This document shows positions 1-64,000 of a stretch of DNA of 64,000 nt, one piece after another; position 1 is the stretch's first letter; each line of letters begins with the position of its first letter. The DNA is from Harmothoe impar (taxonomy: Eukaryota > Annelida > Polychaeta > Phyllodocida > Polynoidae). The DNA is taken from contig OX381704.1 in NCBI GenBank assembly GCA_947462335.1, forward strand, positions 45,078,942-45,142,941, read 5' to 3'. Both the position numbers and the translations under genes were made by a program. Under the pieces are notes generated by a model. That model saw only the letters and a program-made list of their open reading frames with translations. It did no database searches and had not been told where the DNA came from.

Positions 1-2220
1 TCCCAAGTTCTGATTGTAATGAGGACATTCACAATTCTTGGGAATATCTCGTGCCTTTCTTGTGTCATTGTGACCTACCCGGATTCTACCCAGTTGCGAA
101 CGTTCAATTCCCAAGTTCTGTTTGATATATTTATAAATAACGTGGAATTCCACAGAATATGACACAGTCAAAAGATGTTCACATATTCTCGTGCCAGATA
201 CGTGCACAATTCTCGCAGGGATCCCGAGTTGTGACTCAGGAATCGCACGAGTTCTGCCCAAGATCTTGTTTGCAGGGAATATACGTTTGAGGCTTATATG
301 ACTGCATGTATTGGGTTACTCTTTCAACATTACTCATTCAGCAGTTATTAATGACAGGCAGTGTTTTGTATAATGGAGCTTAGTAGTGCTGGTTGGCTGG
401 GAGATACATAATTGGGATGCCGGGGTCAGTTAATCAAGACCTGCCACCAGGGCGCCTGGCTTCACTTTTCAGCCTTATATATTTCAAAGCGTCGGTTTTG
501 AAAGCATCTTTCTCTGCAGTTTGCCTGCAGCTAGCTCTACAGCTCGGTACAATGGACATTTTCTGTAACTCAGCTTCACATCTGGCTGAAATAGGAGCTC
601 TAGTGTATTAGCAGACCTATTTAACCGACCATTAGTTACATTCGGCTTAATGACAAGACCAACATTTTCAGCACTCAAAACCTCTGAATATAGGTAGCTG
701 TGTACCAACATCATTAGTTGGATGTAGAACCTTACGTCATTGTAATCTATCTTACAATCCTTATGAAGACCCGCGACCGGTTGTTTCATGTTGGTTTTTA
801 GACAGGTCCTAAGGCCCCGATTTTGGACACGCTGGAGCTTTTGTTGTAGGTTAGTGGTTAGGCCGTTTTAATGATTTAGGTGTTGTTGACTCATGGCTAC
901 CAACCATATATAGGTCATTTTGTGCCGGTTCAGCGAGTTTCAAGACGTTTTTGTGGTATGTTAAAACTAGTGTTTAGGTCAAACATTGACCTATACCAAT
1001 TATTCAAGTATTCCAGGGGGAAGACAATCAAAAGAAGAGTCGTGACTCTCTTTGGACAGAATACGTAATAGATTGAAACTGCAGGCGCGGATTCAGGGGG
1101 CGGGGGGCAGACCCGGGTTATGCCTCCCTATTTTTCTTTATACCACAGCGGGCACGGAGAACAAAGCATTTCACACCTCTTGTATACTGCATGAAGCTAG
1201 TGGTATAAAGTAGTTGTCTAGTTGTAGTTAGGCCTTGTACCAATCTGTAGGGCTATTCAGTGAAGGGAGCCTATAACAGTGTATAAGGCTCCTTCATTGT
1301 ATTTCTTAAGGGGGGGGCCTTTTTTTTTAGGGGTATTCCTAAAAATGTCGCGAATTTAGTACGTTGAAATGTCGCGAATTTTGGTAACAGCCTGTGTTAT
1401 ATTTTACCAAATTATGTCAATATTTTCAAAATTTTCTAAAATTTTCCTCAAACTCCCAGCAAATTTCTCACTGCATCACTTTTGACACTCAGAATAGCCC
1501 ACCGTTTTGTCAGTCTTCAAAAAAGTGCCGGCCTCATGTAAGCACTGAGGGTATGGGAGCTTCCAATTTATAAGCTGAGGTTTGACTATTATCACTCACT
1601 AGCGAGTATCATGAGACGTTTACACTAAAACACCTTACGAATGGATGTATTTGTTGCAAGGTAGTAAATTGTAGGTAAAAAAGTGCCCAGGATTAAATGC
1701 ATACAATTAGTAGACACCAACATCGTTTTTGTAATAAAGTTGAAAATGATCCAGGGTGAGGGGGGGGCGCTTTTTTTTCAACCTATTCCGAGGGGGGGGC
1801 CTTTTTTTTTCAACCTATTCCGAGGGGGGGGCCAATTATTTTTGACGTATTCGATTTGCCAAACGCTCACCCCCCCCTGCCATAAATAATGAACACTCCC
1901 TTAGTGACGGCATAATGCAGCAACCTACGCTGCATGGTTTCATCCACCATACAGCTCGCATCATGGCAACCATGCATGAATTCATGTATCATACTGACCA
2001 CTTGATAGACCTCATGTAAAATTGATTTGGTGTTGATACCAAATTGACTATGGTGGTAAATGATATAATGAGTCAGAAAATTAGTCCCGGAAGGCCATGT
2101 TGTACAGTATGAAGGCTAAATTAAAAAGAAATCGAGAAAATCAAACCAATAGCTCATGATATATACTGTAGCTTGATAGAGAGTGTCAAATGGACTGGTC
2201 GGTGTTGGGTGAGACAGTAT
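1..2220. other. Intergenic stretch, no supported gene
   Basis: No reading frame here has convincing coding character; the longest (484-789, minus) shows no family motif. The stretch holds several G-rich runs. A short direct repeat of a G8-C2-T8 block followed by a CAACCTATTCCGAG core occurs about 2.5 times at 1758-1835, with a related G-run/T-run block at 1310-1330. Confidence 0.6.
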
Positions 2221-2475
2221 AGCTAGGATGCCACTACCCGATTTATAGGGTTATTCTCACGAACCGATTGTATAGGTCTTTGCAGTCTGATCAGGTCAAA
2301 ACAAAAACATATTTCCTATCTGTTATTGTGCATAAATTGGCCGATTAGAGCCCTGTGAATGGGAGAGCATCAGATAAATGGAAATCAACCTTATTTGATA
2401 TGAGATTTGAAGCCCATATCAGCTGGAGATGCAAAATTGGGGCTTAAATCGGGACCTAAATCGTGCTGTATAGCC
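2221..2475. repeat. Left half of a dispersed MITE-like repeat, split by the Ngaro insertion
   Basis: This segment matches the left part of an uninterrupted copy at 23669-24145. Its outer end (AGCTAGGATGCCACTACCC) is an imperfect inverted match to the outer end of the right half at 14902-15059. It stops exactly where the Ngaro B2 repeat starts. The inverted ends point to a non-autonomous DNA transposon; the superfamily is not clear. Confidence 0.75.
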
Positions 2476-2694
2476 CACTGGCGTCTAACCCCCCCATGGC
2501 GAAATGAGGATAATGGGAGGCAGGCTGGAGTAATATTATTTATTAAGAGTAATAAATTAAGACATAAAATATATGATATTAAAAGTATACACATGAGTAG
2601 TAGTTATGTGGTATACAATGATGATAATAAATTACGGTATAAGAAGTGATTTATGTATTATGAACATAATTGGTTTATGAGGTGAATAATACCG
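2476..2694 (-). repeat. Ngaro split direct repeat B2
   Basis: This 219-bp segment is nearly identical to B1 at 2942-3160; both begin CACTGGCGTCTAACC and end GAATAATACCG. On the minus strand it is the 3' end of the element and abuts the interrupted host repeat. Confidence 0.9.
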
Positions 2695-2752
2695 GTTATA
2701 CGAAGTAATGAATATATGAATACAACTATTGAATATTGGTGTGGGTGGGTGG

Positions 2753-2941
2753 GTAAAGTTGTGAAGGTGTGGAGGTGTAGGGTGATAAGTTGAGAGTGAG
2801 GGAGAGGAGAGGGCAGTGAGGGCCGAGGTAGTGGGTTGGTGTACCGGGCATACGGTAGGTGGGGTATGAGTGGTGAGGAGGGCGCCACCTGGGGTAACGC
2901 CAGTGACCCCCCCTGCGTGCCTTTCGCGCGCTGGAGGACAC
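2753..2941 (-). repeat. Ngaro split direct repeat A2
   Basis: This segment is nearly identical to A1 at 14711-14901, including the shared blocks GTAAAGTTGTGAAGGTGTGG and GCGCGCTGGAGGACAC. It sits directly between B2 and B1, as expected for the internal complementary region of Ngaro elements. Confidence 0.9.
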
Positions 2942-3160
2942 CACTGGCGTCTAACCCCCCCATGGCGAAATGAGGATAATGGGAGGCAGGCTGGAGTAAT
3001 ATTATTTATTAAGAGTAATAAATTACGACATAAAATATATGATATTAAAAGTATACACATGAGTAGTAGTTATGTGGTATACAATGATGATAATAAATTA
3101 CGGTATAAGAAGTGATTTATGTATTATGAACATAATTGATTTATGAGGTGAATAATACCG
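2942..3160 (-). repeat. Ngaro split direct repeat B1
   Basis: This is the upstream copy (in minus-strand sense) of the 219-bp B repeat. It directly follows A2 and lies just downstream of the recombinase ORF. It differs from B2 by only a few substitutions, so the insertion is not very old. Confidence 0.9.
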
Positions 3161-3238
3161 CCAAGCCTGCAAAATGTATAATGGGAGTGGTTGGGTGGGA
3201 AGTATGAAATTATTAAATGATTAATTAGAGTCTTATGT

Positions 3239-4170
3239 TCAATTTGAGGCGAGTGATTTCACTAGCGCTGCATTGAGTCTGTTGTTGGCTGCTGGCCTGA
3301 TATATGTGCGGTGTGCATTAGAGCGCCAGCCGCCATACTTCTGTATCTGAGTGTCTGGGATGCCTGCATTGTGGGCTTCTGTGGCCGCTGAGACCCTTAG
3401 CCCGTGCAGGACGTACATGTCTGTTCTTTCCATACTTTCCTGACCTGTGTGACCGGTACGGGTTCCCTGTCTTCCGGGAACATGAACAGGGGGTCTGTTG
3501 GGGCGCGTGTGGGTGTGTCCATGCAGACTTGTCTTACTGCTGTCACCACACACAGGGGGCGCTCCTGCGCAGGCAGTAGGGTTAGAGTCTTTTTCTGACC
3601 CACTTTCTGCATGTTCTTCCCCGCCTTGATTGTCACTACTAGGTTTAGGCCCTGGAACACCACATCTCCTCTTGTGAGGTGGCGTATAGACCTGAAGGCT
3701 TTTACTGACGGGGGAGTTACTTCTGTCGGGCGCAGAGCTGCGTAGAATTGAAGAAGTAGGGCAGCTCTGACGACATTGTTTGTAGGTGTGTCCTGGAGTC
3801 CCAATACAACCTGCCTTAGCACCTGCATGGGAACTGGCAGTTTGATCTTGGGCACATAACTTTTGTCTCTCTCCAGGGCCTCCATGGCTCGGTGCACTGC
3901 TGGATGGCCCAGCTCCATGGTGGGATTGCCCGTCAACCTTACAAACACTCTTGCATGAGAGATGTAGTTTGCCAGTGTGGACGGGGCGCTGACGTGTGTC
4001 GCCATGTACTCTATGAACATGCACACGCTGCTGTGGTGAATGAGCTCTGGGGGGGTCCCCAGGACCCTGGAGAACGCGATGAATGTCCCTGCTGCGGCTG
4101 CATGTGCCCTGTTTGTGGCTGGAGCCCGTGCCTGGTGCTGACGCTGAGTGGCACATTGCTGCAGCCACAC
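3239..4170 (-). pseudogene. Ngaro tyrosine recombinase, frameshifted
   Basis: Two overlapping minus-strand frames together cover a tyrosine recombinase. The first (4170 to 3397) carries a SAM-like N-terminal part (MATHVSAPSTLANYI) and the first catalytic arginine in AALRPTEV. The last 75 residues, in another frame ending at 3239, hold the HxxR box (LHGLRVSAATEA), the KYGGW turn and the catalytic tyrosine in AHRTYIRP. The frame changes around 3410-3450, so no intact enzyme can be made. An intact version would integrate the circular cDNA without a target duplication. Confidence 0.88.
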
Positions 4171-4208
4171 CAGCGCCGGATCTGCAAATGATGCGGGGTT
4201 TAATTACA

Positions 4209-5698
4209 TCAAACACAACAGGGATGGCCGGGATGAGGGCGAGGCTGTTGCTGCTGCATATGTCTGCTACTGCCTGTAGGGGGGACTGGGCCTTTCTCCA
4301 CTGCCTCGGGTAGGCCTAGCTCTTCTAGTAGGGCCTTAGCTGCCTGGTAGTCCTCGAATGCCTGGGCCCTGGAGGGAGACAAGAGGACCAGATCGTCAAG
4401 ATACATATGGCAGTGTATTCCCTTTTGTCTAAGTATGCACACAATGGCTTCTGCTACCCTCTGCATGCTACAACTTGAACTACGCCCCCCAAATGGCATT
4501 GTTATATCACAGAAGAATTTCCCGACCCATTCCATGCCCAGGAGGGGCCAGTCAATTGGGTCAGAGAGAAAATTCTTGTAAGCACGGGAGACGTCTGTGG
4601 TACTTATGAATGTGCCGGGGCCCATGTCTAGGAGGTCATTAACAAGTGTATCTATTGATGGGAGGGCATGGTCCCTGGCTTCGCCAAGAACTGTGTTTTT
4701 CATAATGTAGCTGTTTATGGAAGTGGGTTTGGGGAATGTCATGTCTATTATGACTCTTCTGTCTGCTGACTCCCTCTTCTCCCTGGACATCAGGGGGGAC
4801 ACATGTGTCCACTGCTTGAAGGGTGGGGAGTCGTATGGGCCTAGGATACCTCCATAGCCCATCTCTTTCTTAATGAAACTGTCTATAGCGTCTGGGTACT
4901 GTGTGGCACTCTTGTGGTTGGGGACCCCGGTTGTATCTGATACGGGCCCCATATAGCCCATGGGGAACCCGAACCTGATGAAATCTAATAGCTGCCTGTG
5001 GTCATCTGTATGGGACAAGTACTTTTTCCAAGCTGCAAGATTCAGCTTAGTGGGGAGCTCGATACGCGCCTCACATGCATTGGGGAGGCCCATGGCTTTG
5101 ACTGCCGAATATATATTTACATACTCTAAGTGACTGTCAGTTTGAATGAAATCCGGCCATGAGTCAATGCGATGTTGTTTGAATGCATGCGCTGACATAT
5201 TAATTCCAGAATTGAAATTGTCGGTTTCACAAGCCTTTCTAATGGCGGGGAAGTCCATGTCTTTACCTGAGGCGATGTTTTCAGGCAGTGGTGGGGTGTT
5301 TGACGCCCATTGATCGATTCTGAACGAAGCCGGGCTCTGGGCGAGGGGGCACGGCGGAGACTGGCGTGTGAACGCGGCCTCCACATGTTCTGAACGATGT
5401 ACGGCTGGCGGCCTGCGTCTCCATGGGGCTTCTGCAACAATTGGCGTATCATTAGCGTGAAATTCATGTAAAACAACGCCTAAATCACTGCGTGAGCACG
5501 AGCCCGCCTTGTTTACATGCGGGCCGCCATCTTGAGTCTCGCCTAGCGCGAGGGGTTGGGTGAGAAATGGCGCCTTCTCGCCGCCCGCGAGAACCGCGGG
5601 CGAGCTGACATCATAGTGGGCGTGGCTTGTTTACATTACGGCCACGTGTTCCCGCACATGTGTCAATGTTATTGTTATTTACGGCATAATTTGTGACT
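4209..5698 (-). pseudogene. Ngaro reverse transcriptase, RNase H lost
   Basis: A minus-strand open frame has clear RT motifs in order: RRVIIDMTFPKP, STTDVSRAYKNF (motif A aspartate), MPFGGRSSSCSMQR (motif B) and MYLDDLVLLSPS (motif C, YLDD). The initiator is not clear; the frame stays open upstream of the GTG at 5384 to the edge of the inserted Polinton-like element, so its 5' end was probably separated by that insertion. About 30 residues after YLDD the frame runs into unrelated sequence and stops at 4209, next to the recombinase. The usual RNase H domain is missing, which points to an internal deletion. Confidence 0.88.
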
Positions 5699-5704
5699 GA
5701 CCTG
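5699..5704. repeat. 6-bp target site duplication GACCTG (left)
   Basis: GACCTG lies immediately before the left terminal inverted repeat and again immediately after the right one (13089-13094). Six-base duplications are diagnostic of Polinton/Maverick integration. Confidence 0.88.
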
Positions 5705-6132
5705 AGTAGTATAGTATGTATCGGAACGGGACTATGGTTAACTACTGTTTATTACTCAATCGACCTGCAGCCAATCAGAGGCCTCCATTTGGTCACGTGA
5801 CCGGAAGTGACCTACTTAGGGGATTAGTGGTGACGTCACGTGACCTAGTTAGCCAATCAGAGGCCGCCATTTGGTCACGTGACCGGAAGTGACGTCATAT
5901 GACCTACTTATGGACCGGAAGTGATGTCATATGACCTACTTAGGGGACCGGAAGTGACGTCATATGACCTAATTTAGGATCACGTGACCGGAAGTGACCT
6001 GATGAGTCACGTGACCGGAAGTGACGTCACATGACCTAATGGCCAACCGGAAGTGAGTGACCTCATTGAGGATCACGTGACCGGAAGTGACCTGATTGAT
6101 CACGTGACCGGAAGAAGAAGAAGAAGAAGAAG

Positions 6133-6161
<29 letters not shown>
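5705..6161 (+). repeat. Left terminal inverted repeat of the Polinton-like element
   Basis: It matches the right repeat (12676-13088) in reverse complement over about 0.4 kb with few differences. It is longer because of an expanded AAG tract (about 6112-6161) and an extra block near 6060-6090. It is built from repeated blocks with the cores CCGGAAGT, TGACGTCA and TCACGTGA. A TGGTCACGTGACCGGAAGTG unit occurs several times. Confidence 0.9.
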
Positions 6162-6163
<2 letters not shown>

Positions 6164-6830
6164 GACGTCACGCGACTTAATGAAGAGATGAGCGTCTTTA
6201 AGGGGTCACGCGCTTTAAAATGTGATATTTTTTTTTTTTTTGGAGGAGGAGGAGGAGGAGGATAAGGAGAGGAGGAGGAGGAGGAGGAGGAGGAGAAGGA
6301 GAGGAGGAGGAGAAGGAGGAGGAGGCGAGTCTCTTATTTTTTTCGGTAAACTAATAAAAAACACTACGATATAAGTTTTTTTTTCATTTTTATTGTTTTA
6401 CGAGCGACTGGAAGTGACTTATTGAACTAGGTAGAAGAGTGTATAAGGGGGGAGGGGAGGGGAGGGGAGGGGAGGGGAGGGGAGGGGAGGGGAGGGGGGA
6501 GGGGGGCCCCTTTTAGGATGCATGAGGCGGGTGGGAGGGGAGGGGGGGAGGGGGGAGGGGGGCACTCTAGGGGGGTGGGGGGGCACTCTAAGGGGCGTTT
6601 GTCTCTTTTAAGAAAAAAAGAAAAGAAAAGATTTCAATCGAGAGACACGCTTCTTCCTCTCGAGAGGAAGAAGCGTGTCTCTTCATTTTTTTTTGTTTAT
6701 CACGTGCTTCGATGAGGGGATCAGCTGCGACTGGAGGAAGTGACACTTTAAGAGGACACGCGTCTTAATTGTTATAATATTTTTTTTTACTTACTAATAA
6801 AGAAGACGTATGAAAATAAAACACAACAAT
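6162..6830. repeat. Low-complexity inner flank with G-rich arrays and a 40-bp palindrome
   Basis: There is no gene here. The stretch holds a GGA/GGAGGA array (6241-6330), a GGGGA array (about 6446-6600) and a perfect 40-bp palindrome (6642-6681) with half-site GAGACACGCTTCTTCCTCTC. A segment around 6786-6830 is shared, inverted, with 12545-12592 and carries polyadenylation-like AATAAA on its gene-facing strand. Confidence 0.7.
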
Positions 6831-7508
6831 TCACATGTCCGTCGTTCTCGTTGTTTCTTGCTTGATAAAGTCAAGTAATATCGTGATGCCGAGGTCAAAC
6901 TTTCCCATGTCCTCAGTCAACACTCGAAGGAGTTCAAAAGGCGTACCGCCGGCACCGTCAGCTTCATCTTGCCACATTTTCAACACTCGGAAGGCCCACT
7001 CAGCGGGACTTCCTCCGTATTCGCATTCTTCAGCGATCTTATCTAACCTCTCAGGCGACAATTTTAAATGGTCCCCCACCTCTTTCCACCTGCTACCTAG
7101 ATGTCTGCCGAGGGTGCCCAAGTGCTTATGCATCGCGCGCGAGTCGGGGTTTTCGAAATCCAACCCCTGTCTGTGGAGAAGGGACATCCACTGAGCCAAC
7201 AGTTCCACGCGTCTAATGCGGGTGAAGACGCGACCGAGCTCTCCCCATCTATGACGATGCGGGGTTTCACCCCACCAGACTCGGAACATCGCCGTACACA
7301 GCTCCTCCGGTGTCTTGACACTGCGCTCTACTAGAGCATCCATACGGGCGGCGGTAACTTTTAAGCTACTGCCCAACTCTCTCCAAGATCCGCTCAACTC
7401 TTTACCTAGTTGACGAAGCAAGGCGTCGCTATATGCTAAGCGCCGCTGTCCTACCTCTCTGTTCTCCCCATCGGTCTGCCTCGCGCGTCTCACATCGTCA
7501 AGCAGCAT
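6831..7508 (-). CDS. Tandem Death-domain protein carried by the Polinton-like element
   Basis: This 225-residue frame encodes two Death-fold repeats and little else. The first spans about residues 29-105 (LGKELSGSWRELGSSL, then a tryptophan-bearing helix). The second spans about 126-215 (LGRHLGSRWKEVGDHL...ERLDKIAEEC, then AFRVLKMWQDEA). The spacing of leucines, the W of helix 2 and the late-helix W fit the Death-domain consensus. Death domains join adaptor proteins in apoptosis and NF-kB/Toll signalling, so a host-interaction role is likely, but this is inferred. The ATG at 7508 immediately follows an in-frame TAA that ends a 20-codon leader frame. No enzymatic domain, signal peptide or membrane segment is visible. 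It could be a captured host gene or a long-resident viral one. Confidence 0.8.
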   Translation of the reverse strand: MLLDDVRRARQTDGENREVGQRRLAYSDALLRQLGKELSGSWRELGSSLKVTAARMDALVERSVKTPEELCTAMFRVWWGETPHRHRWGELGRVFTRIRRVELLAQWMSLLHRQGLDFENPDSRAMHKHLGTLGRHLGSRWKEVGDHLKLSPERLDKIAEECEYGGSPAEWAFRVLKMWQDEADGAGGTPFELLRVLTEDMGKFDLGITILLDFIKQETTRTTDM

Positions 7509-7571
7509 TTACTTTTTTTCAGGTGGACAAGGCGGTGAAGGCGAGCTTGAAAGTGGAATAGCTTGAGCCAT
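7509..7571 (-). other. In-frame upstream leader ORF abutting the Death-domain gene
   Basis: On the minus strand an ATG at 7571 opens a 20-codon proline/serine-rich frame. It ends in TAA (7509-7511), which directly touches the ATG of the Death-domain frame, in the same phase. It may be a regulatory upstream ORF, a site of stop readthrough, or the true N-terminus broken by a recent nonsense change. Sequence alone does not decide between these. Confidence 0.55.
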
Positions 7572-7584
7572 CTCGTCTCGTCTT

Positions 7585-7616
<32 letters not shown>

Positions 7617-8560
7617 TGGTAGTAGACGTTACTGTGGTCAGAGGCGATATGGTTTTTTTCCAACAGAAATCAGAGCTTTTATACAGAGGGAGTTTAATCC
7701 TATTTCCAACAGCACTCCAGCTGTCTAGCGACCTGTCCGCATGACGCTTTTTCAGCCGCTCCGCTCCTTAAGAGCTTAGATGACGAGGGGTATGTCATTG
7801 CTATCCGTGGAGACCAGCTGAAAACGTTTTTTTTTCCTCATCCATAGCCTTACCTCCTACCCCCTACCTGAGGACGTCTCCCTCCCTCTGACATTCATTG
7901 TAACAAACGTCAGAGGTCAGGTGAAAATCGGATTTTTTCATGCACAGCCTTAGTCAGCTGTCACCCCTCCCTATTGAACTAGCCGGCCGCCGCCGGCCGG
8001 CCCGGTCTACTCACCACGGCAGGAGGCGGTGATTTTTTTTTGTCTTACACTTAAGTCGCTCACCACATGCACACGCCTCTACTCACAGACAGACACGTTC
8101 GTCTTAGGGGGTCCTGCTTCACGCCACACGCCTCCTGTAGTTTTTTTGTATACACGCTCTAAGCTCATCACCGTTAATCCTTTATACAGCTAACGCGCGT
8201 TGAATTGCTGAACAGGGTGGTAAGTAGCTTAGCTCATGACAGTGGATCCCTCAAAAAAGAGGGGAAAGGGATCCAGCTGAAAACGTCATACCTTATGTCT
8301 TTTGTTTCTCTTTGTGAATGGCCGCCGGTCAGTCGGCGGCAGCAACCGCTTAATCCTTTATACAGCTAATGCGCGTTGAATTGCTGAACAGGGTGGTAAG
8401 TAGCTTAGCTCATGACAGTCGATCTCTCAAAAGGGGGGAAAGAGATCCAGCTGAAAACGTCATGCCTTATGTCTTTTGTTTCTCTTTGTGAATGGCCGCC
8501 GGCCAGCCGGCGGCAGCTGAACAGGGGCAGTAAGTAGCTTAGCTCTAGAAGCGAGAAGGC
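7572..8560. promoter_or_regulatory. Divergent control region with tandem repeats and hairpins
   Basis: This gene-free stretch separates the divergently transcribed Death-domain and PC4-like genes. It has a GGC/GGT trinucleotide tract (7586-7622). A tandem repeat of about 170 bp, roughly 2.1 copies, spans about 8170-8545. Each unit contains an inverted pair around GGATCC or GATCTC, a CAGCTGAAAACGTCAT block and a GCCGCCGG/CCGGCGGC hairpin. Earlier blocks near 7790-8010 share the CAGCTGAAAACGT and CGCCGGCC parts. Direct repeats with hairpins between divergent genes suggest a promoter or replication control region; this is inference. Confidence 0.55.
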
Positions 8561-8561
8561 G

Positions 8562-8569
8562 TATATAAG
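8562..8569 (+). promoter_or_regulatory. TATA box for the Ser/Ala-rich plus PC4-like gene
   Basis: TATATAAG lies about 60 bases upstream of the ATG at 8628, with a likely start site about 30 bases downstream at the TCACTCACTCATTC stretch. The ATG sits in a strong context (CACCACCATGA). Confidence 0.65.
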
Positions 8570-8627
8570 GGGCCTGGAAACCTCCATTCACTCACTCATT
8601 CTTTTGCTGCTCTCTACAGTCACCACC

Positions 8628-8798
8628 ATGAGCAAAAGACAACACCTAGCGCCGTCCAAGGATCTAAGCAAGTTCAAGAACAAGACTACGCGGAACAGCG
8701 CTCGTTTAGCGTCAGTGCCTCCTCTTGCTACTGAAAATGAGACTACCGCCGCAGCCGCTTGGTCTTATCACCCTCCTGCTGTAGCGAGCGCTCGCAGC

Positions 8799-8845
<47 letters not shown>

Positions 8846-10204
8846 TAGTACTACTGGTAGTAGTCGTCGTGCTAGCGACGTTGTTACACTCGCGACGGTA
8901 CACGTTGCTGCTAAGCGCGCTGCCGCTGCTGCTGCTGCTGCTGCTGGTGATCCTCGTGCTGCGGCTGCTGCTGCTGCTGCTGCACCTTCTACTGCTGCGC
9001 CTGCTACGGCTGCGCCTGCTGAGGCTGCTGCGCCTGCTACTGTTGCGTCTGCTGCTGCTGCTGCTGCTGCTTCTGCTGCACCTGCTGCTACCGCTACTAC
9101 TACTGACGACAACGCTCCTGGCACAGCGCAGTACTGGCAACCGGGTTTTTACCTCCCCACTACTGTTGATGATTTTGATGACCTGCCGCACGTTGCACAG
9201 CCCCTCTCCACCACTACATCGACCGACGCCCTCGACGCCGCTCGCGCTGAGAGTTACAGCTATTCGGACACTCAGCCCCTAAACCAAGAAGAAGAGGAGG
9301 AGGAGGAGCAGCAGCAACAGGGTGAGACAGAGAACGACACTGACGACGAGGCGTAAAAGAACCCGAAGGGAAAGGGGCGGACGGTACGTTTTTTCGGCTC
9401 CCCTCTTCCCCAGCTTTCGACCTCACTTCCACTGGTAGCGCGTCCGGTCCGTGGCGATTGCCCTCACCGCCACCTTACGAGGGCGGCGGCGCTTCATCTT
9501 CTACCGCTACACTCAGCACCGACGGCGTGTGGCTGCTCTGTTCCAACAACGAGGTCTCGGATACCACCAGCGCTGACGCTGCTCCTGTTATCGGTTCTGC
9601 TGCTGATTCAGCTCACGCTGATGGTGTTACTCTTCTTGCGGGTCTGAAACGTTCTAAGGTGAGTTCCAGAACAACAAGGCCTACTAAGAAGAGAAAAATA
9701 CAAGAAAAAGAACGAGATGGACGAGAAGAAGCAGAGAAAACCTTCTCCCGTCTTCTCGGGTTAGAGTTCTGCTTAGACGGGGCTTTGACGCTGGAGATCT
9801 GGGAGGACGTGGCTAGACTGTCTAGGAGGCCGCGCTACACAAAAGACGGCCGGGTGAAAGAGGCGTCTCTGACCAGAAGCAAGCGAGTGCACTTCACTGC
9901 CGACGCGCTGCGCGAGCTAATAGCACGCATCGCCGATATCCGCGCAGTGGTGCGCATACGCGACACAGCGGCCGCGCAAGGAAGACCTAATCACACCCCC
10001 TGGTTCGCAGTGCTGGATGAGGAGGGCGAAGTGTACGCAGCTGTGAGCTACTACAGCGGTAAGAACCTCGTCCACGTGCGCAAGTACGAAGGTCCTGACA
10101 AAAAACCCACACAGCAGGGGGTGACGCTGTCCGCCAGAGCGCTCAAAGAGTTGGATGACAAAACAGAGATTATTCTCAAATATCTCGGTATAGATTCGGA
10201 ATGA
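8628..10204 (+). CDS. Ser/Ala-rich protein with tandem PC4-like ssDNA-binding domains (two exons)
   Basis: Exon 1 (8628-9321) begins with a basic segment (MSKRQHLAPSKDLSKFKNK) and continues through long serine and alanine runs to an acidic Glu/Gln tract. The frame hits a stop at 9354. Exon 2 lies in another frame, open from 9344 to 10204, and contains no methionine codon, so it must be entered from upstream. A GTGAGA donor after 9321 and a CCTCTTCCCCAG acceptor ending at 9413 define a 92-bp phase-1 intron that joins the frames exactly, giving about 494 residues. The C-terminal part has two PC4-like modules; the clearer one has NLVHVRKY, then PTQQGVTLSARALKEL. PC4 proteins bind single-stranded DNA and act in transcription and replication. 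A Ser-rich/acidic N-terminus is also a PC4 trait. A replication or late-transcription role is inferred. Confidence 0.65.
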
Positions 10205-10257
10205 GAGACGCTCAACGCTCACGCGCGCACACACACAGCGTTTGACGTACGCTGTAT

Positions 10258-10349
10258 GAGACAGACAGACAGATACACAGACAGCAGACAGATAGATAGA
10301 TAGACAGATAGATTGATAGATAGATAGACAGATAGATTGATAGATAGAT
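10258..10349 (+). repeat. GATA/GACA microsatellite at the polymerase breakpoint
   Basis: A run of GACA and GATA tetranucleotides directly precedes the open polymerase frame. It occupies the place where the exonuclease-coding half of the polymerase would be expected, so it probably marks a deletion junction. Confidence 0.9.
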
Positions 10350-12444
10350 CCACTACAACAACAAAGACGTCAAACCTTTCATAGAAGCTCTGAAAAATCA
10401 CGCTAAATTTTTCCAAGATCGCGGCATTGACATGTTTGAAGACGGAGTTTCTCTCGCCGGTTTGACTTTACGGTTCCTCTTCCAAAACCTAGAAGACGCG
10501 TTCACAACGTTCCCCCAGTTCGACGCCGTCCTCCACGCTCTGATCAAAGAAAATCTAGTCGGCGGTCCTTCCATCATCTTAGATTTCCATAGATTTCACG
10601 AGAAGGGCACCACGCGGATAAGGGAGCACAAGTACGGCGAAGAAGCGAGACCGTGCCAACACATCCTAGGACTAGACGCTAACTCTCTGTACTTGCGCTG
10701 CATGAGCGAAGCACACTGCACGGGCTATTACGCGGTGAGACGACCTGAGACCGAGTTCAAGCCCGAAATTAGGCAAAGAAACTCTCACAGCGCTTTGGAG
10801 TGGTTACGCTTCGTAGAGCACGACCGCGACGTGAAACTGCGCCACGCTTTGAACGGCGGCGAGATGGTTGTAGGCTGTCGGAGAATTCGCGTGGACGGGT
10901 TTCACGCGGCCTCTAATACGGTTTTCCAGTTTCACGGGTGTTGGTTCCACGCTCACGAGTGCATACCGTCGCACCGATATCAGTGCGCTTCACTGAGGGA
11001 GGAGAGACGCGACAGAACGACTAGAGTAAGCGCTTACTTGAAAGCGCTAGGTCACAAGCTGGTCGTCGTGTGGGAGTGCGAATGGAGAGAGATGAAGCGT
11101 CGAGATGAGCGGGTTAAGGCCTCCCAACAACGCTGGAAGGTTGACGCTTTGAAAGTGTCTCGAAACGCGATGAGCGAGAGCGACATCCTTTCCGCTGTGA
11201 AAGAGGAGAAAATGTTCGGTTTAGTTCAAGTGGACATCACTACGCCGCCTCACCTACGAGACTACTTCGAAGAAATGACCCCCGTTTTCAAGAACGTGAC
11301 CGTTTCAAAATCGGACATAGGACCTCACATGTCAGACTTTGCGCAGGAAGAAAAGCTGTTGAACACGCCTCAGAGATGTCTGATAGGGAGTTACCACGGA
11401 AAAAATATTCTCTTGGGAACGCCGCTTCTCAAGTGGTATTTAGAGCACGGTTTGATAGTCACCAAAGTGCAGCTGGTCGTAGAATACCTACCTAAACGCT
11501 CCTTTGCCGGTTTCGCGGACGAAGTAACGGCGGCGCGAAGACGTGGCGACGTGAACGAGAACGAGAAAATTCTGTCAGACTGTTACAAGTTAATGGGAAA
11601 CGCTACGTACGGTAAAACAATCTGCAACAAAGAAAAACACACGGCGGTGAGATACACTGACAGTCGGAAGTTCGAACTATTGGCCAATTCGTGGCGCTTC
11701 AAAAAGGTGTCCAAGTTGAGTTCCGATCTGTTTGAAGTCGAACTACAACCGAAAACAGTCAAGAACAACCTCCCTATTCAAATAGGGTTCATGGTATACC
11801 AGTACGCGAAGTTGAAAATGTTAGAGTTCACATACGACTTCTTGGATAGATTCGTCGATCGGCGCGATTATGCCCTTTGTCAAATGGACACCGACAGTCT
11901 TTACATGGCTCTCAGCGGTGACACGTTGGATGACCTAGTCAAACCTCGCCTGAGAGAGACGTACTTCAGAGAGAAACGAAAGTGGCTTCCGACAGCGGTG
12001 TGCGACGATCACTTAGAGCTTTTCGTGAAGACAAAAACGGAAAGAGTGCGAGAATGGTGTCCGCCGCCCGGCGGATGTTGTGAGAGACAGTACCTTCACG
12101 ATCTGAGAACTTCGGGGCTTATGAAAGCGGAGTGGGAAGGTGACGGGATCCTAAGTCTCAACCCTAAGACTTACATTTGCTACGATCGAGTCAGCGACAC
12201 CGGTGAAAGAAAATCCAAAAAATGGAGTGCAAAAGGCGTACAGAAGAAACAAAACCCTAAGGAACCAGACGACTTCTTGGATGTTCTTCGCCAACGAAAA
12301 ACTCTCATTGCTGTAAATAGAAATTTCAAAGTGGTGCGAAACAAAATGGTCACCTACACCATAGAGAAAGACGGCGTGCGCTACTTGTATTATAAGCGTC
12401 GCGTGCATTCTGACGGTGTGACAACGAGTCCTTTAGAGATATGA
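10348..12444 (+). pseudogene. Protein-primed-type family B DNA polymerase, N-terminally truncated
   Basis: The frame is open from 10348; the first ATG is at 10432, giving 670 residues against roughly 1,000 or more in Polintons. The start retains a Y-x3-D pattern like the last exonuclease motif, while the earlier exonuclease motifs are absent. Polymerase motifs are complete: A (LGLDANSLYLRCM), B (KLMGNATYGKT) and C (MDTDSLYM). An inserted region around FQFHGCWFHAHEC...VVVWECEW resembles the Vsr-like/CxxC module in Polinton and adintovirus polymerases. With an ATG inside the truncated region it could still be translated, but proofreading would be lost. It belongs to the DNA_pol_B_2 group, which copies linear protein-capped genomes. 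Confidence 0.88.
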
Positions 12445-12675
12445 AAAAAAAAAATAAGCGTGTTATTGCTTGATTGAGTGCATCTTTTCAAAAATAGAGT
12501 GTTTATCAAGATTGAAAAAAAAGAAATAAAAAAATAAAATAAATCATTGTTGTGTTTTTATTTTCATACGGCTTCTTTTATTAGTAAGTCGCGCAGTCTC
12601 TTAAAGCGTCACTCATGTGACGACGTCGCTTCCAGTCACGTGATCCTAAAGACCCTCACTTCCTAAACAAAAAAA
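12445..12675. terminator. AT-rich 3' flank with polyadenylation-like signals
   Basis: Several AATAAA motifs follow the polymerase stop (12525-12545). The block that follows (about 12545-12592) matches, inverted, the 3' flank of the Death-domain gene at 6786-6830. Both gene sets therefore run outward into a shared terminal sequence. Confidence 0.6.
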
Positions 12676-13088
12676 CTTCTTCTTCTTCTTCTTCTTCCGG
12701 TCACGTGATCAATCAGGTCACTTCCTGAGGTCACTCACTTCCGGTTGGCCATTAGGTCATGTGACGTCACTTCCGGTCACGTGACTCATCAGGTCACTTC
12801 CGGTCACGTGATCCTAAATTAGGTCATATGACGTCACTTCCGATTCCCCCTAAGTAGGTCATATGACGTCACTTCCGGTCCATAAGTAGGTCATATGACG
12901 TCACTTCCGGTCACGTGACCAAATGGCGGCCTCTGATTGGCTAACTAGGTCACGTGACGTCACCACTAATCCCCTAAGTAGGTCACTTCCGGTCACGTGA
13001 CCAAATGGAGGCCTCTGATTGGCTGCAGGTCGATTGAGTAATAAACAGTAGTTAACTATAGTCCCGTTCCGATACATACTATACTACT
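12676..13088 (-). repeat. Right terminal inverted repeat of the Polinton-like element
   Basis: This is the reverse complement of 5705-6161, ending ...CATACTATACTACT. It has a shorter AAG/CTT tract and a few substitutions, and is followed by the GACCTG duplication at 13089-13094. The close match between the repeats indicates a fairly young insertion. Confidence 0.9.
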
Positions 13089-13098
13089 GACCTGCTAG

Positions 13099-13129
13099 GC
13101 GCCGGGATGTGAGGCAACATCTCGGCGCC
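13099..13129 (-). other. GC-rich hairpin just after the Ngaro gag stop
   Basis: GGCGCCGGGATGT pairs with ACATCTCGGCGCC across a five-base loop, a 13-bp stem with one mismatch. It starts five bases after the gag stop codon on the minus strand. It may influence termination or reinitiation before the RT frame, or be incidental. Confidence 0.5.
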
Positions 13130-13134
13130 GATTT

Positions 13135-14523
13135 CTAGTTTTTTGCAGGTTGGAAGCCGGGGTTATGGCGTTGGTTGCCGTTGTTCGCTGTGTTGTACAC
13201 GCCCTCGCTGTTAACATGGCCGTGCGGGCCTGAGCCGTGGCCGTTGCTTGCTGGCTGCCCGCCGTCCATGAACTTGTTGTTGCAGGCTACTAGCGTGTGA
13301 CCCAGCCTCTTCCCCTTTGAGTAACAGAAAGAGCAGACATGCAGCAGCTTGACCGGGCCGTCATCATGCTCCCCTTTAGATTTACAACCCCGGTGTGAAT
13401 TAAACTCATTGCAAGGGAATGTGTGGCGGGATGAGGCGGGGGCGGCCGCCCTCTGCCCCGTGTCGGTCCTCGTGCCGCCGGTCAGACAGATGAGTGTACG
13501 GGCATTCTGGACCCGATCCCAGTTATTCCATGTGTATGCGTCCTGCTCCACATGATCAAACACATGCTGGCTCCACTCCCTTACTGCCGGCCAGTGGCGC
13601 CTCATGCTGTCTGCGGAGACATCATGGAGGTGGTCCATCATGGAGTCATAGAACTCAGGCTCATACGCCTTCTTATTTTGTAAGAGGGCGATGAGGGCTG
13701 TGATATACTCAGACTTGTTCATGTGGTGTCGGTAGTCAAGCTTCTGCCTCAAGGTTGACATGCCGACTTTTTCTAAATACATGTAAGGCTTGTGCATGAG
13801 TGCATCATTGGCTGCGTTGTATCTGAAGAAGTTCTTACCATCTGCAGGGATGTGTATGAGATTTTCACGAGCCAATTGCCTGTCTATGTATCTGTCATGA
13901 TTCTGTTGCTGTCGGAGCTCCCTGGGTGGTGGGAGCGTGGGATGTGCCGCGGCCCCTGCTGTACTGTGGGCAGGGGGCTGGTGGGGCACTGGGGTGCTGG
14001 AGGCGGCGGCTGGAGGGCAGGGCGCCGCGGCCTGCGAGCCCGCGGGTGCAGGTGTGTCCAGGAGCCGGTCCAGCTTGGAGCCTAGGCTGTGCATTTGTAG
14101 GCCTAGGCCCTGGATGTCGGCCTTCACTGTGCGCACCTCGTCTTCTAGGTGATTGAGGCGCACAACTGAGGCGTTGCTGAGGTCTTTGGACGATACCCTG
14201 GAGAAAGACCTGTCGATGAAGGAGGGGGCAGCCTCGTCCACGGTCTTGAAAGTGACCTCGGCGTCTACTGACGAGCCGTCACGGGCCGTTTAGTGGCGTG
14301 ACCGCGACCGTCGTGACCCCGAGACCGTTGGTTGGGACGGCGCGTCTCCCGCACCTGACCGTCTTGATGAGGACGGTTGGTGGGAGGACGTATAAACAGA
14401 TGTGGAGGCATGGTGTGAGTCCTCCTGCGAGTCGTCCCCGTGGAGAGGCGGGGCGCTCCTTGTGGAAAAGTTCCATTGCCGGCGTGACCTGTGGCGGCGT
14501 CTTGAAATCACACTGTCGGCCAT
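13135..14523 (-). pseudogene. Ngaro gag-like ORF1 with an in-frame stop
   Basis: Translation from the ATG at 14523 begins MADSVISRRRHRSRR, a basic Arg/Ser segment. It meets TAA at 14290-14292 and then continues in the same frame to 13135. The second part has a heptad-rich coiled coil (LNHLEDEVRTVKADIQGL), a Pro/Ala-rich linker, a helical core and a Cys/His cluster (CNEFNSHRGC...HVCSFC...HTLVAC) like a zinc-binding nucleocapsid. Length and order fit Ngaro ORF1. The single stop suggests recent inactivation, since the rest of the frame is clean. Confidence 0.8.
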
Positions 14524-14710
14524 TTTGAATGGCAGTGACGAGCGTGCTTTTGCCTAACAGGTCGGTCTCACTCAACAACGTGCACCATTAAAACACACAA
14601 CAACATGTACAGTCCACTATTGTCCTCCAGTGGGGTTTCTCCTCTTATGAATAAAAGTTTGTAAAATTGGAGGATATTACCGAAGGTTGGTGCCAGGCGT
14701 ATGGTGTGGA

Positions 14711-14901
14711 GTAAAGTTGTGAAGGTGTGGAGGTGTAGGGTGATAAGTTGAGAGTGAGGGAGAGGAGAGGGCCGTGAGGGCCGAGGTAGTGGGTTGGTGT
14801 ACCGGGCATACGGTAGGTGGGGTATGAGTGGTGAGGAGGGCGCCACCTGGGGTAACGCCAGTGACCCCCCCCCCGCGCGCCTTTCGCGCGCTGGAGGACA
14901 C
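14711..14901 (-). repeat. Ngaro split direct repeat A1 (5' end of element)
   Basis: Nearly identical to A2 at 2753-2941. On the minus strand it is the first part of the element. It ends GGAGGACAC, directly against the right half of the interrupted host repeat. Confidence 0.9.
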
Positions 14902-15059
14902 TTGGCAGTTCTATTTTCCACTTGTTTATAAACATAAACAATATTTACACACATGAACCTAGGGCAGAGTCTATAGTACCTGTTATGGCATTATGACTTA
15001 GTCAGATCCATGAGAATAGCATGGATTTGTGAATAAAATCGGTTAGTGGAGCCTCACCT
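14902..15059. repeat. Right half of the interrupted dispersed repeat
   Basis: Starting TTGGCAGTTCTATTTTCCAC, it matches the right part of the empty-site copy at 23669-24145. It ends in an inverted version of the left terminus (AAAATCGGTTAGTGGAGCCT). Confidence 0.75.
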
Positions 15060-16755
15060 AAGACCTTATATAACTGAAGCAAATACAGCAGTTGCAGTGC
15101 ACGGACAGACGTTCTAAGCATAATCTTCATAATCTTAGTCATAATCATAGGGTTAGGGTTATGGAAATGGTTGGGGCTAGGCTTAAGGTTAATGTTGTTA
15201 AGATTATGGAATATTAAGATTATTGACTGAGGATTAGAATACAATGCTTAATGAACTATCCCGCATGTGCATAATTGAGTGGTGAGCCGTGGCCGGAGGG
15301 AGCGGTCGGTCGGTGCTGAGCTGCATCACCCACAGTCTTTTAGGTGTTGGGATCAGGGATGGAGTAGGTCTGTTTTCCACCCATGAACGTGGGGGTGGTG
15401 ATCAACTTTGTATACTTAGTATTTGGTTTCCATAAATATATGTAGGCACTCATTTATCAGCTGTATGCATATATGTGACCCGTTTTAATGGGTCGGAAGT
15501 CACATATTAAAAATGTTGTGTTATTACTATATTCGTTTACAGCTCATCAAGAGCTTTCATTTGGTATGTGACATGAAGTATATTGGCCAGTTTTGACCCT
15601 TTGAAGACATTTTTGATACTTTTTTGTTGAATTAAATGGAAATTAATTAAAATGAGATAATTTACATTTAAATTAGATATTAACTATTATCATACAATGC
15701 AATTATAAATCCTATGACCATAATTTGGGGGGGAAATGGGAGTTGAAATCTGGTTTATAACTTAGTTTTCCAAAAGAAAACTATTCATATGTTAGAAAAA
15801 TGTTAAAAAAACTCATTTTTCAAAAGAAAATTTCCACCCTATACTACTTAAAGAGCTTATATCTACCGAGTAGTCTCTTCAAAGTGCGACTTCCGACCCA
15901 TTTCGTTAAAACGGGTCACATATATTCTGTGTTTTACCGTTCTCTCTTGTACTTGATGTCATTGACATAGGGATTTGAATACAATGTAATGCTTTGGGGT
16001 GTAGGCTCTTAATCCACCATTCGAAGTACATGTGAAATATATACACTTTAACATACCTATAACAGAGCTCAATGGAATCCTCTATTATAGGTACTTACAA
16101 GGCATGGGTAACATGATAGTTGTTAACCACTACTTAAATATGTATGGAGTAGCAGTGCATAGCAGTGCATTGACACAATTTTAAAAAGGAAAAAAATCCG
16201 GAAGTAGGAGTGTGCAGAATGTATGTTCAGGAATGCTTCATGCTTCCTCTGTGTGTCAGAGCCACTTTCAGAAAGAGAATCAATCAATGGGCTCATTGGC
16301 AGGATCGTGAGGTTGTGGAGGGGTGGGTCTTCATGCCAGACTAACTTATTCATGCCTGCTGCCTAGCAAGCCCGTAAATAGAAACAGACAACTCCATATG
16401 CTTAGTTTCAAAACATGGGCCGCTTCCCTGTAAAACGTCGTATGTGCCATGCAAAGGTAATGTCTTGAAGTTTTTATTCATTATAATGTTTTGGCAACCC
16501 GGAAACAAGCATGACGTTATATTGTACTGTTAGTAACCAGGATCCCATTATATCTGAAACTCTGTCTGCTGGTGAACTAGTTGACAAGTAGCCAATAGGC
16601 CTGCACCAGTAGAGAGAGTATACGTATATACATCTACACACAGATACACATATCCTTCTAAGTATACCAACTAGGAGAGAGGACTTCATTTGAATATATA
16701 CCTATAGATTACACAGTGGATTTGGAAAGATTGAGGAAACAAATACAACAGTGAA
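15060..16755. other. Intergenic region upstream of the oxidase gene, containing one MITE
   Basis: Apart from the inverted-repeat element at 15474-15928, I see only AT-rich sequence. The last few hundred bases presumably contain the promoter and 5' UTR of the oxidase gene, but no clear TATA box stands out. Confidence 0.5.
15474..15928. mobile_element. MITE with TATGTGACCCGTTTTAA termini
   Basis: The left end TATGTGACCCGTTTTAATGG and the right end (reverse complement TATGTGACCCGTTTTAACGA) are inverted repeats. Both include the GGGTCGGAAGT block and are embedded in TATA sequence, so a TA duplication of Tc1/mariner type is likely. A partial relative lies around 42600-42745. Confidence 0.7.
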
Positions 16756-19700
16756 ATGGCAGAAAAACGAGATATCCGGAAAGTGTTAAAGGACCTCCAA
16801 AATATTGTGGGCTCCAAGCCAAAGATCGAGGTAAGTGTACACTTAGACTAGGATATTTTCTTGTGTGGACCCTGATAACAATAACACTAGGAACAGTGAT
16901 GTATATGGATTAATAGGGTAAACAGATATAACGCCCCTCATACACCCATTAGTATTTAAGGGTTCCATGTCACACTCATTGAATTGCCATGGGTACCTTA
17001 AACATAAAAAGCTCAGGTTGTAGCTTGAAATATGTACATGTAATGCCATATGTTTATTGGAGAGGTGTACACACATACTGTGACCGCATTGGTGGTATGC
17101 CAAATATGCCTTACATCCCATTGACTGGTGCAAGGGTAGATACTAAGGTCACTCTTTTTGATTTTTTAGGGGTCCGCCACACTAGAAAGGACAAAGTCAG
17201 AATAAAAGTAAAAATGAGGATATCAAATTTTTTCCCTCCACTGTGTGTTCCAGAAAGAAAAAAAAATCGAAAGATAAAAAGAGGAAATGTATCATGCAGG
17301 AAAACAATGATCTAAATGATGAAACAATTATTCAAATTTTCTTTGAAAGAAAAAACACCAGAAGATCAGTTTACTATAGCTTTTTTTTTTTCTCTTGTTG
17401 GGTCTTTCTATTTATTTCCCCCAACGACATTGAAATACCGAAATTTTCTGCACATATACAAATAAAATCGTCCTCCATGCTTTTGATATTTCCGGAGATG
17501 TCCGTTACCCAAGAAAAAAGTGTGGCCTAATATTGGCCCGGAAGCCAATGGTCAATATTTTTGGATCCGAGCCTTAGTTAAATTTTGCAAGATGTTCGAG
17601 GGGACAATACTTCATAAGTGTGCACATATAATCTATACGTTTTAGAGGTTAGTCAGTAGGGCTATAGTGGCTACCGCAGGTTCGTCATAGGCACTTTAGT
17701 CAAAAGACGAACTTATATTCAAAAATGACTAAGGCAAATATAATGCCTAGTACGCATTAAAATGAAAAGACTAAGGTGGGTTAGTCAGTTTGACTAACCT
17801 GACAGCATTGACTAACATAGTTTGGGCATGAAAGGAGCCAAAATATGACTAACGGTCTTTCAGATTCTTTTTGAGGTTTTTCTTTATTCAATCCAAGACC
17901 CCAGTTTCAACTTCCATACCTCAGAAGTAGTACTAAATATCACGATTAAAGACCAATATATCACTAACAAGAGATGGGAATGTGCATTAATTTTTTGATA
18001 ATTCTAACCCCTAACCCTCTCTGAAATAATTATTAGGTAATTAAATTGATTAGCGACACTTTTACTGAGCAATAATGAAGGGGTCGGACGTTTGTATACT
18101 GTTGTCGGACACTATTCATCAGTGAACATAGTCCAGAAAAAAGCCCAAGTAAATGAAACCCTCAAGATGATTATCCAGTATAATGAGAATCCGCAGGTTT
18201 CCAAGATCTGGCTCTCAATGGGTAAAGCTATTTTAACCTAATTTGATTTTATCAAGTGTATAAAATATATGAATTTTTGCTTCGCACGCATGTCAGGCCG
18301 TGAAAATAATATACCTTCAGCACTGCTACATCTGCGTTTTATGAGCTTTTACGTGGTTGCTAAAGGTCCCTATTAATACTGCCATGGTAGCAAAAACTCG
18401 CGTGTAAACCCCACCCTGACCTTCGGCCGCTCCTATTCCTCTGTAGCGGGATACCACTGCTGCCACAGTTTGGGAGCACTTAGAACTGCAGCAGTGTGGG
18501 TTTGAGGGGGCCCAACATCTGGGGGGAGTGAAGAAAGAATTACACTGGGCCTCTACATGTGGGTATTGTGCATTGGTTGTACCTGGACACTCGTTTTGTT
18601 ACCTGTCCAGGATAGGGTAGTGGTTTTGACAATGGACTCATGATCAGCAGTACCTAAGTTCAAATCCCCTCCAGGCTAAGTGTGCTGACTACACCATGCA
18701 CAGGTAAATCTCTTTTATTTAGATCTGCCCCTGTGGTCCATCCATAAGGGAACATGCCTTTGAGTTGGAACATTTATTAGGGACCTTTAGCAAACCCAAC
18801 ATAGCTCATTAAACGCAGACGTATTCTATACTTTCAGCACTGGTACGTCTGCGTTTAATGAGTGTTTACATGGTTGCTAAAGTTCCCTATTACTTTGGGT
18901 TCGACCCCATTGGTTGCTAAAGGTCCCTATTACAGTGTGCCATTATTTAGCATTGGTAATTGATGAGGATAACAAAGTTTACCTATTGTGGATAAGACAA
19001 GGCAGGTGTGCTTCGCTTGCAATGCGACCACGATATGAGCTCCCAGTAAGAATTTTTTTTTTCTATAACCCTCTTTAGGGTGGGACAAAAATGAAAAACA
19101 TAAAAGTTTACCTATTGTACCTGGATTTACCACCAACCTCTATAGCTCAACCAGAAGAGCCTGGAACTCCCAATCTAAGGGTCAAGGGTTCAGTCCTTGG
19201 TGTGGCTTTTAGTGTAACAATAATAGTCACCAAAAGTGGTTACCAAAAGACTACACCAAATTTAACATTTTGAAAACATTTGCAGACATTCAAAAAAGAT
19301 TTTACAAAAACGTTTTGGTGTGACCTTTTGTAACCAATGGGGTTGAACCCAAGTAAATAAATATTCCAACTCAAAGGCATGTTCTCTAACAGGTTGGCCA
19401 TAGGGGCAGATCTAAGAAAAAGAGATTTACTTGTGCATGGTATAGTCAGCACACTTAGCCTGGAGGGGATTTGAACTTGGGTACTGCTGATAATGAGTCC
19501 AATGTCCTAACCACAACCCTATGCTGGACAGGTAATAAAAATATTGCAGGTGTTCTAGCATGCAGGAATGCAGTAGCATCACTCTCTGAGCAGAGCTTTA
19601 GCTCCCTGATCTGGTCCACATGATTTGCTGAAGCTAGTGACTGGAAAGTAGAGTGTGCATACTGGGACCAGTCACAGATGGCACTGTCCAGTGGACATCC

Positions 19701-22700
19701 AGCTAGTGCTGAACAGGCCTAAGCCGCATATAGCCGATGTGGTTCGCGAACTAGCCGTGGCTGACACGCGGGGTTTTGTGGTAATTGAGATGACTACGTG
19801 TCAGAGAAATGTGACCCTGATAAAATTTGGAAAGTTACCGAAAATGTCTTAAGGTTGATTGCTACTCTTAACTTTTCATTCACAGAATTTCTTCTTTTTT
19901 TTGCCCAAGGGTAGCTTATAAAATTATCATTAAGAAATGTAAATTATTTTAAAAAAAACTGACATTTAAAATACCAACCAATTTGAGCCAAATCCAAAAG
20001 TAAACCATTTAGAAAAGGTAACAAAGCTTTAATTATTCATAGGCTACACTGACTTAATAGCAAGACAACCGTGGATAGCATTAGTCTGTATGTCTATTAG
20101 ATGTTCTGGAATTAATTGTTAAAAGTTTGGTCATAATTCTGAACTTCGCTGTCGGAGCGAGGCACCTCAGCCAATAATGTACATGTATTTTATGACACAC
20201 CTCTAACTTAAAAAAAAAAGTCATTCTACTCAGTTTCCCTGGTTTCAATTCACTTCCCTGATAGCCCTAGTAATGGAAAATAGACAGTGTTTCACTTTCT
20301 ATCTATATTATTTTATCCATTTTCTTATCCGCGGCGTCACCCCGATGCGTCTGGTTCAGGGATATGATATCAGTACCCCATCCCCACATTTTGATCCAAG
20401 TCAAAACTTGAACAAAACTCAAACAAGTTATATTCTACTAATATACAGCACTTGTAGGTGGGAATATTAGTTTTCTCTGCATTACATGTAATTGTCTTTT
20501 TATCTGTGGAGTCACCCCGATGGGTCAGGCCGAGAAATATGGTATCAGTAACCGATCCCCGATCCCCAGAAACCTGAACAAAACTTAAATGATTCATATA
20601 CGGCTAGGCTAGGGCTTTATAATTCTATACAGCAATGGTAGGTGGGAATAGCAGTTTTCTCAGAATTAATTGTCAAAAATCGTTACCTGGGAAATATCCG
20701 GAGGGGTCGGACCGATAGATATCATAGCAGCAACCCATACCCGATTTTGATCCAAGTCGAAACATGTAATTATTCATATTCTGTTTGGCTAGGTTTTTCT
20801 AATGCTATACAGCACTGGTAGGTGGGAATAGTAGTTTTCTCAAAACTATAATTATGATGAAAGATGCACGTGGGGACGAACCTGCGGAGTCACTAGACGC
20901 CGCACATCTGTGCGTAATCTTGAATTGCCACTTCTTAATCACTTTTCGCCACTTATGGCATAATCTTAATCAGTTTCCAGGTGATACCTATCCTCTAAGC
21001 ATTGCTGTATATATTTGGGGCTCTGCCCCCACACCCCCTTCTTCTTTCTCTCATTTCTTTTCTTTTTCTGGAATAAGATTACGCCAGAAGTGGCGATTTA
21101 TGATTACGCATAGAATGGGCGGCGTCTAGTGACTACGCAGGTTCGTCCCTTGTTGCATCAAAGATGGATCTCACGGTCGATTCTCTTTGGTGGCACATAG
21201 ATGAGAAAAGTGATCCAGATCCAAATTAATTTCGAGAAGACTTTTTTTTTTATGTATAATGTAAAAATCCTAATGAAATTATTCCATCTTTGATGCTAAC
21301 ATTCTATATTTGGAATGCAAAAAGAATGTCTATGGTTGAAGTACAATACATGTAATGGGTAACGGGGCAAGAATCAGGGTATGAAATGGTTATATTTCAT
21401 ACCTTTGGTCATTTCATGCTATATGGTGAGATCTATTTTTAATATTTTGATATGGCCTAGTTAGCATGTATGTGTATCTGCTTCTCAAAGATTAGATCGA
21501 TCGGATACATTCAAGCTACTTGCGTAGAGACTTGCGCAGTGATCCATATTCAATGAGTAGCGATCAACCTTGAGTTGTGTACTCAGATATGTATTTGCCC
21601 AATATTGAACGTGTTATAAAGAATAAACATAAATTTTGATAATGACTGCATGGATGTTAACTTTGAATATGAATCATGGCTAAGCCTTTACAGGGTTAAG
21701 GGACTCGCTGAACAGATAGAAGCCATTAAAAGATGTCATAGAAAGATTGATAAGATGATTATGTCGTCAAAAGCAGAGGTTGTGATTAGTGATCTGAATG
21801 ATAACTACCATAACCCTAGAGCATTCTGGTAAAGAATTAATGAGCTTTTTTTTGTGGAGGGCAAGTCTCCTACCCAAATATAAAGCACAATGTTCCTGGT
21901 GAATATATACCTTCTACGGATGTTGCCAATTATGGTTTCTCTAAGACTCCTTACTATGGCATAACGTCATATCTAAAGTTTTAAAACGCAACATTGACGT
22001 AAATAACGTTTTTGTTAGCAGGGATTGACAATTTCGTTGATATTGGCGAACCGTTATATGCTAATATTGTCGACCCTGTCACTAAACTGTCTGAGCATAG
22101 GTCTTCAGGTGGTGAAGAACTCATATCTTACTCTCTGCTTTTTTATGTATTATTGAATCATTTACTCATTTGTGCCAAGTTAGTATGGATTCTGGTATCT
22201 TGCCACGTGCATTGGGAAAGCCATTCCCTAACGATGGTGCTGTTGGTCTGATTAAACAGAATTTTGATTAATCAGCATCTAGTCACTTGGTGAGTTCGTC
22301 CCTGGTCTGACAACAACAGCACTATCCTTAATCAGCATACTTTTTAGGTTATATGCAATCCCATTCCACACAGCCAACAATAATACGATTCATTCAACAA
22401 CATCTTTCAGGTTTCTAAGTTCTCTAACTGGGCAAGTACCCAGGTAAGGGATGAGATCTTGTCTGTCTCCCCGACTACCGTGGAGGAGGTGCAGGCCGTG
22501 GTGCGGGGGGCAAAGCAGCTCGGTCTCAGAGTGAGGGCAGCAGGCAGGACCCACTCCTGGACACCGCTCTTCTCAGATGAGGGGGATATTGTCATGCACG
22601 TGAGAGACTTAAAACGCCCCGATGGACCCCAGATAGAACTAACACAGGTATGTGCGTTAAGCTGATCTTCTACTGAAGCGAAAGAAGAACTCTACTCTGA

Positions 22701-25700
22701 TGATATTATCATTCATGTTAAGAAGATGTTATAAGACATGTTTAAAGCCAAGTAAAACAGGGCATATCCAATTTTCTGGTATAATATTTTGTGCAAATAT
22801 CCTTAGATCACAATTAGGTTATAATCCTAATACAAGCAAAGAATTAGGATGCAAAACAAGTTAACATAAATCAATCCCTGAGTTGAAGCATTTCCAGCTT
22901 TTTCATAAAGACATCCTGGGGTCAATAATGATATTTTGACAATTTAAGCATTAAGGTGTATCTTCTGCAGGCCCTAAATCTTGGGAAAAGTGTATGAGAA
23001 GAACATCTGAATCAATGCCCTTACCCATATTATTGTCAGATTGTTATCTCTTTTTCAAAAATGGTGTTTATTTTATTTTGCATCCACACTCTTCAGGTAC
23101 TATTCTGGACACCATATTTTCATGCACTTCATTAGATCATATATTTATTTATAAAGATTATCCTTCCAATACAGTATAATGACCATAATGTTCCAAATGA
23201 AATCAATGCTATAATATCATGAATATAAATATACTTCATCATTTTATGCCTCATCTGCTGACAGAACCCTGATGATACAGAAAGTAAATGGGTCACAATG
23301 GCAACTGGCGTAAACACACAGGAGTTCCTGGATTTCCAGCTGAGTCAGGGTGTCTGTATACCAGCCAATGTCATCCTGCGGGTGGTGCAGATGGGGGGAG
23401 TGGTGGCTCCTGCATGCCATGTAAGTCAGTTATGATATATTTTATGTCACCAAAGTAACAGTATGTAATTATGATACTCTCATTTTATTTATGATTATTT
23501 GTATTTGTATTCTATTACCATTAATAATTGTGTAAGTTCATAAGACATTAGATGAAGTTATTTCCTAATAAGCAATGATAATTATTAAGATTTGAAACTA
23601 TACCCATACCTTGCATATTCAGCGTTGCATGAATTGAAACTATGTTAACATGTGGAAGAAAAAGGGTAAAGCTGGGGCTCCACTACCCAATCTTTTAGGT
23701 AATTCTCATGAGCCGATTATACTCAGGGAGGCGATCAGGTCGGAATAGAAATGCCAGGCCTTGTTTATATCTACATTATACATAAGTTATACCATCTTAT
23801 TAGGTAAATATATAGGTCTAGAGATTGCACCATTCGGACAAATAAAAACCAAGCCCATATATTATATATGAGATTGGCAGCCAAAGTCAGCCTGTAAGAT
23901 ATCAGATGTAAAATCAGAATCTAAATCAGGACAAAGATCCTGTTTATCTAGCCTTGGCAAGTCTATTTTCCACTTGAGCATGTCGATTTAATAAACATAA
24001 ACATGTTTATAAATATAAACCTATGGCGGGGTCTACAGTACCTCCCTACCTACAGTATACATAAGATATGTGATTCTTTGGTTTGAGCCAGATTTGTGAG
24101 AATAGAACCGATTTGAGGAAAAATCGGCTAGTGCAGCCTTAGCTTAATTGTGTGAATGTTCTGAATGAGAAGAAGTTAAATTGTATATATCTTATGGTAT
24201 ATCTTTTATATACAGGGCGTTGGCTGGGATGTGAAAACTGTGTCAGATGATCTTGTCAGCATGCGTATTATAGATAGTAATGGTGATTTGAGGACATACT
24301 CCCTAAAGGAGGATGAGGATATGATGAGAGCTGTGCAGGCTAACTTAGGTCTGTGGGGCATCATCGTCGATCTAACACTAAAGGTATGTCATAATTATTA
24401 TTCTAAATACAGCAAAATGTATACCAACTGACCAGAGTACCCGCAGAAGTGGCGTGAATTTGGTGTCACTGTTATTTATTTTGTTCTTTCCCCCATTATC
24501 ATAGTTAAGATCTGATATGGGTTTTACAAATTTCCAATTCAATGTTGATTATAGATTAAGCTGAATGTAATTCTAGGGCAGTTCCAACATGAATAATCTG
24601 GTGATAATAAGTTTTTCTCTTAAATTTCATAAAGGTCAGCCCAATGATCATAGTGGAAACAGAAAACGTCTGGATGAAGGTGAAGGACATATTCTATGAC
24701 AAGGAGAAATTTCATAAGATTGTTACTGAGAATTGGTCTGTTGAAATCTTCTGGTTCCCATTTAATGGTAAGCCATTCAATATAATTATGTTGTGGTAAT
24801 TTAATTTTTTATTCATCAAAACATAATCATTCATTATCTGTCTTAGTAATTAAGCCTATATCATATCAATCTACCCCAACCCAGTTATCATCACTGGGAT
24901 CATAAATCAATGACTGCATCTTGTAAATAGTACAACAAGTATAGACTATGTATTCTCTAAATCAATTATATAATTATTTATTTCTGACAGGTATATCACG
25001 CTGGGAAGCACTTGAAGCTTTCATGGAGGGGGAAATAGATGTTGGAGAGTGGGACCCAAAGGAAGATGATGTTTGGTTGAGGCTTATAAACAAACCCGAC
25101 AAGGTTGGGCCTGCTGAAGAGCCAGAGTTTTATAAGACTATGGACTTAATAAGTTTTCTGCAAGCGAAGGGGTTCCAGTTTGTGGATAGCTTCATAACCC
25201 ACTGCCCTCAGCTTGCCCCATCCTTTCTAAGAACACAGGTTAGTTAATGAATTTAATCTTTTTATTGGCATTTTAAATCTCAATAGATAGCAGAGTTCTC
25301 CCATTACAGCCAGACATTCTGACAAAATCATATTGGGTCGATAATACAATTAGGATTACAATATCTGATTTTGGGTGTGTAACTGCACGCTGCATCAACA
25401 AATATTTCATGGGGATTAGGTTAGCATCCATCAATTGAACCTCCAAGTCAAAATATGTTTTTATCATCAGGGGATATGTTTTTAGATCAAAACTATGTGG
25501 GATTTTAGTGGGATTTAATTCAAATTAAATTTTAAATGTGCTCAAATCCACAATAAAGTGAAAAGCTTCTTTTAACCCTTATTTCAAAACAGCAACTCAG
25601 GATAACAATAAGACCTGTACCCCTGGTTTCAATACGCGCTAGGGTAGTGTTTATGCGTTTCATGTCCTGATACAATCAAATTGCTTTCAAACAGGTACAA

Positions 25701-27151
25701 CAGCTGAAAAAGAACTTCAGTGGCAAACACACACAACAGTTACCTAATGCTGTTCACTTTAGGGGGAGCATCCAAGACGTACCTGTCTATGACATGGAGT
25801 GGGCAATTAGCACAGATAATGACTTATCAAACATCTGCACAGCTGTACAGGTAAGCTCTGAACAAACGTGCATACTCCATCTACCAAATATTATATGATT
25901 TGAATTTAGATTTTACTTTATCTAAATTGTAAGATTCTGCGCTTATTATTGGTTAAATTAATAGTGTTTCATGTAGATAGCTTAAACATATAAATGATGG
26001 TGTTGCAGCATGTGGTTGAGCTGGTCCACAAAGATGCTCAAGCGGGTCGCTTCCCCATGAACTTGCCCCTGGAGATGAGGTTTATGGCAGACAGTGATGT
26101 GTACCTGGCACCATGTGGCAGCTCTAAACCAGAATATGGTGGTTCAGGTAGGGATTGAGTTATATCTACTTTTGATGATGTACAATTGGCTTTACAGATG
26201 ATGGTTATACCAAAGGTAACACCGCTTTAATAAGTTGACACCTCCTTATTTTGTTTTAAAATCAAGCTGTATATAAAAGGTCCATGTATTACTGAGGTTA
26301 ACAGTACAAGTGAACTTTAAGTCACTGCTATTGCAGTCATTTTATGCTGTTGCAGACATTTCTTGTTCCCTCACATGCTAGGTTCCAAATTTGCAATAAT
26401 ATTGAATCTATCTCTTTATTTCTCTTAGGTCACACATGTATGATTGAAGTGCTAACAGTGGCCAACACCCCTGGCTGGCAGGAGTTCTGTCAGAAGGTGG
26501 CTGATGTCTGGCAGACTATGCAAGGAGCGCGACCTCACTGGTGTAAGGAGTGGGAGTTTCTTAAAGGCATTGATGAGTTCATTCAAAAGGTGCGCTATTT
26601 CATATACTTCTTTGCATGACTTGTATCCTGAATTGGTCATTTTGACAGGAGGAAGGAGAGGGTAAACATTGAGAAAGGCTGAGAGATATAATAACAGAAA
26701 ATGAAATGAATTTAGGGCTATTAGCTAACCTGTAAGATACATGACTAAAATATTTGATTAAGCCATGTGAAACAAAGTATGTAAATCATGTACATAGGTA
26801 TATAATTTATTGAAAACAATTAATTTCACCACAAAAAAGACATGGGGAAAGAATATCTTAATAATTATTGGATTAAACGATTAAACGTTTGATATATATT
26901 CACAGAGCTATGCCCCAGTAATACCCAAATATCTGGGTGCTTTGGAGAGGTCGGGTGCAGACCCAGACGGAATCTTCTTCAATGACAGACTGGAGAAACT
27001 TTTCTACCCCAAAGGCCATCCAGGATGGGCCAAGGTCATGTCTACAAGAAACAAGGGTGGAGGAGACACTAACGGCAGCAGTAAACAGGCACCAGCAAAG
27101 GGGGCAGGTGGGGATGAACCGAAAAAGTCCAGCACATGTCAGCTTCTCTGA
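16756..27151 (+). CDS. FAD-linked aldonolactone oxidase-like protein (ten exons)
   Basis: Ten GT-AG exons join in phase: 16756-16830, 22411-22647, 23265-23420, 24216-24383, 24635-24767, 24991-25238, 25695-25850, 26009-26147, 26429-26589 and 26906-27151, giving 572 residues. The N-terminal FAD domain has TVEEVQAVVRGAKQLG and the RAAGRTHSW loop, where family members bind FAD, followed by ACHGVGWDV and NLGLWGIIVDLTL. The C-terminal half has the HWxK motif (RPHWCKEWEF) typical of gulono-, galactono- and arabinono-lactone oxidases. Such enzymes oxidise aldonolactones, often making ascorbate or an analogue; the substrate here cannot be told. The start ATG has a good context. The last four residues, CQLL, form a CaaX-like prenylation box after a lysine-rich, disordered tail. 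The first intron (5.6 kb) is loaded with transposon debris. Confidence 0.85.
17680..17880. repeat. Copy of a GACTAAGGTGGGT-containing dispersed repeat
   Basis: Blocks such as AAAAATGACTAAGGC and GACTAAGGTGGGT recur near 49060-49145. These are two diverged copies of a repeat in the oxidase intron and the 16.3-kb element; the ends are not resolved. Confidence 0.5.
18570..18790 (+). mobile_element. tRNA-derived SINE, forward copy
   Basis: A tRNA-like head contains a box-B-like AAGTTCAAATCCCCTCC, followed by a tail with GTAAATCTCTTTTATTTAGA. A second copy in opposite orientation lies at 19330-19560. tRNA-like promoter boxes with a shared unrelated tail are typical of SINEs. Confidence 0.6.
19135..19212 (+). 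repeat. tRNA-like sequence (SINE head)
   Basis: TAGCTCAACCAGAAGAGC resembles a pol III box A, and GGTTCAGTCC about 40 bases later resembles box B. It lies between the two inverted SINE copies. It lacks a clean cloverleaf, so it is more likely a SINE head than a tRNA gene. Confidence 0.5.
19330..19560 (-). mobile_element. tRNA-derived SINE, inverted copy
   Basis: This is the reverse complement of the 18570-18790 unit, including the tRNA-like head (AGTTCAAATCCCCTCCAGGC on the minus strand). The two copies flank about 0.5 kb and could fold into a hairpin in the pre-mRNA of the oxidase gene. Confidence 0.6.
20300..20865 (+). repeat. Diverged tandem repeat, about 185 bp x 3
   Basis: Three successive units share the blocks CACCCCGATG, ATATCA(T)AGCAG or ATATCAGTA, GATCCAAGTC, CAAAACT and TACAGCA(C/A)T(G/T)GTAGGTGGGAATA. 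They lie in the first intron of the oxidase gene and have no coding content. Confidence 0.65.
20873..21149. mobile_element. MITE with GGGACGAACCTGCG termini
   Basis: GGGACGAACCTGCGGAGTCA and its inverted partner at 21114-21149 share about 34 bases including CACTAGACGCCGC, and enclose a 277-bp unit. Internal parts (CCACTT near 20930 and AAGTGGCG near 21090) are also inverted, making the element almost foldback. A terminal fragment, GGTTCGTC, occurs at 17679 and 22290. Confidence 0.7.
21640..22260 (+). pseudogene. Degenerate non-LTR retrotransposon fragment with a MITE relic
   Basis: Short frames read like the region upstream of a LINE reverse transcriptase (AEVVISDLNDNYHNPRAFW, then SGGEELIS). 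The reading is broken by stops and by a copy of an AACGTTTTTGTTAGC-ended MITE at about 21930-22022. No intact domain remains. Confidence 0.45.
23669..24145. repeat. Uninterrupted copy of the dispersed repeat hit by the Ngaro element
   Basis: The left part (CTCCACTACCCAATC..., GCCGATTATACTC) matches 2221-2475 and the right part (TTGGCAAGTCTATTTTCCAC...) matches 14902-15059. The junction TAGCC|TTGGCAA at about 23958 equals the two flanks of the Ngaro insertion. It lies in intron 3 of the oxidase gene. Confidence 0.75.
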
Positions 27152-27970
27152 TGAACTGAGGGCGGACTTAAGTATTCAGGTTTTCACAATGTGTGAACAG
27201 GGGCAGCTGGGGTTGAACCAAAGGAGGCTTAAAAAAAGTTCAGTACAAGTCTCTTATGAACTGGGGCTGCATCTCATTATTCAGGATCATAAATTATTAT
27301 GTCAAGGGAGGCAAAAAAAAGGGAAATTGCCATAACAGTTAATCTGTGGTAGACAATCAAATCATTGTATTGTACTATTGGTCTCATATGAAAATTTGTG
27401 GTCTCATGTATATGTAATACAATAGTATCATATTATGTGGTCATATGCCTAAGAAGGGATTCAAAGACCCATGTAAAGTCTGGCTCTATTCAGTGTTACC
27501 ACCTGCCATGTGCCGGGGCACCCATTACCGATGTAATCTCCTGCAATGGGTCCAGTTCCCGACCCATTTGTGCATGGTCAGATATGACAGCTATATAGAT
27601 ATATTATTATATCAATGTGATACTGTTTGATACGTTGCCTATTCATGGATGTATTTATGATAGTTTATGGTTTACATCACATCAAAATTGCACATACTGA
27701 GAGTGTGAGACAATGATTGATTCTATCAGTCATACTAAGCAATGTAATATCTAAAACTCCCTATTAAGGACACTGTTATCAAATGTTTCATATATATTTT
27801 TACATGAAATATATTCTATATTTTTGAATGTTTGATTCGGCTGTGTTGTTACACTTTTAATGTAAATAATTGTGTTGTCGTTTGTTTAAAATATCGAGAG
27901 TATTTGTTTAAGCTTTGATTATACACAAAATGCAGACAATTAATCAATTTGATGAATAAAAATAATGGTA
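27152..27970 (+). other. Probable 3' UTR of the oxidase gene
   Basis: AT-rich, non-coding sequence follows the stop. It contains an AATAAA at about 27954, the first strong polyadenylation-like signal. The extent is inferred. Confidence 0.45.
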
Positions 27971-28949
27971 GTGACATGTTCTAACGTGTTTTTTTTTGTA
28001 TTCCCAAGATATTGATGTCATGTTATACTACAGTGATTTCCTCTTGGAATGTAAGATGATCTGCCAGAACCCCAGTTCTAATGGCTAGCTGCTGGAGAAA
28101 CTGAAAGTCAAGTTTTAAATAGTCCAGATGATAAACGCTGATGAGCCAATCAGCGGCTTTCATGACACAAATTTTAATATATTGTGGCTTAACAACTGTA
28201 CCTTATAACCCAAGAATCTTAGACCGTACCAGCAGAACCCCAAGGGCGGAGCAGGGATGAGCATAATTATATGCTGTGGCAAGCCAAATGTTCAACCTTA
28301 ATATCCAAGTTTCGGTATTTGAACAGTTTTTCAAATCCAACAACTATTGTTTTGTTTTTTCAAAAGTAACTCCATTATAGCCTCACAATGTACTGGATTA
28401 CAGGGCCAGACAGGAAGGACAGGAGGACATAAAGACAAACCTGAGGTAAGAAAATGATAGAACGGGAGGTATATATGGATATAAAGAAGGGAATGGGATC
28501 CAGCTTGTGGAGATGGAGTAAACGGTTGGGGAAAAGGGGAGGGGGGAATCGATGTTGGTGGGGCTCATTCTCAAGCGTTGCAGGTTGTTGGTCGGTGGGG
28601 AAAAGCCTGTTCCCCCTTCTGTTTAAAGATCATCAGTGCCTTATTGAAATAGGGATGGACTGTAACATTTTGGGATGGTAGGAGGGTGTGAAGGGTGGGG
28701 GGGTTGTTGGTTGTGAGGGGGGCAGGAATATCAATAAAATATCATGCCTCGACCTGCCTCCCTGTAGGCCTAATAGATAAATAATCACTCCCTGAGGGTC
28801 TGGGCGGTGGGTAAACGTTGCTTAACTCATATTTAAGGTTTCCGCCTAGGGGGTGGGGGGCTAAACTCGTGAGGGGAGCCAAAAATTATTTCGACTCACT
28901 CACACAAAAATCTACAGACCTTCCCCCTGTTCTTAGAAAATGATCACTG
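27971..28949. other. Intergenic, no supported gene
   Basis: A 42-base open stretch between a good acceptor and donor (28404-28445) is the only exon-like object and has no supporting neighbour. G-rich tracts occupy 28540-28860. Confidence 0.45.
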
Positions 28950-29461
28950 CACTGAAAACCCAGAGGAAGGTTCCTAGTCATTATTATGTCCTAGGTTGTC
29001 ATATTGACTAATAAAAAGTGCTCTGGAGAATGGTGTATGAATATAGTCTCTAATTAGCTCACCTCCTAATGAGAGGCATCCCTTTCACATATTTGGTTTA
29101 CTCTTGATCAAACTAAGTAATTACTTCTTATAAATAAGTTGTGTATGGGTGAGAATGATGGCCTTGAAGGTATAGAGACTATTCTGCTCCCTGTCACCAG
29201 TTTATATCTCATGATAAAAAATTTACTTCAATCAATTTACCCTGGGTGGCAGCACGTGACAGGGTGTCCAACACTCAGATATACCCTAGGTTGTCCCAAT
29301 GACTACCCAATGGTGTTGAGACTTTAGGTCTTCAAATTTAAAATAGAACAACAACCTTAATGTAGTAATTCTGACTACCCAATCCATGTGACTACCTAAG
29401 GTTGTCATTATAACTTTGGTCTATATGGATCAGATATGACTACCTTAGGTCGTCACAATGA

Positions 29462-29622
29462 CGACCTAACCCAGCTAACAAAAAAACGTTATTTTACGTC
29501 AAAATAACGTTTTAAATTTTACATAACGTTATGCCATAATTAAGAGCCTTAGAAAAACGTTGACAAATAATGTTATATAACGTTATAAAATGGTGTATAA
29601 CGTTATTTGTTTACTGGGAAGG
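29462..29622. mobile_element. MITE with CCCAGYWAACAAA termini (copy 2 of 4)
   Basis: It runs from CCCAGCTAACAAAAAAACGT to ATTTGTTTACTGGGA, with internal ATAACGTT repeats and a conserved centre (TTATGCCATAATTAAGAGCC). Relatives lie at about 21930-22022, 44150-44272 and 50857-50950. Confidence 0.65.
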
Positions 29623-30472
29623 TCGTCACCTTGACCACCTAAAGTTGTAAATTTAGGTATTGTCAAAATGACGACCCTGAGGTTTTCAGTGCACACACAT
29701 AGATGGGCTGTCGTTTCGGTGAGAGACATATAGCGCATAGGCTATCTACTAAACACCTACCGGTACATCATTTTACTTTACACTCAGCCCAAATTGCCAA
29801 AACATCCGTATACTGTAGTACAGTACACTGAAAACCTAAGGTAGTCATATCTGATCTATATAGACCAAAGTTGTCATAATGACAACTTTAGGTAGTCACA
29901 TGGATTGGGTAGTCAGAATGACTACCTTAAGGTTGTTGTTTTAGGTATTGTAAATTTGAAGACCTAAAGTCATCAGTAATGACAAGTCTCAACACCATTG
30001 CCTAGTGATTGGGACAACCTAGTGTATATCTGGGTGTGGGACATGAAACATTCCCTGTCATGTGCTGCCACCCAGGGTAAATTGATTGAAGTAAATTTTC
30101 TATCATAAGATATAAACTGGTGACAGGGAGCAGAGTAGTCTCTATACCAAACCAAACATGTGAAAGGGATGCCTCTTGTTAGGAGGTGAACTAATTAGAG
30201 ACTATATGTGACCCATCTAGGGAAAACACCCTTTCAGGCGGGATTTTTAGCTCTGGATTCGGCCACCAGGAGGCACCATAGATGCAAAAGAGTGTTAAAT
30301 ACATGAAAAAAAGTTCTAAGGCCATTTTTTATGTAGAATGTAATGATCTTCATGAAATTATTCCATAACATTCTATATTTGGAATGCAAAAGGAACGTTT
30401 TTGTGAAGAATTAGCACATATGACACTTTCTGGTTGCCATGGAAACCAGCCAAAAAGCCTAAATTGGAGGTA

Positions 30473-31138
30473 CCGTAAAACCTCGCGTATAAGCCTAACT
30501 CGCGTATAAGCCGCACCCCGAGTTTCGCCCGATTCTATAAGCCGCAGAAGCCTTCTGAATGGTCCTGGGAAAAACTCGCGTATAAGCCGCACCCCCTACT
30601 TTAGCCTGTAATCTGTAGCCCATACATATAGTGAGAGTCCTCCTGGTGGCCCTGTGTGGCCTCCTGGCGGCCCATAGCGCCTCCCCGTGGCCCGTGAGGC
30701 CTCCATGTGTCCCCCTACAGTGCCACGTTTTGTCAGCTTTATCACACCTCAGCCCTAAGACAATGCAGCCCGCACACACCTCAGCCCTAAGACAATGCAA
30801 CCCACTCGCACCTCAGCCCTAGGACAATGCAGCACACTCACACTTCAGCCCAAAGACAATGCAGTCCACCGCTAATCCCTGCTAGCATTCTCACAGAAAC
30901 CATACACATTGAGGCCTACCACCCCCCCCCCCCCCCGGGTAGCACTATCCCCCCTCCCCCACCTTGATCCACCATGGGCCACCAGAATGACCATGTAAAG
31001 ACATTTTAGATTGATTTTTTAAATCAAAATTTGGAAAAACTCGCGTATAAGCCGCACCTCGACTTTGGGCCGATCCTATAAGCCGCACTGGCAATCTGAC
31101 TCACGTACTAGCCGCGGCTTCTACGCGAGGTTTTACAG
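30473..31138. mobile_element. pogo/Tigger-like MITE, TA-flanked
   Basis: The termini CCGTAAAACCTCGCGTATAA and, inverted, CTGTAAAACCTCGCGTAGAA are each flanked by TA. Internal copies of CGCGTATAAGCCGCAC are repeated near both ends. This end sequence and a TA target fit the Tc1/mariner-pogo group. A terminal fragment lies at 31598-31634, next to the gypsy remnant. Confidence 0.65.
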
Positions 31139-31629
31139 TAACAATTTTCATTTTCTGAAAAATGCCATCAGTTACTCAAAACAGAAAACAGAACGCAAAA
31201 ATTCCTTCCAGAGCCAAATTTAGACTTATGAATCTAATTTTATTTGCTTATTTCTAAATAAAACCAATTTTTCATGATTATCATCAATTACTATGGGATA
31301 CAATGCAATTAGAGCTTAGTAACCATTTTCAGTTAGTGACACATACTAAAGTTTGAAAAGCGATTCACACAAAACTACCAGGAATATTTTAGCTCATGAT
31401 ATCTCATTTAAAAGATTTTGACATCAACTTTAATTATTAATTTCCGCCCTAGAGGGGTCTTTTCCCTTGCCTGGTGACAATATTCATACACCATTCTTCA
31501 GAGCACTTTCCATTAGTCACTATGACAACCTAGGTCCTCATAATGAACCTTCCTCTGGGTTTTCAGTGTAAGGATGGGTGGGAATATTAAGTAGCTTAAA
31601 ACCTCACGTAGAAGCCGCGACTAGTACGC

Positions 31630-33862
31630 AATGCTCTTGCTAATGGCTTCTTCATGATGCTTTGTAGAGGCTTATGGTCAGACATCACACTGACCTGTCT
31701 ACCAATCGTGTACTGGTGAAACTTCTCTGCACTCCACACGAGCGTCTCTTTCTCTATCTGTGCGTAGCGTGTCTCGGTGTCGGTTAGGGCACGGTTGGCG
31801 GACGCTACCGGTTGTCCGCCTTGTACAAGTGCCGCCCGAGTCCGGTCTTGCTGGCGTCACACTGGATGGTGAGCTCCTTGCTTGGGTCATAGTACCTGAG
31901 AACTGGTGCCTCACTCACAAGCTTCTTTACTTGTTGTGCTCTATCTTGGGCACAGGACCAGTTCCATGGCACGTCTTTCCTCGTCAGTTGCCGGATAGGT
32001 TCCATAACATCTGACGATCGAGGTAGGAATCTTGCCAGGTAGTTTATGAATCCATTCAGACGCTGGACTCCCTTGACATCAGTTGGTTTCTGCATATCCA
32101 TCAAGGCATCCACCTTTGCAGGATCAGGCTTCAGGCCTTCGTGCGTGATCAGATGTCCAAGAAACGCTATAGATTTCTGGCGCAGTTTCATTTTCTTAGG
32201 GTTCAGTCTGATACCTTTGTCCTGGCATCGCTGAAGTAGTTGTTCCAACTTCTTATTGTGGTCCTGTAGGGCTTTGCAGTCGGTCTCGCCAGTGGCGTAT
32301 ACCATCAGATCATCTGCGATACAGATGACTCCATTCAAGTCATGGATGCATTCATGGAGCTTTCTGGTGAATATCTCTGACGAGACTTGTACCGAATGGT
32401 ACCGAATGGTAATTTCAACCATTGGTATCTTCCGTACGGACTCGCAAATGTAGTCAGTCTCGATGACTCCTCGTCTAGTTTCACATGCCAGTATCCGGAC
32501 TTCAGGTCCATCGTTCAGACTATCTTTGCTTTGGATAGTTTTGGCAGTACGTCATCTAGCGTGCAGAGGAAGAAGTCCTCTCATTTCAGTGCCTTGTTTA
32601 GTGGTCTAGGATCTATGCAGATCCTCAACTCTTCGGTCTTCTTCGTAGCTGTTGCCATGGCGCTGACCCAGTCCATCGGCTCGCTAACAGGCGCGATCAC
32701 ACCCTGCCCGACTAGATGGCCGAGCTTCTCCTTGACCCTATGTTTTAGGGCGTCTGGAACCTTTCTGGAGGGTTGGATCGATGGTGTGACGGTCGGGTCG
32801 ACATGGAACGTTGAGATACCTGGCATGCAGCCGACATCATCTCCTAAGACCTCTTTGTATTTATCTAAGATTGGGCACTTGTAGACTTCTTCCTTCTTTT
32901 TCATGCTCGCTACTCTCTTGAAGTTATCTTCGAGGACAGAGATGAGTGCCATTTGTTGACTTGCCGATACTCCCAGGATCAGCATGAGATCGCTGTTCTC
33001 CACGACTACGAATTTTACGTCGTAGCCTTTTCCGTTAGCCGTGTTCTTCATCTTGATTCGGCACTCTCCGAGTGGGCGTTTTAGAGTCTTGTCCCACATC
33101 TGGAGAGTATTTTGTGGTGGGCCTAGCTTGGTGGTGTCGACATATTTCTTTGGTATCAGGTTGACTGATGCGCCACAGTCGACCTGGAAATTAACTGGAA
33201 TGCCCTTTATCGTCATGTTGGCGTATATCAGTTTGTCGCCTTTTAGATTCACCGCGCTGACCTCCTTTACTCCATTTATGACCTCATACAGGCTTTCTTC
33301 ACTCTCGGAGTCGTTCTCTTGCACGGCGCGTACCTTCTTGGTCCTAGGGGTCTTCTTAGTCTTTGATGTCTTTTTGCAGGCAGCGTCAAGGTGGTTCCAT
33401 CCGTTACATATGGAACACCTTTCCCCCCATGCCGGGCAGTGTTTCTTTCTGAATATGTGGTTGCCAGCGCAGAATATGCAGTCCTGCGGTTGGTCTCATG
33501 ATTATCCTCTCGTCTTCTTCCTGTTATTCTGTTTGTGTGGCTTGACTCCGTGAACCTCTGCCGTTCCGCCGCTGGCGTTGACATGTTTTAGTCGCAAACA
33601 GGTTGCTTCGTCAGTGCGGCAGATGTCTATACACTTTTCGAGAGTTAGGTCTCTGATGTTCAGGAGTGTCTTCCTGGTCTCTTCAGACCGGATGCCCATC
33701 ACAATTAAGTCACGTAGCAGAGTGTCTTTGAGGCATTTACAGAAATTGAAGCTTTTAGTTAGGAAGCGGAGCGCCATTAGATATTCGTCGAAACTCTCTT
33801 TCTCTTGTTCCCTACAATTGAAGTTGTATCTCTCTATGGTCTCATGCAAGTCCCCTATAATG
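31630..33862 (-). pseudogene. Ty3/gypsy retrotransposon remnant (gag end, protease, RT, RNase H)
   Basis: Read on the minus strand, a gag segment (RDLIVMGIRSEETRKTLLN, then a Cys/His knuckle around 33370-33480) leads to an aspartic protease with a DCGA-type active site (VNFQVDCGASVNLIP). RT follows, with MDLKSGYWHVKL near 32500, ICIADDLMVYA at about 32300 and KKMKLRQKSIAFLGHLIT. The beginning of RNase H (DPSKELTIQCDASKTGLG and, in another frame, TDTETRYAQIEKETL) comes last. Several frameshifts and a short duplication at 32387-32410 break the frame. No LTR is attached at either end, and it abuts the NADAR exon at 33862. Confidence 0.85.
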
Positions 33863-34105
33863 TATGCACACGTCAAGAAATATGAACTTATGGCAGAGGC
33901 AGGGGAGATGAAGTTCATGCAATCAAACAGACTTGGTGATATGCTGATTGCCACTGTGGGGACCATATACGAATGTACAAACAAAAAAGGCTGGGGCTGT
34001 GGGTTCACGATAGCTAATGTAGACAAAATTACCCCCCAGAGTGTGAAAGAGAACAAGATGGGTGAGATTCTGATGAAGCTAAGGGAAAAAATGAAGGCTC
34101 TGTAA
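33860..34105 (+). CDS. C-terminal exon or fragment of a NADAR-domain protein
   Basis: About 80 residues starting near YAHVKKYELM and ending in TAA at 34103-34105 match the end of the NADAR (YbiA/DUF1768-like) fold. The matching parts are KFMQSNRLGDMLIATVG, the WGCGF tryptophan-glycine turn, and KMGEILMKLREKMKAL, equivalent to the G-x-N-x-LG-x-LM-x-x-RE signature. NADAR enzymes cleave N-glycosidic bonds in riboflavin intermediates or ADP-ribose-type substrates. The upstream part of the domain is missing because the gypsy element begins at its 5' edge. It may lie across an intron to the left, or the gene may be broken. Confidence 0.6.
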   Translation: MYAHVKKYELMAEAGEMKFMQSNRLGDMLIATVGTIYECTNKKGWGCGFTIANVDKITPQSVKENKMGEILMKLREKMKAL

Positions 34106-34480
34106 GTAGCTTAGTCCCATATGAAGTGATAGTGGCTATACTGAGGCTGTATCATGACTTTTCTATTTATTATATGTAATTATGTAGGACGTATAAATTT
34201 ATGGCTGTGTTCAATATACTACAATACATTGTGATTCTTGTAGATATCCGACAAGCGTGTGTATCGTATAGCCAACGTTAAAGCATTTTGGTTAGTTGTA
34301 AAGACATACGCCAGGTGGCAGCACCATCCGAGGCTCGCGCCAAACACAATGAGCTAACTGTACCGGTACTATAAACAGTATTAAAAACATGCATTATAGA
34401 GAAGTGTACCCACACTCAGTTATCTGTGTGATATATTAAGCATACAAATGGTATAACTTATTATAACTTAAGTGTATGTG
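34106..34480. other. 3' flank of the NADAR piece
   Basis: Non-coding sequence with no recognisable element, lying between the NADAR stop and the first traces of the LINE. Some of it may be 3' UTR. Confidence 0.4.
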
Positions 34481-34719
34481 TGAAGTTAAGGACGACGATT
34501 GAGTACTCTTCTTCTGTTGCGTCAGCAAGTAGGAGTCACTATTTCCTCAATGGGGAGAAATCTCCAAGTAGGTGGTACGAGTTACCCAAATCTACTAAAC
34601 TTGACTGTTAATTTGACTTGTATGTATGGGTTGGATAACCAAGGGCACACGTTATTTTTGTCACTGCCGTAGAAAATAACTATATTAAATGTAGCAAAAA
34701 TATTTTCACTCTAAGTCAT

Positions 34720-35388
34720 TTGAACGCAAGAAGCCTTAAATCAAAAATTGAGACACTGAGAATCCATGTGAATAATGAGCAGGATGTTGTATTGGGGATA
34801 TCTGAAACATGGCTAGAGGATGTTGACCCGACTCACTTGGTTGACATTGCTGGCTACAGTTTTGAAAGGCTGGACAGATCTTGGACTAAGCCAGATGGGA
34901 GCGAGAAGGAAGGGGGGGTCGGGTATATATATTAGAAATAATTTTTCCTATTCTTGTGAAAATTATAAACATTTAAATGTAAGTTCTAACGACATTGAAA
35001 TGTTATGGACTGAAATTGTTAGAAATGGTAAGAAAAATGTGGTTGTTATTAACTTGTATAGACCTCCAGACGGAAACAAAGCAGCTTTTATTGAAAGTTG
35101 TCAATGGCCAAATTAAGGCGCAAGGATGTAGTTATTCTCGGAGACTTTAACCTGGATTATCTAAATGTCACTAAGATATCAACAAAATTGATGAAAATCT
35201 GTATTAATTTGTTGGGTATGAAGCAGGTTATAGCAGTACCCACTAGAAGTACAGAGGACACCAGCACATGTCTAGACTGGGTTATAACTAACACGATGAA
35301 ACAATATGAACCTGTTACTAGGAACTGGAATATTAGCGACCATATCTTAGTTGGTATATCATTTATTGACCGGTATCATACCCATTAA
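34720..35388 (+). pseudogene. LINE apurinic-type endonuclease domain, frameshifted
   Basis: Motifs appear in order: LNARSLKSK, SETWLEDVDP, INLYRPP, VILGDFNLDY and ISDHILVGI. These match the APE-like endonuclease of CR1/L2-type LINEs, which nicks target DNA to prime reverse transcription. A frameshift occurs in the G-run near 34910, and another near 35095, followed by a stop at 35386. Confidence 0.8.
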
Positions 35389-35399
35389 AGGGTACAATT

Positions 35400-36317
35400 T
35401 GAGGGTCGTACATATAGGAAATATGATGCCGAGCTATTTAAGAGATGTATAACGAATGCTGACTGGGGCCCATATGATGATTGTGAAAATGTAAACGCGC
35501 GCTGGGACTTTATCATTAAATTATTGTCCAAAGAACTGGATATAATGTGCCCTATGAGGAAATTTAAGGTAAATAAGGCAAGGTCACCCTGGGTAACCGA
35601 TCACCACCTAGAGCTAATTCATGACAAAGACTCAGCCCTAACAAAAGCCAAACGCACTAAGTCAATAGAGGACTGGGAAATTGCCAAACGCCTTAGAAAC
35701 TCAACAAACAAAGCATTAAAAAAAGCAAAAGCAAAATTTATTAGAGATGCCCTAGAAGAAGACAAAAATGATAGTAAAAAATTCTGGAAAATTATAAACG
35801 GTTTATTAAGGGGAGAGAAATCAAACGCAAATTTAAATCTTAGGGACAAAATTAAAGACATACCTATTTCTTCCATAGAGACTCCAGATTTCATAAACAA
35901 CTATTTTATTAACATAGGTCCAAACTTGGCTAGGGATTATGAGGAAATATGGTCGTATGATGGTGAAATGTTACCCGAGGGAATTGGTGATATTACGACT
36001 GACGCAGAAGAGGCAATAGCCCTGATAAAGGACATAGATACTAACAAATCCTCGAGCATTGATGGGGTTTCAGCAAGAGCATTGAAGGATCGCCTGATGG
36101 CTATACCTGATAAGGTTGTAAATATGTTTAAAAGCTCGTTAAATGAAGCCACTGTCCCGCAGGCCTGGAAACTGGGTACAGTCATTCCGCTCCAGAAAGA
36201 AGGAGACAAGACTGACGTAGCCAATCTCAGACTGGTAACCTTGCTCCCTGTTATAGGCAAGCTGCTTGAGAAGGTGGTAAATAAGAGGTTAATGTATTAT
36301 CTGGAATCTAATGATAT
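35400..36317 (+). pseudogene. LINE RT, N-terminal portion
   Basis: The frame carries the Lys-rich linker after the endonuclease (RNSTNKALKKAKAKFIRDAL), FWKIINGLLRG, NNYFINIGPNLA, the finger motif SSSIDGVSARALKD and the WKLGTVIPLQKEGD...LVTLLPVIGKLLEKVVNKRL region (RT motifs 0-2). It ends at the Penelope insertion inside YYLESNDI. Confidence 0.85.
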
Positions 36318-38402
36318 TTTTTTATGTTTCAGCTAATGGCTGCCCCACAGAAAAAATCTCGTGTGTGGTGGACCATTACATTAGACCCTTTGTCTATAAA
36401 ACCAAGTCCTACATTAGGGACACAACAGATTTCCTTAATGAATTAAAGTCACTAGGCCCTTTGCCCAATGGCTGTATCCTAGGCACCTTAGATGTCACCT
36501 CCCTGTACACTAATATCCCCAATGAGGAAGGAGCCATGGCCATTTATAAACACTTGTTTTATAAACGGACCCCCCTCCCTGGTGAAATGTCAAATGAAGC
36601 TATCTACACACTACTATGGATTGTACTAGCCAAAAATAATTTTGACTTCAATGGGAAACATTATTTACAGGTAGGTGGCACCGCCATGGGAACTAGGGCC
36701 GCCGCTAGTTACGCTAACCTTTTTATGTCCGCCAACAGACCTGTACACCAAACCTACAGACAGTTGTAATTACCTCCATTTTGAGTCTGCCCATACCAGA
36801 CACAGCATCAGGGGTATCCCATACGGCCAATTCACACGAATTAGACGTATCTGCTCTGATGAGAGAAATTTCATCAGACACTGTATCCAGAGAGGCAGAC
36901 ACTTTGTACGCCGTGGGTACGCCCCTAGCATGGTAGCACATGCCTTCTACAAGGCATGCCAAAAAGACCGCTCAACCCTGCTAGAGATAAAGGCTAAGAA
37001 AAATCGGGCCCTGGAGGAAGCTACCTTTTTAGTTTCTACCTACATCCCCGGTTTCAATGCCGTTCACAAGATTGCACTTAAAAATTGGGACATGCTAGGC
37101 GGTTCTTGCAGTACCAGGGAAATCCACAGTAAGGGTTTCAAAATGTCCCATAGACGCCCAAAAAGTCTAAAGGACCTTCTTGTGAAAGCAAAGTTGCGGC
37201 CTGAAGAGCCCCTAAAGCCTAGGCCCAACAAAAACAGGTGTCTATCTTGGCCCAAGTGCAACTATTGTCCCCAGTTGAACAAGAGTGGCAAAATAAAGTG
37301 CACAGTCACTGGCCGAGAATATACCAGTAAATACAATGTGTGTTGCTCCAGCTCAAATTTAATTTACTGTATCACCTGCAAGATCTGTGGCATACAGTAT
37401 GTCGGCCAGACAGAAAATGCCATAAAGACCCGTTTTTCTGACCACCACGGAAAAATAAAGAGAAAAGAATTTGAAAAGAGTGCCGTGTCACGCCACATGA
37501 ATTCTTGCTCAAAAAGAGGTGAAGATTCGAAACACAGAGACATGACCATCACTGTAGTAGACTTCATACATGCTGTGTCAAAGTCCGATAGGGCCAAGTA
37601 CCTACGGAACTTGATTGAGTATAATTGGATTCAGAGGTTACACACTAATGCCCCCATGGGCCTAAATGTGGCCGACCCTCTGGTCCATTGATGACAACCC
37701 ACAATCGGAGTGGAGGGGGGAACTGGGTGGTTGCCACGTACAACTAACCAAGTTACCCGAAAGGGCCTTTTCCTGGAACCCCCCTCTCAATATTTATTTT
37801 TATAGTAGGTGGGCACTCTCTATGAGTCCCCATAACTGTCACTTTTTCTTTGCACCTCGGTGCAAATTATGACCGCCCCCCCTCGGAATTTTAAATTTTT
37901 AGGCCTAGCACCTATGAATAATTCCTTGGTTTGACTCTAAGTCATGACCCATAAAGCCACACAACATTTATGATAATTCACTAGATTTAAATAAATGTCT
38001 GTGGTTTTAGTAATTTTTCACACCCCAAGAAAACTTTTTCTTGACTGTTAAAAATTAACACCCATGCCCCCAGTGGTGTATGGTACCGCATAATTAATTA
38101 CAGATTTTCTGACCTGTCAGAATAATTTTTAATTATTTTATTTCAATGCAGTCTGAAGATCCCCTTAGGTGAAACCGCCAGTTCCTCATATTAATCCCTC
38201 TGTGGACTGAGGACCAATCAGAAGCCCAGTTGCATATCCTCCATGGCAACCATTCTTCTGTCAACAACCAGGCCAGAACCAAGACTGGCCCTGATTGGTC
38301 AATGTAGGTCACGTGACAGACACTATAAAAGGGCACTTCGCTTTTGAATTTGCTCATTCCAGCGGTAACTGCTCTATGAACAGGTATACCCCGTCTCAAA
38401 TA
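36318..38402 (+). mobile_element. Penelope-like element, 5'-truncated
   Basis: CTGGAATCTAATGATAT stands on both sides (36301-36317 and 38403-38419), a 17-bp target duplication inside the LINE. The insert encodes Penelope RT and a GIY-YIG endonuclease on the plus strand, followed by a 3' region of about 0.7 kb. The RT start is absent. The 3' part contains CTGAAGA...GAAAC (38153-38175), a pattern seen at hammerhead-type sites of Penelope elements. Confidence 0.88.
36335..37691 (+). pseudogene. Penelope RT (internally deleted) and GIY-YIG endonuclease
   Basis: The first frame (to 36769) has the Penelope RT signature GTLDVTSLYTNIPNEEG, then the QVGGTAMGTRAAASYANLFM region. The sequence then shifts frame and jumps straight to a thumb-like region (GIPYGQFTRIRRICSDERNF), so the Y-x-D-D catalytic motif is gone. 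The second frame (36675-37691) ends with a Cys-rich linker (WPKCNYCPQL...CSSSNLIYCITCKICG) and a GIY-YIG domain (IQYVGQTENAIKTRFSDHHG). The endonuclease part looks intact, the RT does not. Confidence 0.88.
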
Positions 38403-39299
38403 CTGGAATCTAATGATATACTTGATGAAAATCAGGGTGGTTTTAGACAGGGACACTCCACTATTGAAACAGTAGCATATTTTACAGACTCAATTTATAA
38501 AGGGCTTAACAACAGAAATTATACATTATCAACACTAATCGATATAAAAAAAGCTTTTGATACCGTAAATCACTTGATTCTAATAGAAAAATTGTGAAAA
38601 ATGGGGGTAGGTGGAAATTGATTAAAATGGCTCTCAAATTATCTCACGAATAGAAAACAAAGAACGTATGCTAATGGGAAAAATTCTAGGGAGGGTGATG
38701 TACTGTGTGGAGTGCCCCAAGGGAGTATATTGGGCCCAACCCTCTTTTTAGTATATATTAACGACCTAAAAAATGTGCTAAAAATTTGTGGGTTGTATCT
38801 GTATGCGGACGATACTGTTATCACCATTACCGGTAGCAATATAGCTCATATGACGACTCAAATGGAGGAGGACCTAGTGCTCTTGAACAAATGGTTTAGA
38901 AAAAACAAGCTTACGTTAAATACAAAGAAAACTAATTATATTATTTTTGGCCTAAGAAGTAGATTAAACCATAGGTTGATGCTAGCAGGTACTCAAATAG
39001 AACGTTGTCTGATTGTGAAATACCTAGGTATAATGCTGGACCAGGTATTAAATTTTAACATGCAAGCAGACATAGCCTTTAAGAAAGTAGTTTACAAATC
39101 ATACATTACTGCAAGGCTAAGAGATATATTGGACAATATTACTATGTTAAATATATATAAGATGATGGTCCTCCCCCATGCGGATTATGGAGATGTTCTG
39201 TATGACGTGGCAAATAAGGCTAACTTAGAAAAATTACAAAATGTTCAAAATAAGTCATTAAGGAGATGTCTAGGTCTGGATTATATGTACCCGACAATA
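38403..39299 (+). pseudogene. LINE RT, catalytic core and thumb
   Basis: After the Penelope insertion the LINE resumes with ENQGGFRQGHSTIETV and IDIKKAFDTVNHLIL (motif A). A stop and shift occur near 38600. VPQGSILGPTLFLVYIND (motif B) and LYLYADDTVIT (motif C) follow, then NTKKTNYIIFG and YLGIMLDQ. The frame runs into the end of the 16.3-kb element at 39300. Confidence 0.88.
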
Positions 39300-39317
39300 C
39301 CCAGCAAACTGGGGTGA
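39300..39317 (+). repeat. Left 18-bp terminal inverted repeat
   Basis: CCCAGCAAACTGGGGTGA is identical, inverted, to 55590-55607. The first 14 bases can themselves fold (CCCAG-CAAA-CTGGG). Confidence 0.85.
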
Positions 39318-39394
39318 CTTGTGGCCACCATGAGTGAGGTCCTCACTCAGGTCGCTAGATGAAATTTAATTGAGTGATGTGTCGCCATCAGTCA

Positions 39395-39738
39395 CTCAGC
39401 ATCACCAGGGATGGCCACGCTGGTGATCACTCGGCATCACCAGGGATGGCCACGCTGGTGATCACTCGGCCTCACCAGGGATGGCCAGGCTGGTGATCAC
39501 TCGGCCTCACCAGGGATGGCCACGCTGGTGATCACTCGGCCTCACCAGGGATGGCCACGCTGGTGATCACTCGGCCTCACCAGGGATGGCCACGCTGGTG
39601 ATCACTCGGCATCACCAGGGATGGCCACGCTGGTGATCACTCGGCATCACCAGGGATGGCCACGCTGGTGATCACTCAGCATCACCAAGGATGGCCACGC
39701 TGGTGATCACTCAGCATCACCAAGGATGGCGCAGCCTC
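39395..39738 (+). repeat. 35-bp subterminal satellite, about ten copies
   Basis: The unit contains GATCACTCGGCATCACCAGG followed by GATGGCCACGCTGGT, with a C/A variation in GGC(A/C)TCACC. It shares the core TCACCAGGRRTGGC with the 83-bp array at the other end. Confidence 0.9.
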
Positions 39739-39739
39739 A

Positions 39740-40687
39740 CCAGGAATGGTGCAGTACAAGCCCCCCCCCCCCCCTCCCAGGCCCCCCCCCCGTTTTAATG
39801 CAAACTAATACAAAGGTTTATTAATATTTCATCTCATTGCAATATGTTTCAATATTTTTATTTATTCAATAACATTTGAAATAATCACATAAGATAAAGG
39901 TGTGAGAAATAGAGCTGTTTAATACAGTGGAGGTCAAACATATATACCTGGTATGTGAGAAATATCTGACAGATTTTTTCTCTTTTTAATTCAACAATAT
40001 ATCCATCCCTGAAGCCAAAATAAAAGGCCACACCACATCAAGTACACAGTATAATATATTAGATGTAGGCTTTGTCTCACGACCTTGGGACAATGTTTTT
40101 GTCTCTGATCGGGTGCCGTCTCTGACCGGGTGCAGTCTCTGACCGGGTGTCAGAAAAAGGTGTTTTAAAAAGAATTATACATATATATATAAGGATTTGG
40201 AAAAACGTTATGGCGGTTGTTATATAATCATAGTTATAATTATAATTAGCTTCCTGCTGTTAGTATTTTGACCTCATCAAGCCAAGCCAGTCAGAGACGG
40301 CACCTGGTCAGAGACGGCACCTGGTCAGAGACGGCACCTGGTCAGAGACGGCACCTGGTCAGAGACGGCACCTGGTCAGAGACGGCACCTGGTCAGAGAC
40401 AAAAAGATTGTCCCAAGGTCGTGAGACACAGCCTGTACCTTTTTATAACATTGAAATATCAAAACACATCTATAAGAGCCAAACAATTCTTAGTTAAGTC
40501 CTTTTGCACAGCATGATTAAAAAAATTATATATAATCAAACTATGCTCTAACACAATGAATAATAAACAAATTGTCAATTAAAATCAAAAGTTTGGTAAT
40601 TTGAAATCACCCAGGCATGGACAAAATACAGTTTTTGGAACCATCTTTCTATACATGCTAGGCATATGATTGCTTGGTATGGAAGAA
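39740..40687. repeat. Spacer with a large palindrome of 17-bp repeats
   Basis: Poly-C runs (39760-39792) are followed by AT-rich sequence. At 40072-40150 and 40285-40432 lie inverted arms: TCTCACGACCTTGGGACAAT opposite ATTGTCCCAAGGTCGTGAGA. Both carry tandem units of GTCAGAGACGGCACCTG (17 bp, about 3 and 7 copies). There is no gene. Confidence 0.75.
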
Positions 40688-43600
40688 TTATTCATTTATT
40701 TCAGCATTTGGAACGCCAAACTCTGCATTTGTGGACCTTTTCTTTTTCTGGGCTAGGCGCTGTTTTCGCACAAGACCAGCTTGTTCAGCCTTGGCCCGCT
40801 TGTCGGCCTCAAAGACACCAAAATTGTTTTCCTTCTCTTGTGCCTTTAGGATGTTTCTCTGCAGTCTAGTAGCTCTCTCATTTGACCGGTTTATGATGTC
40901 TTGCATTTCTTCCTTTTGGCGTTTTTTTGCCTCAGGGCTATCAGGATCGGAGAACTGCCGTGACCTGAAGCAGGCAGCTCTCATTAAGAGTGTCGCATGC
41001 TGAGTGCCTCGGAATGGGTACTTTTCATTGGCACTGAAGGCACCAGGGACACCTGCCCAGTTAAACTTAGCCTGCAGTTCAATAGTCATTAAACGGTCCA
41101 TCATTTCTCGGAGCATTATACTCCATCTATTGCCTCCTGTTGAATATAAGCCCTTTTCCCGGCCCCATCGGACAACTAGTTGGTTGAGTATTGACCGGTT
41201 CGCCTCAAAAAAAAGTTCCTGGGCATCAAACTGCTCTTTAGTACTGCTGACCGTTGGTTGATATCCATCGTCCTCAATATTGGGCAAGCCAGATGGATCA
41301 GCCAGCAATACCTCTGCCTGTGGAACCGGAGAGGCAGGGTGTGAAGATTCTGCAGATAGTGATGGTGGTTCACCGATGGTTTCCAACACCTGTGTGTCTT
41401 TGCATCCCTCATGCATGGCCTTAGTACACCAAACCTGCATAGTCTCAACCCTCTGTAGACGCATCTCTATGTTGTACAGGCGACCATCAACTTTCTGTGA
41501 TAAATTTCCCACTGTCGTTGCCATGGTCTTCATACTTTCTGCAAAAGTATTAAGGGCTGTTTGCAGGCCCCCACGCCATTCCCCTGTTACCACCCGAGAT
41601 GTAGCCCTCTGTCTGGATGTAGATGGAGTGGATGTGGTGAAAAGTCCCGATTGGTTGCTTCCTGGTCCATCTTCTTGGCTAAGGAACCTTCCACCTTTCC
41701 ACTGAAACAGATTATATAACAGATTATTTAATAGTTATGTGCATAATTTGAAATACCATATGAACTTGTTATTCAAAGTAGGTTTGTGAAGGAGCCTAAT
41801 TTATATATTCTGGCATGCCATTCACTCAAACTGATTTCATCATTCTTGTCTTCATTATTCAGCATAAGTAATAGAAATCTTTATTTAAGCAAAATTACAC
41901 AAGGGCATTGTAAATTATCACATACCACATAATTGTCCATGATCAACAATTTATTAGGCATTTAATAGGCATAGACCGATAACAACCTATCTGAAATCAT
42001 GCTTGCAAATGCAGTAAATTCCCATGCAGAACCCTCATCTGCACTTTGGGAGAGTGCACATGGGCAGGTATAATGTCACTAAACTTACCAAATTCGAAGT
42101 GTTAGCTGCACTACTGATGCTTGCGTCTCTCTCATCATCATTTGATTCTGCCTGCTGTAAATTACAAAGGGCATGATATTTTTAACAAAGTGCCTAGATA
42201 GCTGATTCTGCTATTGCAAATATGTTGATTTTGGCTATTCTACTATAATGACCATATATAGATCCTGAGGTGCTGAATGACTGGTATACCGTGTAAAGCT
42301 ATTACAAATAGAGCTTTATCTAATTCTCAATTAGAATATTCATAATTTTCTTTCCTACTTAGTTAGTAGGATATACTCTCACAGAATTATACTCGCTAAA
42401 CTTACCAAATTAGAAGTATTAGCTGCATTGATAATCTCAGATCCTCCACATTCACGATCCAATGCTGTATTCTGTAAATACATAGAGGTCATGTGAGTTA
42501 TGCTTATTTACACTAAGGCTTTGTGGCAAAATTATTCTGCCCAGTACAGTGTAAGGATTTCTGACCACAGAAACACTGTTATGTTTAAATTGACTTTTTT
42601 CACGAAAATGTTATTTGTAGCCAATCTTGGCCAACATACCAGTTATCACGTACCAAATGAAAGCTCTTGATAAGCTGTACACAAAAACGGTGATATCATC
42701 CCATTTCAGATGTGTGACTTTTATAAAAAACGGGTCATATGCGAAATAGTATAATATTTGGACATGTGCCATTTTGAGAATAAGGTTATGAAGCTTTGTA
42801 GTAATTACTACTGTTGATAAAGGACCTGTTGCTACACGTCTATCTTGGCTGATAAAAACACATTAATGAGGGATGAAAATTAGTGCTCTTTGGGTTCAGG
42901 TGTAAACAATTTGGAGAGGAAATTTGGAAAATCAAAGAAGGCCAAGGGGCACTCTAGACTATTTCTGCCCATGATACAAGAAAGAAGGAGGTGCACTTCT
43001 CTGGCCACAGCAAATCATAAGCCTAGGAAATATCAATAAGTGTAACTAACTGCTAAACTTACCACTGGTGAGAAGGAGATAAACCGCCCTCCATTTGGGC
43101 CTTCAGTTCCTTTAGCCTCTGATGACTCTATCCCTGCATCCTGCAAAAGAGAATTATTTATATTGTTGGTGTTTACATGTGGACACTTAAACTTTAAGTT
43201 AAAGTACTGCTTTAGGCATTCATGAATTTGTACACTTTTTAGTATCCTCGTTCATTTACAATGTAGTATAAGATGCATAATTTGTGTACAGTACTAACTA
43301 TAAACTAACCCCAACCAAGTGTGGATGGGCTCTGAGAAAAAAAGCAGCACATTTACAGTATTGCTTGTGCACAAAACATGTGCCTCAAGAATTAAAGGAA
43401 CATAGACATAAATTGTAGCATCTGCAAACATGTATTTCCCCATTACACATAGTTTCATGTTGTTAACTTACCATCTCAGGAGTATTACTATTAGCTCGAT
43501 TGCTAATGTCCAATTCTCCATCTTCATCATCTGATACCTGTGTGGCCTCCTGCAGATATATAATGGCATAGACATGTATTCTAAATAATATTCCTGAATT

Positions 43601-45093
43601 AAGAATAAAAAACGCTATTGACATTTGATAGCGGGAAAGATTCCTGTCATTGATATTTCCTCGTGTAAACTTTCAATGGAGGGTTATTTTTGCCAGTTTC
43701 TCACCTGAACTACTAACAGAAGAGTTTTTCTCTCAGTTGCTGACAAATTCTAGTATGATTAATGTTTAAAAATCTAAACTTACCAAAGGTGTCAGTAAGT
43801 TTGATCTCCTGCAGTTGGCGCCTTCAGCTCCTTTAGCCTCAGATAACTCTATCTCTGCTTCCTGCAACAGAGAATTAATTATATTGTTGGTGTCTACACA
43901 TGGACAACTATACCACAGCATCAAAATAAATAGATTTCTATGAAAGCTTTGTCCCCAAACTGCAACCTTTTATCTCAGATAGTTATGGATGCCTCTGAGA
44001 ATGTACCCTGTTTCTGGAACTTATTGACATGCTCCCTGTATGACGCTCATAGTGTAAAGCTTTAGCCAAACCCAAACCACTCCATGTACAATCTTTTCCA
44101 AGGGGTAGTACTCAACACAAATGTTAATGAAAGTTCAGTACCAATATTAACACCTCAGTAAACAAAAAACGTTTTGCCATAATAAGGAGCCACAGAGAAA
44201 TGTTATACAACGTTGTATAACGTTTAAAACGTTATTTTGAAGTAAAATAGGATATTCTTGTTAGCTGGGACATTGGTCAGCTTCTTAAGCATGTGGCCGA
44301 TTACATTCTTATTGGATTTGTGTTTAACCATTCTTTAAACTACAATTTGAAGTTGAGGTATTGCCATTTCCCAGATCTTGCAGATAATATATCCAGTAGC
44401 TCACAAGAGCATGGATGGAAAAAGCCATAGTTTGAAACGTGTTAAACATACCTGCTGTGATGCACCTGTATTTACACCCACTGTCCTTGCTGTAGATGAA
44501 TCTGCATCTGCATTCTGTTGTAATGGAACAATAATACATACAGTGCGAGTTCACCTGCCTCTTACTCATTAACAATGTATATAAGTATGTAGGTTTAATA
44601 TCGTCTTTGTGAACACTTTATTCAATAAGTTTTCTGACCAAGACGATTAGACATAAAGTGGCTCTTAAAGTTATCTAAGAAAACTCCTGGATATCAGACC
44701 ATTTCTCTAATAAGTCACCATGAATATCTGTTTATAACCAGCCAATTATATATGAATCAGAGTAAAGCTTAATTTAATACTAAACATGTCCATATAGCAT
44801 ATGGGTAACATGCAAGAAATTATGGTACCTGCTAAACTTACCAATGGTGTGAGTGAGATGGACCTGCCACCGTTGGCCCCACTTGCTCCTTCAGTCTGTG
44901 CAACCTCAGTCTCTGCTTCCTGAAACAGAATATAAGATTGTTGGTGTGATACCGAAAGACTTAAAGCTTCTTGCAGTTATCCATTACAGCAAAAAGAATC
45001 AGTATTAATGAAATGTTGAATTAGTTCTTCCATTAAAACGGAGTGTACAGATACTATCCACTTCTCCAAATTATTATATTCCATTATTGTATA

Positions 45094-45186
<93 letters not shown>

Positions 45187-46257
45187 GTATATATATATAT
45201 ATATGCTTAATATGTAGGAACTTTTTTTTATCATCGAATTAAGAAAAAAGTAGCTCACCTCATCTCTAACAGAGGATAAGTCCACAGCAATCTGGCCTAT
45301 CACACTACCTACATCACCGGTGACTGATTCATCTACAACAATCTTGAGGCATGGTTGATTCTCATCCACTTGTTCAACAAAGAGTACCCGCTCATGCTTA
45401 TCGCCACCAGCACATATCTTCTGCCGCTTTAACACAGCATCAGTTCTGCTGCCCTCAGAGTTTTCGTTGGAGGAGTCATTTCCAGATGAGGACTTGTCTC
45501 CAGAGTTTGAATCCTCTGAATCATCTTTACCAGATGCAAGTGATTCTGAACTCTTTACACTTCCAGGTAGCAGAGCCGGGGGTGCTTGCATGGGCTCTTT
45601 TGTTGTTGGTGGTTCGGGTTCAGCGTCAGACTCCATGTCAGCCTCATTCCCGTTTTTCATCTTTGCCTTGTCTCTTTCACTGACCTGTCTCTCTTGGATC
45701 ACTTTGTCAGGACACTTCCTCTTTACCTCTTTCAACCCTTCCTTCCACAGGCGATGTTCAGTGTCAACAGCGGATGAGCTCTCACTCAGAATTGCATCGT
45801 TGCTACATAGTATCTTGGTCTTCTTCCGCTTCCGTGTCCCTGTTACTATAGCTTTCATCTCGGGTATAGATTCTGGCAATGTACTGCTAAGTTCCTGTTG
45901 CAGTTGAGTAAGTGACGCTTTGTCCCCTGAGGCAAATATCATCCTGATGCCATATTCCCCCCATGTTTGGAAATCAGGGGCCTCTTTGTTTACAACAGCT
46001 CTTTTGATTTCTGTCATTTTGTAAGCTGGAGGGAAATACAGCGTCCACAATCCAGCAGCCATGATACACCAGCATCCTGGATACACCCCAGTCAGATATT
46101 GCATATACCTATATGGAGGATGGCCCCTTTTCTCCCTCCAGCCCACCAAGACATAGTCTTGCAGGTCAACTGCTAAGGTTATCTCCTTGCGGATATCATG
46201 ATCATAATCTTCTGGGTCCAGTGATGCAACCCTCTCGTCCTTCTTTACTCCCATTTC
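40688..46257 (-). CDS. Transposon accessory protein with seven cassette exons (DUF4806-like)
   Basis: Nine exons on the minus strand join in phase 0: 46257-45259 (ATG at 46254), 44919-44842, 44514-44452, 43861-43784, 43549-43472, 43140-43063, 42471-42406, 42154-42089 and 41701-40688, giving about 838 residues. The first exon has an N-terminal module ([39 protein letters not shown]), then a basic and an acidic Ser/Asp-rich region. The seven internal exons are 63-78 bp and resemble one another. The last exon has a coiled coil, then [20 protein letters not shown], like the DUF4806 tail of many transposon-associated proteins, and a Lys/Arg-rich end. A DNA-binding partner of the adjacent transposase is likely, by analogy with the two-protein En/Spm system. 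Confidence 0.65.
44150..44272. mobile_element. MITE with GTAAACAAAAAACGTT / GTTAGCTGGGA ends (copy 3)
   Basis: It has the same layout as 29462-29622: inverted ends, ATAACGTT blocks and the CATAATAAGGAGCC centre. It sits in an intron of the accessory gene. Confidence 0.65.
45100..45206. repeat. TA dinucleotide microsatellite
   Basis: About 50 TA units with a few G interruptions lie in the first intron of the accessory gene, right after its 5' exon. Confidence 0.95.
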
Positions 46258-46402
46258 CTGAAATATACAAATTTCAGGAATTAATATGCTGCAGACTTAC
46301 ATATCTTTACATATGTTTTGATGTAATTTACAACAACATAGACCCAGCGGAGGATAAACAGTGCTCACTTAACAATGTGTTGCATAGTCAACTTACACTA
46401 AT

Positions 46403-48802
46403 TTAGGCCATGGTGTGCAGTACGCCTACAGCCACATACATTCCTGGATTGTTTGGAACACCAAGAATCACTGCCTTCCTTTTGAGTTTGGACCTGGGTA
46501 AACTATCAGTGATTTGAATAGGAGTGTCGTCATCTATAGTAGAGATGAAAAGGTCCTTAGAGCAACATGGCCTTTCATAAAGGGGTTTAAGGTCTTTTTG
46601 CAGGTACATGTCACAATTATATGTGCCATCTTGGTTTTCGCTATGAATGTAAACTAAATTGCGTTCAGTTGTATAGAAACAATTGTCATTGCTCTTAAAG
46701 TGTCGTGTACCTATTGTGCCAATATATTTGTTTTTATCACGGCGGACTACCTTGTCCAATCGGTCAAGTTGGCGTGCCACACTGACACATGCATTTTTTG
46801 ATGATGGCCTGACATAATTCTTAATAATCTGTAAGTGATTTTCGAAGCGGAATGCTCCAAGTTCGTCTAGCGATTTCCCCAAACGCAGGACATCATCTGC
46901 AATATGGCACATTGCATGAACATTGTAGATGGGAAATGCTGCACCGTATAGTGAAATTGATCTGTCAACAAAGTACTGCAACCATATCTTTGCCTGCGGG
47001 ATAAGTGGATCTCTAATAGATTTATCAGGGATGCAGAGTGCACGTATGGCTGCATGAAGGTAAATGAAATGGTCATATAGAGTTGGCTGCGATGCAAAGA
47101 ATTCTTTGAGTACTATCGGTCCAGTATAGAATAAAAAGGTCCTGAGTTCTTTAGCCTTCCAGTAGCTGATGTCACTAGTACCTCTCACTTCCTGCCGAGT
47201 AAAGTCACTTGGCATACAGTGACCCAGATCCTTTAACATCTTGTCTAATGACTCACGAACTGTCTTTGTTACTGGTTGGAATATGGCTACCATGATTGAA
47301 GGTGTGAGCCACCAATTAAGGAGCCTTTTGGTGACACCCAGACACACACTGTGCATAAAATCAAGCACAAACATGGTTACACATAGAACATCATAATTCA
47401 TCAGAGGGGTGCTCCCCTTCTGATGTAGCTTTGTTTTATCTGGTGACCAGTACTTCATTTCATCGAAGGCTATATCTGTCCTTTCCTCAGCATTATGAAA
47501 CATGTCTCTGTTGTGGCAAGTTGCATTTCCAGCTCTTATACCCACCATAGTGCAACGCTCACAACTAGAATACCCTGTATGTGCTTTGACATTCTTGAGC
47601 CAGGCCCTAGCAGGAGCATCACAGACCCATCCTAGCGTTTTGACAGGTATATTTCTATATCCTGTGTCAGGGTTGATGACTCTTAGGCCATTACTCTCTA
47701 GTTCTTTCAATTCATCAAGGAAAGGAGTAAGGAAATCCTCAAGTTCAGAAGGCTTTCCATACCCTTCAAAGACAGCCACTGTGACAGGGGGAAAGTCATC
47801 GAAGGCAACCAAAATAGGCCACATACTACGCTTGGTACTCTTACAAATTGGTATTCCATCAACATTAATTAGAAGGTTAATCTCTGTTATGGTACGTGCA
47901 TACTCAATGTCAGAGCATAATCTAGCTCTAATTCCCTTTTCTAGCCCTAGGTAGATGTATTTTCCATTATGCATCTCTTCAGAGTAAAGATCAAAAGCAG
48001 TGCCTTCAATTTTATGAAATGATGGAAGTTTGGCATCAAAGCAGTCATTTAGAAGATCCACTACATTCTTTTTGGACTGCTCTGTCCAATAACCTTTTGT
48101 CCATATCTCTCGCAATCTTGCTTGTACATCCTTTTTGTTACTGTCTGTGTCTATATTAGGCTCCTCATGCTCACTCAGATCTTCACAAGCAAGATCAGCA
48201 CATGACAATGGTAGTGGCTCAGGTTCTTGCATTTCCTCTTCACTTAGATTCTTACTAATGTGTTGTGGATCATCCATAGTCTCCACAACATGAACGTCAT
48301 CACATGATACATCCTTGTCATGGGGAGGGTTTTCATCGCAGATGACAGGTTCTATCTGATTCTTACTAATGCTTTGTGGATCGTCTGTAGTCTCCATAAT
48401 ATGAGTATCATTATATAATGCACCCTTGTCATGCAGAGGGTTTTCATCAAAGACGACAGGCTCATTTTCATTATCATTAACGTTATGTGGATCGTCAGTA
48501 ATGTTCACTTCATCAAATAATACATGCTGGTCATGTAACTCACTATTGAGAGAAGGTTCATCCATTGCATTGCTTTTACAGCAGCCAATCATTACAGGAG
48601 GACCATCATTAGTCCCTAAATCAAATGTGAACTCAAAATCGGCAAGCTCATCCAGGTCCTCATCAGGAACCATGGCTAGTTGTTTAGACACTGGTATCTC
48701 CTCAGGAGCATCATGGTCCTGATCTGCTTTCCTCTTACGTAGGTTGATCATGTAGGCATGTAGGTTATTGGGACCAGAATTTTCTCTAGCTTCGGATGCC
48801 AT
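46403..48802 (-). CDS. tnp2/En-Spm-like transposase
   Basis: This 799-residue frame starts at the ATG at 48802, directly after a likely splice acceptor (CTTTTTAG). The first 270 residues are acidic with near-repeats (NPPHDK-, EPV-CDEN-type blocks). The catalytic region has EINLLINVDGIPICKSTKRS (first Asp), a Cys/His zinc cluster (YSSCERCTMVGIRAGNATC), LDFMHSVCLGVTKRLL (second Asp) and ELGAFRFENHLQIIKNYVRP (candidate Glu). This is the order seen in the tnp2-like transposases of animal CACTA/En-Spm elements. The frame is uninterrupted, so it could be functional. The stop at 46403 is followed after six bases by a GTAAGT donor. That could link this transcript to the accessory gene by alternative splicing. 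Confidence 0.78.
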   Translation of the reverse strand: MASEARENSGPNNLHAYMINLRKRKADQDHDAPEEIPVSKQLAMVPDEDLDELADFEFTFDLGTNDGPPVMIGCCKSNAMDEPSLNSELHDQHVLFDEVNITDDPHNVNDNENEPVVFDENPLHDKGALYNDTHIMETTDDPQSISKNQIEPVICDENPPHDKDVSCDDVHVVETMDDPQHISKNLSEEEMQEPEPLPLSCADLACEDLSEHEEPNIDTDSNKKDVQARLREIWTKGYWTEQSKKNVVDLLNDCFDAKLPSFHKIEGTAFDLYSEEMHNGKYIYLGLEKGIRARLCSDIEYARTITEINLLINVDGIPICKSTKRSMWPILVAFDDFPPVTVAVFEGYGKPSELEDFLTPFLDELKELESNGLRVINPDTGYRNIPVKTLGWVCDAPARAWLKNVKAHTGYSSCERCTMVGIRAGNATCHNRDMFHNAEERTDIAFDEMKYWSPDKTKLHQKGSTPLMNYDVLCVTMFVLDFMHSVCLGVTKRLLNWWLTPSIMVAIFQPVTKTVRESLDKMLKDLGHCMPSDFTRQEVRGTSDISYWKAKELRTFLFYTGPIVLKEFFASQPTLYDHFIYLHAAIRALCIPDKSIRDPLIPQAKIWLQYFVDRSISLYGAAFPIYNVHAMCHIADDVLRLGKSLDELGAFRFENHLQIIKNYVRPSSKNACVSVARQLDRLDKVVRRDKNKYIGTIGTRHFKSNDNCFYTTERNLVYIHSENQDGTYNCDMYLQKDLKPLYERPCCSKDLFISTIDDDTPIQITDSLPRSKLKRKAVILGVPNNPGMYVAVGVLHTMA

Positions 48803-49660
48803 AGTGTATCTAAAAAGTACAAACAGATATGTTTGTCTAATGATTGAGGTTAAGCCAGATTTAGAATGACTGAATCTCACATAGTATGAAGGTATGGACA
48901 TGCAGTATGGGGCTACAATCCGGCAAAATATTGGCATGCACTGTATTAGCTACACCCCCAAAATCGACAAATCCTATAAGCCTAACAGGGGATCTGTAAA
49001 TTGTTAATTTAGTACAGCAGTATATGTTTGGTCATAGGGATATTAGTCAGAATGATGAATTGATATTGAAAAATGACTAAGGCCAAACAAAATATGAGTA
49101 AGGCCTTATGCTCATAGGAATGGATGACTAAGGTGGGTCAGTCACTACTCACAATATCTAATAGCCAATATATCTGTGAACAACAAACTACACCAACACC
49201 TATACACTATATAGCTGTATACTCATACCCAGTGAGTTTACCCTTTAAAATGTTGCTAGGTGCAGTTATCAAAAAGGATAAGGCACACACTTACTGGTAC
49301 CATGTCCCTGGGAAGTAATCACTTCCAGGGAAAACGTGTACCCAGCCTATTAGCTCTTATCAGTGCGGGCCACCACAACCAGCTCTAGTCCGGCCTAGGC
49401 CCTATAGGATTTATAGCAAAACAATGCTAACCACCTGTGAGGTCAGTAGTCTTTTGCAGAATAGTTTCTGACGATTTCTAACGAAAGCAAAATGTATTGA
49501 CTATCAATATATTGCAGAATACCTTCCGTCAATAGGCCTGCGTCCACTAGGATTTACAAGACTGTTTTGGCAGTTAAAAAGACAAAATGTGTTTTTCAGC
49601 ACCAAAACATTTGGAAAATGGGGACTGAAACATAGATGCCAGGGGGCACAGCCCCTGTAC
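48803..49660. other. 5' flank of the transposase gene
   Basis: No second gene is visible. It includes a diverged copy (about 49060-49145) of the GACTAAGGTGGGT repeat also seen at 17690-17830, and presumably the promoter and a 5' untranslated exon of the transposase. Confidence 0.45.
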
Positions 49661-49664
49661 AACC

Positions 49665-49866
49665 GTGATGTGTATCAAGTAACGTGATGTGTAGTACTAC
49701 ACATCACGGCTGACCATGCAAACGTGATGTGTATCAAAAAGACGTGATGTGTAGTAACAATCCAACCGTGATGTGTAGTAACTAACGTGATGTGTAGTAA
49801 CCCAGAGCAACTGGAATTTAGGTACCTCCAAACGTGATCTGTATCAATAAACGTGATGTGTATCAA
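49665..49866. repeat. Cluster of ACGTGATGTGTA motifs
   Basis: Nine copies of CGTGATGTGTA (one GTGATCTGTA) followed by TCAA or GTAA occur at irregular spacing in 200 bases. They include a perfect inverted pair GTGATGTGTAGTACTACACA. This could be a protein-binding cluster for the transposase or a decayed minisatellite. Confidence 0.7.
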
Positions 49867-50856
49867 CTTCCTCCTTTAAATGGTAGGGATCAGCAGCCCA
49901 GTGGACACAAAGTTCAGTTCAGCATTCTCATTTCCAGGGATGCCAAGTGTTGCGATTTTTTCGTAATTTTAAAGAATTTTATACCCTATCACGACCATTA
50001 CGCTTTCCTGATCCAAATTACGATTCTAGAATTTTATATACATTGACTAAATAGTGACATTGGGATTTGCAATATCAATGCCGCAAAGACTGCATAGTGA
50101 TTTAATGTGCTGTACCTTTCATGAAACTTGAATGCTGGCCACTCTAGTGCTCTCCTTCCCCCCCCCCCCCCTCATATTAATTCTAAGTGATGATAAATAT
50201 ATTTCATTGATGTATCGCTTTAGAATTTTCATGTAGGCTGTGGCGGTAGAATGCAGGGTTGGGATGACCTGGATGGAAGTAGGTGGATTACAAGCATACA
50301 GCATATACCTGGGGCAGGGGCACCCGAACCCTTTGATGGTTGAGGAGGTAGAACTAGGAATTTCTTGGGATGGGGGGGGGGTGGCCAAAGATTTTTTAAA
50401 TGTCCATCACGCACACAGCAATCAGAGCCAGGGTTCGCGCTAGCCATTCGCCAGATCGCCAGTGGCGAATTAAAACTCAATCTGGCGAACTGTTCTCCTC
50501 TTGGATTCGCCAAACTGGCTAATTCAGCCAGAGCCTGCCAAGTGTAGCTAAGTATCATAGAAATACACTCGCAAATACCTCATGTAATATATCGTTGGAA
50601 AGCTAAAATCAATGGCGAAATAGCCATGAGAATCATGTCTTGACAGATTTACAATCTGAATTTTTCTGATTTTCTTTAATCAAAAGTCTAAAAATCATTC
50701 TTCAAAACTTTGACTAGTGAGTTTCATATTTAAATGCCGCCTCCCCTGCTCCCGTATATGCAGATGTACCACTGAAATATCATGTATCATTGGCCAATTC
50801 CCTAGTTATGGTCTGGCTTCTTGTCTATTAAAGGTTAAATCATTTACTGGTATTCA

Positions 50857-50950
50857 GTAAACAAAAAACATTATACAACCTTTCTCTATGACTCCTTATC
50901 ATGGCAAAACGTTATTTTGCGATAAAATAACTTATTTTTGTTAGCTGGAT
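50857..50950. mobile_element. MITE with GTAAACAAAAAAC / GTTAGCTGGA ends (copy 4)
   Basis: A diverged relative of the 29462-29622 MITE, keeping the ends and the CTCCTTATCATGGCAAAACG centre. Confidence 0.6.
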
Positions 50951-51483
50951 ATGATTGATTTTGGAAATACATGTTAAAAAACGGATAATCAATCCCCTCC
51001 GCCAAGGGAATAGTTTACCGAATCAAAATCCCTGGGGTAATTGGCAAATCATCAACATGATTTTATCTCAATAAAACTTTTAGAGAATACTTCAAGGGAA
51101 GAAGCATATACATGTTAACCCCTTCCTTCCTTTTGCTACTTGATCATTCTCATAGCTAGTCCAAATCAAACGAGAAATGTACTTCCTTATTTGTTTAATT
51201 AATAGTTTCAATTTTTATGTAAGAAAAACACATCAGTATACACACGAGGAGGCGCCTATCATATGGGGCGGGCACTACGTAATCTTTCAAAACTCCTTGT
51301 CAATAACACTACATTTCATACATTGGTTTAGCTAGTTATGTCCACACATATGCGTCCACACATATGTATCCAAATCTGAGGGAATGGCCCCCCTGGGGCT
51401 GTTTTGGAGGCGACTTCCGACCTAAAGCAATAATATAAGTGATCTGGCGACTTTTGAAAAAAATTAACAATAGGTTAAGGGCT

Positions 51484-51706
51484 CCAAAAAAGCGACTTTG
51501 TGACCTGGACCCCTTAATTTCGGCAACTTTCCGAGCTCAGGGGGGGCCCCTCTGCACCCCCAATATTAGGCCTCAACCCTGGGCCCCAACGGGCTCCATA
51601 AAAGTGACTTTGTGACCTGGACCCCTTAATTTCGGCGACTTTCTGACCTCAGGGGGGGGGGGGCCCTCTGCACCCCCAATATTAGGCCTCAACCCTGGGC
51701 CCCAAC
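51484..51706 (+). repeat. Tandem duplication, about 123 bp x 2
   Basis: Both units contain GACTTTGTGACCTGGACCCC, then TTAATTTCGGC, a poly-G run and CACCCCCAATATTAGGCCTC. They differ mainly in the length of the G run. Confidence 0.8.
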
Positions 51707-52013
51707 ATTACAAATATATCCAATATATACCGGGTATCCATTCTGAAGCCTGTGAACTATCACTATCATCCATGCCCCCCAGCCCCCGCCCTCCTCTACC
51801 TTGTACCGTTGGAGCCGCCATCTGTGTACATAACCCATTGGTAATACCCGTACCAGTAGGGGGAGGGCACTTTTGGGTTAATGGATGAGTTCAAACTGTT
51901 ACGGCTCCATTTAATAGGTACATAATTATTTGGCCTAGAATATAGAGGGGCAGGGCTCTCTGTGAAATCACGGCTATGAGACTTGAGAGTCCAACCCCCC
52001 TCCCTCACCACCT

Positions 52014-52047
<34 letters not shown>

Positions 52048-54967
52048 CATGGCCTTCACTGCGTGTTTTGAGTGCCAACATGCAGCAGCTTGCTTGGCCC
52101 CGGGTTCAGGAGTGGCGGGAGGGGTACAGCGGTCAACGTTACTACTATTGGCGGGAATCACATGACGCAATCCATCCCAGGATGCCAAATGGAGGAAATG
52201 GTGCATGCCCTAACGGTCGCTTGCTGCCAGCTACTCGCATATCCCCGAGAATATCATAACTATTTTAAAACCATTATGGTAACCGTTCATGCTATTATAG
52301 TGGCTTACCATGATAGATAAAGACAATTGGCATGTTGACATCCTTTATACAATGACTTAATTATGTTGGAGTAAACTGCAGATCCAGGGGGGGGGGGGGG
52401 TCACTCGCCAAGATTTGGATACCATGTGTGAACACGATTTCAAGGGAATTGGTCCATTTTTGGGCCCTGGACACGGATCCAGGAGGGCCCTTGATTAAGG
52501 ATGCTTTCAGGAATTTATGGAGGGAAATAGGTACATTTTGACAATTTATAAGGTATATTTTGTCCTTCTTTTGCAATCATGTTCACCCATAACTAGGGTA
52601 TTATTGTCATGTTGACCCGTGATGAGGGTATGTCTTTTTACTACATTTGTTGTGAAAAGAATATTCTATTTTGCTTATTTTCCCCTGTGTATATATGGCC
52701 CTAAATTGTGGGTGATGTTCACACTTAGTGACTATGGAAAAGAAAGGGAGTGCCCCCCCCCCCCCCCCCCACCGGCTGCAGATACATGTACATGGAATAG
52801 CTTTGAGAACATGAGGCTCTGATTGAGAACATGATAGCAAATATAGGCCTTACATGGAACGTTATAGCCTAGAGAATAAAGCAAGTGTTAAACAATGCAG
52901 ATGCATACTTACAATGAGTTATTCCTTCACAAGGATGGCGTTGGTAGCTGTGGTGGTGTCTTAACTAGGATATAGCTGCAACCCGCTGCATTGCCTGCAG
53001 AGTCGATGCTTGTGTGTGAATGTGATGGACTGTGATGTAAGCACCGTTGAATGTTGGCTGCTGCTCCTCCAGGGTAAACTGACCACCTGGTGCTCCAGCG
53101 ACCCTAGCAGCAACACCCCCCCCCCCCACCCCTCTATCACTTGTCCCACGCGTCCCCTAGCCAGACCCAGAGGGAGGCGGGCAAAAACTCCCGCCGAAAC
53201 TAGCCCACGCCGCATCACCCACCCCCCCCCCCCCCCCACCCACCCACCCGACGCTGCCCGAACGGATTAGTAGAGGCGGCATGCGGCCACACATCCTCTA
53301 CTTAATCTCTACAACCACATAGAGGATACTGCGTGTCATATGACAACCAAAAAATGCCGAAACGTCCAGTATATTTTGTCCCCTGTTATTGTCATTATTA
53401 GGTACTAAACTGGTGTTTAAACAAAAGAGTCCTTTGATAGTGAGAATGTTACAGAGAATCAATGCTAAACCCCGTAGGCATAGAGGTTATTGAGTAATCT
53501 ACTAATGGACATAATCGAAACTCATTATGCCATTTGGAGCACCTAAAACATTAAGAAGAGTTATGCTGTCGCTTAACCAATCATAAACATTTGTAGACAT
53601 GGGAGTATGGGAGCGTCCATTTCTCAAAGTCTGCAGGTCCGAGGAATCTTCAGCCAAGGCCCACTATGGCCATAGACCCCTAAATTAGATATGGTCATTT
53701 TATAGAATCGCCATGGTATATGACCATCCTATTGACATGTGACATGGGTCATTTCTTAAATTTGACATGTGACTTTGGGCTTTAACAGTGACATGAATAT
53801 TACTACCTCAATCTTGCAACCGAAAGCACAATCAAAATTAAATGCGAACCACTTTTGTGTGTGTCTGCGTTTTTTGTTGGGGGTGCAGGGGGGGGGGGGG
53901 ATTCCTGAAAACCAGGGCTTTGTGGAGGAAGTTACTTTCAGTTAATGATAGGGGGGTGAAATTACTTTCAGTTAATGGTGGGGGGGGGTCGGGGGGAAAT
54001 TTGCAGTGTTGGGAAAACCCTTGTCCCCAGTGCCGGCTGAAACTATAGTGCTCTAAACACGGCATGCAGTACTTTAGTTTAGTGTCTACATGCTTGAAAG
54101 AGCCCCAGAGACCAACTTATATGTTATGTCTACGTTTTATGAACTAAGGTGTGGTTGCTAAAGGTCCCTAATATTAGCTAGATAATCTGAAGAAAACGTC
54201 CTCAGTCCTCATCAAAATGAATTGAATCGAAATGATTGAGGTTCTTAGAGAAACTAACAATACAGACAGCATGAGTGATTACCCACAGCATGGCGTAATG
54301 GTATGTATCCAATGCTATGCAGAAAACTTTCTTTTCTCACACTGTATGATGTGTTCTTGTTTGCTGGGAAGAAGAGACTCAGCCTTCCTCCACCGTATCG
54401 CAATTCACAAGTTTGTATTTGTATTGACGATGTTGATTTAGATCTAGGTTAAAGTATGGTGGTCTTGACATGAATGTGTGAACTATTATAAATAGGCCGA
54501 ATACTTCGATATTGTGGGAAGAATGAGTATGATTTGTGCGGGTTTAGGGGGTTTGTTCCCCTAAAATTATTTTTGTAATATTTGGGACAAAATCTAACTG
54601 ATATAATGTAAAATTATGATACAGCACACCAGTACAAACTGTTAACACCAGAGGGCGCCATGTACACACAGTACACAATGCCTTAAAAGTTAGAGTATAC
54701 TAAAAGGGCGGTAGCCCCAAGAGCCCACTGTACATATTTTGGTTTAGCCATGCCCCCTTATGGATAGAAGATTTTGAAAAGGAGGGGGGGGGGGGTGCTA
54801 TTGGAAAAAATTTCCCCAAAAAGTATCTGCAATAAAAGAACTCAAATTTAGGGCCAAAGGGGGGGTGTATACTAGTTCCACCCCCTAAATTGACATGTAT
54901 GTAATTAAGAGATCGCCCCTATGTGCAGGCCATCTAAAGATTATACAAAGTATTTCATCAGCAGTAA

Positions 54968-55560
54968 GAAATGAGTGGCCATTCGCCATGCTGAGTGAGA
55001 TCTCACCAGGAGTGGCCCATTGTCACTCAGTTGGTGATCACCACAGTTGGGAAATGAGTGGTCAGTTGCCATGCTGAGTGAGATCTCACCAGGAGTGGCG
55101 CATTGTCACTCAGTGGGTGATCACTACAGTTGGGAAATGAGTGGTTAGTCGCCATGCTGAGTGAGATCTCACCAGGAGTGGCGCATTGTCACTCAGTGGG
55201 TGATCACTACAGTTGGGAAATGAGTGGTTAGTCGCCATGCTGAGTGAGATCTCACCAGGAGTGGCGCATTGTCACTCAGTGGGTGATCACTACAGTTGGG
55301 AAATGAGTGGTTAGTCGCCATGCTGAGTGAGATCTCACCAGGAGTGGCGCATTGTCACTCAGTGGGTGATCACTACAGTTGGGAAATGAGTGGTCAGTCG
55401 CCATGCTGAGTGAGACTCACCAGGAGTGGCGCATTGTCACTCAGGGGTCACTCACTGCAAGTTCACCACCGTTGGGAAATGAGTGATTAATCGCCATGCT
55501 GAGTGAGACTCACCAGGAGTGGCGCATTGTCACTCAGTGGGTGATCACTCAAATAGTGTT
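54968..55560 (+). repeat. 83-bp subterminal satellite, about seven copies
   Basis: Units start GAAATGAGTGG and include CATGCTGAGTGAGATCTCAC, CAGGAGTGGCGCATTGTCAC and a GGTGATCACTACAGTTGG end. Starts fall at 54968, 55051, 55134, 55217, 55300 and 55383, exactly 83 bp apart, then at 55476. The ATCTCACCAGGAGTGGC core matches the 35-bp array at the opposite end. Confidence 0.9.
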
Positions 55561-55589
55561 CACCATGCATCACCAGGAGTGGCGAGGGA

Positions 55590-55607
55590 TCACCCCAGTT
55601 TGCTGGG
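55590..55607 (-). repeat. Right 18-bp terminal inverted repeat
   Basis: TCACCCCAGTTTGCTGGG is the exact inverse of the left end and is followed by TA at 55608. Confidence 0.85.
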
Positions 55608-55915
55608 TAGCAACTCATCAGGAGGCCAAAATATCTAAGCTTCAACCACGCAGACAAATGCATTTGTGTAATTTCATGTTTAAACAAAAAGGTAACGCTG
55701 ATATAGTTAATAATAGAAATGTTAGGACTAGAGCACATGATGCGCTATTGTTCACTACCATTAAGCCGAATAACGAGACTTGTAAAAAAAGCGTATTGTA
55801 CAGGGGCGCCATGTTGTGGAACAGCCTTGGTGTAGAGGTGAGAGCCATTGATGACTATGAGGAGTTTAAGCTGAATAGGAAAAAATGGCTGGGTAGTACC
55901 AATTATTTATTCTAA
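55608..55915 (+). pseudogene. LINE RT C-terminal tail
   Basis: The frame reads ATHQEAKISKLQPRRQMHLC, then VRTRAHDALLF, SVLYRGAMLWNSLGVEVRAI and the final KKWL, the usual C-terminal tail of CR1/L2-type ORF2. It continues the frame that stops at 39299. Confidence 0.85.
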
Positions 55916-56308
55916 GGTGGCCAAGTCCCCCCCCCCATATCCTCCTGACTGTATTCCCAATAAGGCGGTTGTCTTAGTATTAAATGTAGTCAAAAGCTTA
56001 ACTTGACATGTACTTTCTTGTATAAAGAGGTAACAAAAGTCCTTCCAATTGCAATACAACTGTGATATTTTATATGGTAATATTGTATTATGCTACATCT
56101 CATGGGCTAACTTAATATAATCATGATAATTAAACGTTTGTTCTACATAGAAGGAATATACCGGTACACGGGGTGCCCGCCCCATCTATCCAACCCTGCA
56201 CATTATGTCCTAGAGTATCGATAATGAGGTATAGAAAAAACACTAATTATGAGAAAAGCTTATTTTATTATATTATACGTGTGATGTTATTACAATAACT
56301 GGTAATTA
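55916..56308. other. LINE 3' UTR and AT-rich flank
   Basis: Non-coding sequence with a poly-C run. The exact LINE end is not marked by a simple tail that I can recognise. Confidence 0.4.
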
Positions 56309-56312
56309 CATG

Positions 56313-56952
56313 TGTAACAGGTCAGTGAAAACGTCGAGCCCCACGGGGAGTCGAACCCCGGTCCCTCCGCTCCGGAGTTGAGAATGCTACCGCTGCACCA
56401 CAGGGCCAGCTGCTTCTCACTGCTCTGCTACCACAGGCGGGCAATGCGCTCTCCACGCACGCTCGGGCTGCCCCGAGTGATACGTGCCCGCTACATTACT
56501 CCCCTTCAGACTTTTGCTAGGTCCGCGGACAGACATGTTACTCAGCAATCTGTGATCAAAGCTAATCCCTTACTTAGAATTAGCCGGCGAAGCCAGTCAC
56601 CTGCCCTGAACATGTGTCTTTGGACGCACACATAGCACAAGCTGAAACCGCTCAGACTTCTGCCAGGTCAATGGAGGTCCCACGGACCTCCTAGCAGAAG
56701 CTGAACACGCTCAAGTACCCAACCCAGGGGGTCCCATCCTGGTCACGGCACCAGTGTAACAGACAGCGGAAAACGTGACAGCCCCACGGGGAATCGAACC
56801 CCGGCCCCTCCGCTCCGGAGTTGAGAATGCTACCGCTGCACCACAGGGCCAGCTGCTTCTCACTGCTCTGCTACGGTACTTGAGCTACCACAGGCGGGCA
56901 ATGCGCTCTCCACGCACGCTCGGGCTGCCCCGAGTGATACGTGCCCGCTACA
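56313..56952 (-). mobile_element. TRIM (miniature LTR retrotransposon) with tRNA-like sequence in its LTRs
   Basis: Two direct repeats (56313-56495 and 56755-56952) both run TGTAACAG...CCCGCTACA and are flanked by CATG (56309-56312, 56953-56956). On the minus strand the LTRs start TG and end CA. The first LTR is followed by TGGTGCCGTGACCAGG, a credible tRNA primer-binding site, and the last is preceded by a purine tract (AAGGGGAGTAA). The internal region is only about 260 bp and non-coding. LTR2 has a 13-15-bp insertion with GGTACTTGAGC. Confidence 0.78.
56330..56405 (-). repeat. tRNA-like sequence within the TRIM LTR
   Basis: On the minus strand, GGCCCTG and TGGGGCT can form a 7-bp acceptor-like stem (with G-T pairs). 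A D-arm (GTGC...GCAT) and a T-arm (CGGGGTTCGACTCCCCG) are intact, with box A (TGGTGCAGCGGTAGCAT) and box B (GGTTCGACTCC). The anticodon arm is not standard, so a working tRNA is unlikely. The same sequence lies in the other LTR at about 56775-56850. Confidence 0.65.
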
Positions 56953-57130
56953 CATGTTTGATTATGTGTAATGTTAGGTTGCGATGTATAACATTCATAA
57001 TGTATATTTTTATAAGATGTGAAATTTTGCAATATCGATAAACAAGTTGACTGTATAGGAATACTCATCGAGCTGTATAAGTTCTTTTCCTATGCAGTAT
57101 AAATAAACAGGATTGTATATTTATACTTTC

Positions 57131-57379
57131 TCATACCAAAAAATCTAACTTCTTTATTATTTCTTTGATTGTCCTATTGGTTTCATCTGCGAAGACAAAA
57201 CCATTGTAGATTTTCAGGGCATCTGTTCCTATGGAATTTAGAAGCATGGAGATTTGGTACACAGCAGTAGTTGTGTCCAGATGGGAGATTACAGTGATAC
57301 CAGGCACAAAGTGGTGCACTGGTGCATTTCCCCCTGGGGGAGGAGCATTCTCCCCATTACCTTCATTGTTTTCAGGCAT
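57131..57379 (-). pseudogene. Gypsy gag N-terminal fragment
   Basis: The frame MPENNEGNGENAPPPGG...SMLLNSIGTDALKIYNGFVF resembles the start of invertebrate gypsy Gag, where LL-x-x-x-G-x-x-A-x-x-x-Y is conserved. It stops at 57131, about where the gag piece at 33862 would continue. A TGGTTCCAGAGAC stretch just upstream may be a primer-binding site. Confidence 0.55.
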
Positions 57380-57493
57380 TGTCAGGGTATAGATATGTTC
57401 TCAACACACTATCAGGGTGTAGATATAGAGCTAGCATTTATTAGGAATGTCTCTGGAACCAGTTGCTGTGGATCTCAGGGTGGGCTGGCAAGT

Positions 57494-58005
57494 TGGCCAC
57501 TTTCAGTGACTACACATGTGTATTCTGCTTTTGGCTTCAGGCCAAAAAGTGCATTAATCACTCTTCCAGGGTGAATAAAAATGATGTGTGTCTACTCACA
57601 GTTTCTTGTTGCCCTTCCCTGACCCTTCACCTGGCTGTCATCATGTTAAAACATGTGGATGTTTATGGATAAAGATGAGTTGAACTGAGTGGGTCTGAGT
57701 CGGTTCATAAACTACCTGGCAAGATTCCTACCTCGATTGTCAGATGTTATGGAACCTATCTGGCAACTGACGAGGAAAGACGTGCCATGGAACTGGTCCG
57801 GTACCCAAGATAGAGCACTTCAAGAAGTAAAGAAGCTTATTCACCCTGGAAAAGTGATTAATGCACTTTTTGGCCTGAAGCCAAAAGCAGAATACACATG
57901 TGTTGTCACTGAAAGTGGCCATCTGCCATCCCACCGCTGTCACCATGTTAAAACATGTGGATGTTTATGGATAAAGATGAGTTGAACTGAGTGGGTCTGA
58001 GTTGG
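57494..58005. repeat. Gypsy LTR/RT fragments in inverted arrangement
   Basis: 57494-57576 is the inverse of 57838-57925 (shared GTGATTAATGCACTTTTTGG and GAAGCCAAAAGCAGAATAC). Between them, 57689-57838 encodes on the plus strand the RT segment FINYLARFLPRLSDVMEPIW, also present inverted at 31935-32060. A 60-bp direct repeat (ATGTTAAAACATGTGGATGT...GTGGGTCTGAG) ends at 57699 and 58004. This is rearranged debris of one gypsy family. Confidence 0.6.
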
Positions 58006-58874
58006 TTCCATTGCCATTTACTGATGTTTACAAGCTCATAACGGATCCAAGATGGCCGCCACACATGCGCACATACAATGTATACAACACACAATAACGT
58101 ATGTGGTGTAAACTTCACCATGATAGCACCCTTACAGGCTTACTCCTTATAATATACTGTATCTTGGGTTCTAATAATCTGCAGTGTTCACTAGAATGAT
58201 ACTTGTATAAGAAAATCTCCCCTATAGGGCCGTTACTATAGTATAGTCACGCCGTTGGTGTATGCAACGCCCTCCCCTCCCCTCGCACCCTCCTCGTTAC
58301 TAAAGCTCAGCCGTCCACCAGGAGGCTCCACGGGCTGCAAGGAGGTCGCACAGGGCCACCAGGAGGACACCGATTCAATGTGAGGCTCATAGTCTTAGGC
58401 TTGTAAATCACTGATAGGCCTACACTTTAAATCTATGGATATTACCTACTAGTAACCAATCTCTTATTATGTATCATATGGTCGCTTAAATGTATGACAG
58501 TAGGGCTATCTGGGTTAAGCGGCCTTAACCAGCAGAGCATTGGTTATCATAATTCAGAAATAATGACCTAGTATGCCAATATCATAATATGCCCTCTTAA
58601 CAAAGCCTATTGTCTAGATTACATGGGGGCCTATGAATTATAATGGCACATTCTCAATCTGTAGGGATCCATTCTGTAGTAATCAATATATTTCCATGTA
58701 TGTAACGGACACCCTGACAACCAATACAATGCTCGCTGCGATATATACCATCCTGCTATTGATATAGCTTACATCACTGTAGAAATCATGTGATAGTTCT
58801 GTGTAAGTGCACTATTAAAGAGGACTCTTCAAGGAAGAATAATCTAATAACTTGATACTTGGAGTATCGCAAAC
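58006..58874. other. 5' flank of the SLC35-like gene
   Basis: No coding feature is seen. It must contain the promoter; the sequence AGGAGGCTCCACGGG near 58320 is reminiscent of the GGTGGCC-type repeats at 30640-30700. Confidence 0.4.
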
Positions 58875-59840
58875 ATGGAGGCAGCCAAAAAATTGTTTGG
58901 CACTGAAAACTTCTCTGGTTACCTCTCTGGATTATGCTATGCATTGGGAATGGTTATGAGTGCAGCCTGTGTTCAAAGGCTTGGTGATGCTGTGCCACCC
59001 TTCCAACTGAATGCTTCTCGCTACTTTGCACAAGTCGTGATGACCTTCTGCATAACAGTCATTACCAGAAAGACACTCAGGATAGCTCCATTCAAAGTTC
59101 CATGGGTGTTGTTACTAACCATGTTAAGTGTTTTGGATAATACATTCTACTTTACTGCAGCTCAGTATCTGCCTCTGGGAAACTTGACCATCACATATGT
59201 GACCTTTCTCTACGCAGGGACTGTTCTTCTATCAAAGCTATTCTTGGGCAGGGATGTCCATTTGGTACAGATTGTAATATTTCTAGTGATACTTCTAGGA
59301 CAATTATTAATACTTCAACCATACTCTACTGTAAACACCCTCGAACCAATAACTAACCAAGGAGGCTATCAAACCATGGTTAGCTATACTTTACTAATTG
59401 GATCTTCCACAGTCGCAACATTTAAAGCTTTTGTGTTCAGGATCCAGCTGAATATGGTCCCTGTTAGTGTTCTGTCACTGTGGGTTGGGTTGTTGGGGCT
59501 AGTAGCTTCACTCCTCCTCATGGCTTACACAGAAAGCCCAGTTCTACTGACATCTGGACTACAGCTGCTTCTTCTAGCGGGCCATGCTATATTAGCTTCT
59601 ACAAGTAGTATTCTTGTTACACATACACAGCAAGTGTTGAGCCCAGTTGTCTATGGCATTCTGGTGAACTCAAAGGAAGTGTTTGCTTTCATTCTTCAAT
59701 ATTCACTTCCACAGTTTCTATTACCAGGACATAGGAATGTCTTAGAGTGTGTGGGGGCTGGCATAGTTATGTTGGGCATCTTTGTCTATGTCTTTACAGA
59801 TTTCAAAATCAAAAGTGTCATGTCATTAGACAATATGTAG
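58875..59840 (+). CDS. SLC35/EamA-type membrane transporter
   Basis: This intronless frame of 321 residues has about ten hydrophobic segments in two similar halves, as in the drug/metabolite transporter superfamily. The first half has SRYFAQVVMTFCI, SVLDNTFYFTAAQYLPLGN and ITYVTFLYAGTVLLSKLFLG, matching the Ala-rich helix 3-4 region of EamA/SLC35 proteins. The second half ends with SPVVYGILVNSKEVFAFILQY and GAGIVMLGIFVYVF. The start ATG has a good context (AACATGG). Such proteins move nucleotide sugars or small metabolites across Golgi or plasma membranes; the substrate is unknown. The lack of introns suggests a single-exon family or an old retrocopy. Confidence 0.8.
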   Translation: MEAAKKLFGTENFSGYLSGLCYALGMVMSAACVQRLGDAVPPFQLNASRYFAQVVMTFCITVITRKTLRIAPFKVPWVLLLTMLSVLDNTFYFTAAQYLPLGNLTITYVTFLYAGTVLLSKLFLGRDVHLVQIVIFLVILLGQLLILQPYSTVNTLEPITNQGGYQTMVSYTLLIGSSTVATFKAFVFRIQLNMVPVSVLSLWVGLLGLVASLLLMAYTESPVLLTSGLQLLLLAGHAILASTSSILVTHTQQVLSPVVYGILVNSKEVFAFILQYSLPQFLLPGHRNVLECVGAGIVMLGIFVYVFTDFKIKSVMSLDNM

Positions 59841-62667
59841 AAAATGATGACATTTCTTTCAAAAACAACTCAACTTGGAGGGTTTTGGGGGAACATGCAT
59901 GATTCCTTTTATCAGTTTGGGGCAGTTTGGATATTGGCCACTCAAACTTTTGGATGACTGTTTTGGACATAACTTTGTGTTCCAAGAGTTTTGCCTTGTT
60001 TGAGGCTTTTATGATGCATATTATTTCTTCACACTCACATGACGGATATCCATAGTTTACACGTTTCTCTGATGTTCTTACCAGTCCATGTTGTTGCTGT
60101 TAATAAGACCTTATTAAACTATCAATGCTTTCTTGATCAATTCAGTCCCATCTTCAAAGGTTCAAAGTTAATGAAACATAAGTTTTTTCAAAATATATAC
60201 TCATTTTATCATTAGATGATGTATAAACCCTTTATCTAACTAGACTATGTGAAAAATCCCTAAGCATAATTATTGAATAATTAAATTCAAACAACAAAAC
60301 AACAAACAATTATTTTATGTACAAAATCTTAATTTTATTGCTTATACATAGCTCAATGGCTGAGAATTAACCCTTGGTATTGTATCGCCGTCTTCCGGCC
60401 TACTTCAGAGATGGACTTGCTGATAGAATTGAAAGAAAAAAATAAATGCACAACAAAATCATAGTTGCACCCATCAAGTACTGAAAAAAATTCAAAAACT
60501 GAATACCAGATGACTTAACAGTCATTTCAACATAGATGAATCTTCCCATTGGTAACAAGATTGATTGGACATACATATATTTTTTTAAATCACTGATATA
60601 TTATCATCACTTTTTAGTGCCTTTTTCCCGTTTAGCTTAGCAATGTCAACATAAACATTTTCATAATTATCAGACATGCTGGATACATTCGCATGCAGAC
60701 AACACATGAAGCGTCCACCCACCCCTTCATCCACTCTTCCATTTGCTGGTGACTTACTAGAGAATAATGACCAGATACTTCGCCATTTTACCACCAGGGG
60801 GCTCCAGTGGCTGTCTAACTAGGATCACGTTATCAAGTTTCCGGCATTTGTAACCAAATGCAGCGTCTAAAATCTACAGGTCGTCTCTTGGCCAGTTCGC
60901 ACGATTGTACATATACATGTGTATAATTGTAATAATAGTAACAAATCCGTAACAAAAATATCAACCCTGGCCGTGGTTGAATGGCCAATATTGGAGGGTT
61001 ACAGTCGTCGCAAGCAAAAAGCAGTTTGAACCGACACTCAAATTATACTCGGATCGACAGACATTCACAATACTACATCTGACAATATGGTGATTTTGCC
61101 CTTTTTGTTCGGAAGGCCCCTTTCGGTACACATATTCTCGAGTTGACTACACTTTTGTACGTCACACTCCAGTTGTTCAAATAATCACTTTTAGAATCAC
61201 CAACACTATTTTGTAAATATAGATCTGTATAATATTCTCTCTGTAATATACTCTCCCTTTCTCTCTTGGCTAGGAGATCTTACTCCTCATAAGTTTAAAA
61301 ACCCGTTCACGATTGATTTTCCCCAATCTGGAAGACTATAGTTAACCGGTCCTTGCACAACGGTCGGCATTAACCTGATCATTTTTCTAGAGCCACCCCT
61401 TTCATCCAACAACAAGAGATTCTTCCTATAAAAACAGCACAAACAGATGGCCCATCCACAGGTACAAGCTTTGAAAATAATAGTAATAATATCATTGTCT
61501 TGTGGTGGCTTTCCTTGACTACCCACTAAGATTCTGCCAGTAAACTTTCCAAACAGCGCCCTTTTTTGTGTCTGTATTCATTGTGCAGAGCAAAGAGTAT
61601 TTGTTTTAGCGAGGAGGTTTTCCAGGAATCGGACCCTTTTAATCTAAGGCTGTTCATCGCTGTCCCATCCCTAACCACTGTTCTTTACACAGCGTTTTGC
61701 TACAGATACCCCCTCCCCCTGCGGGCCATTGAAGCAATGGTTGTTCTCCGCCAATACGCAAACCATTTGAGAATGAAAGACCTAGAGCAGAAAGCAAAGA
61801 AGAGCTCTACAGTGTGTGTATCTGTTATCTCAGACCTCTAGGGTTAACTAAAAGCACTGCAGGAACTATGCAATGTCATAATATAATCCCCCCATACCCC
61901 AGTACATACACTATGGTGTACAAAAGTCTTAATAGTCATTGTCATTTACATTGAATCAAGTGCGAACATGGACGTGTATTATATAAAACAAGAGAGGAGA
62001 ACGAGTCATTTTAGTTCTATAACAATACTGTAAAAAAGACATTGGGTTGTCCGCGCCCGGACTACCCACCGAGTCGATGGTGTCGCCTTTTTTATATCAA
62101 CGTTATCTTCAGCACCATTATAATTGTCAACAGCAGCAAGGCATGACTGACCTTGTTTGGAAGTTTTAAAAGTTTCTATGGGACAAGGCTTATGTATATA
62201 GTTGTACCATCGACTGGGTGGGCATTGCAGGGCAGGCCACAACACGGGTGCCATGAGTAGGTTTAACATTGCCCCCTCAGGTCTGCACCAAGCAGTCGGT
62301 CCGCATCTAGGTAATGCCATCTGGTGGGTGATTGCTGAAACTCTCCCCAGCGTTTCAAATAAGGGAGACATCTTTTAATCGTCTGTGTGGCATTGTAATT
62401 TACAGCAGATAAGTGTTTATATGTGATGTAAGAGCAAGTCTACAGACTTATCATACAATCAAAAAAATCTGCGTAAAGAGATATGCATCTATCTCGAGAA
62501 ACATTAAGAGCAGAATTGCATGTAACAAATAACCGGTCTACAAATAATGATCAGTCATAGAAAATATCTCAATTGTCTTCACATCAGGCTTGGTGTAGTA
62601 GTAGTTGGTAAGAAGCTCACTAGATGGCAGTCTGGCAGCATTAGTTTGTGTGCCTGGCACTAGGCGT
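59841..62667. other. Intergenic region and untranslated ends of flanking genes
   Basis: It should hold the 3' UTR of the SLC35-like gene and, from the other side, the 3' UTR of filamin. A 69-codon minus-strand frame (60585-60794) and a few others show no family motif. I see no repeat or RNA gene of note. Confidence 0.45.
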
Positions 62668-62855
62668 TTACTGCACTTGGACGTGGAAGGGACTACCGGG
62701 CACGTGGTCTTCTCCCCACTTGACAAACATGACGTAGTCTCCGCGCTCCTTCACGACGTAGCTGACGTTGTACTGGTTGCGACCTTTGTGGATGATCTTG
62801 ATTTCCTCACACGGGTAGTGCGGGCCCATTACTCCTACCATGAGCATGTTTATCC
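62668..62855 (-). CDS. Filamin, last coding exon (C-terminal Ig repeat)
   Basis: After a CTGTTTTCCAG acceptor the minus strand reads [20 protein letters not shown], then [20 protein letters not shown] and a stop at 62668. This is the second half of the final filamin immunoglobulin-like repeat, the dimerisation repeat, with its hallmark VKWG-(D/E)-x-H-(I/V)-PGSP ending. Filamins crosslink actin and anchor membrane proteins. The exon enters in phase 1. The rest of the gene lies to the right, mostly beyond the window. Confidence 0.9.
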
Positions 62856-63789
62856 CTGGAAAACAGATGAAAAGTAACATTTAGTGGTAGGACTATACTT
62901 AATAAGTCTATAATTTGATGTAAATGTATCTAAGCAAAAATAATTGCCATAAGTATTATAATCTACATGTATAACATTTTTACCAAAAGTCCTTTTCAAA
63001 TATAGAATCAAACTTTTGCTTCTGACAATTGTTTTAAATGTTGTGCATGGCTTGACACTGACAATTTATATTGAAGTAATCAAATGTGTGATAACAATCA
63101 GCCTGTAACAATGTGTTTATACTGGAAACAAACACATTTTATGAAAAATAATGAAAAAAGTTTAAAATGATGATTTTTCAGTAGAACTTTCACCTATGAA
63201 TAAAAGCTTAAAATAAAAGCTAATGAAAACATCTGCTCGAAATATTATCAAGTTTCGCAACACTTAATGTGTCCTCATCAGTCTTCTGGGGAGTCTTCTT
63301 TATACACACGAGCATTTGGCACCACCTAATCATCAATAGGATTACATTTTAAGCAAGGTTCTACATATGCTTGTGTGTGTTCATGCACAATAGCCGGTTG
63401 ACTACCGGCTTTATTTCTGTGTGCATAAAGATATCTTGTTGGGCCATTCATTGCATTCTGCCATACATTTTTAGGGACTTTAAAGGGTCATTTTTATATT
63501 TGAGAGAGTAAGTAGATACTCTGGATTCAATGAAAACGACTGCTTCGGTCAGCATAGTTGTTTATAAACATGCCAATAATGAGCGAGCTTTGGCCACTGT
63601 ATAGGTTTCAGCATCAGCTCTCTCCATAATGATATGATGGCATTATTCCTGTGATTCAGAGGGAATGTTCCCCAGACAGTAGAGCAAAGCTTCTGATAGT
63701 AGTTGCAGTAAATTAAAATAAAACAAGCATCGACCAGGATAAATGAGTAAAATGTCAAACAAAATAGCATGGTCAGTCATGAGGGATAC
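62856..63789 (-). other. Presumed filamin intron
   Basis: AT-rich non-coding sequence between the last exon and a possible microexon. A CTGATGA...GAAAC arrangement on the minus strand (63252-63281) is the only structured item. Confidence 0.45.
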
Positions 63790-63813
63790 CTGATTCTCCG
63801 CGCAGACCTCGTG
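63790..63813 (-). CDS. Possible 24-nt filamin microexon
   Basis: On the minus strand, ATAACAG precedes and GTATCC follows a 24-base block. In phase it would add RGLRGES before the glycine of the last exon, and its end phase (1) fits exactly. The residues are not clearly filamin-like, so it could be chance. Confidence 0.35.
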
Positions 63814-64000
63814 CTGTTATAAACATATGTGTATTTATCAGCTTTGACAAACAAAATGTCATTGAAAAATCAAATCACAAATCACAAAACCTATCTGTAT
63901 ATGACAGACAGTCTCCTTGATGCATGCATTGTTGTAAAATATATTTTAAAATTGAAAAATCTGTCTTAAAACTTTCTTCTTGAGCTATACATGATACTCA
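63814..64000. other. AT-rich end of window
   Basis: No feature is recognised; presumably more filamin intron. Confidence 0.4.

What the first reader, a model, noticed from the sequence alone, without database searches (positions are those of the whole stretch)
6831..7571. Virus-like element carrying a two-Death-domain protein
The frame consists almost entirely of two Death-fold repeats and lies inside the inverted repeats of a Polinton-like element, next to its DNA polymerase. Death domains assemble apoptosis and Toll/NF-kB signalling complexes. A compact tandem Death-domain protein with no effector domain looks like a captured adaptor that engages host signalling. I know of anti-apoptotic cargo in adintovirus-like elements but not this arrangement.
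Basis: partly seen in the sequence, partly recalled or inferred. Interest (0 to 1): 0.88.

Follow-up and report, generated by a model that had tools for sequence, protein, structure and literature searches.

The report
Split Polinton carrying tandem Death-domain gene
One genome, likely an animal's, holds thousands of virus-like elements with matching ends whose genes are divided between two element types, one carrying a DNA polymerase and a protein with two Death-domain repeats and the other an integrase and likely shell genes, so they are likely two halves of one virus-like system in which the Death-domain protein would tamper with the host cell's death or alarm signals.

Summary
The frame is real: minus strand, 6831-7508, 225 aa, two Pfam Death matches, inside a 7,384-bp element with Polinton ends (AGTAGT...ACTACT, ~0.4-kb inverted repeats, 6-bp target duplication). 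This copy is broken: PolB lacks its N-terminal part and an in-frame stop precedes the ATG. The host assembly (1.51 Gb, unnamed) holds 11,698 exact copies of the 25-bp terminus. One class, mostly 9.4 kb in the copies bounded here, encodes a tandem Death-domain protein, a PC4-like protein and PolB; no integrase or capsid-type gene was found in it. A second class (10.3-10.5 kb) shares the outer 98 bp and carries an RVE integrase, an adenain-like protease, a weak A32-like ATPase match and capsid-like frames, but no PolB. All 15 elements bounded here have perfect 6-bp duplications. I read this as a Polinton split into at least two complementary parts, the Death gene being a standing gene of the replication part. 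pN/pS of 0.17-0.47 and relatives at 56-98% identity support a function. Action as a decoy or adaptor on host death-domain complexes is inferred; joint packaging or mobility is not shown; a third class with the same ends was only sampled, and a complete one-piece form is not excluded.

The parts
5699..5704 (.). 6-bp target site duplication GACCTG, left
   Evidence: read; equal to 13089-13094 (scripted)
5705..6132 (+). left terminal inverted repeat, begins AGTAGT; outer 98 bp shared with the 10.4-kb class
6789..6830 (.). block just 3' of the Death stop, repeated inverted at 12546-12589 just 3' of PolB (93%)
6831..7508 (-). tandem Death-domain frame, 225 aa
7509..7571 (-). upstream leader in the same frame, starting at an ATG and ending in a stop in this copy; three other copies viewed read on through it
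   Evidence: (by eye)
7676..7683 (-). TATA-like site upstream of the Death gene
   Evidence: by eye; not tested
8562..8569 (+). TATA-like site upstream of the Ser/Ala-rich frame
   Evidence: by eye; not tested
8628..9356 (+). Ser/Ala-rich frame; in another copy (L011) one frame with the PC4-like part
9458..10204 (+). PC4-like frame (Pfam E 3.2e-5, 23.8 bits, under the cut-off of 25)
10432..12444 (+). C-terminal part of PolB with the polymerase motifs and a Vsr-like nuclease stretch; N-terminal part missing in this copy
12676..13088 (-). right terminal inverted repeat, ends ACTACT
13089..13094 (.). 6-bp target site duplication GACCTG, right

Best explanation
The frame encodes two Death-domain repeats and belongs to a high-copy Polinton-ended element of about 9.4 kb with three genes found (this one, a PC4-like gene and PolB), while an integrase and likely capsid genes lie on a separate 10.4-kb class with the same ends, so the two are likely halves of one split Polinton whose Death-domain protein would act as a decoy on host death-domain complexes. 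Shown here: both element classes, their ends, their 6-bp target duplications and their non-overlapping gene sets. Inferred: the second class supplies integrase in trans to the first, since both keep AGTAGT...ACTACT ends and 6-bp duplications, and PolB from the first replicates both through the shared outer 98 bp. Inferred: having no kinase, caspase or other effector part, the tandem death-fold protein caps or bridges FADD/RIPK1-type host assemblies and keeps the cell alive and quiet while the element replicates. I put the decoy step at about 45% and the split at about 65%.
For: Two Death matches (two relatives also with two stretches; profile). 150 listed places at 98-100% identity and 150 of a second set (capped lists). 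13 of 19 copies, window included, bounded on both sides, 13 of 13 with identical 6-bp flanks, PolB matches in 17 of 19. Reverse test: 8 of 8 PolB-picked places hold the Death gene. pN/pS 0.173 window against 35 copies, 0.411 between subfamilies. 5,844 + 5,854 exact termini, reversed control 0. 10.4-kb class: rve E 3.6e-13, chromo 0.0015, Peptidase_C5 4.5e-4, Pox_A32 0.011; duplications in 2 of 2; outer 98 bp 97-98% identical to this element. First-class proteins were not found in the five second-class pieces, nor second-class proteins in 19 first-class pieces and the window element (tblastn E <= 1e-3).
Against: No virion, co-transfer or mobility was seen. One second-class copy was covered throughout and one at its ends only. 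The capsid label rests on recalled look: no Pfam match, no related PDB sequence, none in viral contigs. The protease, chromo and ATPase matches are below the curated cut-offs. A third class shares the ends, so satellites may exist. Two of 41 end pairs measure 13.2 and 15.9 kb and were not read. The death-fold models are of low confidence, Foldseek gave no match with E <= 0.001, and the second half fits CARDs as well. pN/pS rests on few changes (window against others: about 5 silent and 3 replacement). No host partner is known.
Confidence: 0.55

Rival explanations
1. Both classes are non-autonomous deletion derivatives of a complete one-piece Polinton with the same ends and are amplified in trans by it; the division of genes is not a functional split.
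For: Shared termini and a third class with the same ends are what derivatives would show; two longer end pairs of 13.2 and 15.9 kb exist and were not read.
Against: No pair of 18-20 kb among the 41 neighbouring pairs formed by the first 100 ends on C1. PolB frames of 1,364-1,383 codons are open in most of the 66 scored places (list favours intact copies). The inner TIRs differ between the classes beyond the outer 98 bp, unlike fresh deletions.
Confidence: 0.3
2. The element is as described, but the Death-domain protein activates host signalling or cell death, for example to favour spread or NF-kB-driven transcription of the element, instead of blocking it.
For: Death domains also nucleate active complexes (established knowledge); the fish iridovirus ISKNV uses a TRADD-binding viral protein to induce caspase-8-mediated apoptosis (PMC3352826, abstract and one further passage).
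Against: No effector or recruiting part beyond the two repeats was found; an integrated, vertically inherited element gains little from killing its cell.
Confidence: 0.2
3. The death folds serve inside the element's own replication or packaging (a scaffold binding PolB or the PC4-like protein) and do not touch host signalling.
For: The gene sits on the replication part next to PolB and a ssDNA-binding-like protein.
Against: The nearest sequence matches are host signalling adaptors (FADD, RIPK1), and death folds usually bind death folds; no death fold was found in the other frames searched with Pfam.
Confidence: 0.2
4. An ordinary host death-domain gene trapped by chance in one Polinton copy.
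Against: Hundreds of copies at fixed distance from PolB and TIR, with different target duplications.
Confidence: 0.01

Closest known systems
Vertebrate Mavericks/Polintons (PMC8097293; passages, section 7)
   Same: (AGT)2//(ACT)2 ends, 6-bp target duplication, TIR length within 46-1,447 bp, PolB and integrase genes, accessory genes near the ends.
   Different: Intact elements there are one piece of 12.7-24.6 kb with polymerase, ATPase, integrase, capsid and protease genes together; here PolB sits on a class of about 9.4 kb and the integrase, protease-like, ATPase-like and capsid-like genes on a 10.4-kb class. The word 'death' does not occur in its main text.
Adintoviruses / meldviruses (PMC11071296; passages)
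   Same: PolB with an OTU-like N-terminal part (seen by eye in another copy), RVE integrase with chromodomain, adenovirus-like protease; accessory anti-apoptotic homologues are stated for most mammal-associated ones.
   Different: Genes on two element classes; Death-domain accessory ('death' occurs 0 times in that main text); very high integrated copy number. Hexon homology not shown here.
Segmented bidnaviruses (PMC11071296; passages)
   Same: Adintovirus-type PolB in a divided genome.
   Different: Parvovirus-type replicase and capsid there; here Polinton ends, RVE integrase and adenain-like protease.
vFLIPs and the grouper iridovirus CARD protein (PMC9371342 passages; PMC4457926 listing and abstract start)
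   Same: Short viral proteins made of death-fold domains without effector; vFLIPs are tandem.
   Different: Those are DED and CARD; here Death domains by sequence, in a Polinton. Action is untested.

Membership tests
Polinton/Maverick | AGT-type ends with TIRs and 6-bp target duplication | tested here: met
   15 of 15 bounded elements: 13 with the window, 2 of the 10.4-kb class; 4 further PolB-class copies unbounded and 2 rearranged
Polinton/Maverick | protein-primed PolB | tested here: met
   518 PolB relatives, best 49%; polymerase motifs conserved; protein priming itself not tested
Polinton/Maverick | integrase, ATPase, protease and capsid genes in the same element as PolB | tested here: not met
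   absent from the PolB class pieces searched; present or likely on a separate class
Adintovirus | Hexon (MCP) recognisable by sequence to known adintoviruses | tested here: inconclusive
   MCP-like frame: no Pfam match, no related PDB sequence, no relative in viral contigs; no structure predicted
Death domain (PF00531) | profile match over the curated cut-off | tested here: met
   34.3 bits against 22.6, two stretches
Death domain (PF00531) | six-helix death fold in both halves | tested here: inconclusive
Multipartite virus | complementary gene sets on parts with common termini | tested here: met
   one second-class copy covered throughout
Multipartite virus | parts packaged or transmitted together and dependent on each other | not testable with these tools
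   needs expression, particle and mobility data

The most novel reading that the evidence does not exclude
A multipartite Polinton: an integrating animal virus-like element whose genome is divided into a replication part (PolB, PC4-like protein, tandem Death-domain host-control protein), a virion and integration part, and perhaps a third part or satellite, held together by a common 98-bp end and spread to several thousand copies in one genome.
Probability: 0.5. Interest if true: 0.95.

Novelty: new variant of a known kind. Interest (0 to 1): 0.88.

Why it matters
Polintons link transposons and DNA viruses, and the Mavericks in the paper read here are one-piece. A Polinton divided into complementary parts at very high copy number would be a natural case of genome splitting in an integrating DNA virus-like element, beside the segmented bidnaviruses that carry a related PolB. 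A Death-domain gene kept as one of three genes of the replication part would make the question of how such elements meet animal cell-death and NF-kB signalling directly testable.

Tried and rejected
Chance capture in one copy: rejected. Relatives in viral contigs: none confirmed in five scans. PHROGs: no match for the Death or PC4 frames at E <= 0.1. A genome search with rve (150 scored of 9,771 candidates) was filled mostly by frames of about 1,400 aa, LTR elements by recall, and says nothing about Polinton integrases. Other PolB families of this genome (129 matches from 83 scored candidates): at three such 3' ends no similarity to this TIR was found, and PolB similarity was about 24% (two loci), 34% over 52 residues (one) or none (two). 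The best viral structure match, a Marseillevirus 'death domain-containing protein' (prob 0.44, E 0.56), is too weak to use. pN/pS for PolB and PC4 was not obtained: script one search stopped with an error because all 11 PolB copies align with gaps (6 bases) to the window; its Death-gene lines did print. Third class (ends as here, matching neither class): one Ala/Ser-rich frame of 328 codons stop to stop near one end, no frame of 90 codons or more in two 1.3-kb inner pieces; not pursued further. Place lists are capped and favour copies close to the query, so counts of open frames (149 of 150 without stop; 129 of 150, counted by eye) are biased upward.

Papers: 'polinton' with 'death domain' gave 0 papers in the held open library; 'adintovirus' with 'apoptosis' gave 1, on a pearl-oyster birnavirus. 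The other listings show no title or abstract start describing a split Polinton among the rows shown; I did not read those papers except the passages cited. The original adintovirus paper is not held. Absence in print is claimed only for these searches.

Full report
WHAT IS THERE. The finding's frame is on the minus strand: ATG at 7508, stop at 6831-6833, 225 aa. Pfam finds the Death domain in two stretches (E 2.6e-8, 34.3 bits against a cut-off of 22.6). The frame lies inside an element of 7,384 bp bounded by inverted repeats (5705-6132 and 12676-13088) that begin AGTAGT and end ACTACT, with GACCTG on both outer sides. These are the commonest end motif and the 6-bp target duplication reported for vertebrate Mavericks (PMC8097293, passages and section 7). 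The other frames inside are a Ser/Ala-rich frame, a PC4-like frame (E 3.2e-5, just under cut-off) and the C-terminal 670 aa of a PolB. The element sits between a reverse-transcriptase frame with a weak phage-integrase match on one side and a gag-like frame (named by look, no Pfam match) on the other, all on the minus strand, so it probably jumped into a DIRS-like retroelement (the DIRS label is recalled).

THE WINDOW COPY IS BROKEN. The coordinate 7571 in the finding is an upstream ATG in the same frame; an in-frame stop separates it from the ATG at 7508. Three other copies viewed read on through that stretch, and the open frames of most places are 263-302 codons stop to stop against 225 here. 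The window's PolB lacks the N-terminal part that other copies hold, with zinc-finger-like, OTU-like and exonuclease-like stretches by eye. Intact copies exist; none is singled out.

COPIES. The host assembly (1.51 Gb in 736 contigs, unnamed) gave 150 scored places at 98-100% identity (3,919 first-look candidates; 149 of 150 without a stop). A query with the 56% relative P0003 gave 150 places at 56-59% to it (129 of 150 without a stop, by eye), two of which are in the first list by eye. Of 36 gene copies compared, window included, all align over 675 bp; 20 are identical, one has an internal stop, the mean pairwise difference is 0.2%. pN/pS is 0.282 over all pairs of these 36, 0.173 for the window against the 35 others, 0.411 between the two sets and 0.466 for the window against the second set, 0.386 within the second set (7 of the 10 fetched second-set copies used, the other 3 have a 3-base insertion), and 0.365 among the 35 (before that script stopped). 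The numbers of changes are small. This fits purifying selection with a recent burst.

THE PolB CLASS. The surroundings of 18 other copies were looked at in pieces. With the window, 13 of 19 could be bounded on both sides; 13 of 13 have identical 6-bp flanks, different from copy to copy; the 12 others measure 9,223-10,226 bp, ten of them 9,353-9,467. PolB matches were found in 17 of 19 (in one, residues 1-104 only). Of the 6 not bounded, three had no piece fetched on the Death side (one of these also shows no PolB), two lack one end in the fetched stretch, and one is interrupted by a reverse-transcriptase frame and shows no PolB. Reverse test: eight places picked from the PolB list all hold the Death gene at the predicted distance, six in one alignment over all 225 residues, one cut by the edge of the fetched stretch, one in two pieces. 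Three genes were found between the TIRs: the Death gene, one frame of about 560 codons joining the Ser/Ala-rich and PC4-like parts (L011; 556 in L017, split in some copies), and PolB (stop-to-stop frames of 1,364-1,383 codons in most of 66 scored places). Integrase, MCP-like, protease, ATPase and penton-like frames of the other class were not detected in 19 pieces of this class or in the window element (tblastn E <= 1e-3). PolB carries a Vsr-like nuclease stretch (E. coli Vsr structure, E 6e-4; phrog_13076 endonuclease 1.4e-6); homing-endonuclease insertions in Polinton PolBs are reported (PMC11071308, passage).

THE 10.4-kb CLASS. The exact 25-bp terminus occurs 5,844 times forward and 5,854 reverse, reversed control 0, which would be about 5,800 elements of all classes if the ends pair. 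The first 100 places, all on C1, form 41 neighbouring pairs: 28 of 8.7-9.9 kb, 11 of 10.3-10.5 kb, one of 13.2 and one of 15.9 kb; 18 ends stay unpaired. Two of the 10.3-10.5-kb pairs were read in pieces, one throughout and one at its ends. They show no Death, PC4 or PolB frame but an RVE integrase (PF00665 3.6e-13, over cut-off) with a weak chromo match (0.0015), a Peptidase_C5/adenain match (4.5e-4 and 3.9e-4 in the two copies, just under cut-off), a weak Pox_A32 match (0.011, frame cut by the piece) and a 437-aa frame recognised as MCP-like only by look. Their flanks are CGTTTT/CGTTTT and GTTATT/GTTATT. Their outer 98 bp are 97-98% identical to this element's ends; the class's own TIR runs to 392 bp (98.7%) and differs further in; inside, only short stretches of the promoter-like region (183 bp, 76%, and two shorter) are alike. 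A third pair of this length matches the class by 251-bp probes. Of six other pairs probed, three are PolB class and three match neither; two of these three match each other at both ends. Length alone does not decide the class: one PolB-class copy measures 10,226 bp.

READING. Neither class has a full set of genes; together they have PolB, integrase, protease-like, ATPase-like and capsid-like genes, which the Maverick paper describes in one element. The simplest account is a Polinton split into complementary parts that keep common ends. The main rival is that both are derivatives of an unseen complete element. In either reading the Death gene is a standing gene of the PolB class. What it does is inferred: no effector part, FADD/RIPK1-like matches, and known viral death-fold inhibitors (vFLIPs; a grouper iridovirus CARD protein, abstract start) point to capping of host death-domain complexes, about 45% likely; activation or a purely internal role remain open.

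LIMITS. 

Noticed in passing
G000:C1:649809-659630 and C1:1719827-1728554 (L109, L110, L115-L120): A third class of elements with the same exact 25-bp ends that matches neither the PolB nor the integrase class; one Ala/Ser-rich frame of 328 codons near one end, no frame of 90 codons or more in two inner pieces. A third part or a satellite.
   Followed up: partly
window 10912-11142 (PolB fragment residues 161-237): Vsr-like nuclease stretch inside PolB; several of its motif residues are invariant in the 13 aligned PolBs. May be an inserted endonuclease.
   Followed up: partly
window 3239-5630 and 13135-14289, minus strand: The element lies inside a retroelement with RT and phage-integrase-like frames on one side and a gag-like frame on the other (DIRS-like by recall).
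   Followed up: no
G000, places of PF03175: Several other PolB families in the same genome, with frames of about 1,177-1,189 codons (about 28 places) and 1,400-1,567 codons, only distantly like this PolB; likely other Polinton families.
   Followed up: partly
window 8170-8520: A direct repeat of roughly 150-175 bp in the divergent promoter-like region; part of the region is shared at 76% with the 10.4-kb class.
   Followed up: partly
window 35389-37691 and 46403-48949: RT-like and GIY-YIG-like frames (Penelope-like by recall) and an 848-codon transposase-like frame on the minus strand.
   Followed up: no
window 56336-56407 and 56777-56851, minus strand: Two Rfam/ARAGORN tRNA matches without a clear anticodon, 0.4 kb apart; perhaps tRNA-derived SINEs.
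   Followed up: no
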